A program made the position numbers and the translations under genes. Below the pieces are notes generated by a model that saw only the letters and a program-made list of their open reading frames with translations, had not been told where the DNA came from and ran no database searches. From contig NZ_UXAW01000048.1 of assembly GCF_900609055.1 (NCBI RefSeq), positions 124,001-188,000 on the forward strand: DNA of 64,000 nucleotides, written 5' to 3'. Shown in pieces: positions 1 to 64,000 of the stretch. This DNA comes from Pseudogemmobacter humi (lineage in GTDB: Bacteria > Pseudomonadota > Alphaproteobacteria > Rhodobacterales > Rhodobacteraceae). Each line of letters opens with the position of its first letter. Position 1 is the stretch's first letter.

Positions 1-2
1 TG

Positions 3-956
3 GCGGTGCTGCTTCTGGGGCTGGCGGCGACGCTGACCCACGGGCTTGGCTTTTTCGTGGTGTTCTTCCTGTATTTCCAGGCGCTGGTGCGGCTTTACCG
101 CGCGCATGGGCGGCGGGCGGCGCTGATCCTTGTGCTGGACTATATCCCGGTGGCTTTGGCCTCGCTGTGGTCGCTGGGTATCGGCAGTTTCCGCCAGACC
201 GAGGGGATCGAGAGCTTCGACCTGGCCACCCTCGGCATCCACCTGGCGATCACCTTCCTCGGGATGCACGCGCCCTCGCCGGAGCTGTTGGGCTATCTGG
301 CGCTGGTCCTGGTGCTGGCGGCGCTGCTGGCGGGGCGGTCGCGGCCGATGGCCTTGTGGCTGGTGGTGCTGCCCTTCGCGGTGCTGCTGGCGCTGACGCT
401 GACGGTCAAGACGGTGTTCATGTATCGCACCCTCGGGCTGTTTTTGCCCTTCGTCGTGCTTGGACTCGCCCGGGGCCGCTGGCCGGTGCTGGCGCTGGCC
501 CTGTTCGCGGTGGCGGGGCTGAACTCTTCGCTGCGGTTCGAAAAAGAGGGCTACCGTGGCGCGGCGGAGCTGTGGGCGGAACGCGCCGCGCCCGATGCGG
601 TGATGTTCACCCAAGGGGTGCCCGATCTGTGGGGCGTCAGCCGCTATCTGCCCGGGGTGCCGCGCTACTCCGCGCTGGACATCCAGCCGCCGGTGCGCGA
701 CGGGATGCTGCGGCTGAAGGAACGGCTGACCGGCACCTGGTTCGACCGCGCCGGGCTGTTTGGCCAGACCGATCATCTGACCATCGGCAGCCGCGAGATC
801 TGGCCCTGGCTGCCCGAAGAAAAGCTGGCCGGGCTGCAAAGCTACTGGCTGCTCTCACCCCCCGCCGGCACCTGCCTGCGCGACACCGACCGCATCGTGG
901 AAAGCCACGCGCCGCTGGGCAAACTGCTTCTGCTTTGCGAGGCTCAGCCCGGCTGA
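3..956 (+). CDS. Polytopic membrane protein, C-terminal part (glycosyltransferase-39-like)
   Basis: The reading frame is already open at the left edge, so the true start lies outside the window. About six hydrophobic segments fill the first 170 visible residues, followed by a soluble domain of about 145 residues that contains patterns such as YLPGVPRYSALD. This layout, a membrane bundle followed by a periplasmic tail, is typical of the GT39/ArnT/PMT-like family, which transfers sugars from polyprenyl-phosphate donors outside the inner membrane. The catalytic N-terminal part with the acidic DD/DE motif is not in the window, so the assignment rests on topology only. The last 13 bp overlap the 3' end of the convergent permease gene. 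Confidence 0.6.
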   Translation, partial: AVLLLGLAATLTHGLGFFVVFFLYFQALVRLYRAHGRRAALILVLDYIPVALASLWSLGIGSFRQTEGIESFDLATLGIHLAITFLGMHAPSPELLGYLALVLVLAALLAGRSRPMALWLVVLPFAVLLALTLTVKTVFMYRTLGLFLPFVVLGLARGRWPVLALALFAVAGLNSSLRFEKEGYRGAAELWAERAAPDAVMFTQGVPDLWGVSRYLPGVPRYSALDIQPPVRDGMLRLKERLTGTWFDRAGLFGQTDHLTIGSREIWPWLPEEKLAGLQSYWLLSPPAGTCLRDTDRIVESHAPLGKLLLLCEAQPG

Positions 957-1768
957 TGCCGCTCTTTCCGGCGGCGGCTGAGTTCAAGAACCACCGCCGT
1001 CACCAGGGTCAGCGCGATCAGGATCAGCGCCAGCGCGTTGACCGCGGGGGTCAGGCCGGTGCGGACCTTGGTCGCGATATAGACCGTCAGCGGCGTGTCG
1101 GTGCCGCGCACGAAAAGCGTGGTGTTGTAGTTCTCGAAACTTTGCAGGAAGGCGATGAACCCCGCCGCGATCAGCGCCGGTTTCAGGAAGGGAAGCAGCA
1201 CCCGGCGGAAGATCATCCAGCGCGAGGCGCCAAGGCCGAGCGCGGCCTCCTCTTGTGTGCGGTCGAACCGTTGCAGCCGCGCGACCACCATCAGCATGAC
1301 ATAGGCGGTGATGAAGGTGGATTGCGCCAGCACGATCAGCATGGTGCCGCCCGAGACGCCCGCCTGGCGCCACAGGATCAGCGTGGCGATGCCGATGGCC
1401 ACCCCGGGCGTCAGCAGGGGCGAGACCATCACCGCGTAGAAGAAGCTGCGCGCCCGCGCGTTCATGCTGGTCAGGAACAGCGCGGCGGCGGTGCCGACCG
1501 GAAGCGCGAAAGCCACCACCGCAAGGCCGATGCCGATCGACAGCCACAGCGCCTTCCACATCGCCTGATCGTTCCAGAGCGCCTGGAACCATTGCAAGGT
1601 CGTGCCGAGCCAGGGGGTGACGGTCGGAAAGCGCGAGGTGTTGAAGGTTGCCGCCGACATGATCGCCAGCGGCAGGAACAGATAGATCAGGAACGCCGCC
1701 ATATAGAGCGCGAACAGCACCCGGGGCAGCAGCGCGGCGAGGCGGTGGAGCGGGGCCTGCGCGCTCAT
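944..1768 (-). CDS. ABC transporter permease, PotC-like
   Basis: A 274-residue inner-membrane permease of the spermidine/putrescine type (BPD_transp_1 fold). It has about six transmembrane segments and the EAA loop is visible as EEAALGLGASRWMIFRRVLLP around residues 175-195, which contacts the ATPase. I chose the ATG at 1768 because it overlaps the stop of the upstream permease by the usual 4 bp (ATGA), a sign of translational coupling. It is the last gene of a four-gene operon (binding protein, ATPase, permease, permease). The substrate is likely a polyamine or related cation, but the family also moves opines and other organic amines, so the substrate is open. Confidence 0.88.
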   Translation of the reverse strand: MSAQAPLHRLAALLPRVLFALYMAAFLIYLFLPLAIMSAATFNTSRFPTVTPWLGTTLQWFQALWNDQAMWKALWLSIGIGLAVVAFALPVGTAAALFLTSMNARARSFFYAVMVSPLLTPGVAIGIATLILWRQAGVSGGTMLIVLAQSTFITAYVMLMVVARLQRFDRTQEEAALGLGASRWMIFRRVLLPFLKPALIAAGFIAFLQSFENYNTTLFVRGTDTPLTVYIATKVRTGLTPAVNALALILIALTLVTAVVLELSRRRKERHQPG

Positions 1769-2638
1769 TTCGCCACATCCGCCAGGTTGACGCGGAACAG
1801 CCGCAGCGCCGCCAGCACCACCGCCATGCACAGAACCAGCAGGATCAGCGCATAGGCCGCGCCGCGGTTCCAGTTCCCGCCCTCGAAGAACCAGTTGTAG
1901 ATGATCTCGGTGAACCAGCGCGAGCCGGGCGAGCCGAGCAGCGCCGGCGCGACATAGCTGCCCGCCGCCAGCATGAAGGTGAAGACGCAGCCGGTGGCGA
2001 TCCCGGCCTTGGCATGGGGGATCACGATGCGACGGTGGATGCGCAGGGTCGAGGCGCCGAGGTCGCGCGCGGCGTCGATCTGCGCTGTCTCCAGCGTCGA
2101 GATCGAATTGTAGATCGGGAACAGCATGAACAGGATATAGGCATAGACCATCCCCGCCAGCACGCCGGTGTCGCCGAACCAGCGGACCGGCTGGTCGATG
2201 ATCCCGAGCGTTTGCAGGAAGATGTTCAGCGGCCCGTTGAACGCGAGCAGGATATACCAGGCAAGCGTCCGCAGCACTTCGTTGATCCAGAACGGGATGA
2301 TCAGCGCGATCAGCATCGCCCGCGCGCCGCGCACCGAGGCGACCTTGGCCATCCAGAACGCCAGCGGATAGGTCACCGCCAGCGTGATCGCTGTGACCAG
2401 CGCCGAGCCCCAGACGGTTTTCAGAAAGATCGCCCGATGGACCGGATCGGAAAACAGCGCGGTGTAGTTGAGCAGCGTATACTGATCCTTCGGCCCGCCG
2501 ATCTCGGACGGGAAGAGGTTCGGCTTCAGCGAGAAGTTCAGCATCATCAGATTGGGCGCCAGCACCATCCCGACGATCCACAGCGCCACGAGGATCAGGA
2601 TCACCCCGCCGAGGCCCGGGCCGAAGCGTCTGATAAGC

Positions 2639-2655
<17 letters not shown>
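1765..2655 (-). CDS. ABC transporter permease, PotB-like
   Basis: A 296-residue inner-membrane permease that pairs with the downstream PotC-like protein to form the channel. It shows an N-terminal membrane segment (LGGVILILVALWIVGMVLA), a periplasmic loop of about 60 residues as usual for PotB/PotH, and the EAA loop DAARDLGASTLRIHRRIVIP near residue 200. The start region overlaps the 3' end of the ATPase gene by 17 bp; two ATGs (MMAM) at the start are equally possible. Family knowledge assigns it to polyamine/opine/iron-type importers; nothing in the sequence fixes the substrate. Confidence 0.88.
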
Positions 2656-3721
<1,066 letters not shown>

Positions 3722-3786
3722 ATGCGGGCTCTCGCTGAAAGGGGGCGGCCGCGGCGCAAGGGGCGCCGCGGCCAGCAATTAGGGGC

Positions 3787-4905
3787 TCAGGCCGACAGGA
3801 ACTTGTCCTGGTATTCGCCGCGCAGGGCGACATACCAGTTTTCCTGGATCGGCCACCACCACAGCTTTTCAAGCGCATCGCCCGGATAGGCGGCAGCGAA
3901 GAAATTGCGCGAGGCCTCGGGCAGATGCGCCTCGGCGCCCACGGCGGTCGAGTTGATCGAGGTATGGGTGGAATACATCGCGCCCGCCTCGGGCGTCAGC
4001 AGCCAGTTCAGGAAGGCATAGGCCTGGTCGATATTGGCGGCGCCCACCGGGATCGAGATCCCCTCCATCCAGGCCAGCGCGCCCTCTTTCGGGGCGATGA
4101 AGCCGACGGGCAGCCCCTCTTTCTGCAAGCCGGCGGCGCTGCTGTCCCAGGTCTGGCCGATCTTGGCGCCATTGGTGCGGAAGGCGCCCTGGGCCTCGTT
4201 CTCGTTCGACCAGAACTGGATGATGTTGCCCTTGCGCGCGATGGCCTCGGCGGTGATCACGTCGAAATTCGCCCGCATCACCGCTTCGTCCTTGTAGCTG
4301 TCGATGAAGGGATGCGGCAGCTTCCCTTCGCTTTCCAGCCAGAGCGCCAGGCCGACCAGCGAGGAATGGCCGCGCACGGTCGCCTTGCCGGCGGATTCGG
4401 GCTTCCAGATGTCGCCGTAAGAGGCGGTGCCGTATTCCAGCGGCATGTCGTTCTGATCGAAGGCCAGCGCCTCGGTGCCCCAGTCGGTCGGCACCTGGTA
4501 GCGTTTGCCATCCACCACCGCGCCGAGCGTTTCCGAGTTCTTCGCCGCCGAGGGCAGCACGCGGTCCCATTCCACCTTGGAATCGTCGATCGGCTGCAAC
4601 AGGCCGAATTCGACGTAATTCGGCACCCGGTCCACCGAGGGCCAGATGATGTCATAGCCCGAGCCGTTCGAGGCCCGCATCTGGTTCAGCAACTCGTCGT
4701 TGGTGCCGTAGGGCGTGTAGACGGCCTTGATGCCGGTGGCCTTTTCGAAGGCCGCGAGCAGTTCGTCCGAGACGTAACCGGCCCAGGCAAAGATATTGAC
4801 CGAGCCGGACGAGCCCTGCGCCAGCGCCCCGCGCGAGACGAGCGGCGCGGCCAGAGAGGCGACGGCGGCGCCTCTGACGAAAGTGCGGCGGTTGATAAGG
4901 GTCAT
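3787..4905 (-). CDS. Periplasmic substrate-binding protein, PotD/PotF-like
   Basis: A 372-residue solute-binding protein that captures the ligand and delivers it to the PotABC-like importer. The N-terminus carries a Tat-type signal (NRRTFVRGAAVASLAAPLV) followed by an AxA-type cleavage region (GALAQG), so it is probably exported folded. The mature part begins with VNIFAWAGYVSDELL, characteristic of PotD/PotF proteins, and has aromatic and acidic residues typical of amine binding (TDWGTEALAFD, WSNENEAQGAF). It is the first gene of the operon. A GGAG Shine-Dalgarno sequence lies about 10 nt before the ATG. Polyamine is the best guess for the ligand, unproven. Confidence 0.88.
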   Translation of the reverse strand: MTLINRRTFVRGAAVASLAAPLVSRGALAQGSSGSVNIFAWAGYVSDELLAAFEKATGIKAVYTPYGTNDELLNQMRASNGSGYDIIWPSVDRVPNYVEFGLLQPIDDSKVEWDRVLPSAAKNSETLGAVVDGKRYQVPTDWGTEALAFDQNDMPLEYGTASYGDIWKPESAGKATVRGHSSLVGLALWLESEGKLPHPFIDSYKDEAVMRANFDVITAEAIARKGNIIQFWSNENEAQGAFRTNGAKIGQTWDSSAAGLQKEGLPVGFIAPKEGALAWMEGISIPVGAANIDQAYAFLNWLLTPEAGAMYSTHTSINSTAVGAEAHLPEASRNFFAAAYPGDALEKLWWWPIQENWYVALRGEYQDKFLSA

Positions 4906-4999
4906 TTCGAAAGATCTCCGCGTGATCCGGCGGAAAGGCGCCGGAGGTGGATGGGACCTGGCCTGCGTAGTGCGGGTTCATGTCGGCAGGATTGCTGAA

Positions 5000-5017
5000 A
5001 TGTAACAAGCATGTAAC
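5000..5017. repeat. Two direct ATGTAAC heptamers 11 bp apart
   Basis: ATGTAAC occurs at 5000-5006 and again at 5011-5017, separated by AAGC, so the repeats sit one helical turn apart. They lie 95-112 bp upstream of the importer start codon, where a regulator of that operon could bind. No known box is recognised. Confidence 0.35.
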
Positions 5018-5120
5018 GCCCCGGCCCGGCGCAGCTTAGCGTGGCGCGACCGTTCTGCCTAGTCGCCGGACGCGGGATCAGTTTTTCCGACCGAAACACT
5101 TTCCTCCTCACAACCAAGTA

Positions 5121-5136
5121 AAATAGTCAACTATTT
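5121..5136. promoter_or_regulatory. Perfect palindrome upstream of a promoter (possible operator)
   Basis: AAATAGT-CA-ACTATTT is a perfect inverted repeat in an AT-rich island. It ends 18 bp before the -35 hexamer of the plus-strand promoter at 5155, the usual place for an activator site, and also lies in the upstream region of the minus-strand importer operon. I cannot name a regulator. Confidence 0.4.
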
Positions 5137-5154
5137 GATTTTGTTGATTTTTCC

Positions 5155-5183
5155 TTGACCGCGACGCGAATCGTCCCTATGTA
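5155..5183 (+). promoter_or_regulatory. Predicted sigma-70 promoter of the AGCCA-repeat RNA
   Basis: TTGACC (5155-5160), a 17-bp spacer and TATGTA (5178-5183) form a near-consensus housekeeping promoter reading away from the importer operon. Transcription should begin around 5190. No protein-coding gene lies downstream on this strand, so the promoter should drive a non-coding RNA. Confidence 0.6.
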
Positions 5184-5189
5184 GGATCA

Positions 5190-5490
5190 CAGGAAAGCAA
5201 GCCAGCGTCCGCGCAAGCCAGCTCTCGACAGATACAGCCAGCCAGATGATCCGGCCCTCTCAGCCAGGCGCTGCGCGCCCAGCCAGGCCATGCGCCGGAT
5301 CGCTCCAGGTCAGCCATCTCCCCATGCGTCCCGGCCTCTGCGCCAGCCATCTTCCCCGGAAGACCGCCAGCAAGGCAGCCATGCCCCGACAGCCAGCCGC
5401 GCAGCCCAGGTGCCACGCAAGCCAGAGCCATCCAGCCCGACGGGACGGATCGAAAGCAAAAGGGCAGCCCCCGGGCTGCCCTTTGGTGTT
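5190..5490 (+). ncRNA. Candidate small RNA with twelve AGCCA motifs
   Basis: Between the strong promoter at 5155 and the terminator hairpin at 5459-5484 the sequence carries AGCCA at 5200, 5216, 5236, 5240, 5262, 5281, 5312, 5345, 5377, 5391, 5420 and 5426. Eight copies are CAGCCA and three are AAGCCA. Chance would give well under one copy in this length. The spacing is irregular (4-33 nt), which excludes a simple tandem repeat or CRISPR, and no reading frame with a plausible start and protein composition is present. The architecture resembles titrating RNAs such as CsrB, which repeat a short binding motif, but with a different motif. The length of about 300 nt is inferred from promoter and terminator, not observed. 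Confidence 0.5.
5459..5484. terminator. Bidirectional intrinsic terminator
   Basis: A perfect 12-bp stem AAAGGGCAGCCC / GGGCTGCCCTTT with a CC loop. On the minus strand it is followed by a T-rich run and ends the antiporter operon 14 bp after its last stop. On the plus strand it is followed by CTTTGGTGTTT and would end the candidate small RNA. Confidence 0.8.
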
Positions 5491-5497
5491 TCGCGGG

Positions 5498-5911
5498 TCA
5501 GGATTCGCCCGGCGCGTCGGCGGGGTCGGCGAGGGCGTCGCCTGGCGGAGCGGGAATGTCGCTGCGCTCGACCGCGCCGGGGATGCCCGGGGTGCCCTCG
5601 ATCCGGTCGCGGTGCAGCGCGGCGCGGCCCAGAAACATCAGCGTCACCGGCGTGGTGATCATCAGGAAGATGCCAATCACCAGCTCGTGCAGCACCGCGC
5701 GGCCTTCGGTCCAGCTGACCAGCAGCATCGAGGCGAGCAGGATCCCCGCCGCGCCCCAGCTGGTGCCCAAAGTCGGCGCATGCAGCCGGTCGTAGAAGCT
5801 TTTCAGCTGCACCAGCCCCACGGTGCCCAGAAGCGTGAGCGTCGCCCCCAGCATCAGGAACAGCGCCACGGGGATCGCCACCCAGGCGGGGAGTGTTTCC
5901 ATCCAGCTCAT
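5498..5911 (-). CDS. mnhG: Na+/H+ antiporter subunit G (MnhG/PhaG/MrpG)
   Basis: A 137-residue membrane subunit of the multi-subunit Mrp-type cation/proton antiporter. Three transmembrane segments are visible (residues about 9-31, 52-67 and 73-93), with the family motif [19 protein letters not shown] between the first and second. The last 40 residues are an acidic, proline-rich tail ([16 protein letters not shown]) that most MnhG proteins lack. It is the last gene of the operon and its start overlaps the stop of mnhF by 4 bp. It is needed for complex assembly in characterised systems and has no catalytic residue of its own. Confidence 0.9.
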
Positions 5912-6189
5912 TCGATCACCTCGCCGCGGATCAGGAATTTCGCCAGCGAGACGGTGGCCACGAAGCCGAGCACGCCGATCACCATGGCCGCCTCGAAGAA
6001 GAAGGGCGAGCCGACGCGGATCCCCGTCACCACGAACAAGAGCATGGCGGTGACGTAGAACGTGTCCATCCCCAGCACCCGGTCCTGGGCGCGCGGGCCG
6101 TAAAGCAGCCGCCAGCCCGCAAGACAGGCCGCCAGCGCCAGCGCGATCTGGGCGTAGCTCAGGGCGAAGGTCATGATCATGGCGCTCAT
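5908..6189 (-). CDS. mnhF: Na+/H+ antiporter subunit F (MnhF/PhaF/MrpF)
   Basis: A 93-residue protein with three transmembrane helices and the family signature [18 protein letters not shown] near residues 33-50. I chose the ATG at 6189 because it overlaps the mnhE stop by 4 bp; a second ATG five codons on (MIMTF) is possible. It is a small structural subunit of the Mrp antiporter in the inner membrane and is translated in a tightly coupled E-F-G block. Confidence 0.9.
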
Positions 6190-6674
6190 GGGAAGGACTC
6201 CAGCAGCAGTTCCTCGTATCGGTCGCGGATCAGGGTCTTCCAGTCGGCGGTGTCCACCATGTCGAAGACATGCAGCAGCAGAATGCCGGTTTCCTCGTCG
6301 TAATCCACCCAGGCGGTGCCGGGGGTGGCGGTGACGATCATGGCAAGCAGCGACAGGGGCGCCGGATGGCGCAGCCGCAGCGGGATCTCGACGAAGGCGG
6401 AATGGCGCAGGCCGTGGCGGCCCCGGGTCAGGATCAGCACCGCCACCGCGATGTTCGAGCGGATGATGTCGGCGCCGACGATGAAGAACAGCTTCACCAG
6501 CGCCATCGGGCGGCGCAGCTTCACCCGCTCGGGCTCGACCGCGGCGAAGGCCCGGGCGGCCAGCGTGGCGACCACCGTTCCAAGGATCAGATGGCCCAGC
6601 GAAAAGCTGTTCAGGAGCAGCCATACCGCCACCAGCGCCAGCGACAACAGCGGATGGGGGAACAGCCGGGTCAT
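6186..6674 (-). CDS. mnhE: Na+/H+ antiporter subunit E (MnhE/PhaE/MrpE)
   Basis: A 162-residue membrane subunit with two or three N-terminal transmembrane helices and a cytoplasmic C-terminal domain. The family motifs [20 protein letters not shown] and [25 protein letters not shown] are present. It has 4-bp overlaps with mnhD and mnhF at its two ends. The role is structural in the Mrp complex. Confidence 0.92.
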
Positions 6675-8299
6675 TGTGCGTCCTCGCCATTGGTGACGCG
6701 GCGGGTGGCGAACACCCCGTCGGAATAGATCAGCGGCTGATGCAGCGCGCGGGCGGTGGCATCCATATAGCGCAAAGCATCATTGCCGCGCACCGTCAGC
6801 AAGGCGATCATCGCCACCAGCAGCAGCACCGGCGCGAATTCCATCGCCAGCACCTTGGGCGGGGAGGAATCCGAGGCCCAGAAGGTCTGGATCCCGATCC
6901 GCACAAGGCCGATGATCGTGGCAAAGCCCGAGAGCATCAGCACGGCCAGGAAGGTCCAGGCGAGGCCGGGGGGCAGCGCGCCGTTGCCGAACATGCCCGA
7001 CAGCATCGCCACCTTGCCGATGAAGCCCGACAGGGGCGGCAGCCCGCCCAGGACCAGCAGGCAGGCGCCGAAGCTGAGGCCGAGCACGGTCATGGTGCCG
7101 GGGATGGCAAGGCCGACCTCCTCTTCCTCCTCGTCCTCGGGGTCGAGGCCGTAGGCATCCGAGGTCAGCGCCAGCAGCGCGGCGATGCCGCCCTCTTCGC
7201 GGCTCATCGGCTCCAGCAGCAGGAACAGCGCCGCGGTGGCGATGGTCGAGCTGATCATGTAGTAAAGCGCGCCCGACAGCATCGCCGGCCCGCCGCCCGA
7301 CAGCGCAAGCCCGGTGACGGCAAGGATCGTGCCCGAAGAGATCAGCACCAGATGCGCGGCCATCCGCCCGAGGCCCTGGGCCGCCAGCACGCCGAGAAAG
7401 CCGTAGACCATGGTGGCCATGCCGCCCCAGATCAGCACCTGGGCGCCGAACCCGGCCGAGGCCCCCGCATCGGGGCCGAACAGCAGCATCGACAGCCGCA
7501 GGATCACATAGACCCCCACCTTGGTCATGATCGCGAACATCGCGGCCACCGGCGCGGCGCTGGCCATATAGGTGGTGGGCAGCCAGAACGACATCGGCCA
7601 GAGCCCGGCCTTGACCAGAAAGGCGATCCCCATGATCGCGGCGCCGGCGTGGAACAGCGGTCGCTCGGACGGGGCGATATTGACCACCATCTGCGACAGA
7701 TGCGCCATGGAAAGCGTGCCGGTCACTCCGTAGATCAGCGACACGCCCACCAGGAAGAACAGTGAGGCGGCGAGGTTCACCGCGATGTAATGCAGCCCCG
7801 CCCGCACCCTGAGTTGCCCCGAGCCGTGCAGCAGCAGCCCGTAAGAGGCCGCCAGCAGCACCTCGAAAAAGACGAACAGGTTGAACAGATCCCCGGTCAG
7901 GAAGGCGCCGTTCAGCCCCATCAGCAGGAACTGGAACAGGGACTGAAAATGCTGGCCCTGCCGGTGCCAGGCCGCGCCCGCATAGATCAGCGTCGGGATC
8001 GCCAGCAGTGAGGCCAGCACCAGCATCAGCGCCGACAGCCGGTCCAGCACCAGGATGATGCCGAAGGGCACCGCCCAGTTGCCAAGCAGGTAGAAGCTGA
8101 TCTCGTTGCCGCCCGAGAGCGGCGTGCCTTTCGAGCGGTTCAGCAGTTCCACCGAGACGAACAGAAGCGCCACCGCCGCGCCGACCGAGATGGCGAGCTT
8201 CGCCTTCCTTTGCCGGTCGTCGTAAAGCAGCATCAGCGCGCCCGCGATCAGCGGGATCAGGATCGGCGCGATGATCAGATGTTCGGTCGCCAGCATCAT
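6671..8299 (-). CDS. mnhD: Na+/H+ antiporter subunit D (MnhD/PhaD/MrpD)
   Basis: A 542-residue membrane protein homologous to complex-I proton-pumping subunits NuoM/NuoN, with about 14 transmembrane helices and the Proton_antipo_M domain. Conserved pieces include [13 protein letters not shown] with its membrane glutamate and [20 protein letters not shown] with the conserved lysine. Around residues 388-397 there is an unusual acidic loop ([11 protein letters not shown]) between two helices. It overlaps mnhC upstream and mnhE downstream by 4 bp each. Together with subunit A it is thought to form the ion-translocating core. Confidence 0.93.
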
Positions 8300-8640
8300 T
8301 TCGTCGGCTCGCTTCCGTCAACATGGTCGGTGCCGGTCAGGCCCTTCGAGGCGATCATCACCACCAGAAACAGGGCCGTGGTGGCGAAGCTGATGACGAT
8401 GGCGGTCAGCACCAGCGCCTGGGGCAGCGGGTCGGCGTAATTGGCGGTATTGACGAAGCCTCCCTTCGGCATGATCGGCGGCTTGCCCACCGTCAGCCGG
8501 CCCATGGCGAAGATGAAGATGTTCACCGCATAGGACAGCAGGCAAAGCCCGGTGATCACCTGAAAGGTGCGCGGGCGCAGGATCAGCCAGATCCCCGAGC
8601 CGGAAAGCACTCCGATGGCGGCCGACAGCACGAGTTCCAT
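8296..8640 (-). CDS. mnhC: Na+/H+ antiporter subunit C (MnhC/PhaC/MrpC)
   Basis: A 114-residue NuoK-like subunit with three transmembrane helices. The pattern ADPLPQALVLTAIVISFATTALFLV near the C-terminus (residues about 70-94) is the hallmark of MnhC/NuoK proteins. Its start codon shares one base with the stop of the fused A-B gene (TGATG), and its stop overlaps mnhD, so it is translated in series with both. Confidence 0.93.
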   Translation of the reverse strand: MELVLSAAIGVLSGSGIWLILRPRTFQVITGLCLLSYAVNIFIFAMGRLTVGKPPIMPKGGFVNTANYADPLPQALVLTAIVISFATTALFLVVMIASKGLTGTDHVDGSEPTK

Positions 8641-11540
8641 CAGACGGCCTCCTTCTGCGCGGATTTCTCGGGGGTCTTTTCTTCCTCCAGCTCGCGCAGG
8701 CGGGCCGAGCGCAGCGACTGGTGCGCGATGGCGATCAGCAAGAGCACCGTCGCCCCCACCACCGCGAGGAAAACGCCCAGATCGAAAGCCATGGCGGTCG
8801 CCATCGGCACCTTGCCGACCAGCGGCACGTCGACATAGCGGGCATGCGCGGTCAGGAACGGATAGCCGAACAGCCAGGCGCCGATCCCGGTAGCCGCCGC
8901 GATCAGCAGGCCAAAGCCCATCCAGCGGATCGGCAGGATCACGATCCGCGCCTCGATCCAGCGCACATTGGCGGCGATGTATTGCAGCAAGAGACCGATC
9001 GCCACCGTCACCCCGGCCGAGAAGCCGCCGCCGGGCAGATCATGGCCGCGGAAGAACAGATAGGCGGCGATCACCAGCGTCACCGGGAACATCCAGCGCA
9101 TGATCGTGGCCGGGACCAGCATGTAATTCCCCAGCCGGTCGGCGGTGTCGCCCTGCTGCTGCTCGGGCAGGGCGATGCTTTCCGCCCCCGGGCGGAAGCG
9201 GCGCAGAAGCGCGTAGACCGTCAGCCCGACGATGGCCAGCACGGTGATCTCGCCGAAAGTATCGAAGGCGCGGAAATCGACGAGGATCACGTTCACCGTA
9301 TTGGTGCCGCCGCCCTCATAATAGGCGTTCCGAAGGAACCAGTCGCCGATGTTCGGCACCAGCGGCCGGGTCATCACCACATAGGCCAGCCCGGCAAGAC
9401 CGAGGCCGCCCACCGTGGCGATCCCCAGATCGCGCAGGCGCCGGATCCGGGCCGAGAGCAGCTCGTCGCCCGGGATCTCCTCGCGCCGCTTGGGCAGCCA
9501 GCGCAGACCCAGAAGCAGCAGAACCGTGGTCACGATCTCGACCACCAGCTGCGTCACCGCCAGATCGGGGGCCGAGAACCAGGCGAAGGTCACGCAGGTG
9601 ACGAGACCCGCGCCGCCCAGCAGGACCAGCGCCGCGAAACGGTGGTATTTCGCCTGCCAGGCGGCACCGATGGCGCAGGCGCCGCCCACCAGCCACATGA
9701 TGGCGAAGGCGGGGCTCAGATCGTTGGTCAGCGGCTTTTCCGCCACCGTCAGCCCGCCCCAGACCGCGATCATCGCCGCTACCAGCCCGATCAGCATCAT
9801 CAGGCGAAGCTGCGGCTGCAACCGCTCGGTCCCGAACAGCTTGTGCAGAAAGCGCGGCCAGGCCCAGCTCAGCCGCAAGAGGAGCCATTCGTAGATCTTC
9901 TGCGCGCGGATGCGCCACAGGATGGGCGGCCCCTCGGGCCCGGCGTCGATCCGGCGGGCGAAGGCGAAGTAAAGCACGATCCCCGCCGTCATGGCGATGA
10001 TGCTCATGATCAGCGGCGTGTTGAACCCGTGCCAGATCGCGATATGGATCTCGGGCAGATCCGGCCCCAGCACCGACCGGCCGGCGATGTTGAGCACCGG
10101 CTCCAGCGTCAGCGCGGGCAGGATGCCGACCGCAAGGCAGGTCAGCACCAGGAATTCGACCGGGCGGCGCATCCAGGGCGGCGGCTCATGCGGCGCCTTG
10201 GGCAGATCGGTGGCCTCGGGGCCGAAGAAGACCTGCATGATGAAGCGCAGCGAATAGGCCACCGAGAAGATCGAGGCGAAAGTGGCGATCCAGGGAAGCG
10301 CGGAATCGAGCCAGGTGCCGTTGTGCCAGCCCACCGCCTCGGCGAAGAACATTTCTTTCGACAGGAAGCCGTTCAGCAGCGGCACCCCCGCCATCGCGGC
10401 CGAGGCGACGATGGCCAGCGCGCCGGTGATCGGCATCGCCTTCATCAGCCCCGACAGGCGGCGCAGATCGCGGGTGCCGGTCTCGTGGTCGATGATCCCC
10501 GCGGCCATGAACAGCGAGGCCTTGAACACCGCATGGTTGCAGATGTGGAAGATCGCCGCGACGATGGCGCCGGTCGAGCTCATCCCCGCCAGCGCGGTGA
10601 TCAGGCCCAGATGGCTGATGGTGGAATAGGCCAGCAGGCCCTTCAGATCGTGGCGGAACAGCGCGATCATCGCCCCGACGGTCAGGGTGATCACCCCGGT
10701 CCCGGTGACGGTGTAGAACCACAGTTCGGTGCCGCCGAGCGCGGGCTGGAAGCGGATCAGCAGGAAGACCCCCATCTTCACCATGGTCGCCGAATGCAGA
10801 TAGGCCGAAACCGGGGTCGGCGCCGCCATGGCGCCGGGCAGCCAGAAATGGAACGGAAACTGCGCCGATTTGGTGAAGGCCCCCAGCAGGAACAGCCCCA
10901 GCACCACCGGATACAGCGGATGCGCCCGGATGATCTCGCCCGAGCGCAGGACCAGATCCAGATCGTAGCCGCCGACGATCTGGCCCAGAACGATCATCGC
11001 CACCGTCAGCGCGACACCGCCGCCCGCGGTCACGATCAGCGCCATCCGGGCGCCGTCGCGCGCGGCCTGGCTCTGGTGCCAGTAGCCGATCAGCAGGAAG
11101 GAGAGGATCGAGGTCAGTTCCCAGAACACCACCAGCATCAGGATGTTGCCTGACAGAAGCATCCCGATCATGGCGCCGGTGAAGGCCATCAGGAAGGAAT
11201 AGAACCGCGGCACCGGATCGGTCTTCGACAGGTAATAGCGCGCATAGATCACCACCAGCACGCCGATCGACAGCACGAGGCCGGTGAACAGCCAGGCGAA
11301 TCCGTCCATCCTGAAATTCAGGTTCAGCGACAGGATCGGCAGCCAGCGCACCACGCCGCGCACCACCTCGTCCTCAGCGATGCGGGGATAGAGCACGGCC
11401 AGCAGCAAAAGCCCCGCCCCCAGCGACAGGCCCGAGACCCAGGCGGCGGCGTTATGGGCATTGACCGGAAGCGTGGCGGCCAGGATGGCGCCGAGGAAGG
11501 GCAACAGGACAAGAATGAGAATCAGATTCTGCTCAATCAT
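8640..11540 (-). CDS. mnhA: Fused Na+/H+ antiporter subunits A and B (MnhAB/PhaAB)
   Basis: A 966-residue membrane protein. The first 500 or so residues are the NuoL-like proton antiporter domain with motifs FWELTSILSFLLIGYWH and TKSAQFPFHFWLPGAMAAPT, the latter holding a conserved lysine. The middle part is the MrpA-specific extension (VVEIVTTVLLLLGLRWLPKR). The last 150 residues are a complete MnhB domain with the motif FFRGHDLPGGGFSAG. Such A-B fusions are the rule in the PhaA-type systems of alphaproteobacteria. It is the first gene of the operon and sets pH and Na+/K+ homeostasis at the inner membrane. Confidence 0.93.
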   Translation of the reverse strand: MIEQNLILILVLLPFLGAILAATLPVNAHNAAAWVSGLSLGAGLLLLAVLYPRIAEDEVVRGVVRWLPILSLNLNFRMDGFAWLFTGLVLSIGVLVVIYARYYLSKTDPVPRFYSFLMAFTGAMIGMLLSGNILMLVVFWELTSILSFLLIGYWHQSQAARDGARMALIVTAGGGVALTVAMIVLGQIVGGYDLDLVLRSGEIIRAHPLYPVVLGLFLLGAFTKSAQFPFHFWLPGAMAAPTPVSAYLHSATMVKMGVFLLIRFQPALGGTELWFYTVTGTGVITLTVGAMIALFRHDLKGLLAYSTISHLGLITALAGMSSTGAIVAAIFHICNHAVFKASLFMAAGIIDHETGTRDLRRLSGLMKAMPITGALAIVASAAMAGVPLLNGFLSKEMFFAEAVGWHNGTWLDSALPWIATFASIFSVAYSLRFIMQVFFGPEATDLPKAPHEPPPWMRRPVEFLVLTCLAVGILPALTLEPVLNIAGRSVLGPDLPEIHIAIWHGFNTPLIMSIIAMTAGIVLYFAFARRIDAGPEGPPILWRIRAQKIYEWLLLRLSWAWPRFLHKLFGTERLQPQLRLMMLIGLVAAMIAVWGGLTVAEKPLTNDLSPAFAIMWLVGGACAIGAAWQAKYHRFAALVLLGGAGLVTCVTFAWFSAPDLAVTQLVVEIVTTVLLLLGLRWLPKRREEIPGDELLSARIRRLRDLGIATVGGLGLAGLAYVVMTRPLVPNIGDWFLRNAYYEGGGTNTVNVILVDFRAFDTFGEITVLAIVGLTVYALLRRFRPGAESIALPEQQQGDTADRLGNYMLVPATIMRWMFPVTLVIAAYLFFRGHDLPGGGFSAGVTVAIGLLLQYIAANVRWIEARIVILPIRWMGFGLLIAAATGIGAWLFGYPFLTAHARYVDVPLVGKVPMATAMAFDLGVFLAVVGATVLLLIAIAHQSLRSARLRELEEEKTPEKSAQKEAV

Positions 11541-11929
11541 TGTCCCGCGGTTTCTCCTGGCGTTTTAATCTGATGGCCGCGCCTTAAGGGATTTCGCGCC
11601 GGGGCGGCGTGAGGAGTCTCTGATGGCAGGAGACAGTTCCCGAGGGGCGAACCGATAGGCCCAGATGAAATATAATGGCTGTAGATTACAAGCCCTTATC
11701 ATTGAAAAACCTTTTAAAGCCGCAGCGCAGGTTCTGAATTTTCCGTCATTCGGGGCTGCCGGGCGGGCGCGTCCGGGCCGGGCGGCTGCGGCGGCGGGAT
11801 GATCGGTGTCAGGGCGGGCGAGGCCCCGGCAACCCCAGGGTGTGGCATGGGGCGGCAATTCATGGTCTGATTTCCGTTCCTTCGCGGCTGTCGTGGCAGC
11901 GCCCCCATGATCTGAAAGGCAAGGATAAG
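11541..11929. other. Divergent intergenic region, no gene seen
   Basis: This region separates the minus-strand antiporter operon from the plus-strand P-type ATPase and must hold both promoters. An AT-rich patch at about 11660-11720 is the likeliest promoter zone, but I found no pair of hexamers with good spacing. Two short frames here look like chance. Confidence 0.6.
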
Positions 11930-14653
11930 ATGGCAGAAGACAATCCGCATCCCCAGAACCCGGAAGTGCCGGACCTTACCCCGGCCGGGCTTGCCGGGAT
12001 CGCCGGATCGGCCCATGCTATGCCTCCGGCCGCGGTTTGCCGGGCGCTGGACACAAGCGAAGCGGGGCTGAGCGGCGCGGAAGCCGCGCGCCGGTTGCGG
12101 GTCTTCGGCCCCAACGCCTTGCCCGAGGGGCACCGGCGCAGCGTGCTGGCGCGGATCCTGACCCAGTTCAACAATGCGCTGATCTGGTTCATGCTGGCGG
12201 GCGCAGCGGCGGCGGCGGCGCTTGGCCACAGCGTCGATGCCGGGGTGATCCTGGCCGTGGTGCTGGTCAATGCGCTGGTCGGCTTCATCCAGGAGGGCAA
12301 GGCCGAGGATGCTCTGGCGGCGATCCGCGGCATGGTCGCGCCGCGCGCCAGCGTCTTGCGCGACGGCGCGCGGGTCTCGCTGCCGATGGAATCGCTGGTC
12401 CCCGGTGACATCGTGCTGATCGAGGCGGGCGACCGGGTGCCCGCCGATCTGCGGCTGATCCGCGCCCGCAGCCTGACGCTGGACGAGGCGATCCTCACCG
12501 GCGAATCCGTCACCAGTTCCAAATCCATCGCCACGGTGGCGGAAGAGGCTGCCGCGGGCGACCGCAAGGGCATGGCGTTTTCCGGCACGCTGGTCGCCAC
12601 CGGCCAGGGCACGGGCGTCGTCACCGCCACCGGCACCGACACCCAGATCGGCCGGATCTCGGCCATGCTGGGGGCGGTGACGGAACTGGAGACGCCGCTC
12701 CTGCGCCAGATCAACGCCTTCGGGCGGCGGTTCTCGCTGGTCGCCTTCGGGGGCGCGCTGGCGCTGTTCCTGTTCGCGGTCTTTCTGCGCGGCTTCGACT
12801 GGCAGGCGGCGCTGATGGCGGTGGTGGCGCTGGCGGTGGGGCTGGTGCCCGAGGGGCTGCCCGCGGTCATCACCATCACGCTGGCCATCGGCGTCCGGCG
12901 GATGGCCGCGCGCCATGCGGTGATCCGGCGGCTTCCGGCGGTCGAGACGCTGGGCGCGACCTCGGTGATCTGTTCCGACAAGACCGGCACGCTGACCCGC
13001 AACGAGATGACCGTGCGCCGCGTGGTCACGGCGGGCGGCGCGCTGATGGTCGAAGGCGCGGGCTACGATCCGGGCGAATACCGGCTGACGGCCAGCGGCG
13101 CGCAGCAGGCGCTGATCCGCGCCGGGCTTCTGTGCAACGACGCCCATCTCGGGCCGGGCTGGACGGTCGGGGGCGATCCGATGGAGGGCGCGCTGGTCAC
13201 GCTCGCGCTGAAGGCGAGGCTGGAGCCCGGCCCGGAACGCGCCCGCACGCCGCGGCTCGACGCCATCCCCTTCGATGCGCAGCACCGTTTCATGGCGACG
13301 CTGCACGAGGCGGACAGCGGGCGGGTGGCGCTGGTCAAGGGCGCGCCGGAGCGCATCCTTGCCATGTGCGACCGCCAGGAGGGCGCATCGGGGCCCGAGC
13401 CGCTGGCCCACGATCTCTGGCAGCGCCGGATTGACGAGGCCGCCATGGAGGGCGAGCGGGTGCTGGGCTATGCCATGCGGCAGATGCCGCCGGGCGCCAC
13501 CGACATCGACTTCCCCGATGTCGAGACCGGCCTCGTCTTCCTCGGCATCACCGGCTTCATCGACCCGCCGCGCGACGAGGCGATGCGCGCCATCGCCGAA
13601 TGCCGCAGCGCCGGGATCGCGGTGAAGATGATCACCGGCGACCATGCCGCGACCGCCCGCGCCATCGCCGCGCAGCTTGGCCTCGCCGGGGATCCCCGGG
13701 TGCTGACCGGCCAGGATCTCGACCGGCTGTCCGAGGCTGACTTCCCCGAGGCGGTGCGCGAAACCGAGGTCTTCGCCCGCACCTCGCCCGAGCACAAACT
13801 GCGCATCGTCCGCGCGCTCCAGGCCATGGGGCGGGTGGTCGCCATGACCGGCGACGGGGTGAACGACGCCCCGGCGCTGAAACAGGCCGATGTCGGCATC
13901 AGTATGGGGATCAAAGGCACCGAGGCCGCCAAGGAGGCCTCGGAAATGGTGCTGATGGACGATAATTTCGCCTCGATCGTCGCCGCGGTGCATGAGGGGC
14001 GCACCGTCCACGACAATATCCGCAAGGTGATCGGCTGGACCATTCCCACCAACGGCGGCGAGGCGCTGGCGGTGATCCTTGCCATCCTGTTCGGCTTCGC
14101 CATGCCGATGACGCCGGTGCAGATCCTGTGGATCAACCTGATCCTCGCGGGCACCCTCGGCCTTGTGCTGGCGTTCGAGCCGTCCGAGCCCGGGGTGATG
14201 AAACGCCCGCCGCGCCGGGCGGATGCGGGGCTGCTGACGCCGTTCCTCGTCTGGCGGATCTGCTTCGTCTCGGTCCTGTTCACGGCGCTGGCGCTGACGC
14301 TGTTCTTCCAGGCCCAGGCCTCTGGCCGCGATCTGGAAACCGCGCGCACCATGGTGGTGAACCTGCTGGTGGTGCTGGAGATCTTCTATCTGTTCAACGT
14401 GCGCTACCTGCACATGACCTCTTTCACCCTGACCGGGGTGAAGGGCACCGGCCCGGTGCTGGGCGCCATCGCCATCGTGGTGCTGGCGCAATTCGCCTTC
14501 ACCTATCTGCCGGTGATGAACGCGATCTTCGGCTCGCGTCCGCTGAGCCTGTCCGAGGGCATGCTGATCGTCGCCATCGGCGCGGGTTCGCTGGTGCTGC
14601 TGGAGATCGAGAAGCACCTGCTGCGCGACCGTTTCGGGTGCGGCGGGCCTTGA
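11930..14653 (+). CDS. P2-type cation-transporting ATPase (Ca2+/Na+-like)
   Basis: A 907-residue P-type ATPase of the inner membrane. Motifs in order are LTGES (about residue 188, dephosphorylation loop), PEGLPAVITITLAIGVRRMA (about 307, M4 ion-binding segment of the P2 class), SDKTGTLTRNEM (about 350, phosphorylated Asp), and GDGVNDAPALKQADVGISMG (about 641). There is an N-terminal cation-ATPase domain and a C-terminal set of helices. PEGLP places it with SERCA/PMR1/Na,K-like pumps rather than heavy-metal pumps. I start at the ATG at 11930 with AAGGA four bases before it; a longer frame from 11840 lacks family sequence. Its stop codon lies inside the -35 box of the next operon. Confidence 0.88.
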   Translation: MAEDNPHPQNPEVPDLTPAGLAGIAGSAHAMPPAAVCRALDTSEAGLSGAEAARRLRVFGPNALPEGHRRSVLARILTQFNNALIWFMLAGAAAAAALGHSVDAGVILAVVLVNALVGFIQEGKAEDALAAIRGMVAPRASVLRDGARVSLPMESLVPGDIVLIEAGDRVPADLRLIRARSLTLDEAILTGESVTSSKSIATVAEEAAAGDRKGMAFSGTLVATGQGTGVVTATGTDTQIGRISAMLGAVTELETPLLRQINAFGRRFSLVAFGGALALFLFAVFLRGFDWQAALMAVVALAVGLVPEGLPAVITITLAIGVRRMAARHAVIRRLPAVETLGATSVICSDKTGTLTRNEMTVRRVVTAGGALMVEGAGYDPGEYRLTASGAQQALIRAGLLCNDAHLGPGWTVGGDPMEGALVTLALKARLEPGPERARTPRLDAIPFDAQHRFMATLHEADSGRVALVKGAPERILAMCDRQEGASGPEPLAHDLWQRRIDEAAMEGERVLGYAMRQMPPGATDIDFPDVETGLVFLGITGFIDPPRDEAMRAIAECRSAGIAVKMITGDHAATARAIAAQLGLAGDPRVLTGQDLDRLSEADFPEAVRETEVFARTSPEHKLRIVRALQAMGRVVAMTGDGVNDAPALKQADVGISMGIKGTEAAKEASEMVLMDDNFASIVAAVHEGRTVHDNIRKVIGWTIPTNGGEALAVILAILFGFAMPMTPVQILWINLILAGTLGLVLAFEPSEPGVMKRPPRRADAGLLTPFLVWRICFVSVLFTALALTLFFQAQASGRDLETARTMVVNLLVVLEIFYLFNVRYLHMTSFTLTGVKGTGPVLGAIAIVVLAQFAFTYLPVMNAIFGSRPLSLSEGMLIVAIGAGSLVLLEIEKHLLRDRFGCGGP

Positions 14654-14682
14654 CCATGATACATACATTCGCATAAATGAAT
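14650..14682 (+). promoter_or_regulatory. Promoter with SqrR/BigR operator
   Basis: TTGACC (14650-14655), a 17-bp spacer and ATAAAT (14673-14678) form a promoter. The inverted repeat ATTC-GCATAAAT-GAAT (14667-14682) fits the ATTC-N8-GAAT box described for SqrR of Rhodobacter capsulatus and covers the -10, so bound repressor would exclude RNA polymerase. A matching regulator gene lies at the far end of the cluster. Confidence 0.75.
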
Positions 14683-14731
14683 ATGTGGCGCAGAAGATTG
14701 CGCGCCGCCGGTTTTCCAGGTGAGACACGCG

Positions 14732-15610
14732 ATGACCCAGACCCCCGAAGTGACGGCTTTCTACGAAAAGCGGACCGGATCGGTGCAATATGTGGTGGCC
14801 GATCCGGCTGCGAAAAAATGCGCCATCATCGACCCGGTGCTGGACTATGACGAGAAATCCGCCGCCACCGCGACGCTTGAGGCCGACCGCATCCTGAAAT
14901 TCATCGCCGACAAGGGCTATGCGGTGGAATGGATCCTCGACACCCATCCGCATGCCGACCATTTCTCGGCCGCGGACTATCTGAAACGCAGGACCGGGGC
15001 GCCAACCGCCATCGGCGCGAAGGTGGTCGAGGTGCAGAAGCTGTGGAAAGACTTCTACAACTGGCCGGATTTTCCCGCCGATGGCTCGCAATGGGACCGG
15101 CTGTTCGCCGAGGGCGACACGTTCAGCATAGGCGACATTCCGGCGCGGGTGATGTTCTCGCCCGGCCATACGCTCGCCTCGATCACCTATGTCATCGGGG
15201 ATGCGGCTTTCGTGCATGACACTTTGTTCATGCCCGACAGCGGCACCGCGCGCGCCGATTTTCCCGGCGGCAGCGCGCAGGCGCTCTGGCGCTCGATTCA
15301 GGATATCCTGGCGCTGCCCGACGAGACGCGGATCTTCACCGGGCATGATTACTGCCAGGGCGGGCGAGAGCCGGCCTGGGAATCCACCGTCGCCGAACAG
15401 CGCGCCACCAACAGCCATATGTCGAAATATCTGACCGAGGCCGATTACGTCGCCGCGCGCGAGGCGCGGGACGCGACGCTTCCGATGCCCAAGCTGATCC
15501 TGCACGCCTTGCAGGTCAACACCAATGCCGGCCGGTTGCCCGAGCCGGAAGCGAACGGGCGGCGCTATCTGAAAATTCCGCTCGACCTGCTCAAAGCCCC
15601 CTGGGAGTGA
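14732..15610 (+). CDS. MBL-fold persulfide dioxygenase-like hydrolase (Blh/ETHE1-like)
   Basis: A 292-residue cytoplasmic metallo-beta-lactamase-fold protein. The metal motif THPHADHFSAADYL lies at about residues 73-86, further ligands appear in SPGHT, VHDTLFMPDSGTARADFPGG and FTGHDY, which is the ETHE1/Blh pattern. Relatives oxidise glutathione persulfide to sulfite. I chose the ATG at 14732 (MTQTPEV) because CAGGTGAG lies eight bases upstream; an in-frame GTG at 14720 falls inside that ribosome site. It is the first gene behind the SqrR box. In Agrobacterium and Xylella the matching Blh protein is fused to a DUF442 domain; here that domain is encoded separately downstream. Confidence 0.88.
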   Translation: MTQTPEVTAFYEKRTGSVQYVVADPAAKKCAIIDPVLDYDEKSAATATLEADRILKFIADKGYAVEWILDTHPHADHFSAADYLKRRTGAPTAIGAKVVEVQKLWKDFYNWPDFPADGSQWDRLFAEGDTFSIGDIPARVMFSPGHTLASITYVIGDAAFVHDTLFMPDSGTARADFPGGSAQALWRSIQDILALPDETRIFTGHDYCQGGREPAWESTVAEQRATNSHMSKYLTEADYVAAREARDATLPMPKLILHALQVNTNAGRLPEPEANGRRYLKIPLDLLKAPWE

Positions 15611-15615
15611 GTGAC

Positions 15616-15813
15616 ATGCAGATCAATATCGGAACCCCTGAACGTATCGCCCGCCTGATCCTTGGCGTGGTCCTCGTCGTGCTGCCCTGGCTGGCACAGT
15701 TCCCGCCGCTCTGGACCTGGGTGTCGGTGATCGCGGGCGTCGTGATGCTGGTCACCGGCGCGATCCGCTTCTGCCCTGTGTGGCGCATCCTTGGCATCGG
15801 AGGGCGGAAGTGA
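15616..15813 (+). CDS. DUF2892 (YgaP-like) small membrane protein
   Basis: A 65-residue protein with two transmembrane helices. The opening NIGTPERIARLILGVVLVVL and the ending TGAIRFCPVWRILGI are the DUF2892 pattern found next to rhodanese and sulfide genes. The Cys-Pro near the C-terminus is conserved in the family. GGAG stands eight bases before the ATG at 15616; the gene follows the MBL stop by 5 bp. Its function is unknown, though the context points to sulfane-sulfur handling at the membrane. Confidence 0.82.
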   Translation: MQINIGTPERIARLILGVVLVVLPWLAQFPPLWTWVSVIAGVVMLVTGAIRFCPVWRILGIGGRK

Positions 15814-16232
15814 CGGAATTTACTCCGTGGCAGTCGCTGTCCGGCGGCATGCTGATCGGACTTTCCGCGGTGCTTCTGATGGCGCTGCACGGCCGGATCG
15901 CGGGAATGACCGCGATCCTGTCCGGTCTGCTGCCGGGGGCCGAGAACCGGGTCTGGCGGCTTTTGTTCTTTGCAGGCGCCGTCATTGCGCCCTTCCTGCT
16001 GATCCGGTTCGGGATGGAAATCCCCTTCCGCAGCGAGACGCCGATGCTCTGGACCGTGCTCAGCGGGCTGATCGTGGGCGTGGGCGTCACTTATGGCGGC
16101 GGCTGCACCTCGGGGCACGGGATCTGCGGCAATGCGAGGCTCTCGCCGCGTTCGGTGGTGGCGACGCTGACCTTCATGCTGACCGCCGGGCTGACGGTTT
16201 TCGTGGTGCGTCATCTGCTCGGAGGCTTTTGA
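15810..16232 (+). CDS. YeeE/YedE half-transporter, first component
   Basis: A 140-residue membrane protein with about four helices. The motif YGGGCTSGHGICGNARLSPRS (near residue 95) holds the conserved cysteines of the YeeE/YedE (TsuA, sulfur transport) family, which moves thiosulfate or related sulfur in E. coli YeeE. I start at the GTG at 15810, preceded by GGAGGG and overlapping the previous stop (GTGA); a longer frame from 15780 reads out of the DUF2892 gene and is unlikely. Together with the next gene it forms a split version of the full-length transporter. Confidence 0.85.
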   Translation: MTEFTPWQSLSGGMLIGLSAVLLMALHGRIAGMTAILSGLLPGAENRVWRLLFFAGAVIAPFLLIRFGMEIPFRSETPMLWTVLSGLIVGVGVTYGGGCTSGHGICGNARLSPRSVVATLTFMLTAGLTVFVVRHLLGGF

Positions 16233-16233
16233 C

Positions 16234-16653
16234 ATGGCTTTCCTCTCGCTTCTGATCGTGGGGCTGATCTTCGGCACCGGGATCGCGGTCTCGGGCATGG
16301 CCAATCCGGCCAAGGTGCTGAATTTCTTCGATGTCGCCGGAACCTGGGATCCGTCGCTCGCCTTTGTCATGGGCGGCGCGCTGACGGTGGCGTTCATCGG
16401 CTACCGCATCGTGCTGCGCCGGCACGGGCCGGTGTTCGACGACAGGTTCCACCTGCCCGCCACCCGGCGCATCGACCGCGCGCTGGTCGGCGGCTCGGCT
16501 CTGTTCGGGGTCGGCTGGGGGATCTCGGGCTTTTGCCCGGGGGGCGCGGTCCCGGCGCTCGGGCTGCTGGAGCCCGACGCGCTGATCTTCGTCCTTGCCA
16601 TGCTGGCAGGGATCCTTCTGGCGCGGCAGTTGCGCCGCATGGGAGGGGCGTGA
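16234..16653 (+). CDS. YeeE/YedE half-transporter, second component
   Basis: A 139-residue membrane protein with four predicted helices and the second-half signature GWGISGFCPGGAVPALGLL (near residues 92-110), including the conserved Cys. It opens with the typical GLIFGTGIAVSGMANPAKVL, which is followed by NFFDVAGTWDPSLAFVMGGA. It starts one base after the preceding stop, so the two halves should be made in equal amounts and work as a heteromer. Such pairs occur with BigR/SqrR regulators in alphaproteobacteria. Confidence 0.87.
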   Translation: MAFLSLLIVGLIFGTGIAVSGMANPAKVLNFFDVAGTWDPSLAFVMGGALTVAFIGYRIVLRRHGPVFDDRFHLPATRRIDRALVGGSALFGVGWGISGFCPGGAVPALGLLEPDALIFVLAMLAGILLARQLRRMGGA

Positions 16654-16654
16654 G

Positions 16655-17002
16655 ATGTGGCCGTTCAGCAAACGCCCGGCATGGCGGCGGCTGGATGAGA
16701 GCTTCTCGGCCGGCGGCCAGGTCCGCGCGGCCGATCTGCCCGCCATCCGCGAGGCGGGGTTTTCGATGCTGCTCTGCCTGCGCCCCGATGGCGAAGATCC
16801 GGGCCAGCCCGCCTTCGCCGTGATCGCGGACGAAGCCGCGCGCCTGGGGCTGAGCGCCTTCCACATCCCGGTTTCGGGCATGCCGGGGGCGCAGGAGCTG
16901 GCGGCCTTTCGCGCGGTGATGGCCGGGGCGCGCGGGTCGGTGCTGGGCTGGTGCCGCTCGGGCGCGCGCGCCGAGGCCTTGTGGCGGCTTTCCCGCGGCT
17001 GA
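16655..17002 (+). CDS. DUF442 / Blh-type phosphatase-like protein
   Basis: A 115-residue cytoplasmic protein of the beta-lactamase-hydrolase-like phosphatase family (DUF442, TIGR01244 group). The loop LGWCRSGARAEALWRL near the C-terminus matches the C-x-x-G-x-R signature of cysteine phosphatases; the family usually has YCRSGTR, so the core is kept. It begins one base after the previous stop with GGAGGGG in front. In BigR operons elsewhere this domain is the N-terminal half of Blh. Activity here could be phosphatase or sulfurtransferase-like; sequence alone does not decide. Confidence 0.8.
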   Translation: MWPFSKRPAWRRLDESFSAGGQVRAADLPAIREAGFSMLLCLRPDGEDPGQPAFAVIADEAARLGLSAFHIPVSGMPGAQELAAFRAVMAGARGSVLGWCRSGARAEALWRLSRG

Positions 17003-17019
17003 ACATCCAGGATGATGCC

Positions 17020-18750
17020 ATGAGACCACGCTTCCCGGTGCCCGACTGGGCGCGGCGCTACGATGCTTCCCTGCTGGGCGCCGATGTGATGGCGGCGGTG
17101 ATCGTCACCGTCATGCTGATCCCGCAGAGCCTTGCCTATGCGATGCTGGCCGGGCTGCCGCCCGAGACCGGGCTCTATGCCTCGATCCTGCCGCTGGTGG
17201 CCTATGCGCAGTTCGGCTCGTCGCGGGTGCTGGCGGTGGGGCCGGTGGCGGTGGTCTCGCTGATGACCGCCTCGGCCGTGGCGCCGGTGCTGGAGGCGGG
17301 GCTGGCGAGCGCCCCCGCTGCGGCGCTGACGCTGGCGGCGCTGTCGGGGGCGGTGCTGGTCGGGATGGGGCTGCTGAGGCTGGGGTTTCTCGCGAATTTC
17401 CTCAGCCATCCGGTGATTTCGGGCTTCATCACCGCCTCGGGCCTGCTGATCGCGGCGGGGCAGCTGCGTCATATCCTCGGCGTGCCCGCGGGCGGCGGGA
17501 CGCTGCCCGGGATCGTGGCCGGCCTTGCAGAGCAGATCGGTGCGGTGAACCCGGCCACGCTGGCGGTGGGGGCGGGGGTGCTGGCCTTCCTCTGGGCCAC
17601 GCGCTGCTGCCTGAAGCGCGGGCTGGTCGGCCTCGGCCTTTCCGCGGGCCTCGCCGGCGGGATCGTCCGCGCCGCGCCGGTCGCGGCGATCGCGGCGACC
17701 ATCCTCGCCAGCGCCGCCTTCGATCTGGGCGCGCGCGGGGTGGCGCTGGTGGGAGAGATCCCGCGCGGCCTGCCGGTGCCGGGGCTGCCGCCCTTCGCGC
17801 CCGATCTGGTGCTGGCGCTGCTGCCCTCGGCGGTGCTGATCTCGGTGATCGGCTTCGTGGAATCGGTCTCGGTTGCCCAGACCCTGGCCGCGAAGCGGCG
17901 CGAGCGCATCCGGCCCGACCGCGAGCTGTTCGGCCTCGGCGCGGCGAATTTCGCCGCTGCCTTCACCTCGGGCTACCCGGTCACCGGCGGCTTCGCGCGC
18001 TCGGTGGTGAACTATGAGGCCGGGGCGCAGAGCCCCGCCGCCGGGATCTTCACCGCGCTCGGCATCGCGCTGGCCACGCTGTTCCTGACGCCCTGGCTGG
18101 CCGGTCTGCCGCAGGCGACGCTGGCGGCGACCATCATCCTTGCCGTGCTGTCGCTGGTCGATCTGCCGGCGCTGCGCCGGACCTGGCGCTATTCGCGCCC
18201 GGATTTCGCGGCGATGCTGACGACGATCCTCGTCACCCTCGGCCTGGGGGTGGAGCAGGGCATAACGGCGGGTGTCCTCCTGTCGCTGGCGCTTTATCTG
18301 TGGCGCACCAGCCGCCCGCATTCGGCGGTGGTGGGCCGGGTGCCCGGCACCGGGCATTTCCGCAATATCGAGCGCCACCAGGTGATCACCACCCCCGGGG
18401 TGCTGGCGCTGCGGGTGGACGAGAGCCTGTATTTCGCCAATGCGCGATTTCTGGAGGACCGCATCGCCGCCCTGGTCGCCGACCGGCCCGGGCTGCGGCA
18501 TGTGGTGCTGATGTGCCCGGCGGTGAACGAGATCGACGCCAGCGCGCTGGAAAGCCTGGAGGAGATCAACCGCCGCCTGAGCGAGGCCGGGATCCGCTTT
18601 CACCTTTCCGAGGTCAAGGGGCCGGTGATGGACCGGCTGCACCGCAGCACCTTCCTCAGCCACCTGACCGGCGAGGTCTTCCTCAGCCAGCACGAGGCCG
18701 ATTGCGCGCTGGCGGGCGATCAGCCGCCCGAGCCGCAGAAACTTTCGTAA
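17020..18750 (+). CDS. SulP-family anion transporter with STAS domain
   Basis: A 576-residue inner-membrane transporter. The N-terminal signature VTVMLIPQSLAYAMLAGLPP (near residue 30-50) and about 12 helices define the SulP family. A cytoplasmic STAS domain follows from about residue 440, with the loop CPAVNEIDASALESLEEI. SulP proteins carry sulfate, bicarbonate or other anions. Its place at the end of the sulfide cluster suggests export or uptake of an oxidised sulfur anion. I start at the ATG at 17020, 18 bp after the preceding stop; an earlier in-frame GTG lies inside the upstream gene. Its last 31 bp overlap the convergent sqrR gene. Confidence 0.9.
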   Translation: MRPRFPVPDWARRYDASLLGADVMAAVIVTVMLIPQSLAYAMLAGLPPETGLYASILPLVAYAQFGSSRVLAVGPVAVVSLMTASAVAPVLEAGLASAPAAALTLAALSGAVLVGMGLLRLGFLANFLSHPVISGFITASGLLIAAGQLRHILGVPAGGGTLPGIVAGLAEQIGAVNPATLAVGAGVLAFLWATRCCLKRGLVGLGLSAGLAGGIVRAAPVAAIAATILASAAFDLGARGVALVGEIPRGLPVPGLPPFAPDLVLALLPSAVLISVIGFVESVSVAQTLAAKRRERIRPDRELFGLGAANFAAAFTSGYPVTGGFARSVVNYEAGAQSPAAGIFTALGIALATLFLTPWLAGLPQATLAATIILAVLSLVDLPALRRTWRYSRPDFAAMLTTILVTLGLGVEQGITAGVLLSLALYLWRTSRPHSAVVGRVPGTGHFRNIERHQVITTPGVLALRVDESLYFANARFLEDRIAALVADRPGLRHVVLMCPAVNEIDASALESLEEINRRLSEAGIRFHLSEVKGPVMDRLHRSTFLSHLTGEVFLSQHEADCALAGDQPPEPQKLS

Positions 18751-19040
18751 AGCACCTGCATCACCTTCTGCGCGACCTCGCTTTCGATCCGGTACCAGAT
18801 CGACTGCCCGTCGCGCCGCCCGGTGATGATGCGGTCGCGCCTGAGCAGCGCCAGATGCTGCGAAACCGTCGAATCGCGGATGCCGAGAAATTCCGCGAGC
18901 TGGCCCACCGATTTCTCGCCCTGCACCAGCTGGCACAGGATCAGGAGCCGGTGCCGGTTGCCGAGCGACTTCAGCAGCTCGCTCGCCTCGTCCGCGGCGG
19001 CGCGCATGCTCTCGGGGTCTATGCTCGTTTCCGGGGTCAT
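18720..19040 (-). CDS. sqrR: ArsR-family persulfide-responsive repressor (SqrR/BigR)
   Basis: A 106-residue winged-helix repressor. The helix-turn-helix reads VGQLAEFLGIRDSTVSQHLALL (split about residues 45-66). Cys36 (LLILCQLV) and Cys102 (YESFCGSG) are 66 residues apart, the same distance as Cys41 and Cys107 of R. capsulatus SqrR, which form a tetrasulfide bridge upon persulfide exposure and release DNA. The additional Cys9 of the R. capsulatus protein is not present. The gene converges on the SulP transporter and its box stands in front of the MBL operon at 14667. The predicted promoter would make the mRNA leaderless. Confidence 0.88.
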   Translation of the reverse strand: MTPETSIDPESMRAAADEASELLKSLGNRHRLLILCQLVQGEKSVGQLAEFLGIRDSTVSQHLALLRRDRIITGRRDGQSIWYRIESEVAQKVMQVLYESFCGSGG

Positions 19041-19046
19041 GAGCGA

Positions 19047-19075
19047 TATCTACACTTCTGCGAAGATATGGTCAA
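19047..19075 (-). promoter_or_regulatory. Predicted sqrR promoter with internal inverted repeat
   Basis: Read on the minus strand, TTGACC (19070-19075), 17 bp and TAGATA (19047-19052) form a promoter. Six bases later comes the ATG at 19040, so transcription would start on or next to the start codon. CTTC-TGC-GAAG at 19055-19065 lies in the spacer and could be an operator, although it does not fit ATTC-N8-GAAT. Confidence 0.55.
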
Positions 19076-19162
19076 GGTGCCGCCGCGCGCCCGGGCCGGG
19101 TCCGCCGATGAAGACGGGGGCAGACCTGCCCGGCCGCGCCCCCGAAGGTGGCCCCGCGGCGC

Positions 19163-19627
19163 TCAGGCTTCCTGGGTGCTGCGGGCTTCGATCAGGATGG
19201 CGTGCAGTTTCGCCGGATCGGTGTTCGAGCGCAGTTTCGACACCACGCTCTGGTCGCGCATGGTGCGGCTGACAAGCGCCAGCGCCTTGAGGTGATCCAC
19301 CCCGGAATCCTTCGGCGCCAGCAGGCAGAACACCAGATCGACCGGCTGGCGGTCCACGCTGTCGTAATCCAGCGGCTTTTCCAGCCGGATGAAGATACCG
19401 GCGATGCTGTCGAGATCCTCGATCCGCGCATGGGGCAAGGCGATGCCATGCCCCACGCCGGTGGGCCCCAGCGTCTCACGTTCCTGCAAACCATCCACCG
19501 CAGGGTCGGCGGCGATCCCCCAGGCGGACTGGGCGATTTCGCCCAGTTCCTGAAACAGACGTTTCTTCGAGGTGAACTGGCCGACGACACGAACGGCGGA
19601 TGGCACGAGGAGGCTGGAAAGTTCCAT
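19163..19627 (-). CDS. ptsN: Nitrogen-type PTS IIA protein (PtsN, EIIA-Ntr)
   Basis: A 154-residue cytoplasmic regulatory phosphoprotein. The phosphorylated histidine sits in GVGHGIALPHARIE near residue 70, as in other EIIA-Ntr proteins. It receives phosphate from PtsP via NPr and in relatives controls potassium uptake, nitrogen metabolism and envelope functions. It is 43 bp downstream of hpf and probably co-transcribed. The gene order lptA-lptB-hpf-ptsN is the common proteobacterial one, but rpoN is missing between lptB and hpf. Confidence 0.92.
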   Translation of the reverse strand: MELSSLLVPSAVRVVGQFTSKKRLFQELGEIAQSAWGIAADPAVDGLQERETLGPTGVGHGIALPHARIEDLDSIAGIFIRLEKPLDYDSVDRQPVDLVFCLLAPKDSGVDHLKALALVSRTMRDQSVVSKLRSNTDPAKLHAILIEARSTQEA

Positions 19628-19670
19628 GAGAGCGCAGAGATCCTGTGGTCAGGCAGGCGGGCGCAGCCCG

Positions 19671-20246
19671 TTACCTGCTGTTGCGGGGGTCGATCCAGCC
19701 GATGTTGCCGTCATCCCGGCGGTACACCACGTTCACGCCCCCATGGCCTTCGTTACGGAAGACGAGCATCTTCTGCCCCGCCAGTTCCATCTGCATCACG
19801 GCCTCGCCGACGGTGATCGAAGGAATCTTCGTCTCCATCTCGGCAACGACCACGGGTGCAAGCGTCTCGGGCTCGGCATCCTCGGCTTCCTCGGATGGGG
19901 CGAGGATATAGGACGGCGCCGCGTCGAATTCAACCGGCCCCTTGCGTCCGCTGTTGTGGCTGCGCAACCGGCGTTTGTAGCGGCGGACCTGCTTATCCAG
20001 CCTTTCGCGGCAGCTCTCGAAAGCGGCGTAGACTTCGGTGGCGTTGCCCTTGGCCTGGAGGCTCAGCCCGGTGGCCAGATGGATCGCGGTTTCGCAGACG
20101 AATTCATGGGCATTGCGCGAGAAAACCACGATGCATTCCGTGGCCCTCTGGGCATATTTATCGACCAGCTCGCCGATTTCGGCTTTGACATGAGTTGTCA
20201 GAGCCTCGCCGACATCGATCTGCTTGCCGCTGATCTGGTAGCGCAT
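19671..20246 (-). CDS. hpf: Long-form ribosome hibernation promoting factor (HPF)
   Basis: A 191-residue protein that dimerises 70S ribosomes to 100S particles in resting cells. The N-terminal ribosome-binding domain covers residues 1-100 (YQISGKQIDVGEALTTHVK, then KRRLRSH), and the C-terminal dimerisation domain lies at about 130-190 (GQKMLVFRNE, VVYRRDDGNIGWIDP). Having both parts identifies the long form. A 233-bp gap precedes the gene; it contains a perfect TTGACA on the minus strand at about 20434-20439, with no convincing -10 at 17 bp. Confidence 0.92.
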   Translation of the reverse strand: MRYQISGKQIDVGEALTTHVKAEIGELVDKYAQRATECIVVFSRNAHEFVCETAIHLATGLSLQAKGNATEVYAAFESCRERLDKQVRRYKRRLRSHNSGRKGPVEFDAAPSYILAPSEEAEDAEPETLAPVVVAEMETKIPSITVGEAVMQMELAGQKMLVFRNEGHGGVNVVYRRDDGNIGWIDPRNSR

Positions 20247-20479
20247 GATATCTCCTCTGCGGTATGGGCCGGGCCGCGTGACGCATCGGTCACGAAACCC
20301 GGGTCTTCAATTTCACTTGGGTGGCGGGAGAGAAAACCGCAAGGCGGCGGGGCCTTTGGATGGCCGCCCGGGCCGGGCTGCGGGGAGGATGTGTCGCGCT
20401 CATATGTCCATTTGGTGACAGCGCGCGAAGACTGTCAACAGAATCGGTGCGCCGCCCTGGCCGGGCAGGCGGCGGTTGA

Positions 20480-21253
20480 TCAGACCATACGGAAATTCTC
20501 GCCCAGATAGACCCGGCGCACGGTCTCATCGCGCACGATTTCGTCGGTGGTGCCCGACATCAGCACGGTGCCGTCATGCAGGATATAGGCGCGGTCGACG
20601 ATTTCCAGCGTCTCGCGGACGTTGTGATCGGTGATCAGCACGCCGATGCCGCGGCTTTTCAGATCCTGGACCAGGTGGCGGATCTCGTTCACCGCGATCG
20701 GGTCGACCCCGGCGAAGGGCTCGTCCAGCAGCAGGTATTTCGGATCGGCGGCGAGGCACCGCGCGATCTCGACCCGGCGGCGCTCGCCCCCGGAAAGCGC
20801 CAGCGCCGGGGCCTGGCGCAGATGGGTGATCGAGAACTCGCTCAGCAGTTCCTCCAGCCGCTCGCGCCGTTTGTGGCGGTCGGCATGGGCGATTTCCAGC
20901 ACGGCAAGGATATTGTCCTCGACCGAGAGGCCGCGGAAGATCGACACCTCCTGCGGCAGGTAGCCGATCCCCAGGCGGGCGCGGCGATACATCGGCAAGG
21001 CGGTCACGTCGCGGCCGTCGATCAGGACCTGGCCGCCCTCGGGCGTGATCAGACCGGCGATGGAATAGAAACAGGTGGTCTTGCCCGAGCCGTTGGGGCC
21101 AAGAAGCGCCACCACCTCGCCGCGACGCAGATCCATGGTCACGTCGCGGATCACCGGGCGCTTCTTGTAGCTTTTGCGCAAGGAGCGGATCTGAAGGCCC
21201 TGGCCGCCCTCGGTCACGGTCAGCGCAGGGCGGGTCTGTTCCATCGCGGCCAT
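20480..21253 (-). CDS. lptB: LPS export ABC transporter ATPase LptB
   Basis: A 257-residue ATPase that powers extraction of lipopolysaccharide from the inner membrane with LptFG. Walker A GPNGSGKTT, signature LSGGERRRVEIARCL, Walker B YLLLDEPFAGVDP and the switch LITDHNVRETL are complete. There is an N-terminal extension of about 20 residues compared with E. coli LptB; an internal ATG at 21244 would shorten it by three. The ATG shares one base with the lptA stop. LptC and LptA lie directly upstream. Confidence 0.95.
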   Translation of the reverse strand: MAAMEQTRPALTVTEGGQGLQIRSLRKSYKKRPVIRDVTMDLRRGEVVALLGPNGSGKTTCFYSIAGLITPEGGQVLIDGRDVTALPMYRRARLGIGYLPQEVSIFRGLSVEDNILAVLEIAHADRHKRRERLEELLSEFSITHLRQAPALALSGGERRRVEIARCLAADPKYLLLDEPFAGVDPIAVNEIRHLVQDLKSRGIGVLITDHNVRETLEIVDRAYILHDGTVLMSGTTDEIVRDETVRRVYLGENFRMV

Positions 21254-21738
21254 CAGTTCTTCCCCGGCAGGAAGGTGGTGGAGACGCCGCCCTCGATCAC
21301 GCCGGTGCCGTCTTTCAGGTTCAGCGTCAGCTTCTGGCCGGTCAGCGCGCTTTGCCCTTGCGTGAGCAGCACGTCGCCGGTCATCACCACGAGGCCGCTG
21401 TCGATGGTATAGACCGCCTCGCGCGCCTCGGCGGCGTCCTGGCTGCTGGCGATGGTCACGCCGCCGGTGGCGTGCAGCCGCTCGATCGCGCGGCTGTCGG
21501 TGGCGTAATCCACCCGCACCTCGGCGGCGGAAAGCCGCATCTCGCCCTGGCCGACCAGCACATTGCCGGAAAACACCGCCGAGCCGTCGGCGTTGTTGAC
21601 GGAAAGCGTGTCAGCGGTGATCTCGACCGGCAGGCTGGTGTCCTGGGTCAGCCCGCCGAAGGCGACATTGGCCTCTTGCGCGAGGGCAGGGGCCGAAAGG
21701 GCGAGGGTCAGGATCAGGGCACGGGCAAACAGGGTCAT
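21253..21738 (-). CDS. lptA: Periplasmic LPS bridge protein LptA
   Basis: A 161-residue OstA-like protein with an N-terminal signal peptide (LFARALILTLALSAPALAQE). The mature part shows the beta-jellyroll pattern with VEITADTLSVNNADGSAVFSG and VLVGQGEMRLSAAEVRV, the region that joins to LptC and LptD. It carries LPS across the periplasm. It overlaps lptB by one base and follows lptC by 22 bp. Confidence 0.9.
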   Translation of the reverse strand: MTLFARALILTLALSAPALAQEANVAFGGLTQDTSLPVEITADTLSVNNADGSAVFSGNVLVGQGEMRLSAAEVRVDYATDSRAIERLHATGGVTIASSQDAAEAREAVYTIDSGLVVMTGDVLLTQGQSALTGQKLTLNLKDGTGVIEGGVSTTFLPGKN

Positions 21739-21760
21739 GAGGGGGTTCCGATCCGCGGCA

Positions 21761-22369
21761 TCAGCCGCCGGGCTGATATACCAGCTTAACGCCGCCGGAG
21801 AAAACCAGAAGATAGGCCGGTTCCGATTCCCCGCCGGTTTCGTGATGCAACGTGAAGGAGGCCGCGTCTATCGTCACCGCCGGGCCGGTGGCCTTGACCG
21901 GGGCCTGGCTCTCGGCACCGGAGCGGTCCAGCGCCGCCGTCAGCGCCTCGGTCGTCACCCGGTAGCCGCTGGAGGTGGCGATCTCGACCCCGCCCGTCAG
22001 CCGCAGCTCGCCCGCGCCGGTGTCGAGTTCGGCGCCGGAAGCGGTCATGTCGGTGCTGCCGCCGTCGGGCATCTCAAGGCGCAGGGTGACATCCTCGGCG
22101 GCGGCGGTGCGCTCGGCGCTGGCGGGGCGGGCGGCTTTCGCGGTCAGGGTGATCGCGGCGCCGTCCGAGGTGATCCCGGCATAGGTCGGCGCGCTCATCC
22201 GCGGATCGCGCGCCAGCGCCTCGACATCGACCTCGGCGTAGCGGATCGCGGCGGTGGGGTCGATGCGGTCCGCCAGCAGGAACAAAGTCGAGAGCAGCGC
22301 CAGCGCCGTGAGCGGCAGCGCCAGCTTGAGCCAGCCGACGATCTTCGAATGACGGTCGATCTTCGGCAT
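21761..22369 (-). CDS. lptC: LPS export protein LptC
   Basis: A 202-residue bitopic membrane protein with one N-terminal helix (LALPLTALALLSTLFLLAD) and a periplasmic jellyroll domain. The identity rests on size, topology, the LptC-like repeat pattern (GGVEIATSSGYRVTTEAL) and its place before lptA-lptB. It takes LPS from LptBFG and passes it to LptA. It starts 15 bp after the kdsD stop. Confidence 0.88.
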   Translation of the reverse strand: MPKIDRHSKIVGWLKLALPLTALALLSTLFLLADRIDPTAAIRYAEVDVEALARDPRMSAPTYAGITSDGAAITLTAKAARPASAERTAAAEDVTLRLEMPDGGSTDMTASGAELDTGAGELRLTGGVEIATSSGYRVTTEALTAALDRSGAESQAPVKATGPAVTIDAASFTLHHETGGESEPAYLLVFSGGVKLVYQPGG

Positions 22370-22384
22370 GGCCCGCCCCCCCTC

Positions 22385-23356
22385 TCAGGCCACGCCCGCG
22401 CGCAGGCAGTCGTGGATATGGACGATGCCCTCCACCCTCTGGCCCGCGCCGGTGACCAGAAGGCAGGTGATCTTCTTGTCGTTCATCAGCGCCAGGGCCT
22501 CGACCGCGAGCGTATCGGCGCTTGCGGTCAGCGGCGCCCGGGTCATCACCTCGCCCGCGCTGTGGCCAAGCAGACCCTCCATATGCCGCCGCAGATCGCC
22601 GTCGGTGACGATCCCGAGCAGGTGGCCGTCTTCGGCCACCCCCACCACGCCGAAACCGGCGCGGGTCATGGCGATCAGCGCCTCGGACATCGGGGTATCG
22701 GGCGCGACCAGCGGCGCCTCGCGGTGCATCAGATCGCCGACGCGCAACAGTTTCGCGCCCAGCTTGCCGCCGGGGTGGAAGACGCGGAAATGCTCGGGCG
22801 TGAAGCGGCGGTGCTCCATCAGCGCGATGGCGAGCGCGTCGCCGAGCGCGAGGGTCATCGTGGTCGAGGTGGTCGGCACGATCCCGGTCTCGCAGGCCTC
22901 GGGGGCGGCGGGCAGCACGATCGCCACATCGGCCTCGCGCAGAAGGGTCGAGCCCGCGCGCCCGGCGATGCCGATCAGCGGGATGCCGAAGCGGCGGGAA
23001 TGCGCCAGCATGTCGGCAAGCTCCGGCGTCTCGCCCGAGTTCGACAGCATCAGGATCACGTCGCCTGTCGCGATCATGCCGAGATCGCCGTGGCTGGCTT
23101 CGGCCGGGTGGACGAATTGCGCGGGCGTGCCGGTCGAGGCGAAGGTAGCGGCGATCTTCTTGCCGATATGGCCCGATTTTCCCATGCCCGAGACGACGAT
23201 CCGCCCGCTGGCCTTCAGGATCAGCGCGACGGCCTCGGTGAAGGAGGGGCCGAGCGCGTCCGCGAGCAGATCAAGCGCCCCGGCCTCGCGCCGGATCACC
23301 CGGCGGCCGGTGGCGAGGAAGGCCTCGTCAGTGGGTGAAGATGTCATTGGTGTCAT
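22385..23356 (-). CDS. kdsD: Arabinose-5-phosphate isomerase (KdsD/KpsF)
   Basis: A 323-residue enzyme that converts ribulose-5-phosphate to arabinose-5-phosphate, the first step to Kdo. An N-terminal SIS domain carries GMGKSGHIGKKIAATFAS and LSNSGETPELADML, and two CBS domains fill the C-terminal 120 residues (VGDLMHREAPLV, GEVMTRAPLTAS). The start overlaps the rnd gene by 29 bp; a second ATG lies three codons on. The location next to lptCAB matches its role in LPS core synthesis. Confidence 0.93.
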   Translation of the reverse strand: MTPMTSSPTDEAFLATGRRVIRREAGALDLLADALGPSFTEAVALILKASGRIVVSGMGKSGHIGKKIAATFASTGTPAQFVHPAEASHGDLGMIATGDVILMLSNSGETPELADMLAHSRRFGIPLIGIAGRAGSTLLREADVAIVLPAAPEACETGIVPTTSTTMTLALGDALAIALMEHRRFTPEHFRVFHPGGKLGAKLLRVGDLMHREAPLVAPDTPMSEALIAMTRAGFGVVGVAEDGHLLGIVTDGDLRRHMEGLLGHSAGEVMTRAPLTASADTLAVEALALMNDKKITCLLVTGAGQRVEGIVHIHDCLRAGVA

Positions 23357-23942
23357 CCCAGCCCAGAAGGTCCATCCCGGCCCGGACCGGCAGGAAGTCG
23401 AACAGCTTTTCCGCCAGCGCCAGCCGGTCCTCGCGGATCAGCTTTTCTTCCAGCGCGGCTTTCAGCCGGTGCAGGTAAAGCACGTCCGAGGCGGCATAAT
23501 CCTTCTGCGCGTCGGTCAGTTCCGCCGCGCCCCAGTCCGAGGTCTGCTGTTGCTTGGACACATCGACACCGACCAGATCGGCCAGCAGATATTTCAGCCC
23601 GTGGCGGTCGGTATAGGTGCGGATCAGCTTCGAGGCGATCTTGGTGCACCAGACCGGCGCGGTGGTGACGCCGAAGGCGCGTTGCAGCGCGGCGATATCG
23701 AAACGGCCGAAGTGGAACAGTTTCAGCCGGGCGGGGTCGGTCAGCAGGCGCTCCAGATTGGGGGCGCTGGTCTGGCCGCGGGCGATCTGCACCAGATGCG
23801 CGTCGCCGTCGCCCGCGGACAACTGGACCACGCAAAGCCGGTCGCGGCGCGGGTCGAGGCCCATGGTCTCGGTGTCGATGGCGACGACGGGGCCGAGATC
23901 GAGCCCGTCGGGAAGGTCGTTCTGATGCAGGTGAATGGCCAA
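23328..23942 (-). CDS. rnd: Ribonuclease D, exonuclease domain only
   Basis: A 204-residue 3'-5' exonuclease of the DEDDy type. VAIDTETMGLDPRRD holds the first two acidic residues, FHFGRFDIAAL the third, and YAASDVLYLHRL the final Tyr-x3-Asp. E. coli RNase D is nearly twice as long and carries two HRDC domains; these are absent, as in many alphaproteobacterial homologues. It is the first gene of the run through kdsD to lptB. Confidence 0.88.
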   Translation of the reverse strand: MAIHLHQNDLPDGLDLGPVVAIDTETMGLDPRRDRLCVVQLSAGDGDAHLVQIARGQTSAPNLERLLTDPARLKLFHFGRFDIAALQRAFGVTTAPVWCTKIASKLIRTYTDRHGLKYLLADLVGVDVSKQQQTSDWGAAELTDAQKDYAASDVLYLHRLKAALEEKLIREDRLALAEKLFDFLPVRAGMDLLGWDDTNDIFTH

Positions 23943-24010
23943 GGGGGGTGCTTTCCGGCTGGGATGGAAGGGAATTAGTCCCTGGCCGGTCAGCGGTCAA
24001 CCGCGGGGGC

Positions 24011-24095
24011 GGAAAACCCGCCCGTGAAGGCGGGCGCTGGCCTTGCGGCCAGCCCGGGGGCCCTGCCCCCGGACGGGCTGCGCCCTCCCCCGGGG
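24011..24095. terminator. Hairpin cluster between sulfotransferase and rnd
   Basis: Three stems follow each other: CCCGCC/GGCGGG (24017-24034), GCTGGCC/GGCCAGC (24036-24053) and GGGGGC/GCCCCC (24056-24070). On the minus strand the first is followed by TTTTCC, so it can end the sulfotransferase operon. The adjoining GGGGTATTTGGCTCAGGGTG has a weak counterpart at 47741-47771 and may belong to an interspersed element. Confidence 0.5.
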
Positions 24096-24117
24096 TATTT
24101 GGCTCAGGGTGAAAGGA

Positions 24118-25527
24118 TCAGGGTTTCCAGCGGGCGAAGCCGAAGCCGAGGTAGTCGCGGGTCCAGGCGTCCTGGGCGGCCTCTTCCATCTCTTCGCTCC
24201 AGATCGCGTCCAGCGCGGCGGGGGCGGCTTCGTCGGTTGTGACGGGCGGAGAGGGAAGACCGAGTTCCGCGGCGAGGAAGGCGAGGCCCGCGCTGAGGCG
24301 GTCTTCGCGGATCACGAGATCCGGCGGCTGGAAGCCGGCGAAGCCCTGGATGACCGCGGTCTGGCTGGCCCAGTGCGGATCGACCTTTTGCCCGGTCTGG
24401 CCGCCGGTCGAGAGTTTGGCGTAGCGCAGGAAGGTGAGAAACGCCTCGCGGTGCTGTGCCGCATCGGCGAAATCGCGGCCGGGGGGCGGCAGGTCGGCCT
24501 TGTGGGCGCGGATCAGCGTGGCGCGATGATCCATCAGCTTGCCGCTGACGATCATCTCGCGGAACGCCACATGGGCGCGCAGCAGCGGGTGGCGGACCAC
24601 GGTGAAGCTGCGATGCCCGGGGCGGGCGCGTTTCCATTGCCGCAGGCTCTTTTGTACGAAATCGCCGATCACGCCACCCTGGCCGAGCTGGCCGAGCCAG
24701 TCGCGCAGGCCTGCGACCGGGCCGCCTTTGACCGGCATCCAGATCAGCGGCGCCCCGGCGCTTGCGAGGAAGCCGGGGATTGCCGCGGGGCGGCGCGGCT
24801 CGAAATTCGGGGTGCGCGAGAGGTTGAAACGGTCGAGCCGCGCCAGTGCGGCCTCGATCGCCCCGGGGTTCGAGACCTTCCCGGCCAAAGGCTCGGGGTT
24901 TTGCTTTTTCAGCGTGGCGTCGGGGGCGTCGAGCCGTGCCGCGACCCCCAGCCAGGTGGCGAGGCCATTGAGCACCGCCACATCCTGGATATCCTCGTAA
25001 TCGAGGTAGAAGGCGGTCTGGCCGGTGGTTTGCAACCCGTTCAGCAGCTGGATCTGGAACGCCTGCACCTTCTCAAGATGGCGTTCGAACTCGGCGCCGT
25101 CGAAGCGGGCCTGCGCGGTTTTCAGGTTCTTGACGTTCGTCAGCTTCCACTGGCCGGTGGCCTGGGCGATCTTCCAGCTGACGTAGCTTTCCAGCGGATT
25201 GCGGGTCAGCACGATCTTGGCGCAGGCGGGATCCTGGATCAGATCGGGCAGGATGCGCGGATCGTGATCGTGGAAATAGCGGAACCCGGCGAGGCCCGGG
25301 GTCTGTTCGCGCATCCGGTGCAAAAGCAGATGCGGATCGCGTTCGCGCGTGGCCAGATCGACGCCGAACGCCTCCTGGCAGTCCTTTTTGCCGATGAAAT
25401 GCGGATTGAACATCTCGCCGAGGCAGGACACCCCCGCCAGCGCGTTCAGATTGGCTTCGAGGAAGTTCGAGCCGGTGCGCATCTCTGCGAACATCACGAA
25501 AGAGGTGAATTTCACCGCGGCGGCCAT
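24118..25527 (-). CDS. Sulfotransferase with two sulfotransferase-like domains (NodH/Stf0-like)
   Basis: A 469-residue cytoplasmic protein. Domain one has a PAPS 5'-phosphosulfate loop (EMRTGSNFLEANL, residues 15-27) and a 3'-phosphate motif (IVLTRNPLESYVSWKI, 105-120), as in NodH and Stf0 enzymes that sulfate sugars. A second domain from about residue 259 repeats the plan with WMPVKGGPVAGLRDWL (263-278) and FTVVRHPLLRAHVAF (308-322); its first loop lacks the usual Lys-x-Gly-Thr/Ser-Ser pattern and may not bind PAPS. It ends an operon of three with glycosyltransferases, so the acceptor is probably a surface glycan. Seven bases separate it from the previous gene. Confidence 0.75.
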   Translation of the reverse strand: MAAAVKFTSFVMFAEMRTGSNFLEANLNALAGVSCLGEMFNPHFIGKKDCQEAFGVDLATRERDPHLLLHRMREQTPGLAGFRYFHDHDPRILPDLIQDPACAKIVLTRNPLESYVSWKIAQATGQWKLTNVKNLKTAQARFDGAEFERHLEKVQAFQIQLLNGLQTTGQTAFYLDYEDIQDVAVLNGLATWLGVAARLDAPDATLKKQNPEPLAGKVSNPGAIEAALARLDRFNLSRTPNFEPRRPAAIPGFLASAGAPLIWMPVKGGPVAGLRDWLGQLGQGGVIGDFVQKSLRQWKRARPGHRSFTVVRHPLLRAHVAFREMIVSGKLMDHRATLIRAHKADLPPPGRDFADAAQHREAFLTFLRYAKLSTGGQTGQKVDPHWASQTAVIQGFAGFQPPDLVIREDRLSAGLAFLAAELGLPSPPVTTDEAAPAALDAIWSEEMEEAAQDAWTRDYLGFGFARWKP

Positions 25528-25534
25528 GGAATCG

Positions 25535-27232
25535 TCACTTCACCAGATAGGGGCGCGGGCGGCGGCCGCCGGGATTGGGCAGATCGCCGCCCACCGGGAA
25601 ATCGCCCATCAACTCGGGTTTCATGCCCTGGTTGCGCAGGTTTTGCAGGAACTGGCCGAAGCCGGTCAGATTGGTCAGCCGCGGCACCTCGGTCAGGCGG
25701 CGCAGGGAGCGCGGGCTGATCTCATCGACGATCATCTGCAACGGCTCCATTGGGCTTTCGACGAATTCGGCGAGCTTCCAGATCCGCACCCGCGCCTTGA
25801 CCTCGGGCGCGCGCAGGATGGTGAGGAATTCCGATTCGATGCGTTGCAGCCGCGCGGCCTCGGCGCGGATCTCGCCGAAATTGCGGTTCGACTGGAACAG
25901 GGGCACCGCGAAGGCGCCGGTGATGACCGAGATCTGCGCATGCGGGTCGCCCGCGATGAAAGGGGCGATCTTCTGGCTGTCGCGCGGGCCGAACTGGAAG
26001 CACTGCCGCTCGCCCCGGGTGTTCCAGATCAGCGAGGTCAGGAAGCCGCGCGGATTGTAGTCGCGCAAACTGGCGCTGTCGCAGAGCGAGCCGTTGTAGA
26101 ACTGCGCGCCGCCGGCGAATTCCACCCGCTCGGGCGCGAAGAGATGGCCGTGGGCGCGGGTGCCCGCCACTTTCGACAGCCAGGTGTCGAAGCCCTCGAA
26201 CAGCTCGGCAAAGCCCTCGAACACCGAATAGGGCGCGGCGGTGCGGCCGTTGACCCATTCGCGGTTCGGAAAGCGCGACTGCATGTAAAGCCCGGCGCGT
26301 CCCGCGGTGCGCCGCTCGACCGCTCTGGCGAACAGCCGGTCGATCTTGCCGGGGTTGGGCTCGGCCCGGGGCTGGCTGGCGGCGTCGGGATGCAGGAAGG
26401 TGCCGTAGAGTTTGTCGGCATGCGGCCAGATCTTACGCGCGATGAAGCAGTCCGACCGGCGCAGAAGCTGAAGATGGTCGTCGTAGAAGACGTGCGGCTT
26501 GCCCTGATAGTCGAATTTGGAAAGCGTCAGCGAGCGGCTTTCGACATTGGCCGAGACCATCCGCACCAGCGACTGGAAATAGCTCTCATCCGGTATCCAG
26601 ACCCGGTGGAAATAACGGTCGTATTCGGCGCGGTCGGGGCTTTCCAGGATCGCCGAAAGCGTCTGGCGCGTCAGGCACCACCACTGGCTGCCCAGATGCG
26701 GCACGAGGCCCGCGGGCAGCTTGCGGCGCACCCGCATCCGGCGCTGCGCCTCGACGTAAAGGTCGAAGAGCATCCGGTTTTTGCGCCAGGAAAACGGGAA
26801 GCGCAGGGTGAAGCGTTCGGCGTTCAGCCCGCCCACCGTCCAGCCCACATCGGCGGTGGTGACGCTTTCGATGAAATCGGTGCGCGGCCGCGCGTCGAGC
26901 CAGTCGCGCAATTCCCCGACCGGGCGCAGTGGCAGGCACGAGCCCGAGACGAGGCAGACATGGCGCACATCCGCAAAGTCGCGCAGCATGATCGCGCTGG
27001 CCTCCTGGGTGGCGGCGACGATGCCCCAGGTGCCCCATTCGCAGACATGGCGCGGCGAGAAGCGGATGTTCTCCAGATCGGCCAGCGCGGCGCGCATCCC
27101 CTCATACCGGTCGGCGGGGGTGGATTTGTCGACATGGATCACCACCGGACAGCCGCGTTCGGCCCAGTGCCGGGCAACCTGGGCGGCGCGGTCCAGCGCG
27201 GTGTGGCACAGCATCACGAAGCCGAGGCTCAT
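25535..27232 (-). CDS. Core-2/I-branching (GT14-like) glycosyltransferase with a long C-terminal domain
   Basis: A 565-residue protein. The first 270 residues match the branching beta-1,6-N-acetylglucosaminyltransferase family: it opens with FVMLCHTALDRAAQVARHWA and VVIHVDKST, then has VSGSCLPLRP and GSQWWCLTR, and WIPDESYFQSLV with the likely catalytic glutamate. The remaining 290 residues hold no domain I can name with certainty; they resemble the DUF5927/5928 tails of Rhodobacteraceae homologues. I start at the ATG at 27232 because it overlaps the upstream gene by 4 bp; the much longer open frame upstream is a shadow of that gene. Donor and acceptor are unknown. Confidence 0.78.
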   Translation of the reverse strand: MSLGFVMLCHTALDRAAQVARHWAERGCPVVIHVDKSTPADRYEGMRAALADLENIRFSPRHVCEWGTWGIVAATQEASAIMLRDFADVRHVCLVSGSCLPLRPVGELRDWLDARPRTDFIESVTTADVGWTVGGLNAERFTLRFPFSWRKNRMLFDLYVEAQRRMRVRRKLPAGLVPHLGSQWWCLTRQTLSAILESPDRAEYDRYFHRVWIPDESYFQSLVRMVSANVESRSLTLSKFDYQGKPHVFYDDHLQLLRRSDCFIARKIWPHADKLYGTFLHPDAASQPRAEPNPGKIDRLFARAVERRTAGRAGLYMQSRFPNREWVNGRTAAPYSVFEGFAELFEGFDTWLSKVAGTRAHGHLFAPERVEFAGGAQFYNGSLCDSASLRDYNPRGFLTSLIWNTRGERQCFQFGPRDSQKIAPFIAGDPHAQISVITGAFAVPLFQSNRNFGEIRAEAARLQRIESEFLTILRAPEVKARVRIWKLAEFVESPMEPLQMIVDEISPRSLRRLTEVPRLTNLTGFGQFLQNLRNQGMKPELMGDFPVGGDLPNPGGRRPRPYLVK

Positions 27233-28239
27233 GCCCAGTTCCCCTTGGACATCAGGCCGAGGATTTCGAGCTGCCGCCAGTTGATGTATTTTTCGCTCCA
27301 CTTGCACCAGAAATCCGGCTGTTCCTTCAGCCCTTCGAGATAGGCCTTGTATTCGCGGCTTTCGGCATAATGCTGGCCGCGGGCCATTTCCTCTTCGGCC
27401 TTGGCGGCGAATGTATCCAGGAACTTGGCGTGAAGAAGGCAGCCGGAAGCCTTTTCCCCGCCCCATTCGTCGAACACGAGGTTCAGCCCGCGCGGCAAAA
27501 GCATATGGGTCGAGCTGATATAGGCATAGCCGCGGTGCCATTTGACCAGCGGGATCTTGTTCAGCGCCGGGGCCTGGCGCGGGCTGTCGGCAAAGAAGGT
27601 CCGTGCGCGCGGGCCGCCCTGGATCCAGAGATTGCCGTAGCTCCAGTTGCGGCTGATCGTGTAATTGCCGCTGTCGAACCACTGGGCGATCTCGAACGGG
27701 TTCTGCCCTTCGCGGTAGGGCTGATCCTGGACCGGGCCCTTGGGATACATGTCCAGCAGCATCGCCGAAAAGGCGCGCATTCCGCTGGTGTCCAGCCAGT
27801 CGGTCAGCGCGCGCAGGGGGCGGGTCTCGCAGAACGGATAGATCAGGAATTCGTCCACATCCACCGTCAGGCACCAGCGCCCGTGGCCGTAGCGCCGCAA
27901 AAGCGCCGAGATCCAGTCCATGCCGAAGCGGCTGGCCTTGTAGCTGCCTTTGCTGGTCCAGAGCGAGACATCGCTCTGGCCGGCCAAATATTCCCGGCTG
28001 CCGTCGTCGCTGTCGTTGTCGACGAACAGGAAATGATCCACGCCGAGGTCGCGGTAATATTGCAGGAAGAACGGCAGGCGGATTCGCTCGTTCCTGAGGG
28101 TGCAGAACAAGAGCACCGGATCGCCCGACAGCCGGTCGGCCCCGACCGAGACCGGACGGAGCTGATATGAGCGCAGGAGCGCCCGGCCGAGCAGCCGTTT
28201 CCTGCGCCAGCGCAGGCGATATGAATCGACGACGCTCAC
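27229..28239 (-). CDS. GT2-type glycosyltransferase (PF13704-like), copy A
   Basis: A 336-residue glycosyltransferase of the Glyco_tranf_2_4 type. The nucleotide-binding pieces LFCTLRNERIRLPFFLQYY, HFLFVDNDSDDGS and the metal site TVDVDEFLIYP are present. No membrane segment is evident, and the N-terminus is very basic (YRLRWRRKRLLGRALLR), which suggests membrane attachment. It is 4 bp overlapped with the branching transferase and is the first gene of that operon. It is a clear paralogue of the protein encoded at 28454-29527 (shared ESxGS..WIQGGPRAR..FFAD..LVKWH pattern). Confidence 0.8.
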   Translation of the reverse strand: MSVVDSYRLRWRRKRLLGRALLRSYQLRPVSVGADRLSGDPVLLFCTLRNERIRLPFFLQYYRDLGVDHFLFVDNDSDDGSREYLAGQSDVSLWTSKGSYKASRFGMDWISALLRRYGHGRWCLTVDVDEFLIYPFCETRPLRALTDWLDTSGMRAFSAMLLDMYPKGPVQDQPYREGQNPFEIAQWFDSGNYTISRNWSYGNLWIQGGPRARTFFADSPRQAPALNKIPLVKWHRGYAYISSTHMLLPRGLNLVFDEWGGEKASGCLLHAKFLDTFAAKAEEEMARGQHYAESREYKAYLEGLKEQPDFWCKWSEKYINWRQLEILGLMSKGNWA

Positions 28240-28453
28240 GATCCGCGCCCGCCGGGCGTCTCGTGCCTGTGCGCTGGCCGGGCGCCGCGCGCACCGCCCC
28301 TGCGACAGGACCAGGATTTCCCGACCTTACCCACCGGCATCCTTTCTGCGGCCGCCGGTGTTTCGGAACCGGAAACCAGATTGGCTCTGATTACTGGTCT
28401 GGGCCCAAAAAGTAAACAATTGCGCAACGATTCAAAGGCGCTGGCCGCGGGGC

Positions 28454-29527
28454 TCATATCCAGCCCCCGCGCGACATGAGGCCAAGCGCCTCAAGCTGGC
28501 GCCAGCCCCGGTATCGCTGCGACTGCGGGCATTTCAGCACCGGCGCCGACAAGAGCCCGTCGTAATAGGGGCCGAAGCGGGCGGGATCGGCGAAATGCTG
28601 GCGGCGGGTCTTTTCCTCGGCGGATTTCTCCAGCACCTCGGGCAGGAATTTGGTGTGCAAAAGCACGCCCGAGGTCCGCTCGCCCGCATCGTCCCAGACC
28701 CGGTTCAGCCGCGCGGGCAGCAGCGAATGGGTCGAGTTCAGCCAGGCATAGCGCCAGTGCCATTTCACCAGCGGCAGCTTGTTCAGCGTGGGCGCGCGGC
28801 GCGGCTCATCGGCGAAAAAGGCGCGGGCGCGGGGGCCGCCCTGGATCCACAGGCTTTGCAGCCGGGGCTGGATCTGCGCGACGTAATTGCCGCTGTCGAA
28901 CCAGGGCAGCAGCGCGGTGGGATCCTCGCCGGGCCGGTAGCTGCCCTCGCCGAGCCGCCCCTCGGGGTAAAGCTCCAGCATCATCGCGGGCATCGCCGGC
29001 AGGCCCTGGCTGTCGAGCCAGCCGGTCAGCGCGGGCAGCGGGCGGGTATCGTGATAGGGATAGACCAGCAGCTCGTCGGCATCGAGAACGAGGCACCAGT
29101 GGCCGTGGCCGTGGCGCAACAGGATCCAGTTCAGCCAGTCCAGCCCGAAGCGACTGCGGCGGTAGCTGGCCGCGGTGGACCAGAGCGAGATATCCGGCTG
29201 ATCGCGCAGCAGAGCGGCGGTGCCGTCATGGCTGGCATTGTCGACGATCAGGAAGTGATCCACGCCCAGGCGGCGGTGATGGTCGAGGAAATACGGCAGC
29301 CGCGCCGCCTCGTTCCTGACCACCATGGCGCAGAGGATGGCGCCCTTGCCGATCGCGGCGGTGCGGTCGGTCAGCCTGCGCAGCTCGCGCCGTTTGCGGA
29401 TGGCGCGGGCGATCAGGGCGCGGCGCCTGATGCGCAGGCGCCAGGCCTGCCACAGGTTTGCCGCACCCGTTTCCGGGGGCGGCGGTGCGTCGGTCGCGCA
29501 GGCGGTCGCGCTGCGCCCGGCCGTCAT
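28454..29527 (-). CDS. GT2-type glycosyltransferase (PF13704-like), copy B
   Basis: A 357-residue paralogue of the gene 214 bp downstream. Shared blocks include DHFLIVDNASHDGT, VLDADELLVYPYHDTRPL, WFDSGNYV, LWIQGGPRARAFFADEPR and the end GLMSRGGWI. The N-terminus again is rich in arginine (RLRIRRRALIARAIRKRREL). It starts four bases after the galU stop, so it is made with the UDP-glucose enzyme. The pair probably arose by duplication and may add successive sugars to one glycan, which is inference. Confidence 0.8.
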   Translation of the reverse strand: MTAGRSATACATDAPPPPETGAANLWQAWRLRIRRRALIARAIRKRRELRRLTDRTAAIGKGAILCAMVVRNEAARLPYFLDHHRRLGVDHFLIVDNASHDGTAALLRDQPDISLWSTAASYRRSRFGLDWLNWILLRHGHGHWCLVLDADELLVYPYHDTRPLPALTGWLDSQGLPAMPAMMLELYPEGRLGEGSYRPGEDPTALLPWFDSGNYVAQIQPRLQSLWIQGGPRARAFFADEPRRAPTLNKLPLVKWHWRYAWLNSTHSLLPARLNRVWDDAGERTSGVLLHTKFLPEVLEKSAEEKTRRQHFADPARFGPYYDGLLSAPVLKCPQSQRYRGWRQLEALGLMSRGGWI

Positions 29528-29531
29528 CGGC

Positions 29532-30431
29532 TTACTGCGCCGCCTTCAGCTGCGCCATCATGTCGTGCAGATAGGACGAGAATTCGTCCCGCAGATCGGG
29601 GCGCGACAGGCCGAAGGCCACGGTGGCCTGAAGGAAGCCCGCTTTCGAGCCGCAGTCGTAGCGCATGCCGCGGAAGCGGAAGCCGTAGACGCCCGAGCCG
29701 CCCTCGCCCGCCTCTTCGGCGATGGCATCGGTCAGCTGGATCTCGCCGCCCGCGCCCTGTTTCAGCCGGTTGAGGTTGGTCAGCACCTTGGGCGACAGGA
29801 TGTAGCGGCCGATCACCGCGAGGTTCGAGGGCGCTTCCTCGGCCTTCGGCTTCTCGACCATGCCGCGGGCCTGGACGATGGCGCCCATATCCTCGGCGAT
29901 GTCCAGCACGCCATAGGCCGAGGCTTTGGCGGGCGGCACCTCCATCGCGGCGACCATATTGCCGCCGGTCTGCTCATAGGCTTCGACCATCTGCGCAAGG
30001 CAGGGCTGTTCGGCCGCGATCACGTCGTCGGGGAGCAGCACCGCGAAAGGCTCGTCTCCGATCAGCCGCCGCGCGCACCAGACCGCATGGCCAAGGCCGA
30101 GCGGCCGGTTCTGCCGCAGATAGGCGATGGCGCCCGAATCCATATTGGTGGATTTGAGGATTTCCAGCAGCTGCTCTTTGCCGGATTTCTTCAGCGCGCT
30201 TTCCAGTTCGGGGGCGCTGTCGAAATAGTCTTCCAGCGCAGATTTCCCGCGCGAGGTGACGAAGATGAATTCTTTGATCCCCGCCGCGCGCGCCTCGTCG
30301 ATCGCGTATTGGATCAGCGGGCGGTCGACCAGCGTCATGATCTCTTTCGGGATCGACTTCGTGGCGGGAAGAAAGCGTGTGCCAAGCCCGGCAACGGGAA
30401 ATACGGCTTTCGTGACCTTTTTGGGCTTCAT
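29532..30431 (-). CDS. galU: UTP-glucose-1-phosphate uridylyltransferase (GalU)
   Basis: A 299-residue enzyme that makes UDP-glucose for polysaccharides and LPS. The nucleotide-binding signature VFPVAGLGTRFLPATKSIPK lies at residues 10-29, followed by LIQYAIDEARAAGI and the substrate loop LGLGHAVWCAR. Length and motifs are ordinary for bacterial GalU. The glycosyltransferase copy B gene follows at once and likely shares the transcript. Confidence 0.94.
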   Translation of the reverse strand: MKPKKVTKAVFPVAGLGTRFLPATKSIPKEIMTLVDRPLIQYAIDEARAAGIKEFIFVTSRGKSALEDYFDSAPELESALKKSGKEQLLEILKSTNMDSGAIAYLRQNRPLGLGHAVWCARRLIGDEPFAVLLPDDVIAAEQPCLAQMVEAYEQTGGNMVAAMEVPPAKASAYGVLDIAEDMGAIVQARGMVEKPKAEEAPSNLAVIGRYILSPKVLTNLNRLKQGAGGEIQLTDAIAEEAGEGGSGVYGFRFRGMRYDCGSKAGFLQATVAFGLSRPDLRDEFSSYLHDMMAQLKAAQ

Positions 30432-30582
30432 GATCGTTCTCGTTACTCGCTCAGCTTGCGCTTCAGGATGCGATTGTTGACTTTTCAGAGTAATGTGGCG
30501 GGATTCGGGCGCCCGGGCGGCTTCGTGTGAATATGCCCGGAAATCCCGAAGGAAAATATACGCAGAACAAGATTATGACCGT

Positions 30583-31371
30583 TCAGCGTGTTTCCGCCAG
30601 CATCGCTTCTATCACCGCAACGTCCGAGGGATTGTTCAGTTCCCAGAAACGGCGGCCCCGCGATTCGACCGGAACGCACAGCACCTTGCGGCCCTGTTCC
30701 AGAAAGCGGAGCTGCTCCAGCCCTTCCAGTTCCTCAAGCGGGCCCTGCGGCCAGGACGGGTAGTCGCGCAAGGCGGCGGGGCGGTAGGCATAGACGCCGA
30801 CATGATGCCAGACCGGGGTGAGGGCGTCGGGGGCATAGTCGCGCCCGGTATAGGGGATCACCTCTTTCGAGAAATACAGCGCGCGCCCGCCCGCACCGAA
30901 AACGGCGGTGGTGCCGCCGACCCGTCCCGCCCGGCGGTCGGCCAGAAGCCCCGCCAGTGCCGCGCCGTCGCAGCGCAGCACCGGGGTGGCGATGGCGGCC
31001 TCGTCGTCGCCTTGCAGCCCGGCGATCAGATCCTCGACGAACCAGGGCGGCGTCAGCGGCGCATCGCCCTGGAGGTTGATGAGGATATCGCAGCCCGGCA
31101 GTGCGGCGGCGACTTCGGCGCAGCGTTCGGTGCCGTTGCGGGCGTCGGATGAGGTCATCACCACCTCGGCCCCGAACCCGGCCGCGTGATCGGCGATCCG
31201 GGCATCGTCGGTGGCCACCACCACCCGGTCCACGCCGCGCACCGCGCAGGCGGCTTCCCAACTGCGGCGGATCAGGGTCTTTTCGCCGTCCGGCCCGCGC
31301 AGGGCGACCAGCGGCTTGCCCGGGTAGCGGGTCGAGGCATAGCGGGCGGGGATGGCGATCAGCACGCTCAC
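30583..31371 (-). CDS. kdsB: CMP-Kdo synthetase (KdsB)
   Basis: A 262-residue cytidylyltransferase that activates Kdo with CTP. It opens with IAIPARYASTRYPGKPLV, has VVVATDDARIADHA and ILINLQGDAPLTPP, and closes with the VESRGRRFWELNNPSD region where E. coli KdsB has its sugar-binding loop. It overlaps cysQ by 4 bp, so both are in one operon. The enzyme belongs to LPS core synthesis and links with kdsD at 22385. A slightly unusual QGDAPL replaces the common QGDEP. Confidence 0.9.
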   Translation of the reverse strand: MSVLIAIPARYASTRYPGKPLVALRGPDGEKTLIRRSWEAACAVRGVDRVVVATDDARIADHAAGFGAEVVMTSSDARNGTERCAEVAAALPGCDILINLQGDAPLTPPWFVEDLIAGLQGDDEAAIATPVLRCDGAALAGLLADRRAGRVGGTTAVFGAGGRALYFSKEVIPYTGRDYAPDALTPVWHHVGVYAYRPAALRDYPSWPQGPLEELEGLEQLRFLEQGRKVLCVPVESRGRRFWELNNPSDVAVIEAMLAETR

Positions 31372-32162
31372 TTCAGCGCGACCCCCGGCGCATAAGCGAT
31401 GAAGAACGGGTTGTCCCAGCCGGGCTTGCCGTAGGCCAGCGGGGTATGGTCGTCAAACCGCACCACATGGCCGCCCGCGCCGCGCAGCACCGCGTCGCCC
31501 GCGGCGGTGTCCCATTCCATGGTGCGCCCCAGCCGGGGATAGAGATCGGCCTCGCCGGTCGCCACCAGGCAGAATTTCAGCGACGACCCGGCCGAGGTCA
31601 TGTCGCGCACCCCGTAGCGGGCGATGTAATCGTCGGTGGCCTGATCGCGGTGCGATTTCGACGCCACCACCATCAGCGCGGCATTGTCGGGTGCGGGGTT
31701 CACCCGCAAAGGCGTCAGCGGGCCGGGGGTGTCCTTGTCGAAAGCGCCGCTCTCCTCGACCGCCGTGCCGTCGGCGGTGGTGTAGAACAGCCGTCCCTTC
31801 GCGGGGGCGTAGACCACGCCGCGCAAGGGCACGCCGTTTTCGACCCAGGCGATGTTGACGGTGAAATCGCCGCGGCGCTGGACGAATTCTTTGGTGCCGT
31901 CCAGCGGATCGACGATCAGGAAGGTGCTGGCCGTCAGCGCATGGCTCGCCGCCTGTTCCTCGGTGATCAGCGCCAGATCCGGGAAGGCCGCGCGCAGCCC
32001 CGCCGAGATCAGCGCATCCGCGGCCTCGTCGGCCTCGGTCACCGGGCTTGCGTCGCTTTTCGCCTTCACCGCGAAGTCGGGGCCGTCATAGACCTGCATG
32101 ATCCGGTCCCCGGCTTCGAGCGCCAGACGGCGGAGCACGGAGGAAAGGCGGACGAAATCCAT
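31368..32162 (-). CDS. cysQ: 3'(2'),5'-bisphosphate nucleotidase (CysQ)
   Basis: A 264-residue inositol-monophosphatase-fold enzyme that hydrolyses PAP, the by-product of sulfation and of PAPS reduction. The metal site is TEEQ with DPLDGTKEFVQRRGDF, and the second signature EWDTAAGDAVLRGAGG stands near the C-terminus. I chose the ATG at 32162 because GAGGAG precedes it; the frame open for 74 codons upstream is not family-like. A sulfotransferase at 24118 on the same strand would generate PAP, which makes the neighbourhood coherent. Confidence 0.92.
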   Translation of the reverse strand: MDFVRLSSVLRRLALEAGDRIMQVYDGPDFAVKAKSDASPVTEADEAADALISAGLRAAFPDLALITEEQAASHALTASTFLIVDPLDGTKEFVQRRGDFTVNIAWVENGVPLRGVVYAPAKGRLFYTTADGTAVEESGAFDKDTPGPLTPLRVNPAPDNAALMVVASKSHRDQATDDYIARYGVRDMTSAGSSLKFCLVATGEADLYPRLGRTMEWDTAAGDAVLRGAGGHVVRFDDHTPLAYGKPGWDNPFFIAYAPGVALK

Positions 32163-32319
32163 GAAAAACTCCTCGGATACGGCCCCGGCAGACAGTTGCC
32201 AGCGCAAATCCGGCCCTTTATCCTCCGCGCTTAAGAGAACGGCAAGATTTCCCGTCTGAAATACCGTCCCGAACCCCGCCATATGCCGGCGGAACGGCGG
32301 GCACAGCCAAGGACCGACA

Positions 32320-33144
32320 ATGTTCCGAGCACAGGCGAAACGGCCCTCCGGGCTGAGGACGGGGTTCGAGATCCTTGAGGTCATCTATTACGCCACCGTC
32401 CGTCAGCTGCGCGGCAGCCATTCCAATGCGGTGACCGCGCTGGTGATGAACGTGGTCCAGGCGGCGGTGATGCTGTTCATCTTCGTCATGATGTTCGACA
32501 TTCTGGGGATGCGCCGCTTTGCGATCCGGGGCGATTTCATCCTTTATGTGATGTCCGGGGTCTTCATGTTCATGACGCATGTGAAGACGCTGGGCGCGGT
32601 TTCCGGCGCCGATGCGCCGAACTCCACGATGATGATGCATGCGCCGATGAATCCGGTGATCGCGGTGGTTTCGGCGGCGCTGGCGGCGCTTTATCGTCAG
32701 GCCTTTGCGGCGGGGATGATCCTGTTCGCCTATCACACGCTGTTCCGCCCCATCAGCATATTCGATCCGGTGGGCACGATCGGGATGTTTCTGGTGGCCT
32801 GGGCCTCGGGGGCGGCGATCGGGCTGATCTTCTATGCCGCCAAACCCTGGCACCCGGATTTCGTCGGCATCGCCGCGACCATCTATCAGCGGGCGAACAT
32901 GATCGCTTCGGGCAAGATGTTCGTCGCCAACCAGGCCAGCTCCTGGCTGCGCTCGAAATTCGACTGGAATCCGCTTTATCACACCATCGACCAGGCGCGC
33001 GGGCATATGTTCCTCAACTATCAGCCGCGCTACACCTCGCTGGAATATCCGGTCTATGCGGTGCTGGTCTGCCTGATGATCGGGCTGATGGGGCAGTTCT
33101 TCACCCGCAGATTCGCTTCGGCAAGCTGGGGGAAACGCCGGTGA
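32320..33144 (+). CDS. Capsule-type ABC-2 permease (KpsM/Wzm-like)
   Basis: A 274-residue inner-membrane permease with six helices. The opening GFEILEVIYYATVRQLRGSH, the hydrophobic core AVMLFIFVMMFDILG and the motif NPLYHTIDQARGHMFLNY near the C-terminus match KpsM-like exporters of capsular polysaccharide. No KpsT ATPase lies next to it, so it must use one encoded elsewhere or serve another role. It faces cysQ head-to-head over 157 bp and overlaps the next gene by 4 bp (GTGA). Confidence 0.8.
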   Translation: MFRAQAKRPSGLRTGFEILEVIYYATVRQLRGSHSNAVTALVMNVVQAAVMLFIFVMMFDILGMRRFAIRGDFILYVMSGVFMFMTHVKTLGAVSGADAPNSTMMMHAPMNPVIAVVSAALAALYRQAFAAGMILFAYHTLFRPISIFDPVGTIGMFLVAWASGAAIGLIFYAAKPWHPDFVGIAATIYQRANMIASGKMFVANQASSWLRSKFDWNPLYHTIDQARGHMFLNYQPRYTSLEYPVYAVLVCLMIGLMGQFFTRRFASASWGKRR

Positions 33145-33743
33145 TCCGCCTGTCTTTCGCGCTGTGGCTTGCCCTTGCCGCTCCGGCCGCGGCTGAAACA
33201 TTGCCCGCGCTCTACCGGGTCGCGGGCGTGGCGGCGGGGGATGCGCTCAATGTCCGGGCCGCGCCTTCGGCGGCGGCTGAGGTTCTGGGGGTGATCGCCC
33301 CGGACACCCGCGGCGTCGAGGTGGTCGGGCTGAGCGAAGACGGCAGATGGGGCTTGGTCCACAGCGGCGAGGGCAACGGCTGGGTGGCGATGCGTTATCT
33401 GGAAGCCACGCCGCCCGAAGATCCGGCGCGGATTCCGGCGCCCCTGCGCTGCCTCGGGACCGAGCCGTTCTGGAGCCTGACCCGCGCCCCCAATGGCGGC
33501 ACCTGGTCCACCCCCGGGGCAGAGGAGACGCTCGGCTTTCCCCGGGAATATGTCGCCGACCGGGGATATTCGGCCTGGGGCGAGGATAGCCTGAGCGGCA
33601 GCTACCAGCTGATCGTGACGCGCGAGACCTGTTCGGACGGGATGTCCGACCGGATCTACGGCTTTTCCGCGCGGGTTTTCGCCGTTTCGCCCGGGGGAAA
33701 CCGGCTTTATTCCGGCTGCTGCACGCTGGATGCGCGCCAGTAG
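33141..33743 (+). CDS. Secreted SH3-domain / COG3650-type protein
   Basis: A 200-residue exported protein with signal peptide (LSFALWLALAAPAAAET). Residues 24-85 form a bacterial SH3 domain (VAAGDALNVRAAPSAAAEVLG and WGLVHSGEGNGWVAMRYL), which in relatives touches peptidoglycan. The second half is the COG3650 type (LRCLGTEPFWSLTRA), with paired cysteines including SGCCTLDARQ at the end. It starts at a GTG that overlaps the permease stop. The function is unknown; the coupling suggests an envelope role linked to polysaccharide export. Confidence 0.75.
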   Translation: MIRLSFALWLALAAPAAAETLPALYRVAGVAAGDALNVRAAPSAAAEVLGVIAPDTRGVEVVGLSEDGRWGLVHSGEGNGWVAMRYLEATPPEDPARIPAPLRCLGTEPFWSLTRAPNGGTWSTPGAEETLGFPREYVADRGYSAWGEDSLSGSYQLIVTRETCSDGMSDRIYGFSARVFAVSPGGNRLYSGCCTLDARQ

Positions 33744-33788
33744 CACGGGCTTTGCCGAAAATTCGGCTCAATCACGGGATCAGAACCG

Positions 33789-33817
33789 TTGCAGGCGCAT
33801 TTTGCCCTGCCTATATA
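33789..33817 (+). promoter_or_regulatory. Predicted dnaK promoter
   Basis: TTGCAG (33789-33794), a 17-bp spacer and TATATA (33812-33817) stand 109 bp before the dnaK ATG. The GCAGG and CCTGC segments within the promoter form an inverted repeat. The hexamers fit a housekeeping promoter; heat-shock sigma factor use cannot be excluded. No CIRCE element is visible. Confidence 0.5.
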
Positions 33818-33925
33818 CGGCCAGTCACAGGGCGGTTATCGCACCGCCGCATTCCATGAACCCGCGACGGGTGCCGAAGTTCCCGGGCCCGAAGCGGATG
33901 ATCGCCTGAAGAAAGGGATACGAAT

Positions 33926-35833
<1,908 letters not shown>

Positions 35834-35905
35834 TTCCGTTTTGGCCGGAAAGGGGGGCGGTCCGGGCGCGGGCCGCCCTTCTCCGGTCAGGAGAGGGCTT
35901 TTGCG

Positions 35906-37060
35906 ATGGCAAAACGCGACTACTACGAGGTTCTCGGCGTATCCCGCGGGGCCACGGCCGACGAGATCAAGAAGGCTTATCGCCAGAAGGCGAAAGAGCT
36001 GCACCCCGACCGCAATTCCGACAATCCCCAGGCCGAGGCCCAGTTCAAAGAGGCGAACGAGGCCTATGACGTTCTGAAGGATGCCGAGAAGAAGGCGGCC
36101 TACGACCGTTTCGGCCATGCCGCTTTCGAGGGCGGGATGGGCGGCGGTGGCGGCGGGCCGCAGGGCGGCTTCCGCCAGGGCGATTTCGCCTCGGCCTTCT
36201 CGGATGTGTTCGAGGATCTGTTCGGCGATTTCATGGGCGGGCGCGGCGGCGGTGGCGGCCGGCGCTCCCGGGCGCAGCGCGGCTCGGATCTGCGCTACAA
36301 CCTGCGGGTCTCGCTGGAAGAAGCCTCGCGCGGGGTGCAGAAGACGATCAACGTGCCCACTTCGGTGCAATGTGAGGTCTGCCACGGCTCGGGTGCCGAG
36401 GGCGGGGCCGAGCCGCAGACCTGCCCGACCTGTTCGGGCATGGGCAAGGTGCGCGCGCAGCAGGGCTTTTTCACGGTTGAGCGGACCTGCCCGAACTGCG
36501 CCGGCACCGGCCAGATCATCAAGAACCCCTGCAAATCCTGTCATGGCGCCGGTCGGATCGAAAAGGACCGCCAGCTTTCGGTGAACATCCCCCCGGGGGT
36601 GGAAACCGGCACCCGCATCCGTCTCGCGGGCGAGGGCGAGGCTGGCTTGCGCGGCGGGCCGCAGGGGGATCTCTACATCTTCATCGAGGTGAAAGAGCAC
36701 CCGATCTTCCAGCGCGACGGCGTGCATCTGTTCTGCCGGGTGCCGATCTCGATGCCCGCGGCGGCGCTCGGCGGCGAGGTCGAGGTGCCGACGATCGACG
36801 GCGGCCGCGCCCGGGTGAAGGTGCCCGCGGGGGCGCAGTCGGGCAAGCAGATGCGGCTGCGCGGCAAGGGGATGCCGGCTTTGCGCGGCGCGGGCCATGG
36901 CGATATGGTGATCGAACTGGCGGTGGAAACCCCGGTCAACCTGACCGCACGGCAGAAGGAACTCCTGCGCGAATTCGAGAAACTGTCCGAGGAGAACAAC
37001 CCCGAGGGCAGCTCGTTCTTCTCGAAGGTGCGCGGGTTCTGGGACGGGATGAAGGGCTGA
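35906..37060 (+). CDS. dnaJ: Hsp40 co-chaperone DnaJ
   Basis: A 384-residue type I J-protein. The J domain (1-70) carries HPD in [11 protein letters not shown], followed by a Gly/Phe-rich linker (residues 75-120). Four zinc repeats [24 protein letters not shown] and CKSCHGAG are all intact. The C-terminal substrate domains end at DGMKG. It stimulates DnaK ATPase and belongs to the same operon. Two strong palindromes follow the stop. Confidence 0.97.
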
Positions 37061-37067
37061 CCTGACA

Positions 37068-37112
37068 GCCGGATCCTTCAAAGGATCCGGCCAAATTCCT
37101 TCGAAGGAATTT
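37068..37112 (+). terminator. Two adjacent perfect palindromes after dnaJ
   Basis: GCCGGATCCTT-CA-AAGGATCCGGC (37068-37091) and the 20-bp palindrome AAATTCCTT-CG-AAGGAATTT (37093-37112) stand side by side. The first can act as terminator, though no T-run follows; the second would form a weak A/T stem. They share the core TCCTT..AAGGA, as if one had been copied from the other. Confidence 0.6.
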
Positions 37113-37168
37113 GCTCTGCCCTGTCCGGCGTTAACCCTTTCTAAACCACGGTCGCCCAGGCTGCCCGC

Positions 37169-37933
37169 ATGGCACAGCATCATGGTTTCGCCGAATCGCC
37201 GCTTCCGCTGAGCTTCCCCTTCGGGGATGAGGCGGAAGCTGTCCCGCTTCCCGGGCGGCTTCCCAGCTATATCCGCGACCATCGCGCCCGGCTGCGCGCC
37301 CGCTTCACCGAGGGCGGGGCGGCGGCGATGCCGGATTACGAACTGCTGGAGCTGATCCTGTTCCGCGCCATCCCGCGCCAGGACGTGAAGCCCCTCGCGC
37401 GGCTGCTGATCGACACTTTCGGCGATTTCAACCGGGTGCTCTCGGCGCCGCCCGCCCGGCTGACGGCGGTGAAGGGCGTGGGCGAGGCGGTGGTGCTGGA
37501 GTTGAAACTGGTCGAGGCCAGCGCGCAGAGGCTGATGCGGGCGCGGGTGATGAACCGGCCGGCGCTGTCATCCTGGGACGCGCTGCTCGACTATTGCCAC
37601 ACCACCATGGCGCATCGCGAGACCGAGCAGTTCCGGCTGTTGTTTCTCGACCGCAAGAACGTGCTGATCGCCGATGAGGAACAGGCGCGGGGAACGGTGG
37701 ATCACGTCCCGGTCTATCCGCGCGAGGTGGTGAAGCGGGCGCTGGAACTGAACGCCTCGGCGCTGATCCTCGTGCACAATCATCCGAGTGGCGATCCGAC
37801 CCCGTCCGAGGCGGATATCACGATGACGATGCAGGTGCAGGACGCCTGTCGTACTCTTGGAATTACTCTTCACGATCACCTGATTATCGGCAAATCAAAG
37901 GAAGTCAGCCTGCGGTCATTGGGGTATCTGTAG
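37169..37933 (+). CDS. radC: RadC-family JAB1/MPN metalloprotease-fold protein
   Basis: A 254-residue protein of the RadC (YicR) family. A helix-hairpin-helix segment ([18 protein letters not shown], around residues 90-107) comes first, then the JAMM metal motif [16 protein letters not shown] (residues about 203-218) preceded by the conserved glutamate. Despite its name the family has no proven role in DNA repair; its enzymatic function is unsettled. The first 30 residues are variable. After it the gene order breaks down for 2 kb. Confidence 0.9.
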
Positions 37934-38330
37934 CTTCAATAACCACCCTGCCGGATAGCGTGCGGGCATTCAGGGCACAGAACAGGCCGGCTGGCTTCGG
38001 CGAGGTGTTAAACACGACCGATCCCGCCTGGAATATGCAGGTTCGGGACTTAAAGTGTTTGTCGGCACAGAAACATCGCTCCGCAATATATCGAGGACCA
38101 TCTGACATCCGGGGCCCAGAGAAGCTCTCCTGGCCGTTCGGCCGCGCGATGAAAGCTCTGCGGAGGCCTGCCCCCCTTCCAGTTGATCGCCTCAAACCGG
38201 AGCGTCACCTCGCCCCTGTGTGCCAGAGCCTGGACAGTGGCGCAGGCAGCCGCTTGCATTGCCGCCAGGATCAGGCCCCATTGATCGTGATTCTGTTCGG
38301 TGCTTCAGAAGGTGTCCCGACACCCTTCCG
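37934..38330. other. Gene-free stretch before an IS remnant
   Basis: No reading frame here has protein-like composition on either strand. It is less GC-rich than the flanking genes. It is probably decayed mobile DNA, but I recognise no fragment. Confidence 0.5.
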
Positions 38331-38654
38331 ATGAGCAATCTTGTCTGACTGACCAAGGCGCAGATGGCCCGGCTCCAGCCCTTCTCCCTCAAGCGCCATG
38401 GCCGTCCCCGTGTTGATGACCGCCGCGTTCCTGGCGGCATAATCTTCATCAAAGGCAGTGGCTTGCGCTGGTGCGATGCGCCCAGCGAATATGGCCCGCC
38501 CAGGACCCTATGCAACCGGTGGAAGCGCTGGAACCGGATGCCCGGCCTGGCGTCAGGGGTTGCCGGGGAGAAGACGATCATGCGGAGCAGGCGAACGCCA
38601 CCGGATCGGGTGACCCACGGGCTCATCCTGGCTTCCACACCACATCACAGGTGA
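38331..38654 (+). pseudogene. Broken IS5-family transposase, N-terminal part
   Basis: Reading from the ATG at 38331 gives MSNLV, a TGA stop (38346-38348) where the family has Trp, then LTKAQMARLQPFSLKRHGRP and RVDDRRVPGGIIFI, GLRWCDAPSEYGPPRTLCNR and WKRWNRM. This is the N-terminal domain of IS5/IS427-type transposases, which normally read SNLxWLTDxQMARLxPFFP. After about residue 85 the match is lost in a different frame (GEKTIM is the last recognisable piece), and the catalytic DDE part is missing. So the element is dead: a nonsense mutation, a probable frameshift and loss of the 3' half. Confidence 0.8.
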
Positions 38655-39969
38655 TGTCCGGACCATTTCTTCCGGTTTGCCCGTTCTGCCAGCTTGCCCG
38701 CCCGGAGCACTTGCCGGCGCGCAGCGCTCTAAGCGCGCCTTCAGACCGGGGTCATCTCCCTTCCGGTCCCGGGCATTCCGGCGCTGCGGTGTGGCGGCAT
38801 TGGCCCCCGGGCTGCGATGGTGCTGTGGCGGCCCCTGGTGTCATGGATTCCGTCGGTGGTGATACTGCCTTCCGCGCCTCCGGCGAGGGGGGGCGCCTGA
38901 TCTTCCGGTTCGTCCGAGCCGGTGGCGCTTCGCCGACCCGGCATCCCCGATGCGGTTGCCGGTCATCCCGACCGACCGCCCCTCCGGCCTATCTGTATCA
39001 GTACCGATATGGATCCTGCGCCGCCGGCGATGGCGGTCGGCCCCGTGCCCGCGGATATGGGCCGGGCCGGAAAGCAGCCCGGCTATGAGTAGGGTCAGCA
39101 TTGATCCGGGGGCAAAAGCCCTGCAATTTTGTTTTCCCGGTGATTGGCCACCCGCCCCTCGCCATGGTCGCCGGGACCACATGCCTCCGGTTTCCTGAAC
39201 CGGTGGCGACACCACCGGCATATGTTCATGGCCTGATCTGCCGGAGCGGCAGCCCGGACAGGCTCCCGGTCGGGAGGCAGAACCGGACGGCCGTCAGTGA
39301 GACTTCTTGGATGCCCCCTGCCGCTCGGGGCCGCGACCCGGGCCAGTTGCGGGTCAAACCACACCATTGGGGAGCCGCGACGCTTCGGGGCTGGTCGTAG
39401 CCGTACCGGTCGCCGTTCGGAAAACAGGGAAAGGAAAGCCGCATGGTGATGAACTCGCGGTTCCATGATCAGGTATTGGACTTCGTGTTCGCTGGCCCGA
39501 TCCTTCGCAACGACCGGTTTGCCGATCGCTCCGGGATTCCGTCATCCTGGGCGGGGCCCTGTCACGCCGGATGGTGGAGGCTGGCCCTTTGCGCCCGGTC
39601 AAAGCAGTCGCGGGCTGCTGCCATGTATACCTTTGATCCAGTGCTCGATCTGCTGAGGGTCGGAAGTGCGATCTGACGTTCAAAGCCCGGCCAGTGCCGG
39701 GACGATGATCGGGTTGTCATTCTGCGCCGATCCCCGGCGGCCGCCTGCCTGAACGCATCGGTTGCAGGATGCGCGGGCGCAGCGTCGGGGGGCGGATCGG
39801 TGCGGCGTCTCTTTGATGAGCCTGTCGATAGCGGTGGGGAATACCGTGCCTGGTGCTCTCGCGGGTTCTGCCGGCGCCGGGCTTCGATCGCAGTTCACCG
39901 AAGGGGGGAGGAATCCACAGCCGATCCGCCCGCTTAAAAAAAGGCGTTCGCTGCCCCCTGACGCCCGGG
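38655..39969. other. 1.3 kb without recognisable genes
   Basis: Many short frames exist on both strands, none with a convincing start, ribosome site or protein-like composition. A run of seven T on the minus strand near 39937-39943 may serve as the terminator of the next gene. The stretch is most likely decayed insertion DNA attached to the IS5 remnant. Confidence 0.55.
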
Positions 39970-41502
39970 TCACAGCGGGGCGGGGGTGAAATCCGGGACC
40001 ACCCAGAGCTCGACCCGCCGGTTCAGCCGGCGCCCGATGGCGGTTTCGTCGCAGGCCATCGGCAGCGCCTCGCCAAAGCCCTCGACGATCGGGATCTGCT
40101 CGGGGCGCAGATCGGGGGCCAGCGCGGCCAGGTCCTGAGCCACCCGTTCGGCGCGCTCGGAGGACAGCGCGCGATTCGCCGCTGCATCGCCGGTTCCGTC
40201 CGAGAAACCGGCGAAGATCAGCGCCTTCGCCGGGAACTGCCCCGAGCCGATCAGCCGCGCCAGCTGCGCGAGGTTCTCGCGCGACGAGGCGTCCAGCTCT
40301 GACGTGCCCTCCTCGAAGCGGAAGGTCAGCGACAGCCGGTCGGCGCCGTCCATCACCTCGGCCAGCCGCTTCAGATCGGCCAAAGTCACATCCGCGCCCG
40401 CGCCGCGGATCGCGTTGATCAGCCGCAGTCCGTCGCGCGTCATCGGCGCGGCTTCGACCGAGCGGTCGATATAGCCCGCGGCCGCCACCGCTGTGTCGGC
40501 CTGCGGTGTGGCGAGGAATTCCAGAAACTCGCGCGCGATCAGCGGCAGGCGGCGCGGCGGTGGCACCAGAAAGACCGGCAGCGCCAGCGGGTAATCCTCG
40601 GCCTTGACCGAGACCGGCAGCGGCAACAGCGGAAAGCCGCAGCTGTCGGTCAACGGTGCCGCCGTGGCGGGGGCCATCTCGGCCCGGCCGGTGATCGCCA
40701 GCGCCCAGGGGTCTTTCGCCACCGCGCTTGCAAGGCTGGCCATATCCGGGTGCAGCACATCGGCGCGGATCTGCGTGCCCAGCCGTTCCGCCAGCGCCCG
40801 CGCCATATCGGTTTCGGGCGCCAGGGCATGCAGCACGATGGGCATGTCCGGCCCGCCCAGACCGGCCCAGTTCTTCACCTCGCCCGAGAGCGCCCGCGCC
40901 AGATCGGGGGTCGAGATCCGGGGCGTCGGATTGTCGGGCGCCATCACCGGGACCAGCGCTTCCAGCGCGACGGGCCGGGCCTCGCCCCCGCGCGAGCCGA
41001 TCAGGGTGAGTGCGAACTCGGCCGCCCCGGCGTCGAGCGCGGCGCGGGCGGTGTCGGGATCGGCGGGGGTGAAGGAGATGTCGGCGAGGATCTGCGCGCC
41101 GTCGGGTTCCTGGATCCGCGCGGCCCAGGATTGCGGCGCCTCGGGAAGGGTCTCCTGGAACACGAGACCGCGGTTGGCGGCGAAGGCGCGGAACAGGCCG
41201 GGCATCAGCCGCATCCCGGCATCGGGCGCGCCGGTCAGGCGGATTTCGGCGCGCGGCGCGGTCAGGTCGGGGCAGGCGGGGCCCTCGCAGATCACGCCCT
41301 GGCCATCGACGGTCAGCAGCCCCCAGGCAGTGTCGATGCGGTAGAATTCGCCGTCGAACCCCAGCAGGCGGCCCGGCAGCACGATATTGCCCTCACGCGA
41401 GATCAGCGTCACGTCCTCGGCCCGGGCGGGGGCGAGGGCCGACAGCAAGGCCGCAAAAACAAGCGCGGCGAAAACCGCCGCGCCGCTGTGTCCCGAATAC
41501 AT
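39970..41502 (-). CDS. PstS-like binding domain fused to an OmpA peptidoglycan-binding domain
   Basis: A 510-residue exported protein with signal peptide (VFAALVFAALLSALAPARAED). Residues 25-350 resemble phosphate-type substrate-binding proteins (ADPDTARAALDAGAAEFAL, IVLHALAPETDMARALAERL, YPLALPVFLVPPP). From residue 395 an OmpA-like domain follows: LTFRFEEGTSELDASSRENL, FSDGTGDAAANRALSSERA and AIGRRLNRRVELWV, with the Asp and Arg that hold diaminopimelate. It may sense or hold a ligand at the cell wall. I use the ATG at 41502; an in-frame GTG at 41511 is also possible. It lies 16 bp behind an anchored partner. Confidence 0.78.
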   Translation of the reverse strand: MYSGHSGAAVFAALVFAALLSALAPARAEDVTLISREGNIVLPGRLLGFDGEFYRIDTAWGLLTVDGQGVICEGPACPDLTAPRAEIRLTGAPDAGMRLMPGLFRAFAANRGLVFQETLPEAPQSWAARIQEPDGAQILADISFTPADPDTARAALDAGAAEFALTLIGSRGGEARPVALEALVPVMAPDNPTPRISTPDLARALSGEVKNWAGLGGPDMPIVLHALAPETDMARALAERLGTQIRADVLHPDMASLASAVAKDPWALAITGRAEMAPATAAPLTDSCGFPLLPLPVSVKAEDYPLALPVFLVPPPRRLPLIAREFLEFLATPQADTAVAAAGYIDRSVEAAPMTRDGLRLINAIRGAGADVTLADLKRLAEVMDGADRLSLTFRFEEGTSELDASSRENLAQLARLIGSGQFPAKALIFAGFSDGTGDAAANRALSSERAERVAQDLAALAPDLRPEQIPIVEGFGEALPMACDETAIGRRLNRRVELWVVPDFTPAPL

Positions 41503-41518
41503 AACGCCCACCGGCCCC

Positions 41519-42442
41519 CTAGTTCATGGCGGCGAGTGTCATCTCCGGCACGAGATTATTCAACACCAGAATGTCGCCGATGGCGTCGCAGCCCGGCATG
41601 GTCAGCGTCAGATCCTGGACGGTGACCCGGCCGGAGGAGAGGCTGACTGTCTCGCCCGCCAGTTCGCGGCCGCAGGTGGTGGCGGTCACGGCGGCTTCGA
41701 CCACCGGGCGCACGCTGACGGCCTTGCCCGTGGGCCAGGTGTAGACCTCGGCCAGCATCGGCACCGGCAGGGCCGGGTCGCCGAGCCGCATCAGCGCCCC
41801 GCCCTCGGGCGAGGCCGCATTCCCGGCGTGAACATCGCCCGGGGCGCCGTAATCCGCGCCCTGTTCCAGCGCGTGAAGCTGGAAGGCGTCATCGGCCATC
41901 CACTGCACGGCGAAGCGGCGGTATCCGGTCAGATCGACCTTTGCCGCGGCGCTGGCGAAACCGCCGCCCTCCAGCAGGGCCGAGACCTGGCCCGCGGCCT
42001 CGAACGCCGGAAGATCGAGGCGCAGGCTGCCTTGCGTATCCAGCGCCGCGGCAATCACCAGGCCGCCGTGGCGCAGCGAGACGCTTTCTCCACCGTTGCA
42101 CGGCGCGCTCAGCGAGAGCGAGAGCAGCGCGCCCGGGGCGGCAGCGACCGCCAGAGCGGGGGTGCAGTCGGGGGCGGCCGCGATCTCGGGAACGGGCGGC
42201 GGGGCGGTTTCCTTCGCTGCGGCCGGGGCGGGGCCTGTCAGCGAGGCGGCGGGCGGCAGCAGCGCCTTGCCTGCGGCCGGGGTGCCGGCATCGCTGGCCG
42301 CGACGGTTTCGATGCCCCGGATCGCCGCATGTGCCGGCTCAGAGGCGGGCCTGCCCGCGCCCATGGTCTGGACCAGATGCCCGGCCCCGAGTGCCACGAA
42401 AAGAACGGCGCCCGCGCGTAATGCCCTGCGTTTCGTGTTCAT
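41519..42442 (-). CDS. Membrane-anchored periplasmic protein of unknown function
   Basis: A 307-residue protein that I cannot assign. An N-terminal helix preceded by arginines (RRALRAGAVLFVALGAGHLV) acts as anchor or signal peptide, followed by an Ala/Pro-rich linker of about 65 residues and a folded part with four cysteines (APDCTPAL, SAPCNGG, TTCGREL, MPGCDAIG), possibly two disulfides. I start at the ATG at 42442; an ATG seven codons upstream lacks a ribosome site. It is followed after 16 bp by the PstS-OmpA fusion gene, so the two probably act together in the periplasm. Confidence 0.65.
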   Translation of the reverse strand: MNTKRRALRAGAVLFVALGAGHLVQTMGAGRPASEPAHAAIRGIETVAASDAGTPAAGKALLPPAASLTGPAPAAAKETAPPPVPEIAAAPDCTPALAVAAAPGALLSLSLSAPCNGGESVSLRHGGLVIAAALDTQGSLRLDLPAFEAAGQVSALLEGGGFASAAAKVDLTGYRRFAVQWMADDAFQLHALEQGADYGAPGDVHAGNAASPEGGALMRLGDPALPVPMLAEVYTWPTGKAVSVRPVVEAAVTATTCGRELAGETVSLSSGRVTVQDLTLTMPGCDAIGDILVLNNLVPEMTLAAMN

Positions 42443-42550
42443 CTTCAAAAGCCCCGGAATCATAATGACTGAGGGGAAAATCGCGGTGAATCCGGGCTTT
42501 CCGATGGCGGGGGTGTGGAATGATTCCCGCCCCTGCGGCCCGGAAACGAA

Positions 42551-42573
42551 AAAGGGCGGCCGCGCCGCCCTTT
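42551..42573 (-). terminator. Intrinsic terminator of secA
   Basis: Stem AAAGGGCGGC / GCCGCCCTTT with loop CGC, followed on the minus strand by TTCGTTTCC. It stands 21 bp after the secA stop and separates it from the gene at 42442. Confidence 0.8.
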
Positions 42574-42593
42574 TGCCGCCATGTTTCACAGGC

Positions 42594-45308
42594 TCAGGCC
42601 AGTTTGCCGTGGCAATGTTTGAACTTCTCGCCCGAGCCGCAGGGGCAGGGGTCGTTGCGGCCCGGATTGCCCCAGGTCGCGGGATCGGCCTCATTGAAAC
42701 CGGCAAGCTGCGCCGCCGGGGCCTCGGGTTGCGGCGCGGGCGCGGGCAGTTCCGCAGCCTGGAGGCCCGTCTGGGCCTGCTGCTGCGCCAGCATCTGCGC
42801 CATCATCGTCTCCTGCTCCTCTTTGGTCAGGGGGCGGATGCGCGACAGTTGCTCGGTGACCTGGAGGCGCAGGCTTTCCAGCATCGATTCGAAAAGCTGG
42901 AAGGCCTCGGTCTTGTATTCGTTCAGCGGATCGCGCTGCGCATACTGGCGGAAATGGATCACCGAGCGCAGATGCTCCAGCCGCAGAAGATGCTCGCGCC
43001 ATTTGGCGTCGATGGCCTGCAAAAGCACCTGCTTTTCGATTTGCAGCATGGTGGTTTCGCCGAAGGCTTCGGTTTTTTCCGCCATGTAGCGGTCGGAGTT
43101 CTCGATGATCCGCTCGGCCATGGCGGCCTGATCGACGCCTTCCTCGGCGGCCCATTCCGTGACCGGCATGTCCATGTTCAGCCGCTGGCGGCCCGCATCG
43201 CGCAGGCCTTCCAGATTCCAGGCGTCCGGATAGGTCTTGGGCGGCATGAATTCATCGACCATATCGTCGATGACGTGATGGCGCATGTCGGTGGCGATTT
43301 CCGAGACATGCTCGGCCTTGAGGATCTCAAGCCGCTGGCTGAAGATCGCCTTGCGCTGGTCGTTCATCACATCGTCGAAGCGCAAGAGCGATTTGCGCAC
43401 GTCGAAGTTGCGGCCCTCGACCTTGGCCTGGGCTTTCTCCAGCGATTTGTTGACCCAGGGGTGAACGATGGCCTCGCCTTCCTTCATGCCGAGCGTCGAG
43501 AGGATCCTGTCCAGCCGGTCCGAGCCGAAAATCCGCATCAGATCATCTTCCAGCGACAGGAAGAACGCCGAGCGGCCCGGGTCGCCCTGACGGCCCGAAC
43601 GGCCGCGCAACTGGTTGTCGATGCGGCGGCTTTCGTGCCGTTCGGTGGCAAGGACGAACAGGCCTCCAGCCTCCAGCACCTTCGCCTTTTCATCGGCATG
43701 TTCGGCTTCGATCCGGGCGCGCAAAGCCACCGGATCGGCTGCGGGATCGGCGGCCAGCGCCTCCATCACCTGCATCTCGATATTGCCGCCAAGCTGGATG
43801 TCGGTGCCGCGGCCCGCCATGTTGGTCGCGATGGTCACCGCGCCGAACCGGCCGGCATCGGCCACGATCTTCGCCTCCTGCTCGTGCTGGCGGGCGTTCA
43901 GCACATTGTGCGGAATGCCCTCTTTCTTCAGCATTTCCGACAGGGCCTCGGATTTCTCGATCGAGGTGGTGCCCACCAGCATCGGCTGGCCGCGGCCATG
44001 CGCCTCTTTGATCGAGACGACGATGCCGTCGAATTTCTCGCGCGCGGTGCGGTAGACCTGATCGTGTTCGTCCTTGCGCGCGACCGGGCGGTTGGTCGGG
44101 ATCTCGACCACGCCGAGGCCGTAGATCTGCATGAATTCCTCGGCCTCGGTCGCGGCGGTGCCGGTCATGCCCGCCAGCTTTTCGTAAAGCCGGAAGTAGT
44201 TCTGGAACGTCACCGAGGCCATGGTCACGTTCTCGGGCTGTATCGCCACGCCCTCCTTGGCCTCGATGGCCTGGTGCAGACCATCGGACAGGCGGCGGCC
44301 CTTCATCATCCGGCCGGTGAATTCGTCGATCAGCACGATCTCGCCATCGCGGACGATGTAATGCTGGTCGCGGAAGAACATCTGATGCGCGCGCAGCGCC
44401 TGGTTGATGTGATGCACGATGGTCGTGCTTTCCGGCGCGAAGAGGTGCTGGCCCTCGGGCAGGATCCCGGCCTCGCTCAGCAGCGCCTCGATATGGTCGT
44501 TGCCGGCCTCGGTAAAGGTGACGTTGCGCTGCTTTTCGTCCAGGGTGAAATCGTCGGCGCCCAGATGCGGGATCAGCTTGTCGATCGAGACGTAAAGCTC
44601 GGAACGGTCCTGGGCCGGGCCGGAGATGATCAGCGGCGTGCGCGCCTCATCGACGAGGATCGAGTCCACCTCGTCGACGATGGCGTAGTAATGCCCGCGC
44701 TGCATCATCTCGTCGATCGAGCCCTTCATATTGTCGCGAAGGTAGTCGAAGCCCAGCTCGTTGTTGGTGGCATAGGTCACGTCGGCGGCATAGGCCGCGC
44801 GCTTCTCGGTATCGGGCTGCCAGGGGTAGACGACCCCGGTGGTCAGCCCCAGTCTGGTATGGACCTTGCCGATGGTGTCGGCGTCGCGTTTGGCCAGATA
44901 GTCGTTGACGGTGACGACATGCACCCCGCGCCCGGTCAGCGCGTTCAGGTAGGACGGGAAGGCCGCGACCAGCGTCTTGCCCTCGCCGGTGCGCATCTCG
45001 GCGATATTGCCCTGATGCAGGAAGATGCCGCCCATCAGCTGCACATCGAAAGCCCGCAGACCAAGGGCGCGCTTCGCCGCCTCGCGGCAGTTGGCGAAGG
45101 CCTCGGGCAGGATCTTTTCCAGGCTCTCGCCGTCTTGCTGCACGCGCTTCTGAAACTCGCGGGTCTTTCCGATCAGGCCCTCGTCGCTGAGCGCGGCATA
45201 TTCCGCTTCCAGCGCGTTGATCCTTGCGACAAGCGGACGAACCGCTTTCACCTTGCGGTCATTGGGCGAGCCAAAAACCTTTTTCGCGAGCGTTCCCAGA
45301 CCCAGCAT
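42594..45308 (-). CDS. secA: Preprotein translocase ATPase SecA
   Basis: A 904-residue motor that pushes preproteins through SecYEG. Walker A reads [20 protein letters not shown], Walker B is in the [19 protein letters not shown] block, and the second nucleotide domain has [15 protein letters not shown] and [13 protein letters not shown]. The C-terminus carries the zinc motif [16 protein letters not shown], used for SecB and membrane contact. I start at the ATG at 45308 ([13 protein letters not shown]); 40 more upstream codons are open but not family-like. A promoter is predicted at 45440-45468. Confidence 0.96.
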
Positions 45309-45439
45309 GATCTCTCCGTGCGGCGGTTCTTGCGTGATCGTGTGAGGCTGTGACTTGCCCGCCCGCGGCGCCTTCCATAGAAATGCCCGGGAAGGTTCCC
45401 GGAGAAGGTTCGGGGTGCCCCGTTTCACGCGACTGTCGC

Positions 45440-45468
45440 GATGTAAGGGGTGCAGGGGCCATAGTCAA
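45440..45468 (-). promoter_or_regulatory. Predicted secA promoter
   Basis: On the minus strand TTGACT (45463-45468), a 17-bp spacer and TACATC (45440-45445) stand about 130 bp before the secA ATG, with no other gene between them. Confidence 0.5.
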
Positions 45469-45505
45469 CGTGCGCGGGTCGCGCGGCAGATCAGGAGTGG
45501 GTGAT

Positions 45506-46348
45506 ATGGCGAAACAGATGCGTCTCGGCGCGGCTTTTGCGGCGGTGCTCGCCGTGGCCGCCCCCGCCTGGGCCGAGGGCGAAAGCGCCGCGACCGTGGT
45601 GGCGAAGGTGAACGATACCGTGATCACGCTTGGCCAGATGATCGCCTTGCGCGAAAGCCTGCCCGAGCAATACCGCATGCTGCCCGACGATGTGCTGTTC
45701 AAGGGCATCCTCGATCAGCTGGTGCAGCAGGAGGTTCTGGCGCAGTCCGCCGGCGATCTGACCGCGCGCGACGCGGCCAATCTGGAGAACGACCGCCGCG
45801 GCTATCTGTCGGGCGTGGCCATCGGCAGGATCGCCACGGCGGCGGTGGACGATGCGGCGCTGCAAAAGGCCTATGACGAGAAATTCGCCGCCGCCGAGCC
45901 GCAAAAGGAATACAGCGCCGCGCATATCCTGGTGGAAACCGAGGCCGAGGCCAAAGAGCTGAAGACCCAGCTCGACGGCGGCGCGGATTTCGCCGAACTC
46001 GCGCGGACGAAATCGCTCGACACCGGATCGGGCGCGGCCGGGGGGGAACTGGGCTGGTTCGGCCTCGGCATGATGGTGAAACCCTTCGAGGATGCGGTGA
46101 TCGCCGCAGCGCCGGGCAAGGTCGAGGGCCCCATCGAGACCCAGTTCGGCTGGCATCTGGTGCTGGTGCACGAGACGCGCGTCGCCGAGCAGCCGACGCT
46201 GGACGAGATCCGCGAGGATCTGGCCGCCGAGATCGAGACCGCCGCCATCGAGGCCCATATCAAGGGCCTGGCCGACGGCGCCGCCATCGAAAAACCGGGC
46301 GAGGGGCTGGACCCCGCGCTTCTGAAAAACACCAGCCTGATCGACTGA
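45506..46348 (+). CDS. Periplasmic parvulin-type peptidyl-prolyl isomerase
   Basis: A 280-residue exported foldase with signal peptide (LGAAFAAVLAVAAPAWAEG). The first half is the SurA/PrsA-like chaperone region (VVAKVNDTVITLGQMIAL). The parvulin domain at about residues 135-225 shows YSAAHILVETEAEAKEL, GELGWFGLGMMVKPFEDAV and ETQFGWHLVLVHETR. CAGGAG lies eight bases before the ATG at 45506. It probably helps fold outer-membrane or secreted proteins, in keeping with divergent secA. argJ follows after 10 bp. Confidence 0.88.
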   Translation: MAKQMRLGAAFAAVLAVAAPAWAEGESAATVVAKVNDTVITLGQMIALRESLPEQYRMLPDDVLFKGILDQLVQQEVLAQSAGDLTARDAANLENDRRGYLSGVAIGRIATAAVDDAALQKAYDEKFAAAEPQKEYSAAHILVETEAEAKELKTQLDGGADFAELARTKSLDTGSGAAGGELGWFGLGMMVKPFEDAVIAAAPGKVEGPIETQFGWHLVLVHETRVAEQPTLDEIREDLAAEIETAAIEAHIKGLADGAAIEKPGEGLDPALLKNTSLID

Positions 46349-46358
46349 GGGCAGCGCC

Positions 46359-47741
46359 ATGGCAAAGACCGACTGGAAGGCCGAAGTGAAGGCGCTGAAG
46401 AAAAAGGTCCGCAAGCTGAAGACGCGGGTGACCGATGCCGTGCTGCCGGTGGCGGTGAGCGTCTCGGACGCGGTGTCAGATATGGTGGCGCAGGCGGTGC
46501 AAAAGGCGAAACATCCGGTCTCGCCCCTGGCCCCCGCCGCGTTTCCGGCGCTGCCGCTGATCGCGGGGGCGGAGTTTTCCGCCCTCGGCGCCGGGATCAA
46601 ATACCAGAACCGCAAGGATGTGATGCTGGTGCGGCTGGCGCCGGGCAGCGTGATCGCCGGGGCCTTCACCCGCTCGACCACCCGCTCGGCCTGCGTGCGC
46701 GACTGCGAGGCGAAGCTGGCGGCAAAGGTGCCCGCGGGCGCCGGTGCGGCCATTGTGGTGAACTCGGGCAATTCCAACGCCTTCACCGGCAAGCGCGGCG
46801 AGCAGGCGGTGGCGGCCGTCACCGGCGGCGTGGCCGAGGCGCTCGGCCTGCCCGCAAGCCGGGTGTTCTCGTCCTCGACCGGCGTGATCGGCGAGCCGCT
46901 GCCGCATGAGAAGATCACCGCGGTGATCGGCGATCTGGCGGCGGGCCTGTCGGAACAGGGCATCCAGATGGCCGCCGAGGCGATCATGACCACCGACACC
47001 TTCCCCAAAGGCGCCACCGCGACGGTGGAGGCCGAGGGCGGCGCGGTCCATATCGCCGGCATCGCCAAGGGCTCGGGCATGATCGCGCCGGATATGGCGA
47101 CGATGCTGGTCTATATCTTCACCGATGCGAAGATCAGCCAGGCGAACCTGCAAAAACTGGTCTCGCGCCACCTCAGTGGCTCGTTCAACTCGATCACGGT
47201 GGACAGCGACACCTCGACCTCCGACACGCTGCTGGTCGCCGCGACCGGCCAGTCGCCCGCGGCCGAGCTGAAAGGCGCCGCGCTGAAAGCGTTCGAGACC
47301 GCGCTGGCCGCAGTGATGCAGGATCTGGCGCTCCAGGTGGTGCGCGACGGAGAGGGGGCCTCCAAGCTGATCGAGGTCCGGGTCTCGGGCGCGGCCAGCG
47401 ACGAGGATGCCGCGAAAGTGGCCTTCGCCATCGCCAACTCGCCCCTGGTGAAAACCGCGGTGGCGGGCGAGGATCCGAACTGGGGCCGCATCGTCATGGC
47501 GGTGGGGAAATCCGGCGCCGCGGCTGAGCGCGACCGGCTGACCATCCGCTTCGGCGATATCCTGGTGGCGGAAAAGGGCTGGAAATCGCCCTCCTACACC
47601 GAAGAGGCCGGGGCGGAGTATATGAAGGGCCAGGAATTGCTGATCGACGTGAGCCTCGGAATGGGCCGCGCGAAGCGCACGGTCTGGACCTGCGATCTGA
47701 CCAACCGCTACATCGAGATCAACGCGGATTACCGCTCCTGA
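46359..47741 (+). CDS. argJ: Bifunctional ornithine acetyltransferase/N-acetylglutamate synthase (ArgJ) with N-terminal extension
   Basis: A 460-residue enzyme of arginine synthesis that moves the acetyl group from N-acetylornithine to glutamate. The self-cleavage site is in KGSGMIAPDMATMLVYIFTD (cut before Thr), and NSGNSNAFTGKRG is the substrate loop. The usual ArgJ begins near SPLAPAAFPALPLIAG, residue 55 here. The first 54 residues (DWKAEVKALKKKVRKLKTRV, then AVSVSDAVSDMVAQAVQKAK) form a basic amphipathic extension found in none of the well-studied enzymes I know. The start at 46359 is 10 bp after the parvulin stop, so both may share an mRNA. Confidence 0.9.
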   Translation: MAKTDWKAEVKALKKKVRKLKTRVTDAVLPVAVSVSDAVSDMVAQAVQKAKHPVSPLAPAAFPALPLIAGAEFSALGAGIKYQNRKDVMLVRLAPGSVIAGAFTRSTTRSACVRDCEAKLAAKVPAGAGAAIVVNSGNSNAFTGKRGEQAVAAVTGGVAEALGLPASRVFSSSTGVIGEPLPHEKITAVIGDLAAGLSEQGIQMAAEAIMTTDTFPKGATATVEAEGGAVHIAGIAKGSGMIAPDMATMLVYIFTDAKISQANLQKLVSRHLSGSFNSITVDSDTSTSDTLLVAATGQSPAAELKGAALKAFETALAAVMQDLALQVVRDGEGASKLIEVRVSGAASDEDAAKVAFAIANSPLVKTAVAGEDPNWGRIVMAVGKSGAAAERDRLTIRFGDILVAEKGWKSPSYTEEAGAEYMKGQELLIDVSLGMGRAKRTVWTCDLTNRYIEINADYRS

Positions 47742-47774
47742 TCATTTTCTGTCTGTAAATATCCCGCAGGGGGC

Positions 47775-47797
47775 CCGGGGGACGCGAAGTCCCCCGG
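47775..47797. repeat. GC-rich hairpin between argJ and mutT
   Basis: CCGGGGGAC-GCGAA-GTCCCCCGG is a perfect 9-bp stem. Together with the adjoining minus-strand GGGATATTT it weakly resembles the sequence at 24056-24110. It lacks a T-run and is more likely a repeat element than a terminator. Confidence 0.4.
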
Positions 47798-47824
47798 TTC
47801 CGCCGCGTCCGAGGAAAACCGCCG

Positions 47825-48223
47825 ATGAAAACCATCCTCGTCTCTGCCGTCGCGCTGATCGACGCCGACGGCCGCGTGCTGCTCGCGCAGCGCCCGCCGG
47901 GCAAGAGCCTGGCCGGATTGTGGGAGTTCCCCGGCGGCAAGGTCGAGCCGGGCGAGACGCCCGAGGCCTGCCTGATCCGCGAGCTGAAAGAGGAACTGGG
48001 GATCGACACCTGGCAGTCCTGCCTCGCACCGCTGACCTTCGCCAGCCACAGCTACGACGACTTCCACCTGCTGATGCCGCTGTTCGCCTGCCGCAAATGG
48101 GAGGGCATTCCGGCCGCCCAGGAGGGCCAGACCCTCGCCTGGGTGGCGCCGGCAAAGCTGCGCGACTATCCGATGCCGCCCGCGGATCTGCCGCTGATCC
48201 CGATCCTGCGCGACTGGTTGTAG
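47825..48223 (+). CDS. mutT: NUDIX hydrolase, MutT-like (8-oxo-dGTP diphosphatase)
   Basis: A 132-residue hydrolase that removes oxidised nucleotides. The Nudix box is complete: GKVEPGETPEACLIRELKEE followed by LGI (residues 39-61). The start LVSAVALIDADGRVLLAQRP and the tail YPMPPADLPLIPILR are typical of MutT. Length is standard. In other Rhodobacteraceae mutT likewise follows argJ, which suits the direction and 83-bp distance. Confidence 0.9.
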   Translation: MKTILVSAVALIDADGRVLLAQRPPGKSLAGLWEFPGGKVEPGETPEACLIRELKEELGIDTWQSCLAPLTFASHSYDDFHLLMPLFACRKWEGIPAAQEGQTLAWVAPAKLRDYPMPPADLPLIPILRDWL

Positions 48224-48327
48224 AAATTGCGCAATAATCTTAAAATTCAGCCCATATTTTGATTGTTTTCTGACGCAATTCGCCGTTTATTTCTACTGTA
48301 AGGAGAAAATGCCTGAAGGGGGGCACC

Positions 48328-48468
48328 ATGCTGCGGACCATTTCGATCGGCAACCATATCTCGGTGCAGGGGCTTTTCGTTTCGCAGGGGCCTGACGGCA
48401 AGATTGCGGTCAGCGTCGACAACCGGGTCTATGTCGGCACTCCGGTGCAGCCGGTGCGCCAGTCCTGA
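48328..48468 (+). CDS. Small protein of 46 residues, unknown function
   Basis: The frame begins LRTISIGNHISVQGLFVSQG and ends NRVYVGTPVQPVRQS. AAGGGGGG lies five bases before the ATG, an AT-rich region (48230-48300) precedes it and a perfect terminator follows at 48507, so it has its own transcription unit. Its pattern of short beta-strands with VDNRVYVG looks like a single small beta-sheet. I believe similar small proteins exist in Rhodobacteraceae, but I cannot name a family. A competing 28-codon frame from 48309 has its start only three bases after AAGGAG and is less likely. Confidence 0.6.
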   Translation: MLRTISIGNHISVQGLFVSQGPDGKIAVSVDNRVYVGTPVQPVRQS

Positions 48469-48506
48469 CATCATTCCATCCCGCCTGGCGGGGCCGGAGC
48501 AACAGA

Positions 48507-48532
48507 AAAGGGCCGGGATTTCCCGGCCCTTT
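48507..48532. terminator. Bidirectional intrinsic terminator
   Basis: Perfect 12-bp stem AAAGGGCCGGGA / TCCCGGCCCTTT with a TT loop. It ends the 46-residue gene on the plus strand and the infB operon (82 bp beyond its stop) on the minus strand. Confidence 0.85.
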
Positions 48533-48613
48533 CTGCATTCCGTCTGTATCCTGAGGCCTGGGACGAACCGGGGGCTGCCCCCCGGTTTCCCGGCGCGTCA
48601 GGCCCCCGGCGCG

Positions 48614-51223
48614 TCAGGCCAGCGTGCGCTGGACCTCTTCGCGTTCGAAGATCTCGATCACGTCGCCCGCGCGGACATCCTCGTAGCGCTCGAAGGCCAT
48701 ACCGCATTCCTGGCCGGCATAGACCTCTTTCACCTCGTCCTTGAAGCGTTTGAGCGTCTTCAGCGTGCCCTCGTGGATCACCACGTTGTCGCGCAGAAGC
48801 CGCACGCCCGCCGAACGCCGCGCCACGCCTTCGGTGACCTGGCAGCCCGCCACGTTGCCGGTGCCCGTGATGCGGAAGACTTCGAGGATCTTCGCATAGC
48901 CGATGAAATGCTCGCGGATCTCGGCCTTGAGCTTGCCCGACGCCGCTTCCTTCATATCATCCAACAGATCGTAGATGATCGAATAATAGCGGATCTCGAC
49001 GCCTTTTTGCGAGGCCGAGCCACGCGCGGTCGCATTGGCGCGGACGTTGAAGGCCAGGATCGGCGCGCCCGAGGCATCGGCCAGACCCACATCGGAATCG
49101 GTGATGGCACCAACGCCGTAATGCAGGATCCGGATCCGGACCTCTTCATTGCCGACCTTTTCCAGCGCCTGAACGATGGCTTCGGCAGAACCCTGGACGT
49201 CAGCCTTCACGATCACCGGGATCTCGACCACATCCTTGTCGGCCTTGGCCTTGGCCATCAGCTGTTCAAGCGTGGTCGCGGCACCGGCGGCGGCGCGTTT
49301 GTCCTTCGAGGCCTTCTCGCGGTAATCCGCGATCTCGCGGGCCTGGGCTTCCGAGTTCACCACGTCGAGCGTGTCGCCTGCCGATGGCGTTCCATCAAGG
49401 CCAAGCACCTCGACCGGGACCGAGGGACCAGCCTCGGTGACGGTTTCGCCCTTGTCATTGATAAGCGCGCGGACCTTGCCCCATTTCTCGCCGACCGAGA
49501 AAATGTCGCCCTTCTTCAGCGTGCCGTTCTGCACCAGGACGGTGGCGACCGGGCCGCGGCCGACATCCAGCTTGGCCTCGATCACTGCGGCGCGGGCCGA
49601 GCGGTTCGGGTTCGCTTTCAGATCCAGCAATTCGGCCTGAAGCGCGATGGCTTCCAGCAGGCTGTCAATGCCCTGGCCGGTATGGGCCGAGACCTCGATA
49701 TCCTGCACCTCGCCCGACATCGCCTCGACGACGACTTCGTGCTGGAGCAGATCGGTGCGGACCTTGGTCGGGTTCGCCGATGGCTTGTCGATCTTGTTGA
49801 TCGCCACGATCATCGGGACGCCAGCCGCTTTCGCGTGGTTGATCGCCTCGATGGTCTGCGGCATCACGGCGTCATCGGCCGCAACCACCAGCACCACGAT
49901 ATCGGTGACATGCGCGCCGCGGGCCCGCATGGAGGTAAAGGCCGCGTGGCCAGGCGTATCGAGGAAGGTGATGACCTGCCCGTTCGGCGCTTTGACCTGA
50001 TAGGCGCCGATATGCTGGGTGATGCCCCCGGCCTCGCCCGTGGCCACATTGGCCTTGCGGATCCGGTCCAGAAGCGAGGTCTTGCCGTGGTCGACATGGC
50101 CCATGATGGTCACGATCGGCGGGCGCGAGACCAGATCCTCGGCCTTGTCCTCGACCGAGTCGATGGCCTGTTCCACATCGGCATCGGTGACACGGACGGC
50201 GCGGTGGCCGAATTCCTCGATCACCAGTTCCGCCGTATCGGCATCGATCACTTGGTTCATCGTGACCATCATGCCCATTTTCATCAGCGATTTGACGACA
50301 TCGGCGGCGCGTTCGGCCATCCGGTTCGCCAGTTCGCTGACCACGATGGTTTCGGGCAGCTGCACGTCGCGCACCTGCTTTTCAGCCTTCTGGCCGAAGC
50401 CCATGGCTTTTTGCCGGGCTTTTTCCTGCTTGCGCTTCATCGCGGCGAGGCTGCGCTGGCGGCCGCCGTCTTCCGAGGTGGCAGCGGAAAGCGTCAGCTT
50501 GCCGGTCCGCCGGCCCTCGTCGCCACGGCGCGCGGCGCCGCGGTCGGTTTCGCGGTTCTCGCGCTCGCGGTCGGTCTTGCGCGGCGTGGTGCCGGGGCGC
50601 GGGCCGCCGGCGGCAGGGCCTTCGGCCGCGGCGCCCGGACGCGGGCGGCTCTGGCCGGCGCCACGATCGCCGGGAACTTCGGCTTCGGCCGGTTTGGCGG
50701 CCGGCGCGGGGGCCGCGGGCTGGCGACGCTGGGTGCCCAGCACGTCGGCCTTGCGGGCAGCGGCGCGGTTCTTCGCCTCTTCCTCGGCCTCGCGCTTCTG
50801 GCGCTCTTCCTCTTCGGCGCGGGCGCGCAGCGCGGCTTCGCGCTGGCGGTCCTCGCGTTCCTTGGTCTCGATTTCCTCGCGGCGGCGCTGGCGCTCTTCC
50901 TCGCGCTCACGCTCTTCGGCGGCGCGTTTCGCGGCCTCTTCCTGCTCGCGGGCCTTGGCCTGACGCAAAGCGTCAAGCCGGCGCTGCATCTCGGCGTCCG
51001 AGATGCCGGCAGGGCGTTTCGAGGGGTCACCCAGATGGGAGGCGCCCGATGAGCCCCCCCCGGCGGGAGCGCCCGGCTTGGCCGGGTTGGGCACCACAAC
51101 GCGCTTGCGCTTGGTCTCTACGACCACAGCATGGGTCCGTCCGTGCGAGAAGCTTTGCTTCACCGAACCGGAACGGGGGCCGCCACCAAGCCCGAGGGGT
51201 TTCTTGCCGTCAGTATCGCTCAT
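48614..51223 (-). CDS. infB: Translation initiation factor IF-2
   Basis: An 869-residue GTPase that places initiator tRNA on the ribosome. The first 290 residues are a low-complexity, charged N-terminal region (runs such as [20 protein letters not shown]) typical for alphaproteobacterial IF-2. The GTPase domain has [29 protein letters not shown] and AINKIDKP. Domains II-IV follow, closing with the fMet-tRNA binding part. It is the last gene of the rimP-nusA-ylxR-infB operon and begins 5 bp after the ylxR stop. Confidence 0.96.
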
Positions 51224-51228
51224 CCGTC

Positions 51229-51876
51229 CTACATATCCTTCCCGGCGGAAATCCCGCCGACCTGCCTGCCGGTTTCCGCGCCCGCTGGCGCTCTCAACCC
51301 GGCAAGCCTTGCCGCTTCCTCTACAACGCGTTCGCTGAGTCCACCAGCCGCAAGCGCCGCGTGTATTGCACGTTCGCGCCCGAAAGCCAAACCGATTTCC
51401 CCTGCCGAAAGCCAGGAAATCAGCCTGTTTTCCCCTTCGGGCGGCCGCAGCTTGCTTTTCCCGCGTTCCGATCCGTCCTCTGCCTGGATCAGGACGCGTC
51501 CGCGCCCGCTCACCAGCCAGTCCTTAACCTTCTCGTAACCCGTCACCGCGTCGCCCGCCTTACGCGCAAGCGACAGAAGATCAACCACCCGCCGCGCCAG
51601 CAGGGCCTCGACCGTATCGGCCAGATCCGCCGGCGCCTTCACCGGCGCCCGCGCCGCGCGGGCGAACAGCCCCTTCTTCGCGGCCTTCTCGATCAGCCCG
51701 CGCGAGGCCGAGACATATATGCCCCGCCCCGGCAGCCGGCCCGTGATATCGGGCACCACCTCGCCTTCGGGTCCGACAACGAAACGGACGAGGCCGGCTT
51801 TCGGCCCCGTCTCGCCGGAAACGATACATTTCCGTTCCGGCTCGTCCCGCAATTTGTCCCGGCCGCCGCGCGTCAT
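51229..51876 (-). CDS. YlxR (DUF448) RNA-binding protein with L7Ae-like domain
   Basis: A 215-residue protein. The N-terminal 90 residues are the YlxR/DUF448 fold ([40 protein letters not shown]). The next segment from about residue 95 ([29 protein letters not shown]) matches the YlxQ/L7Ae-type RNA-binding domain, so what are two genes in Bacillus is one here. The last 40 residues are Ala/Gly rich. It lies between nusA and infB as in most bacteria and probably binds RNA in translation or RNase P regulation. Confidence 0.88.
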
Positions 51877-51898
51877 CGCGGATCCCCGAGGCCTGGGA

Positions 51899-53530
51899 TC
51901 AGGCCCCGGCCTCCTCTTCGTCGTCGCTGGTCTCGCTCTCGCCGGCCTCTTCCTCTTCAGCGGGCATTGCCGCGGTCGGATCGACCCAGCCCAGCATGAC
52001 CCGCGCGGTCATCACCAGGGTCTGCGCCTCTTCCAGCGACATATCGAATTTTTCGAGAATGCCTTCGTCCTTCTTGCGCTGGCCGTTCTCGGTCGTCCAG
52101 CCGCCTGCCAGTTCCCAGTCGGCGCAGGTGGCGAAATCTTCCAGCGTCCTGATGCCGTCCTTGCCGAGCGCCTCAAGCATCTGGGGGGTGAGCCCCTCGA
52201 ATTCAATGAGGCTTTCCTCGACGCCCATGGCGCGGGCGGCTTCCAGAGCCTTTTTCGCCTGCTCTTCCAGATAGTCGCGGGCGCGGGCCTGGAGTTCCTC
52301 GGCGGTGCCTTCGTCGAAGCCGTCGATCGACAGAAGCTCGTCCTGCTCGACATAGGCGACTTCTTCCAGATTGGTGAAGCCCTCGGCGACCAGAAGCTGC
52401 GCCATCATCTCGTCGACATCCAGCGTCTCCATGAAGAGGGCGGTGCGTGCGGCGAATTCGGCCTGGCGGCGCTGCGATTCCTCGGCTTCGGTCAGGATGT
52501 CGATATCCAGCGCCGTCAGCTGCGAGGCAAGCCGCACGTTCTGACCGCGCCGGCCGATGGCGAGCGAGAGCTGCTCGTCGGGGACCACGACCTCGATCTT
52601 GCCGCCGTCCTCGTCGAAGACCACTTTCGAGACCTGGGCCGGTTGCAGCGCGTTCACGAGGAAGGTCGCGTGATCCTGGTTCCACGGAATGATGTCGATC
52701 TTCTCGCCCTGAAGCTCGTTCACCACGGCCTGGACGCGGCTGCCGCGCATACCGACGCAGGCGCCGACCGGGTCGATGGAGTTGTCGTAGCTGATCACGG
52801 CGATCTTCGCGCGCGAGCCCGGGTCGCGGGCCACGGCCTTGATCTCGATGATGCCGTCGTAGATCTCGGGCACTTCCATCTTGAACAGTTCCGCCATGAA
52901 CTGCGGATCGGTGCGCGACAGGAAGACCTGGGGTCCGCGGACCTCGCGGCGCACGTCCTTGATGTAGCAGCGGATGCGGTCGCCGATGCGATAGGCCTCG
53001 CGGCCGATCTTCTCGTTGCGGCGCAGGATGCCCTCGCCGCGGCCGATGTCGACGATGACGTTGCCGTATTCCTCGCGCTTGACGGCGCCGTTGATGATGG
53101 TGCCCTTGCGGTCCCTGAACTCGTCATACTGGCGGTCGCGCTCGGCCTCGCGCACCTTTTGCAGGATCACCTGCTTGGCGGATTGCGCGGCGATGCGGCC
53201 CAGATCGACCGGGGGAACCTCGTCGGTGATCTCGTCGCCGATCTGCGGATCCTTCAGGTAATCCTTCGCCTGTTTGACGGTCAGCTGGGCGTGGTAATTC
53301 TCGACCGCATCGTCCTCGACCACGGTGCGCACCCGGGTGAAGCTCGCCCGGCCGGTCTTGCGGTCGATGGCGACGCGGATGTCCATATCGGCGCCGTAAC
53401 GCGATTTGGCGGCACGGGCGAGGCTGTCCTCCATCGCCTGGATCACCAGATCCGGGTCGATCATCTTTTCGCGCGCCACCGCCTCGGCGGTTTGCAGAAG
53501 CTCAAGCTGGTTGGCCGAAGTGATTGCCAT
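51899..53530 (-). CDS. nusA: Transcription termination/antitermination factor NusA
   Basis: A 543-residue RNA-polymerase-binding factor. The N-terminal domain ([20 protein letters not shown]) is followed by S1 ([20 protein letters not shown]), two KH domains ([20 protein letters not shown] and [18 protein letters not shown]) and C-terminal helix-hairpin-helix repeats ([17 protein letters not shown]). The end is strongly acidic. I start at the ATG at 53530, five bases after AGGGTGAG. It lies 15 bp behind rimP and is expected to control its own operon. Confidence 0.95.
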
Positions 53531-53545
53531 GGGTCTCACCCTGTC

Positions 53546-54172
53546 TCAGTGTTTCGTGCCGGGAACGGCGTCGTCGTCCCCGTCGATGTCATCCGTCTCG
53601 TCGGTCTCTTCGATCTCGTCGAAGCCGCCGTCCTCGGGCAGGTCCACCTTCTTCTGCCGCAGCATCTCGGCGATCAGCGCGTCCGAGAGGATCAGCTTGG
53701 CATCCGAGAGCCAGTCGAAATTCAGCCCGATGATCACCGGCGCGCCGTGATCCTCGATCTCGATCAGCACCTCTTCGGCCTCGACGCCCTTCAGATCGCC
53801 CTTGAAGCGGCGGCGGCCGTCGATCAGTTCGCTGGTCTCGATTCTCGCTTCCCAGCCGGCCCAGGTGTCGAAATCCTTCAGCCGGGTCAGCGGCCGGTCG
53901 ATGCCGGGGGACGAAACCTCCAGAACGTAATTTTCCTCGATCGGGTCTTCCACGTCCAGCACGGCGGAAACCGCGGTCGAAATCCTGCTGCAATCCTCGA
54001 CGCCGATGCCGCCGTCGGGGCGGTCGGCCATGATCTGAAGGGTGCGCTGCACCTTGCCGTGGCCGCCCATCAGCCGCAGGCGGATCAGCTCGTATCCCAG
54101 TCCTTCGATCACCGGGCCGACGATGTCGGCCAGCCGGCGGTCGATGGCGGTCTTGGCGATAAGATCACTCAT
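53546..54172 (-). CDS. rimP: Ribosome maturation factor RimP
   Basis: A 208-residue protein needed for 30S assembly. The N-terminal domain has [20 protein letters not shown] and [19 protein letters not shown], followed by [20 protein letters not shown], the family hallmark, and an Sm-like C-terminal domain. It has an extra acidic tail of about 30 residues ([16 protein letters not shown]). I start at the ATG at 54172; a longer frame reads through the terminator hairpin just upstream and cannot be coding. It is the first gene of the operon. Confidence 0.92.
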
Positions 54173-54190
54173 GGGTATCCCAAAACGAAA

Positions 54191-54211
54191 AAGCGGGCCA
54201 GCGGCCCGCTT
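54191..54211 (-). terminator. Intrinsic terminator/attenuator in the rimP leader
   Basis: Stem AAGCGGGCC / GGCCCGCTT with loop of three, followed on the minus strand by TTTCGTTTTG. It ends only about 20 bases before the rimP ATG and after the predicted promoter, so it must be read through for the operon to be expressed. A short CCGGAA..CCGG hairpin lies upstream in the leader at about 54218-54230. Confidence 0.7.
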
Positions 54212-54257
54212 ACTTTTCCGGTAGTTCCGGGCCGGACCCGAAACCGCTGTTGCAAGC

Positions 54258-54286
54258 CATATACGCAGGAAAAACCGGCTTTGCAA
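54258..54286 (-). promoter_or_regulatory. Predicted rimP operon promoter
   Basis: On the minus strand TTGCAA (54281-54286), a 17-bp spacer and TATATG (54258-54263). Transcription should start near 54251, giving a leader of about 80 nt before the rimP ATG at 54172. Confidence 0.55.
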
Positions 54287-54455
54287 GCCTTCAAAGCAAC
54301 GGGCGCCGGGGGTTGTGCGTTATGCCCCCGTGCGGTTCGCCGGCGCGCCGACAGCATCTTGCGGGAAAGGGCGCCGGGAGCCGCGAAATCTGCGGTGGGG
54401 TGTTGCTCTCTCCGCTTCATTCGCCATTATGGTCGGGCCAGTCGGAGGGTATGAT

Positions 54456-56264
54456 TTGCGTCGCTTTTTCCAGTGTCAGGGGGGCCGCAGGGCCTTGCTT
54501 TCGGGGGCCGTGCTGGCCCTGAGCCTGATGTCCGCCCAGGCGCTGGACCGGCTGGATTTCGTGGTTGCGGGCGGAGACGAGGCTCTGGAGCGCACCGTCC
54601 GCCGCGCCTCGCTGCTGATCGCGCAGCAAAGCGACAATCAGACCGACCCCGAGGATCTTTTCACCGCCGCCCGCGCCGATTACGGCCGGATTCTTGGCGC
54701 GCTTTACGCCGAGGGGCATTATTCCGCGGTGATCCGCATCGCCATCGACGGGCGCGAGGCCGCGGGAATCGCGCCTCTCGACGTGCCGGGGCGGATCGGC
54801 ACGATTGCCGTTTTCGTCGATCCCGGGCCGCGGTTCCGCTTTTCGCAAACGGTGGTCGCGCCGCTGGCGCCACGCACCGAACTGCCCGAAGGGTTCCGCC
54901 CCGGCGAGACTGCCGCCTCGGGCGTGATCGGCGAGGCGGTGGACACGGCGGTGCTGGCCTGGCGCGAGGCCAGCCACGCCAAGGCCCGCGTCAGCCGCGA
55001 GGATATCGTCGCGAACCACGCCAGCCAGACGCTTTCCGCCGATATCGCTCTTGCCCCCGGCCCGGCGCTGCGCTTCGGCCCGGTCACGGTGAAGGGCGCC
55101 GAGCGGATGCGGGTGCAGCGCATCCTCAAGATCGCCGGGCTGCGCGAGGGCACGAAATTCAGCCAGACCGAGCTTGACCGCGCCGCGAACCGGCTGCGCC
55201 GGACGGGGGTGTTCTCGTCCGTCAGCCTGGCGGAAAGCGAGACGGTGCTGAACGGCGGCCTGCTGCCGATCGAGATCACCGTGGCCGAGCAGAAGCCGCG
55301 GCGCTATTCGGTCGGGGCGGAACTCTCGTCGGTGGATGGCGTCGCGCTGACCGGCTACTGGCTGCACCGCAACCTGATGGGCGGGGCCGAGCGGCTGCGC
55401 CTCGACGGAGCGATCACCAATATCGGCTCGGGCGAGAGCGGGGTCGATTACGAATTCGGCGTCTCCATCGACCGCCCGGCCACGCTGACGCCCGACACCA
55501 CCGCCGGGCTGATGGCGAAGATCGGCCATCTGGACGAAATCGACTACGACGCCGATTACGCCGAATTCGGCCTGACCTTCACGCAGTATTTCTCGGAACA
55601 ACTGACGCTGCGGGGCGGGTTCTCGTTTGAATATGTGCAGGGCACCGATCCGACCGGCGATTTCCGCTACCGCAACCTCTCGCTGCCCTTCGGCGTGACC
55701 TGGGACCGGCGCGACAGCACCACCGACGCGCTGCGCGGCTTCTATATCGACGGCACGGCGAAGCCGTTCTACGGCCTCGGCACCACCGGATCGGGGGCGC
55801 GGCTGACGCTGGACATGCGCGGCTACCGCAGTTTCAGCGATCAGCGCTTCACCGTGGCCGCGCGGCTCCAGGGCGGCGCGATTCTCGGCAGCGAATTGCT
55901 GGAGACACCGCGCGACGATCTGTTCTTCTCGGGCGGCGGCGGCACGGTGCGCGGCCAGCCTTACCGCTCGCTCGGCATCGCGGTGCCGGACGGGATGGGC
56001 GGCACCTATCTGATCGGCGGCACCGAATTCGCCGCCGCCTCGATGGAGTTGCGCGCGCGCTTCGGCACCAGCTGGGGCGGGGTGGCCTTCGTGGATGCGG
56101 GCTATGTCGGCGCCGATGGCAGCAGCGATTCGCATGCCGGGGCCGGAATCGGGGTGCGCTACGAGACCGGCTTCGGTCCGATCCGCTTCGACGTGGCGGC
56201 GCCCGTCAGCGGCGACACCGACGACGGGGTGCAGATCTATATCGGGCTGGGGCAGGCATTCTGA
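54456..56264 (+). CDS. tamA: Outer-membrane assembly protein TamA
   Basis: A 602-residue Omp85-type protein with a signal peptide (RRALLSGAVLALSLMSAQAL), POTRA domains (FGPVTVKGAERMRVQRILKI, AGLREGTKFSQTELDRA) and a C-terminal 16-strand barrel with the Omp85 motif RGQPYRSLG. It works with TamB to insert outer-membrane proteins and move lipids. I chose the TTG at 54456 because GGAGGG stands exactly six bases before it; an ATG nine codons upstream (54429) is the alternative. It overlaps tamB by one base, so the two are coupled. Confidence 0.9.
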   Translation: MRRFFQCQGGRRALLSGAVLALSLMSAQALDRLDFVVAGGDEALERTVRRASLLIAQQSDNQTDPEDLFTAARADYGRILGALYAEGHYSAVIRIAIDGREAAGIAPLDVPGRIGTIAVFVDPGPRFRFSQTVVAPLAPRTELPEGFRPGETAASGVIGEAVDTAVLAWREASHAKARVSREDIVANHASQTLSADIALAPGPALRFGPVTVKGAERMRVQRILKIAGLREGTKFSQTELDRAANRLRRTGVFSSVSLAESETVLNGGLLPIEITVAEQKPRRYSVGAELSSVDGVALTGYWLHRNLMGGAERLRLDGAITNIGSGESGVDYEFGVSIDRPATLTPDTTAGLMAKIGHLDEIDYDADYAEFGLTFTQYFSEQLTLRGGFSFEYVQGTDPTGDFRYRNLSLPFGVTWDRRDSTTDALRGFYIDGTAKPFYGLGTTGSGARLTLDMRGYRSFSDQRFTVAARLQGGAILGSELLETPRDDLFFSGGGGTVRGQPYRSLGIAVPDGMGGTYLIGGTEFAAASMELRARFGTSWGGVAFVDAGYVGADGSSDSHAGAGIGVRYETGFGPIRFDVAAPVSGDTDDGVQIYIGLGQAF

Positions 56265-59200
56265 TGCGCAAGGTTCTTCTCCCCCTCTTCCTAGTCCTGA
56301 CCCCCGCCGCGGCGAGCGCCGACGACCGCGGCTATCTGACCGCGCTTTTGGAGGACAACCTCTCGGGCGCGGGCCGCCAGGTCACGATCACCGGCTTTGC
56401 CGGGGCCTTGTCCTCGCGCGCGACGATTCAGCAACTGACCATCGCCGACGACGAGGGCATCTGGATCACGCTTGACGATGTGGTGCTGGACTGGAGCCGC
56501 ACCGCCCTTCTGTCGGGCCAGGTCATCGTCAACGAATTGTCCGCCAGCGCGATCACCATGGAGCGGATCCCCACGGGGGACCCGGATCAGACCACGCCCG
56601 AGGCGGGAACCTTTGAGTTTTCTCTGCCCGAACTGCCGGTTTCCATCGACATCGGCGAGGTGCGGGCCGACCGGATCGTGCTGGGCGCGCCGGTGCTGGG
56701 CCAGCCATTGGAAGGCACGCTCTCGGCCAAGGTGCATCTGGCCGGCGGCGAGGGCAATGCCTCGGTGCTGATCGAGCGCAAAGACGATGGCCCCGAGGGG
56801 CGGATCGCGCTTGAGGGCAGCTATGCCAACGAGACCGGGCGGCTGGTCCTCGACCTTGATGCGCGCGAGGGCGCGGGCGGGATCGTCGCTTCGGCGCTGG
56901 ATCTGCCCGGGGCGCCGCCCGCGGCGCTGACCCTGAAGGGCGAGGGCACGTTCAACGATTTCGCCGCCGAATTCCGGCTGGAAAGCGACGGCGACGAGCG
57001 GCTTGCGGGGCCGATCTCGGTCAAGACCGCCGAGGACGGCACCCGCGGTTTCGCGGCGCGGCTGTCGGGCAATCCGGCGCCTTTGTTCCTGCCGGAATAT
57101 GCCGAGTTCCTGGGCGAGGATCTGAAACTCGACGTGACCGGCGCGCGTTCCCCGACCGGCACGCTGTCGCTGGACGAATTGCTGCTGGAAGCGCGTTCGC
57201 TGAATCTTTCGGGCAAGCTGCGGCTGGCGCCCGACGGGCTGCCGGAACTGCTGGACATCACCGCCTCGGTCGCCGATCCGGCCGGGGGCGAGGTGCTGCT
57301 GCCGACTTCGGGTCCGGTCGAGACCCGGATCAGACGCGCCGATCTGGTGCTGGCTTTCGATGCCACGCAGGATTCGGGCTGGTCGGCGCGGGTGGATCTG
57401 GCCGGGTTGAACCGCCCCGATCTGACGGTGGAGCGCGCCGGGCTGCGGGGCTCGGGGCGGCTTGACCGCGCGGCCGGGCGTCGCGGCGTGGGCGGCACGC
57501 TTCTGTTCGACATGACCGGCCTCGGCGGGCTGGACCCGGCGCTGGTGACGGCGCTTGGCGAAAGGTTCGACGGCCGCGCGGTGTTCTCCTGGCGCGAGGG
57601 CGCCGGGCGGCTTGCGATCCCGCAGATCACCCTGACGGGCGCCGATTATGGCCTGAACGGCGGCATCTGGATCGAGGGGCTGGGCGAGGCGCTGAAAACC
57701 CGGCTGCGGCTGGAGGTCGATGCCAGCGACCTGTCGCGCTTCTCGGGCCTCGCGGGGCGCCCGCTGGGCGGCGCGGCAGAGGTCGGGCTGCGCGGCGAGG
57801 TCTCACCGCTGACCGGCGCCTTCGATCTGGTGCTCGATGTGACGGGGCAGGGGCTGACCAGCGGAATCGCTGAGGCCGACCGGCTGCTGGCGGGGCGTTC
57901 GGCGATCACGGCTTCGGTTCTGCGCGACACCACCGGCACCGAGTTGCGCTCTTTCACCGCCTCGGCGGCGACGCTGAACGTCACCGGCCAGGGCAGGCTG
58001 CAAAGCTCGGGCGCCAGCCTGACCGGCAATATCGTCTGGGCCAGTCTCGCCGATCTGGGGCCGAACTACGGCGGCAGCCTCAACGTCGCGGGCGGGTTCG
58101 ACGGCACCCTCCAGGACGGGCTGATCACGCTGACCGGCCAGGGCGACGGGCTGCGCATCGGCCAGGCCGAGGTCGACCGGCTGATCGCGGGCCGTTCCGA
58201 CATCGCCTTGAAGCTCGCCCTTCTGGATGGCGCTCCGGTGCTGCGCGACCTGAACCTGACCTCGCCGAATCTGAGCGCCGAGGTGGCGGGCGAGGGCGAT
58301 TCCGGCGCGATGCGGGTCTCGGGGCGGCTGAGCGATCTGGCGCTGCTGGCGCCCGACTTCCCCGGCCCGGTCACGCTTTCCGGGCGGCTCACCCCGCGGG
58401 GCAGCGATTTCGACGCCGATCTGCGGGTGACCGGCCCGGCGGGGATCGACGCGCGGGTGAACGGCCGCATCGGTGCGGTGCCCGATCTCGCGATCAGCGG
58501 CACCGGCGAGGCGGCGGTCGCGAATGCGCTGACCGATCCGGTGACTTTGGGCGGCAGGCTCGGCTACGACATCCGGCTTTCCGGGGGCTGGGCGCCGCAG
58601 AATGCCACGGGCCGCGTCACCTTGTCGGGCGGCCAGGTGGCGGTGCCTGCGCGCGGGCTGTCGCTCGACAGCGTGGCGGCCACGGCGGATCTGTCGGGCG
58701 GCACCGCGCGGCTGGCGCTGACCGCCAGCGCGGCGCGCGGCGGCGGGTTGCGGCTGGACGGCCCGCTGGGGCTGGTCGCGCCCTACAATGCCGATCTGTC
58801 GCTGCGGATGGAGCGGCTGCGGCTGCGCGATCCCGAGCTTTACGACACCACCCTCGACGCGGTGCTGCAACTGAGCGGCCCGCTTCTGGGCGCCGCGCGG
58901 CTGACCGGTCGGGTGGTGCTGGACGAGACCGAGCTGCGGGTGCCTTCGACCGGCTTCGCCTCGGCCGCCGATCTGGAGGCGATCTCGCATGTGAACGACC
59001 GCGCCGAAGTGCGGGCCACCCGGGCGCGGGCCGGGGTCGGCGCGGCTTCGGGCGGCGGCACCGGGGCTGCGGGCGGGTTGCCGGGCTGGCTGCTCGACGT
59101 GGTGATCGCGGCGCCGAACCGCGTCTTTGTGCGCGGCCGTGGCCTTGACGCCGAGCTCGGCGGCGAGATCCGCATCGGCGGCAGTCTGAACAACATCATC

Positions 59201-59779
59201 CCCTCGGGCGCGCTGGATCTGGTGCGCGGGCGGCTCGACATTCTCGGCAAGCGCCTGGTGCTGGACGAGGCGAGCCTGGTGCTGGAGGGCAGTTTCATCC
59301 CCTACATCACCTTCGTCGCGACCAATGTCACCGAGGATGTGACCAGCATCGTCACCATCGAGGGTCCGGCGAACGATCCGGTGGTGACCTTCTCGTCCGA
59401 CCCGGAACTGCCGCAGGAGGAAGTGCTGGCCTGGCTCTTGTTCGGGCGCGGGCTGGACACGATCTCGGCCTTCCAGGCGGCGCAGCTCGCCAATGCGGTG
59501 GCGACGCTGGCGGGGCGCGGCGGCGAGGGCATCGTCAGCAAGTTGCGGCGCGGCTTCGGGGTGGACGATCTGGATGTGAATACCGCCGCCGACGGGACCA
59601 CCTCGGTCAGCGCCGGGAAATATATCTCGGACAATGTCTATACCGAATTCGGCGTCGATCAGAGCGGTAATACCAGGGTCAATCTCAACCTGGATCTGCG
59701 GCCCGGGGTGACGGTCAAGGGGCGCGTCGATTCGGATGGCAGCAGCGGGATCGGCCTTTTCCTCGAACGCGATTACTGA
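56264..59779 (+). CDS. tamB: Translocation and assembly module protein TamB
   Basis: A 1171-residue periplasmic protein anchored in the inner membrane, partner of TamA. It has an N-terminal signal/anchor (VLLPLFLVLTPAAASADD), a long series of beta-strand repeats that should form the hydrophobic groove of AsmA-like lipid-transfer proteins, and the conserved DUF490 C-terminus (NIIPSGALDLVRGRLDILGK, ELPQEEVLAWLLFGRGLDTI). The end IGLFLERDY resembles a barrel-type signal. It shares one base with the tamA stop and is followed by a terminator. Confidence 0.92.
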   Translation: MRKVLLPLFLVLTPAAASADDRGYLTALLEDNLSGAGRQVTITGFAGALSSRATIQQLTIADDEGIWITLDDVVLDWSRTALLSGQVIVNELSASAITMERIPTGDPDQTTPEAGTFEFSLPELPVSIDIGEVRADRIVLGAPVLGQPLEGTLSAKVHLAGGEGNASVLIERKDDGPEGRIALEGSYANETGRLVLDLDAREGAGGIVASALDLPGAPPAALTLKGEGTFNDFAAEFRLESDGDERLAGPISVKTAEDGTRGFAARLSGNPAPLFLPEYAEFLGEDLKLDVTGARSPTGTLSLDELLLEARSLNLSGKLRLAPDGLPELLDITASVADPAGGEVLLPTSGPVETRIRRADLVLAFDATQDSGWSARVDLAGLNRPDLTVERAGLRGSGRLDRAAGRRGVGGTLLFDMTGLGGLDPALVTALGERFDGRAVFSWREGAGRLAIPQITLTGADYGLNGGIWIEGLGEALKTRLRLEVDASDLSRFSGLAGRPLGGAAEVGLRGEVSPLTGAFDLVLDVTGQGLTSGIAEADRLLAGRSAITASVLRDTTGTELRSFTASAATLNVTGQGRLQSSGASLTGNIVWASLADLGPNYGGSLNVAGGFDGTLQDGLITLTGQGDGLRIGQAEVDRLIAGRSDIALKLALLDGAPVLRDLNLTSPNLSAEVAGEGDSGAMRVSGRLSDLALLAPDFPGPVTLSGRLTPRGSDFDADLRVTGPAGIDARVNGRIGAVPDLAISGTGEAAVANALTDPVTLGGRLGYDIRLSGGWAPQNATGRVTLSGGQVAVPARGLSLDSVAATADLSGGTARLALTASAARGGGLRLDGPLGLVAPYNADLSLRMERLRLRDPELYDTTLDAVLQLSGPLLGAARLTGRVVLDETELRVPSTGFASAADLEAISHVNDRAEVRATRARAGVGAASGGGTGAAGGLPGWLLDVVIAAPNRVFVRGRGLDAELGGEIRIGGSLNNIIPSGALDLVRGRLDILGKRLVLDEASLVLEGSFIPYITFVATNVTEDVTSIVTIEGPANDPVVTFSSDPELPQEEVLAWLLFGRGLDTISAFQAAQLANAVATLAGRGGEGIVSKLRRGFGVDDLDVNTAADGTTSVSAGKYISDNVYTEFGVDQSGNTRVNLNLDLRPGVTVKGRVDSDGSSGIGLFLERDY

Positions 59780-59802
59780 AAGCAGCTACTCTGTTTTTCA
59801 GG

Positions 59803-59834
59803 AAAAACCCCGGCCTTTGCGGTCCGGGGTTTTT
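59803..59834 (+). terminator. Intrinsic terminator of tamAB
   Basis: Stem AAAAACCCCGG / CCGGGGTTTTT with a 10-base loop, ending in a run of T. It stands 24 bp after the tamB stop. Confidence 0.88.
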
Positions 59835-59867
59835 TCATTGGTTTTTTCATTCCGCAATCCAAATGAA

Positions 59868-59894
59868 AAAGGGCCAGCCGCAGGCTGACCCTTT
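59868..59894 (-). terminator. Intrinsic terminator of the 65-residue gene
   Basis: Stem of 12 pairs (AAAGGG.CAGCC with GGCTG.CCCTTT, one G-U pair on the minus-strand RNA), then TTTTTCATTT on the minus strand. It lies 29 bp after the small gene's stop and back to back with the tamB terminator. Confidence 0.75.
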
Positions 59895-59922
59895 CAGTTC
59901 GCTTTGCCCTGAGGGCAGCGGA

Positions 59923-60120
59923 TCAGCTGTCGCTGCCGCAGGCAACCGCGCAGAGAACCGCAGCACCGATCAGCAGCGGAATCAGAACGCCGCCGCTGGT
60001 GCTGGCGCGCTCGGTCACGACGACCGGCTCGACCTCTTCGACGATCACAACCGGGCCGCCGGCGAAAGCAGCCGAACCCATCAGCGAGAGCGCAACTGCC
60101 GCAGTCATAACTTTATTCAT
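59923..60120 (-). CDS. Small secreted/membrane protein, 65 residues
   Basis: The product has a clear signal peptide (NKVMTAAVALSLMGSAAFAG), then a short acidic stretch (GGPVVIVEEVEPVVVTERAS) and a C-terminal hydrophobic segment (GGVLIPLLIGAAVLCAVACG). GGAGG precedes the ATG by six bases, and the gene has its own terminator. Similar short proteins with GG-start and hydrophobic end are common in Rhodobacteraceae. The position downstream of yjbF recalls YjbE/GfcA, the small threonine/serine-rich protein of yjb and gfc operons, but the sequence is not alike. Function unknown. Confidence 0.75.
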   Translation of the reverse strand: MNKVMTAAVALSLMGSAAFAGGPVVIVEEVEPVVVTERASTSGGVLIPLLIGAAVLCAVACGSDS

Positions 60121-60286
60121 TTGAACCTCCAGAACCACTCCTTGTACCGGATAGCATTTTTCAACTGCTTCCGAAAGCGAATCTCACGAACTGAGCGGGA
60201 AACTGTGGCATTGAGGCAATCGCTTGCCGATTCAGAGGCAGAACGGCGCAACGGATCCGGCCGGAAACATCCGGGCCGGAATACCG

Positions 60287-60901
60287 TCAGTCGATCACAC
60301 GTTCGAATTCGATCTGGCCGATACCGGGGCTGACCCATTCGCGCGATTTGCGGATCTTTCCGCCTTCCAGCCAGTAATGATTGGTGATGCGGCCGATCTC
60401 GCGCTCGCAGGTTTCGCTCACCTTGCGGGTGTTGTGGCCGCGGCCGAAGATCTCCAGTTGCTCGCCGCCGTCGGTGGTGATCCGGCAGAGGTAATCGCGC
60501 CGTCCGGTCTGGTCGTCGTCATCGACGAAGAAATAGGCGCGGCGATGACCGGCACCGGCGGCGATCTGGCCGGCGCCGGGCGCGGCCGAGGACATCAGAT
60601 CCGCGCCCAGGCCCCGGGTCTCGATCAGCACGTCGTTTCGGAAGGTGAACAGCATCCCGTCGGCCGAGAACCAGTTGACCACATCGCCGCGTCGGTCGCG
60701 GATGGTCAGGAAGGTGTCGATCCCGCGCGAGGGCACCCTCAGCCGCATCACCGGCTGGCCGGATTTCGCGATCTCGGCGCGCGAGACCTGGCCGATCGGG
60801 GCCAGTTGACCGCCCGCGCGCGGGGTCAGCTTTTCCAGAAAGCCGCAGCCCGCCAGCAGGGCGAGGCAGGTCAGCGCAAGGGTTGCGGATTTCAGCGCCA
60901 T
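60287..60901 (-). CDS. yjbF: YjbF-type lipoprotein (GfcB family)
   Basis: A 204-residue lipoprotein. The lipobox ALLAGCGFLE directs lipid attachment at the Cys near residue 19. The mature protein fits the YjbF/GfcB family: MRLRVPSRGIDTFLTIRDRR, GDVVNWFSADGMLFTFRND and LIETRGLGADLMSS. It is translated right after yjbH, with a 10-bp overlap. YjbF and YjbH belong to exopolysaccharide production and export in enteric bacteria; YjbG and YjbE are not recognisable here. An alternative ATG is four codons upstream at 60913. Confidence 0.85.
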   Translation of the reverse strand: MALKSATLALTCLALLAGCGFLEKLTPRAGGQLAPIGQVSRAEIAKSGQPVMRLRVPSRGIDTFLTIRDRRGDVVNWFSADGMLFTFRNDVLIETRGLGADLMSSAAPGAGQIAAGAGHRRAYFFVDDDDQTGRRDYLCRITTDGGEQLEIFGRGHNTRKVSETCEREIGRITNHYWLEGGKIRKSREWVSPGIGQIEFERVID

Positions 60902-63090
60902 ACGCGGTCCCATTGGTCGTCCACCCGGTCGGAATGGTAGTCGCGGATCAGATCGTAAAGCCTTCCGTCCACATCCACCCGGGCGCCGCCGTCGCGTTGC
61001 AGCGGGCGGATGGTCTGGCTGATCTCCTGCCGGGTCGGATTGCCGAGCATCCAGTTCATCGGGATGGTAAGCCGCACGCCCTTGTCGAACGAGCCCTCGC
61101 CGAATTCCTGGGCGCTGGCGTCGGTGAAAGAGGCGAAAGCGCCCACTTTCCAGCCATTGGCGAATTCGCGGTCCAGCGTCAGCGTCGCGCCCACGTCGCC
61201 CGCCAGATAGCGGCCCACGTCGAGCTGGCCCAGATAGCCGTTGCCGAAATCATACCAGGCCGAAAGATGGCCGGTGACGGCCTCGTGTTCGTAGAAATAT
61301 TCCGGTCCGCCGCCATCGGGCTCGCGCATGTAGCCGAAGCCGAAACCGCCGTCGACGTTGCGCTGCTTCGTGAAGTTCAGCTCGGCCCCGAGCGCGAGGC
61401 GGCTGTTCGCCGGCTTCCACATGATTTCGCCCGAGACGCCGCCGTGCATCCGTTCCAGATAGCCCACGGTGACGCGGCTGTAGATGTTTTCCATCGGATG
61501 GGCATACCAGGCCAGCGTGGCGCGTTCGACGGCGAAGGCGCCTTCGCGGTTGTAATCGCGCACGTCGCTGCGCACCGGGGGCAGGCTGCCGCCCTTGTCG
61601 ATGACGAAAACCTTGTCGAGATTGTCCGCCACCCGCTGATAGACCTGCCCCGAGACGATCCAGCCCGGCGCGATATCGTAGCTGGCCGTGGCGCGGATGC
61701 CGATATCGCCGCGCGCGGGGGCGCTGACCCGGTAGCCCGGCATGATCCGCCAGCGGAATTTCGGATAGAGCCCCTCGTCCGGCCCCAGGCTGCCGGGGAT
61801 CATCCCGCCCGCGTCGCTGTAGGCGATGCGCTCGCGCAGCACGGCGCCGGCGTTCGGGGTATATTCCAGCCGCTCCAGGTCCGAGCGGCGGATGGTGATC
61901 TTCGACGCCGCCATGCCGCGCACCACCGGCACGATCTCGAAGGTCTCGACCGAGGCGGGCATGACGTTCGACAAGGCCCGCGCCACCCGGCCCACCGCCT
62001 GCGAGGGCGCGTCGATGGTGGAATTGCGGATGCGGATCTGCACCGTCCCGGCGGTATAGGCGAAATCCTCGATCAGGATTCCGTCCTTTTCCAGATACTT
62101 GCTCAGGTTCTTGCGCAGCAGGGCGTTGGCGTCGGGTTGCGTCACCCAGCCCTTGTCCCAGGCGTCGGGATTTGCCGCGCGCGAGGGGCGGTGGCCGACC
62201 GGCACCGGACCGGAGCCGAGGATGCCGATGGTGCCGGGGCGGCGTTTCGGATCCATGATCAGATGGAAGGAAAGGCCGAATTCCTCGCCGTAAAGCGAAT
62301 AAGCCCCGATCCGGGCATAGTCGCCCCACTGATATTCGACACCGAAGTTCCAGGGGCTGCCGCGCTCGAAGGTCTGCTTTTCGCCCGATTCCAAGTCATA
62401 GGCATCCGAGGAATATTCCGCCTTGACGGTCCAGCGGTCGTTGACCCGGTATTCGAGCCCGCCGAAGGCCGCCGCCGGACCTTTGAACCAGGTATCGGCG
62501 TTCAGCTCGCTGCCGGTATCGGTGGCCGGATCGAAACCGGGCGGACGCTCGCCGAAGGGCGCGCCGAAGGAATTGTAGCTGCCGAGCCTTCCCCAGCCCA
62601 CCCCGCCGGTGACTTTCAGCCGGTCGCCGAAAGTCCTGGTCGCGACCAGATATTCCGCCGAATTCATTCCGGTGCCGAGGAAATCCTGCAACCCGAGCGT
62701 GACGGCGGGCATCCAGACGCCTTCTTCCGCCAGCCGGAACCGCAGATCGAAGCTGCGGTCGTTGTAGGACGAATAGACGGAATCCGGGATTAGCGGATCC
62801 ACTCCCGTCGCTGCGTTCCATTTGCGGGTGTTCTGCAAGCGGAAGCTGCCCGCCATCCAGGGGGTGATCTGGAAGCTGATCGTGGCGCGGGAAACCGGGC
62901 CGAAGGCGCTGGTGCTGATCGAGAAGATGCCGTCGGCCATCGTATCGCCCGAGGGCATGTCGATCAGCCCCGGCACGCCGCTGAAACTCAGCGACGGTTT
63001 CATTTCCGCGCGCGAAGATTGCGCCGCCGGAAAAAGGAACACCGATGCGCCCAGTGTCGCCAGCAGCAGGCTGCGTCGTTTGCTCGCCAA
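60892..63090 (-). CDS. yjbH: YjbH-type outer-membrane exopolysaccharide protein
   Basis: A 732-residue protein with signal peptide (RRSLLLATLGASVFLFPAAQ, then SSRAE). The mature start LSFSGVPGLIDMPSGDTMAD and the many alternating beta-strands are those of the YjbH/GfcD family, thought to form two barrels for polysaccharide secretion. I start at the TTG at 63090, with GGAGGG six bases in front; the open frame goes on to an ATG at 63141 without a ribosome site. It is the first gene of the yjbH-yjbF unit. Confidence 0.88.
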   Translation of the reverse strand: MASKRRSLLLATLGASVFLFPAAQSSRAEMKPSLSFSGVPGLIDMPSGDTMADGIFSISTSAFGPVSRATISFQITPWMAGSFRLQNTRKWNAATGVDPLIPDSVYSSYNDRSFDLRFRLAEEGVWMPAVTLGLQDFLGTGMNSAEYLVATRTFGDRLKVTGGVGWGRLGSYNSFGAPFGERPPGFDPATDTGSELNADTWFKGPAAAFGGLEYRVNDRWTVKAEYSSDAYDLESGEKQTFERGSPWNFGVEYQWGDYARIGAYSLYGEEFGLSFHLIMDPKRRPGTIGILGSGPVPVGHRPSRAANPDAWDKGWVTQPDANALLRKNLSKYLEKDGILIEDFAYTAGTVQIRIRNSTIDAPSQAVGRVARALSNVMPASVETFEIVPVVRGMAASKITIRRSDLERLEYTPNAGAVLRERIAYSDAGGMIPGSLGPDEGLYPKFRWRIMPGYRVSAPARGDIGIRATASYDIAPGWIVSGQVYQRVADNLDKVFVIDKGGSLPPVRSDVRDYNREGAFAVERATLAWYAHPMENIYSRVTVGYLERMHGGVSGEIMWKPANSRLALGAELNFTKQRNVDGGFGFGYMREPDGGGPEYFYEHEAVTGHLSAWYDFGNGYLGQLDVGRYLAGDVGATLTLDREFANGWKVGAFASFTDASAQEFGEGSFDKGVRLTIPMNWMLGNPTRQEISQTIRPLQRDGGARVDVDGRLYDLIRDYHSDRVDDQWDRVWR

Positions 63091-63176
63091 ATGAAGCCCT
63101 CCGTTCCCCTCATCTATGCGGGCTGGCCGCGGACCGGGCAAGCCCCGGGCAGGGGATTGAGCGAAATACAGGCGGT

Positions 63177-64000
63177 TTATGACGAGCGGACGGCAATGGC
63201 GGCAAGGGGCAGCACATCCGGCACGCCAAGCGCCACGTCCAGCGCCAGCCGCCGCGCGGCTTCGGCATCGCCGGTGGCCGCGATCCGGCCCAGATGCTGC
63301 AGCACCACCGCGATCTCGCAGCCGCCGGTGTCTTCCTCGCTGGCGCGCAGGATCCTGGGGTGCGGGGTCTTCAGCAGCCCGTCGCCGATCAGCAGTTCCT
63401 CATGCAGCTTCTCGCCGGGCCGCAGCCCGATCACCTTGATCTCGATATCGCCGCCGGGGTTGTTCCTGTCGCGCAGCGTGTAGCCCGCCGCCTCGATCAG
63501 CTGCTGCGCCAGATCGCGGATCCTGACCGGCCTGCCCATGTCCAGCACGAAGACATTCGCCCGGTCGATGCTGGAGGCATCGCTGAACGAGCCCGCCAGC
63601 AGCACCAGCCGCGCGGCCTCGGAAAGGGTCATGAAATAGCGCGTCACATCCTCATGCGTCAGGGTGACCGGACCGCCGCGGGCGATCTGCTCTCTGAACA
63701 ACGGGATGACCGAACCCGAAGAGCCCAGCACATTGCCGAAGCGCACGATCGAGAACTGCGTTCCGGTGTGGCGGTGCGCCATGTCCTGGATCACCAGTTC
63801 CGCCATCCGCTTCGAGGCGCCCATCACATTGGTGGGCCGCACCGCCTTGTCGGTGGAGACCAGCAGAAAGCGCTTCACCCCGGCCTCGACGCAGGCATCG
63901 GCCAGGGTGCGGGTGCCGAAGACATTGTTCGTCAGCCCGCTGATCGGATTTCCTTCGACCAGCGGCACATGTTTGTAGGCGGCGGCGTGCAGCACCACCT
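63177..64000 (-). CDS. CapD/FlaA1-type nucleotide-sugar dehydratase/epimerase, C-terminal part
   Basis: The frame runs off the right edge, so the N-terminus and probably a membrane domain are missing. Visible motifs are AAYKHVPLVEGNP, LLVSTDKAVRPTNVMGASKR (the catalytic Ser/Thr-Asp-Lys and a modified Tyr position, Met-x3-Lys, as in FlaA1/CapD proteins) and GPVTLTHEDVTRYFMTLSEA. The family converts UDP-GlcNAc-type sugars (4,6-dehydratase or epimerase) for surface glycans. Its place near yjbFH and the glycan genes suits exopolysaccharide synthesis. It ends 87 bp before the yjbH start. Confidence 0.9.
   Translation of the reverse strand, partial: VVLHAAAYKHVPLVEGNPISGLTNNVFGTRTLADACVEAGVKRFLLVSTDKAVRPTNVMGASKRMAELVIQDMAHRHTGTQFSIVRFGNVLGSSGSVIPLFREQIARGGPVTLTHEDVTRYFMTLSEAARLVLLAGSFSDASSIDRANVFVLDMGRPVRIRDLAQQLIEAAGYTLRDRNNPGGDIEIKVIGLRPGEKLHEELLIGDGLLKTPHPRILRASEEDTGGCEIAVVLQHLGRIAATGDAEAARRLALDVALGVPDVLPLAAIAVRSS

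Follow-up and report, generated by a model that had tools for sequence, protein, structure and literature searches.

A predicted small-RNA gene family conserved in Rhodobacteraceae, with a GCCAG motif array and a suggested link to iron and heme genes

What is the role of a stretch of about 300 nt that repeats the word AGCCA twelve times, next to mnhG, in Pseudogemmobacter humi? An initial annotation, made from the sequence, proposed a small RNA with its own promoter and terminator that titrates either a protein recognising AGCCA or an RNA with an exposed UGGCU. We addressed this question by analysing the window, a stretch of 64,000 nt (contig NZ_UXAW01000048.1, positions 124,001 to 188,000 of the forward strand), and by comparing the locus (Table 1) with related genomes.

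Table 1. Features at and around the motif array, in window positions.
Feature	Position	Strand	Basis or remark
potD-like extracellular solute-binding protein gene, divergent neighbour	3787..4905	-	PF13416, E 3e-28
Iron-box-like site, 19 bp, ACCAAGTAAAATAGTCAAC	5113..5131		upstream of promoter; matrix from 26 hemP promoter sites
Conserved element AGTCAACTATTTGA	5125..5138	+	inside inverted repeat 5121-5136; compared across relatives
Putative promoter: -35 TTGACC 5155-5160, 17 nt, -10 TATGTA 5178-5183	5155..5183	+	start expected near 5190
Predicted noncoding RNA, ~300 nt	5190..5490	+	conserved promoter, motif array and hairpin end
Array of 12 AGCCA	5199..5430	+	counted in sequence
Palindromic 12-bp hairpin, perfect stem 5459-5470/5473-5484	5459..5484		sequence; similar hairpin there in same-genus relatives
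mnhG, convergent neighbour	5498..5911	-	PF03334, E 4e-21

The array and its surroundings in the window

The letters TTGACC-N17-TATGTA, annotated as a promoter, were confirmed in the sequence, and both hexamers aligned with those of relatives in an alignment of promoter regions. This conservation favours the claim that the RNA has its own promoter, but a generic scan found no sigma-70 promoter above threshold in 4900-5600, and we therefore assigned both the promoter and the plus-strand end of the RNA by comparison with relatives. The perfect stem that had been described as the RNA's terminator is likewise present, but it is palindromic, its better T-run (TTTTGCTTT) lies on the minus strand, behind mnhG, and a terminator scan of 4900-5600 scored a minus-strand terminator only. 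Because of the position of this T-run the hairpin probably serves mnhG too, and it probably terminates transcription in both directions.

All twelve annotated AGCCA were counted (starting at 5200, 5216, 5236, 5240, 5262, 5281, 5312, 5345, 5377, 5391, 5420 and 5426), eight as CAGCCA, three as AAGCCA when base 5199 is included, and one as GAGCCA. The estimate that chance would give fewer than one held for mononucleotide shuffles of the array (mean 0.44, maximum 4 in 5000 shuffles), but the background was higher than this guess in dinucleotide shuffles (mean 2.0, maximum 9 in 5000); as even these did not reach twelve copies, the array is beyond chance. From 5203 to the terminator the locus holds 15 GCCA and zero TGGC, and everywhere in the window the minus strand carries at most two AGCCA per approximately 230 nt. 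Triple AGCCA is not unusual in this genome, since its 28 matches comprised 10 overlapping ones at the locus and 18 scattered elsewhere, and the reversed triple pattern matched 37 times; the run of twelve occurred once, at the locus.

The annotation named no described family with this motif. No Rfam family matched the locus at gathering score, nor did any match at E<=10 come near a cut-off. The only Rfam match at gathering score in the whole window was RF02645 Cis2_sRNA (Ruegeria cis2 sRNA) at 32887-33038 on the minus strand (56.9 bits). No published report of the RNA was found in a literature search that covered mainly open-access papers.

A gene family and its motif

When positions 5080-5500 were used as a blastn query, matches, mostly short, were obtained in 17 of 100 relatives. 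Six loci, from five genomes of the same genus and one of another, matched mainly over the promoter stretch and had 5 to 10 AGCCA in the next 250 nt, on the same strand. The element AGTCAACTATTTGA was found with at most one mismatch in 45 of 295 family genomes and exactly in 7, and dense GCCA followed four of the five exact sites that were read (G249, G345, G245, G014 and G000). Thirteen of its 14 columns showed no variation across the 24 aligned promoters, which for the most part had been collected by means of this element. We then used a sequence-only model of the promoter region, R1, from 24 aligned loci (three of them coding), which includes the first motif copy. At E<=0.01, R1 matched in 40 of 394 family genomes, and at E<=1.6e-6 it gave 29 matches in 27 of 394 Rhodobacteraceae genomes, a lower bound because the search filters were strict. 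Within the genus it matched in 8 of 13 genomes, and beyond the family weak and partial matches were seen in 4 of 240 genomes of the class (L237-L240). Of the strong-match loci returned, 25 of 27 had 6 to 27 GCCA in 400 nt, and by reading we classed 19 of the 27 as noncoding and 8 as coding. Among the matches listed, carriers included Paracoccus haematequi, P. siganidrum, Paracoccus sp. IB05, a Maritimibacter, an Epibacterium and Pseudooceanicola endophyticus, with Celeribacter naphthalenivorans carrying the coding form. A blastn search of plasmids with the RNA as query gave 0 matches.

The initial annotation had placed the RNA in the gap between mnhG and the potD-like gene. It does adjoin mnhG in the window and in relatives, but its confinement to this gap was ruled out by many unrelated loci. 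With neighbours identified by Pfam, the RNA lies between lolA and ftsK at L006, adjoins a gene of sigma-70 type resembling rpoH at L033 and L034, adjoins a VIT gene at L043, and is close to rplN at L037. At L116 it stands between genes for a DUF697 protein and an isoleucyl-type tRNA synthetase, and at L224 it is flanked by the genes of isocitrate lyase and a short-chain acyl-CoA regulator. By these sequence comparisons the stretch belongs to a predicted family of small-RNA genes conserved among Rhodobacteraceae. One Rhodobacteraceae locus, L090, comes from a record that bears the name of an actinobacterium, Enemella evansiae, and is probably a mislabelled assembly.

Word counts over 27 loci identified the shared motif. 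GCCA occurred 318 times against 118 expected and GCCAG 228 times against 48.9; GCAAG was also over-represented (49 against 24), and GGAG was depleted (3 against 25.5). Information was confined to positions -1 to +5, about six positions that read [A/C]GCCAG[C]. The annotated array is real and selected, but AGCCA, which is one flavour of the family-wide motif, was dropped as its core in favour of GCCAG. Two tandem-expanded loci were left out of the word counts and of the information and spacing analysis: in L116 (Maritimibacter, about 2880-3080) GCCAGCTTCC is repeated about 16 times, and in L204 (G267) GCCAGCTCTCT about 11 times. Tested singly, 25 of 29 loci were enriched for GCCA at P<0.05, the other four being L023, L037, L086 and L088; in this test and in the word counts alike, the loci that came from the AGTCAACTATTTGA search and from one further listing had been chosen partly for downstream GCCA, whereas those from the R1 search had not been chosen by GCCA, though R1 includes the first motif copy.

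The motif was invariably on the strand that the conserved promoter would transcribe, and successive copies fell in all three phases (77, 123 and 91 of 291). Apart from overlapping copies the spacing was irregular, with an excess at 4 and 8 nt only. In an alignment of the genus the bodies diverged with many gaps, and GCCA stayed numerous, some copies in place and some shifted. Loss of the copies between preserved flanks had been named beforehand as an observation that would count against the RNA; the opposite was seen, as the flanks diverge and copy number and strand are kept. No conserved reading frame was found in the noncoding bodies, including that of the window, in agreement with the annotated lack of a credible protein frame. 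Sequence comparison thus supports the prediction of a separate RNA gene that has a selected motif array and a promoter of its own, shared with relatives. A structured-RNA account was ruled out, because the RNAs showed no excess stability relative to shuffles (z=0.37 for that of the window; L023, with fewer than three GCCA after trimming, was left out of the fold counts) and the motif was no more open than in shuffles (unpaired 0.51 against 0.50, P 0.39).

A coding counterpart and iron-type boxes

In other lineages the same promoter type drives a gene for a protein of 58-65 aa with four invariant cysteines (CxxC...CRxNPP...DWCG). This four-Cys protein had no relative in Pfam or NCBIfam and 0 matches among PDB sequences, its AlphaFold model had a mean pLDDT of 46.5, and a phage tblastn search gave 0 matches; in PHROGs, 6 of 10 members matched phrog_15838, which has no function assigned (best E 5e-4). 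Members are annotated as hypothetical (L307 2501-2698; alignment A3), PDEN_RS23835 being an example. At E<=1e-4 it was encoded in 13 of 394 family genomes; 33 plasmid records also carried it, of which 17 were from Paracoccus.

The leaders of 11 four-Cys genes contained 37 GCCA in 754 nt, where 11.7 were expected and none of 2000 shuffles exceeded 24; TGGC was absent, and in 7 of the 11 a motif lay at most 22 nt from the start codon. The coding form is present in a laboratory strain, Paracoccus denitrificans PD1222, where the 100 nt ahead of PDEN_RS23835 hold 8 GCCA. The 3' regions of the coding form were not clearly enriched (21 GCCA against 14.8, P 0.06). R1, trained on none of them, matched each of the six plasmid copies from Paracoccus that we examined (E 1.5e-12 to 2.5e-18, 36 kb searched). 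Three Thioclava copies matched at 4e-9 to 0.0015 with most motifs missing: they retain the Cys gene together with the element upstream of it, and GCCA occurs 0, 0 and 2 times near the start. Neither the R1 promoter nor the motifs were found with a Methylobacterium and a Neorhizobium copy, and more distant members (L219, L235, L236) had zero GCCA upstream. Both coding and noncoding forms are present in each of two genomes (G005, G138). On an rpoB tree of 29 of 30 genomes (G130 yielded no rpoB), the reading frame was gained or lost at least 7 times, at least 5 of which are forced by supported branches.

As one Thioclava plasmid has the Cys gene inside a heme-uptake locus, we examined hemP, which was present in 32 of 32 genomes tested; the corresponding count for the RNA is the lower bound of 27 in 394. 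The hemP promoters share a 19-bp palindrome, for which we built a matrix (consensus CCTGATTAAATTAATCAGG) from 26 sites, leaving out L319, L327 and L344, which were below the cut-off, and L332. On two Thioclava plasmids (L310, L312) the gene after the Cys gene is preceded by a similar box, CCGAGTATTTTTGTCAAGTT. In Rhodobacter sphaeroides a 19-bp palindrome termed the Iron-Rhodo-box precedes iron genes that IscR represses, and iscR and hemP promoter fragments of this species bind IscR (PMC4618611). Our matrix, which derives from hemP sites and not from the published letters of that box, matched 33 of 39 RNA or Cys-gene promoters at P<=0.05 against shuffles, with imperfect arms. The box of the window scored 11.6 (P=0.005 against 200 dinucleotide shuffles). 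Relative to the AGTCAAC element, the best boxes lay at -12 (19), -39/-38 (13) and -61 (4).

The motif also appeared behind the hemP box. In the 80 nt just behind it, 27 of 30 hemP leaders (L319, L332 and L344 were left out) contained 41 GCCA against 18.3 expected, with a maximum of 32 in 1000 shuffles, and 1 TGGC; 21 of the 27 had at least one GCCA and 16 at least two. By eye, GCCA often flanks a small hairpin on both sides, and an Rfam family for these leaders was rejected after comparison with Rfam. Several hemP mRNAs among L318-L347 have, also by eye, a short reading frame ahead of hemP, such as ATGACCCGACCTGCAACG... in L320-L322 and L330. All 8 heme-receptor leaders that were read, of 32 records, had GCCAGC within 110 nt upstream of the start, followed by GCAAGC in 5 of the 8. 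Their GCCA count was weakly above that of shuffles (11 against 6.3, P 0.037), the box was weak or absent in 3 of the 8, and 6 of these heme-receptor-type genes stand beside ChuX/HutX or a hemin-degrading factor. A copper-type TonB receptor used as query led nowhere. The distance between the RNA and hemP is about 3 kb in one genome (G280), and in another (G415) about 3.6 kb separate the Cys gene from a second hemP. Together, the promoter boxes and leader motifs suggest that the RNA belongs with iron and heme genes.

A candidate decoy and its alternatives

We see evenly balanced chances that the locus makes an iron-box-controlled noncoding RNA that is a multi-site decoy for a factor that reads GCCAG in heme and iron mRNAs. 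Computation supplied the basis of this proposal, namely the family itself, a motif with a fixed strand, coding and noncoding forms that interchange, boxes common to the promoters, and the presence of the motif in hemP and heme-receptor leaders. Promoters with iron-type boxes would make hemP mRNA, Cys-protein mRNA and the array RNA, with IscR putatively acting at the promoter of the RNA. GCCAG would sit behind the start of all three transcripts, and is found in heme-receptor leaders too; it occurs once or a few times in the hemP, heme-receptor and four-Cys leaders and in many copies in the proposed decoy. The simplest account would be a single reader of GCCAG for which the array RNA is a decoy. 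Since the motif is also present in leaders of iron- and heme-uptake genes, the RNA probably soaks up a regulator that recognises this word; when made, it would sequester the reader, and the translation or stability of the leader-bearing mRNAs would shift.

The four-Cys protein was ruled out as the only reader, as it had no match below E 0.5 in the genome of P. humi. We take the small regulator HemP/HmuP as the first candidate because all genomes tested had it, the motif occurs in its own leader, and rhizobial HmuP reportedly acts through conserved motifs in a heme-receptor leader. More tentatively, we can envisage a Csr-like iron circuit in which a location-hopping gene, interchanging between mRNA and sponge, titrates HemP/HmuP or another reader of single-stranded RNA according to iron. 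If true, Rhodobacteraceae would own a titrating RNA for a heme or iron regulator, of which we know no described example, a natural multi-site ligand would allow the way HemP/HmuP acts to be tested, and one transcript would have switched between mRNA and noncoding RNA several times.

This logic is like that of CsrB/RsmZ, noncoding RNAs that titrate CsrA/RsmA through many copies of a short motif found near mRNA start codons. However, we did not class the RNA with them, because its enriched word is GCCAG and not GGA, with GGAG depleted, and it has no stable fold to display a motif in hairpin loops; it also has iron-type promoter boxes and a coding counterpart. HmuP-responsive elements of rhizobia are similarly short, conserved leader motifs in heme-receptor genes of bacteria that have HemP/HmuP. 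GCCAGC was seen in such leaders here, and hemP co-occurs in the genomes tested, but in our family a distinct noncoding RNA additionally carries the motif in amplified form. RyhB-type iron-responsive small RNAs pair with mRNAs, and RusT of Caulobacter is reportedly an iron-responsive small RNA as well; the likeness lies in iron-linked control, here by promoter-box similarity only, and the array of a short word differs from the pairing of those RNAs. In the same bacterial group, the CcaF1-CcsR transcript of R. sphaeroides joins repeated small RNAs to the message for a small protein: behind an RpoHI/HII promoter it encodes a 71-aa DUF1127 protein and yields four CcsR RNAs by processing (PMC10253847). 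Our family differs in having an unprocessed GCCAG array with a four-Cys protein or none: the protein of the coding form, lacking any Pfam or NCBIfam match, is no DUF1127 protein, and the RNA of the window encodes none.

A different partner, a small RNA or many mRNAs with an exposed CUGGC, would make the array an RNA-RNA sponge or multi-seed antisense RNA. Repeated seeds are known from sponge RNAs, and CTGGC occurred only 4 times over all 29 bodies, so that the RNA avoids pairing with itself; the roughly six informative positions are short for a seed, however, and we consider a sponge unlikely. Somewhat less likely still is that the array is a remnant of the leader and tail of a small-protein mRNA, with GCCAG acting in cis only and little function in trans. 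The shared promoter and leader motif of the two forms and their repeated interchange on the tree agree with such an origin, as does the presence of both upstream of ileS in different genomes (noncoding L116; coding L124, L218 and L230; flanks assigned partly by reading), but noncoding forms keep or gain copies, up to 27 in 400 nt, despite strong divergence. Direct repeats of a short word could also be sites of a DNA-binding protein, which we hold to be very improbable given the constant strand, the irregular spacing, and the occurrence of the motif downstream of hemP and heme-receptor promoters. That there is no gene, only an artefact of composition or slippage beside a hairpin for mnhG, would fit the generic scans and the tandem slippage at two loci, but is scarcely credible when promoter and motif are conserved in many genera and at loci that are unrelated. 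A mere curiosity is the likeness between GCCAGC and a word in the 16S 530 loop.
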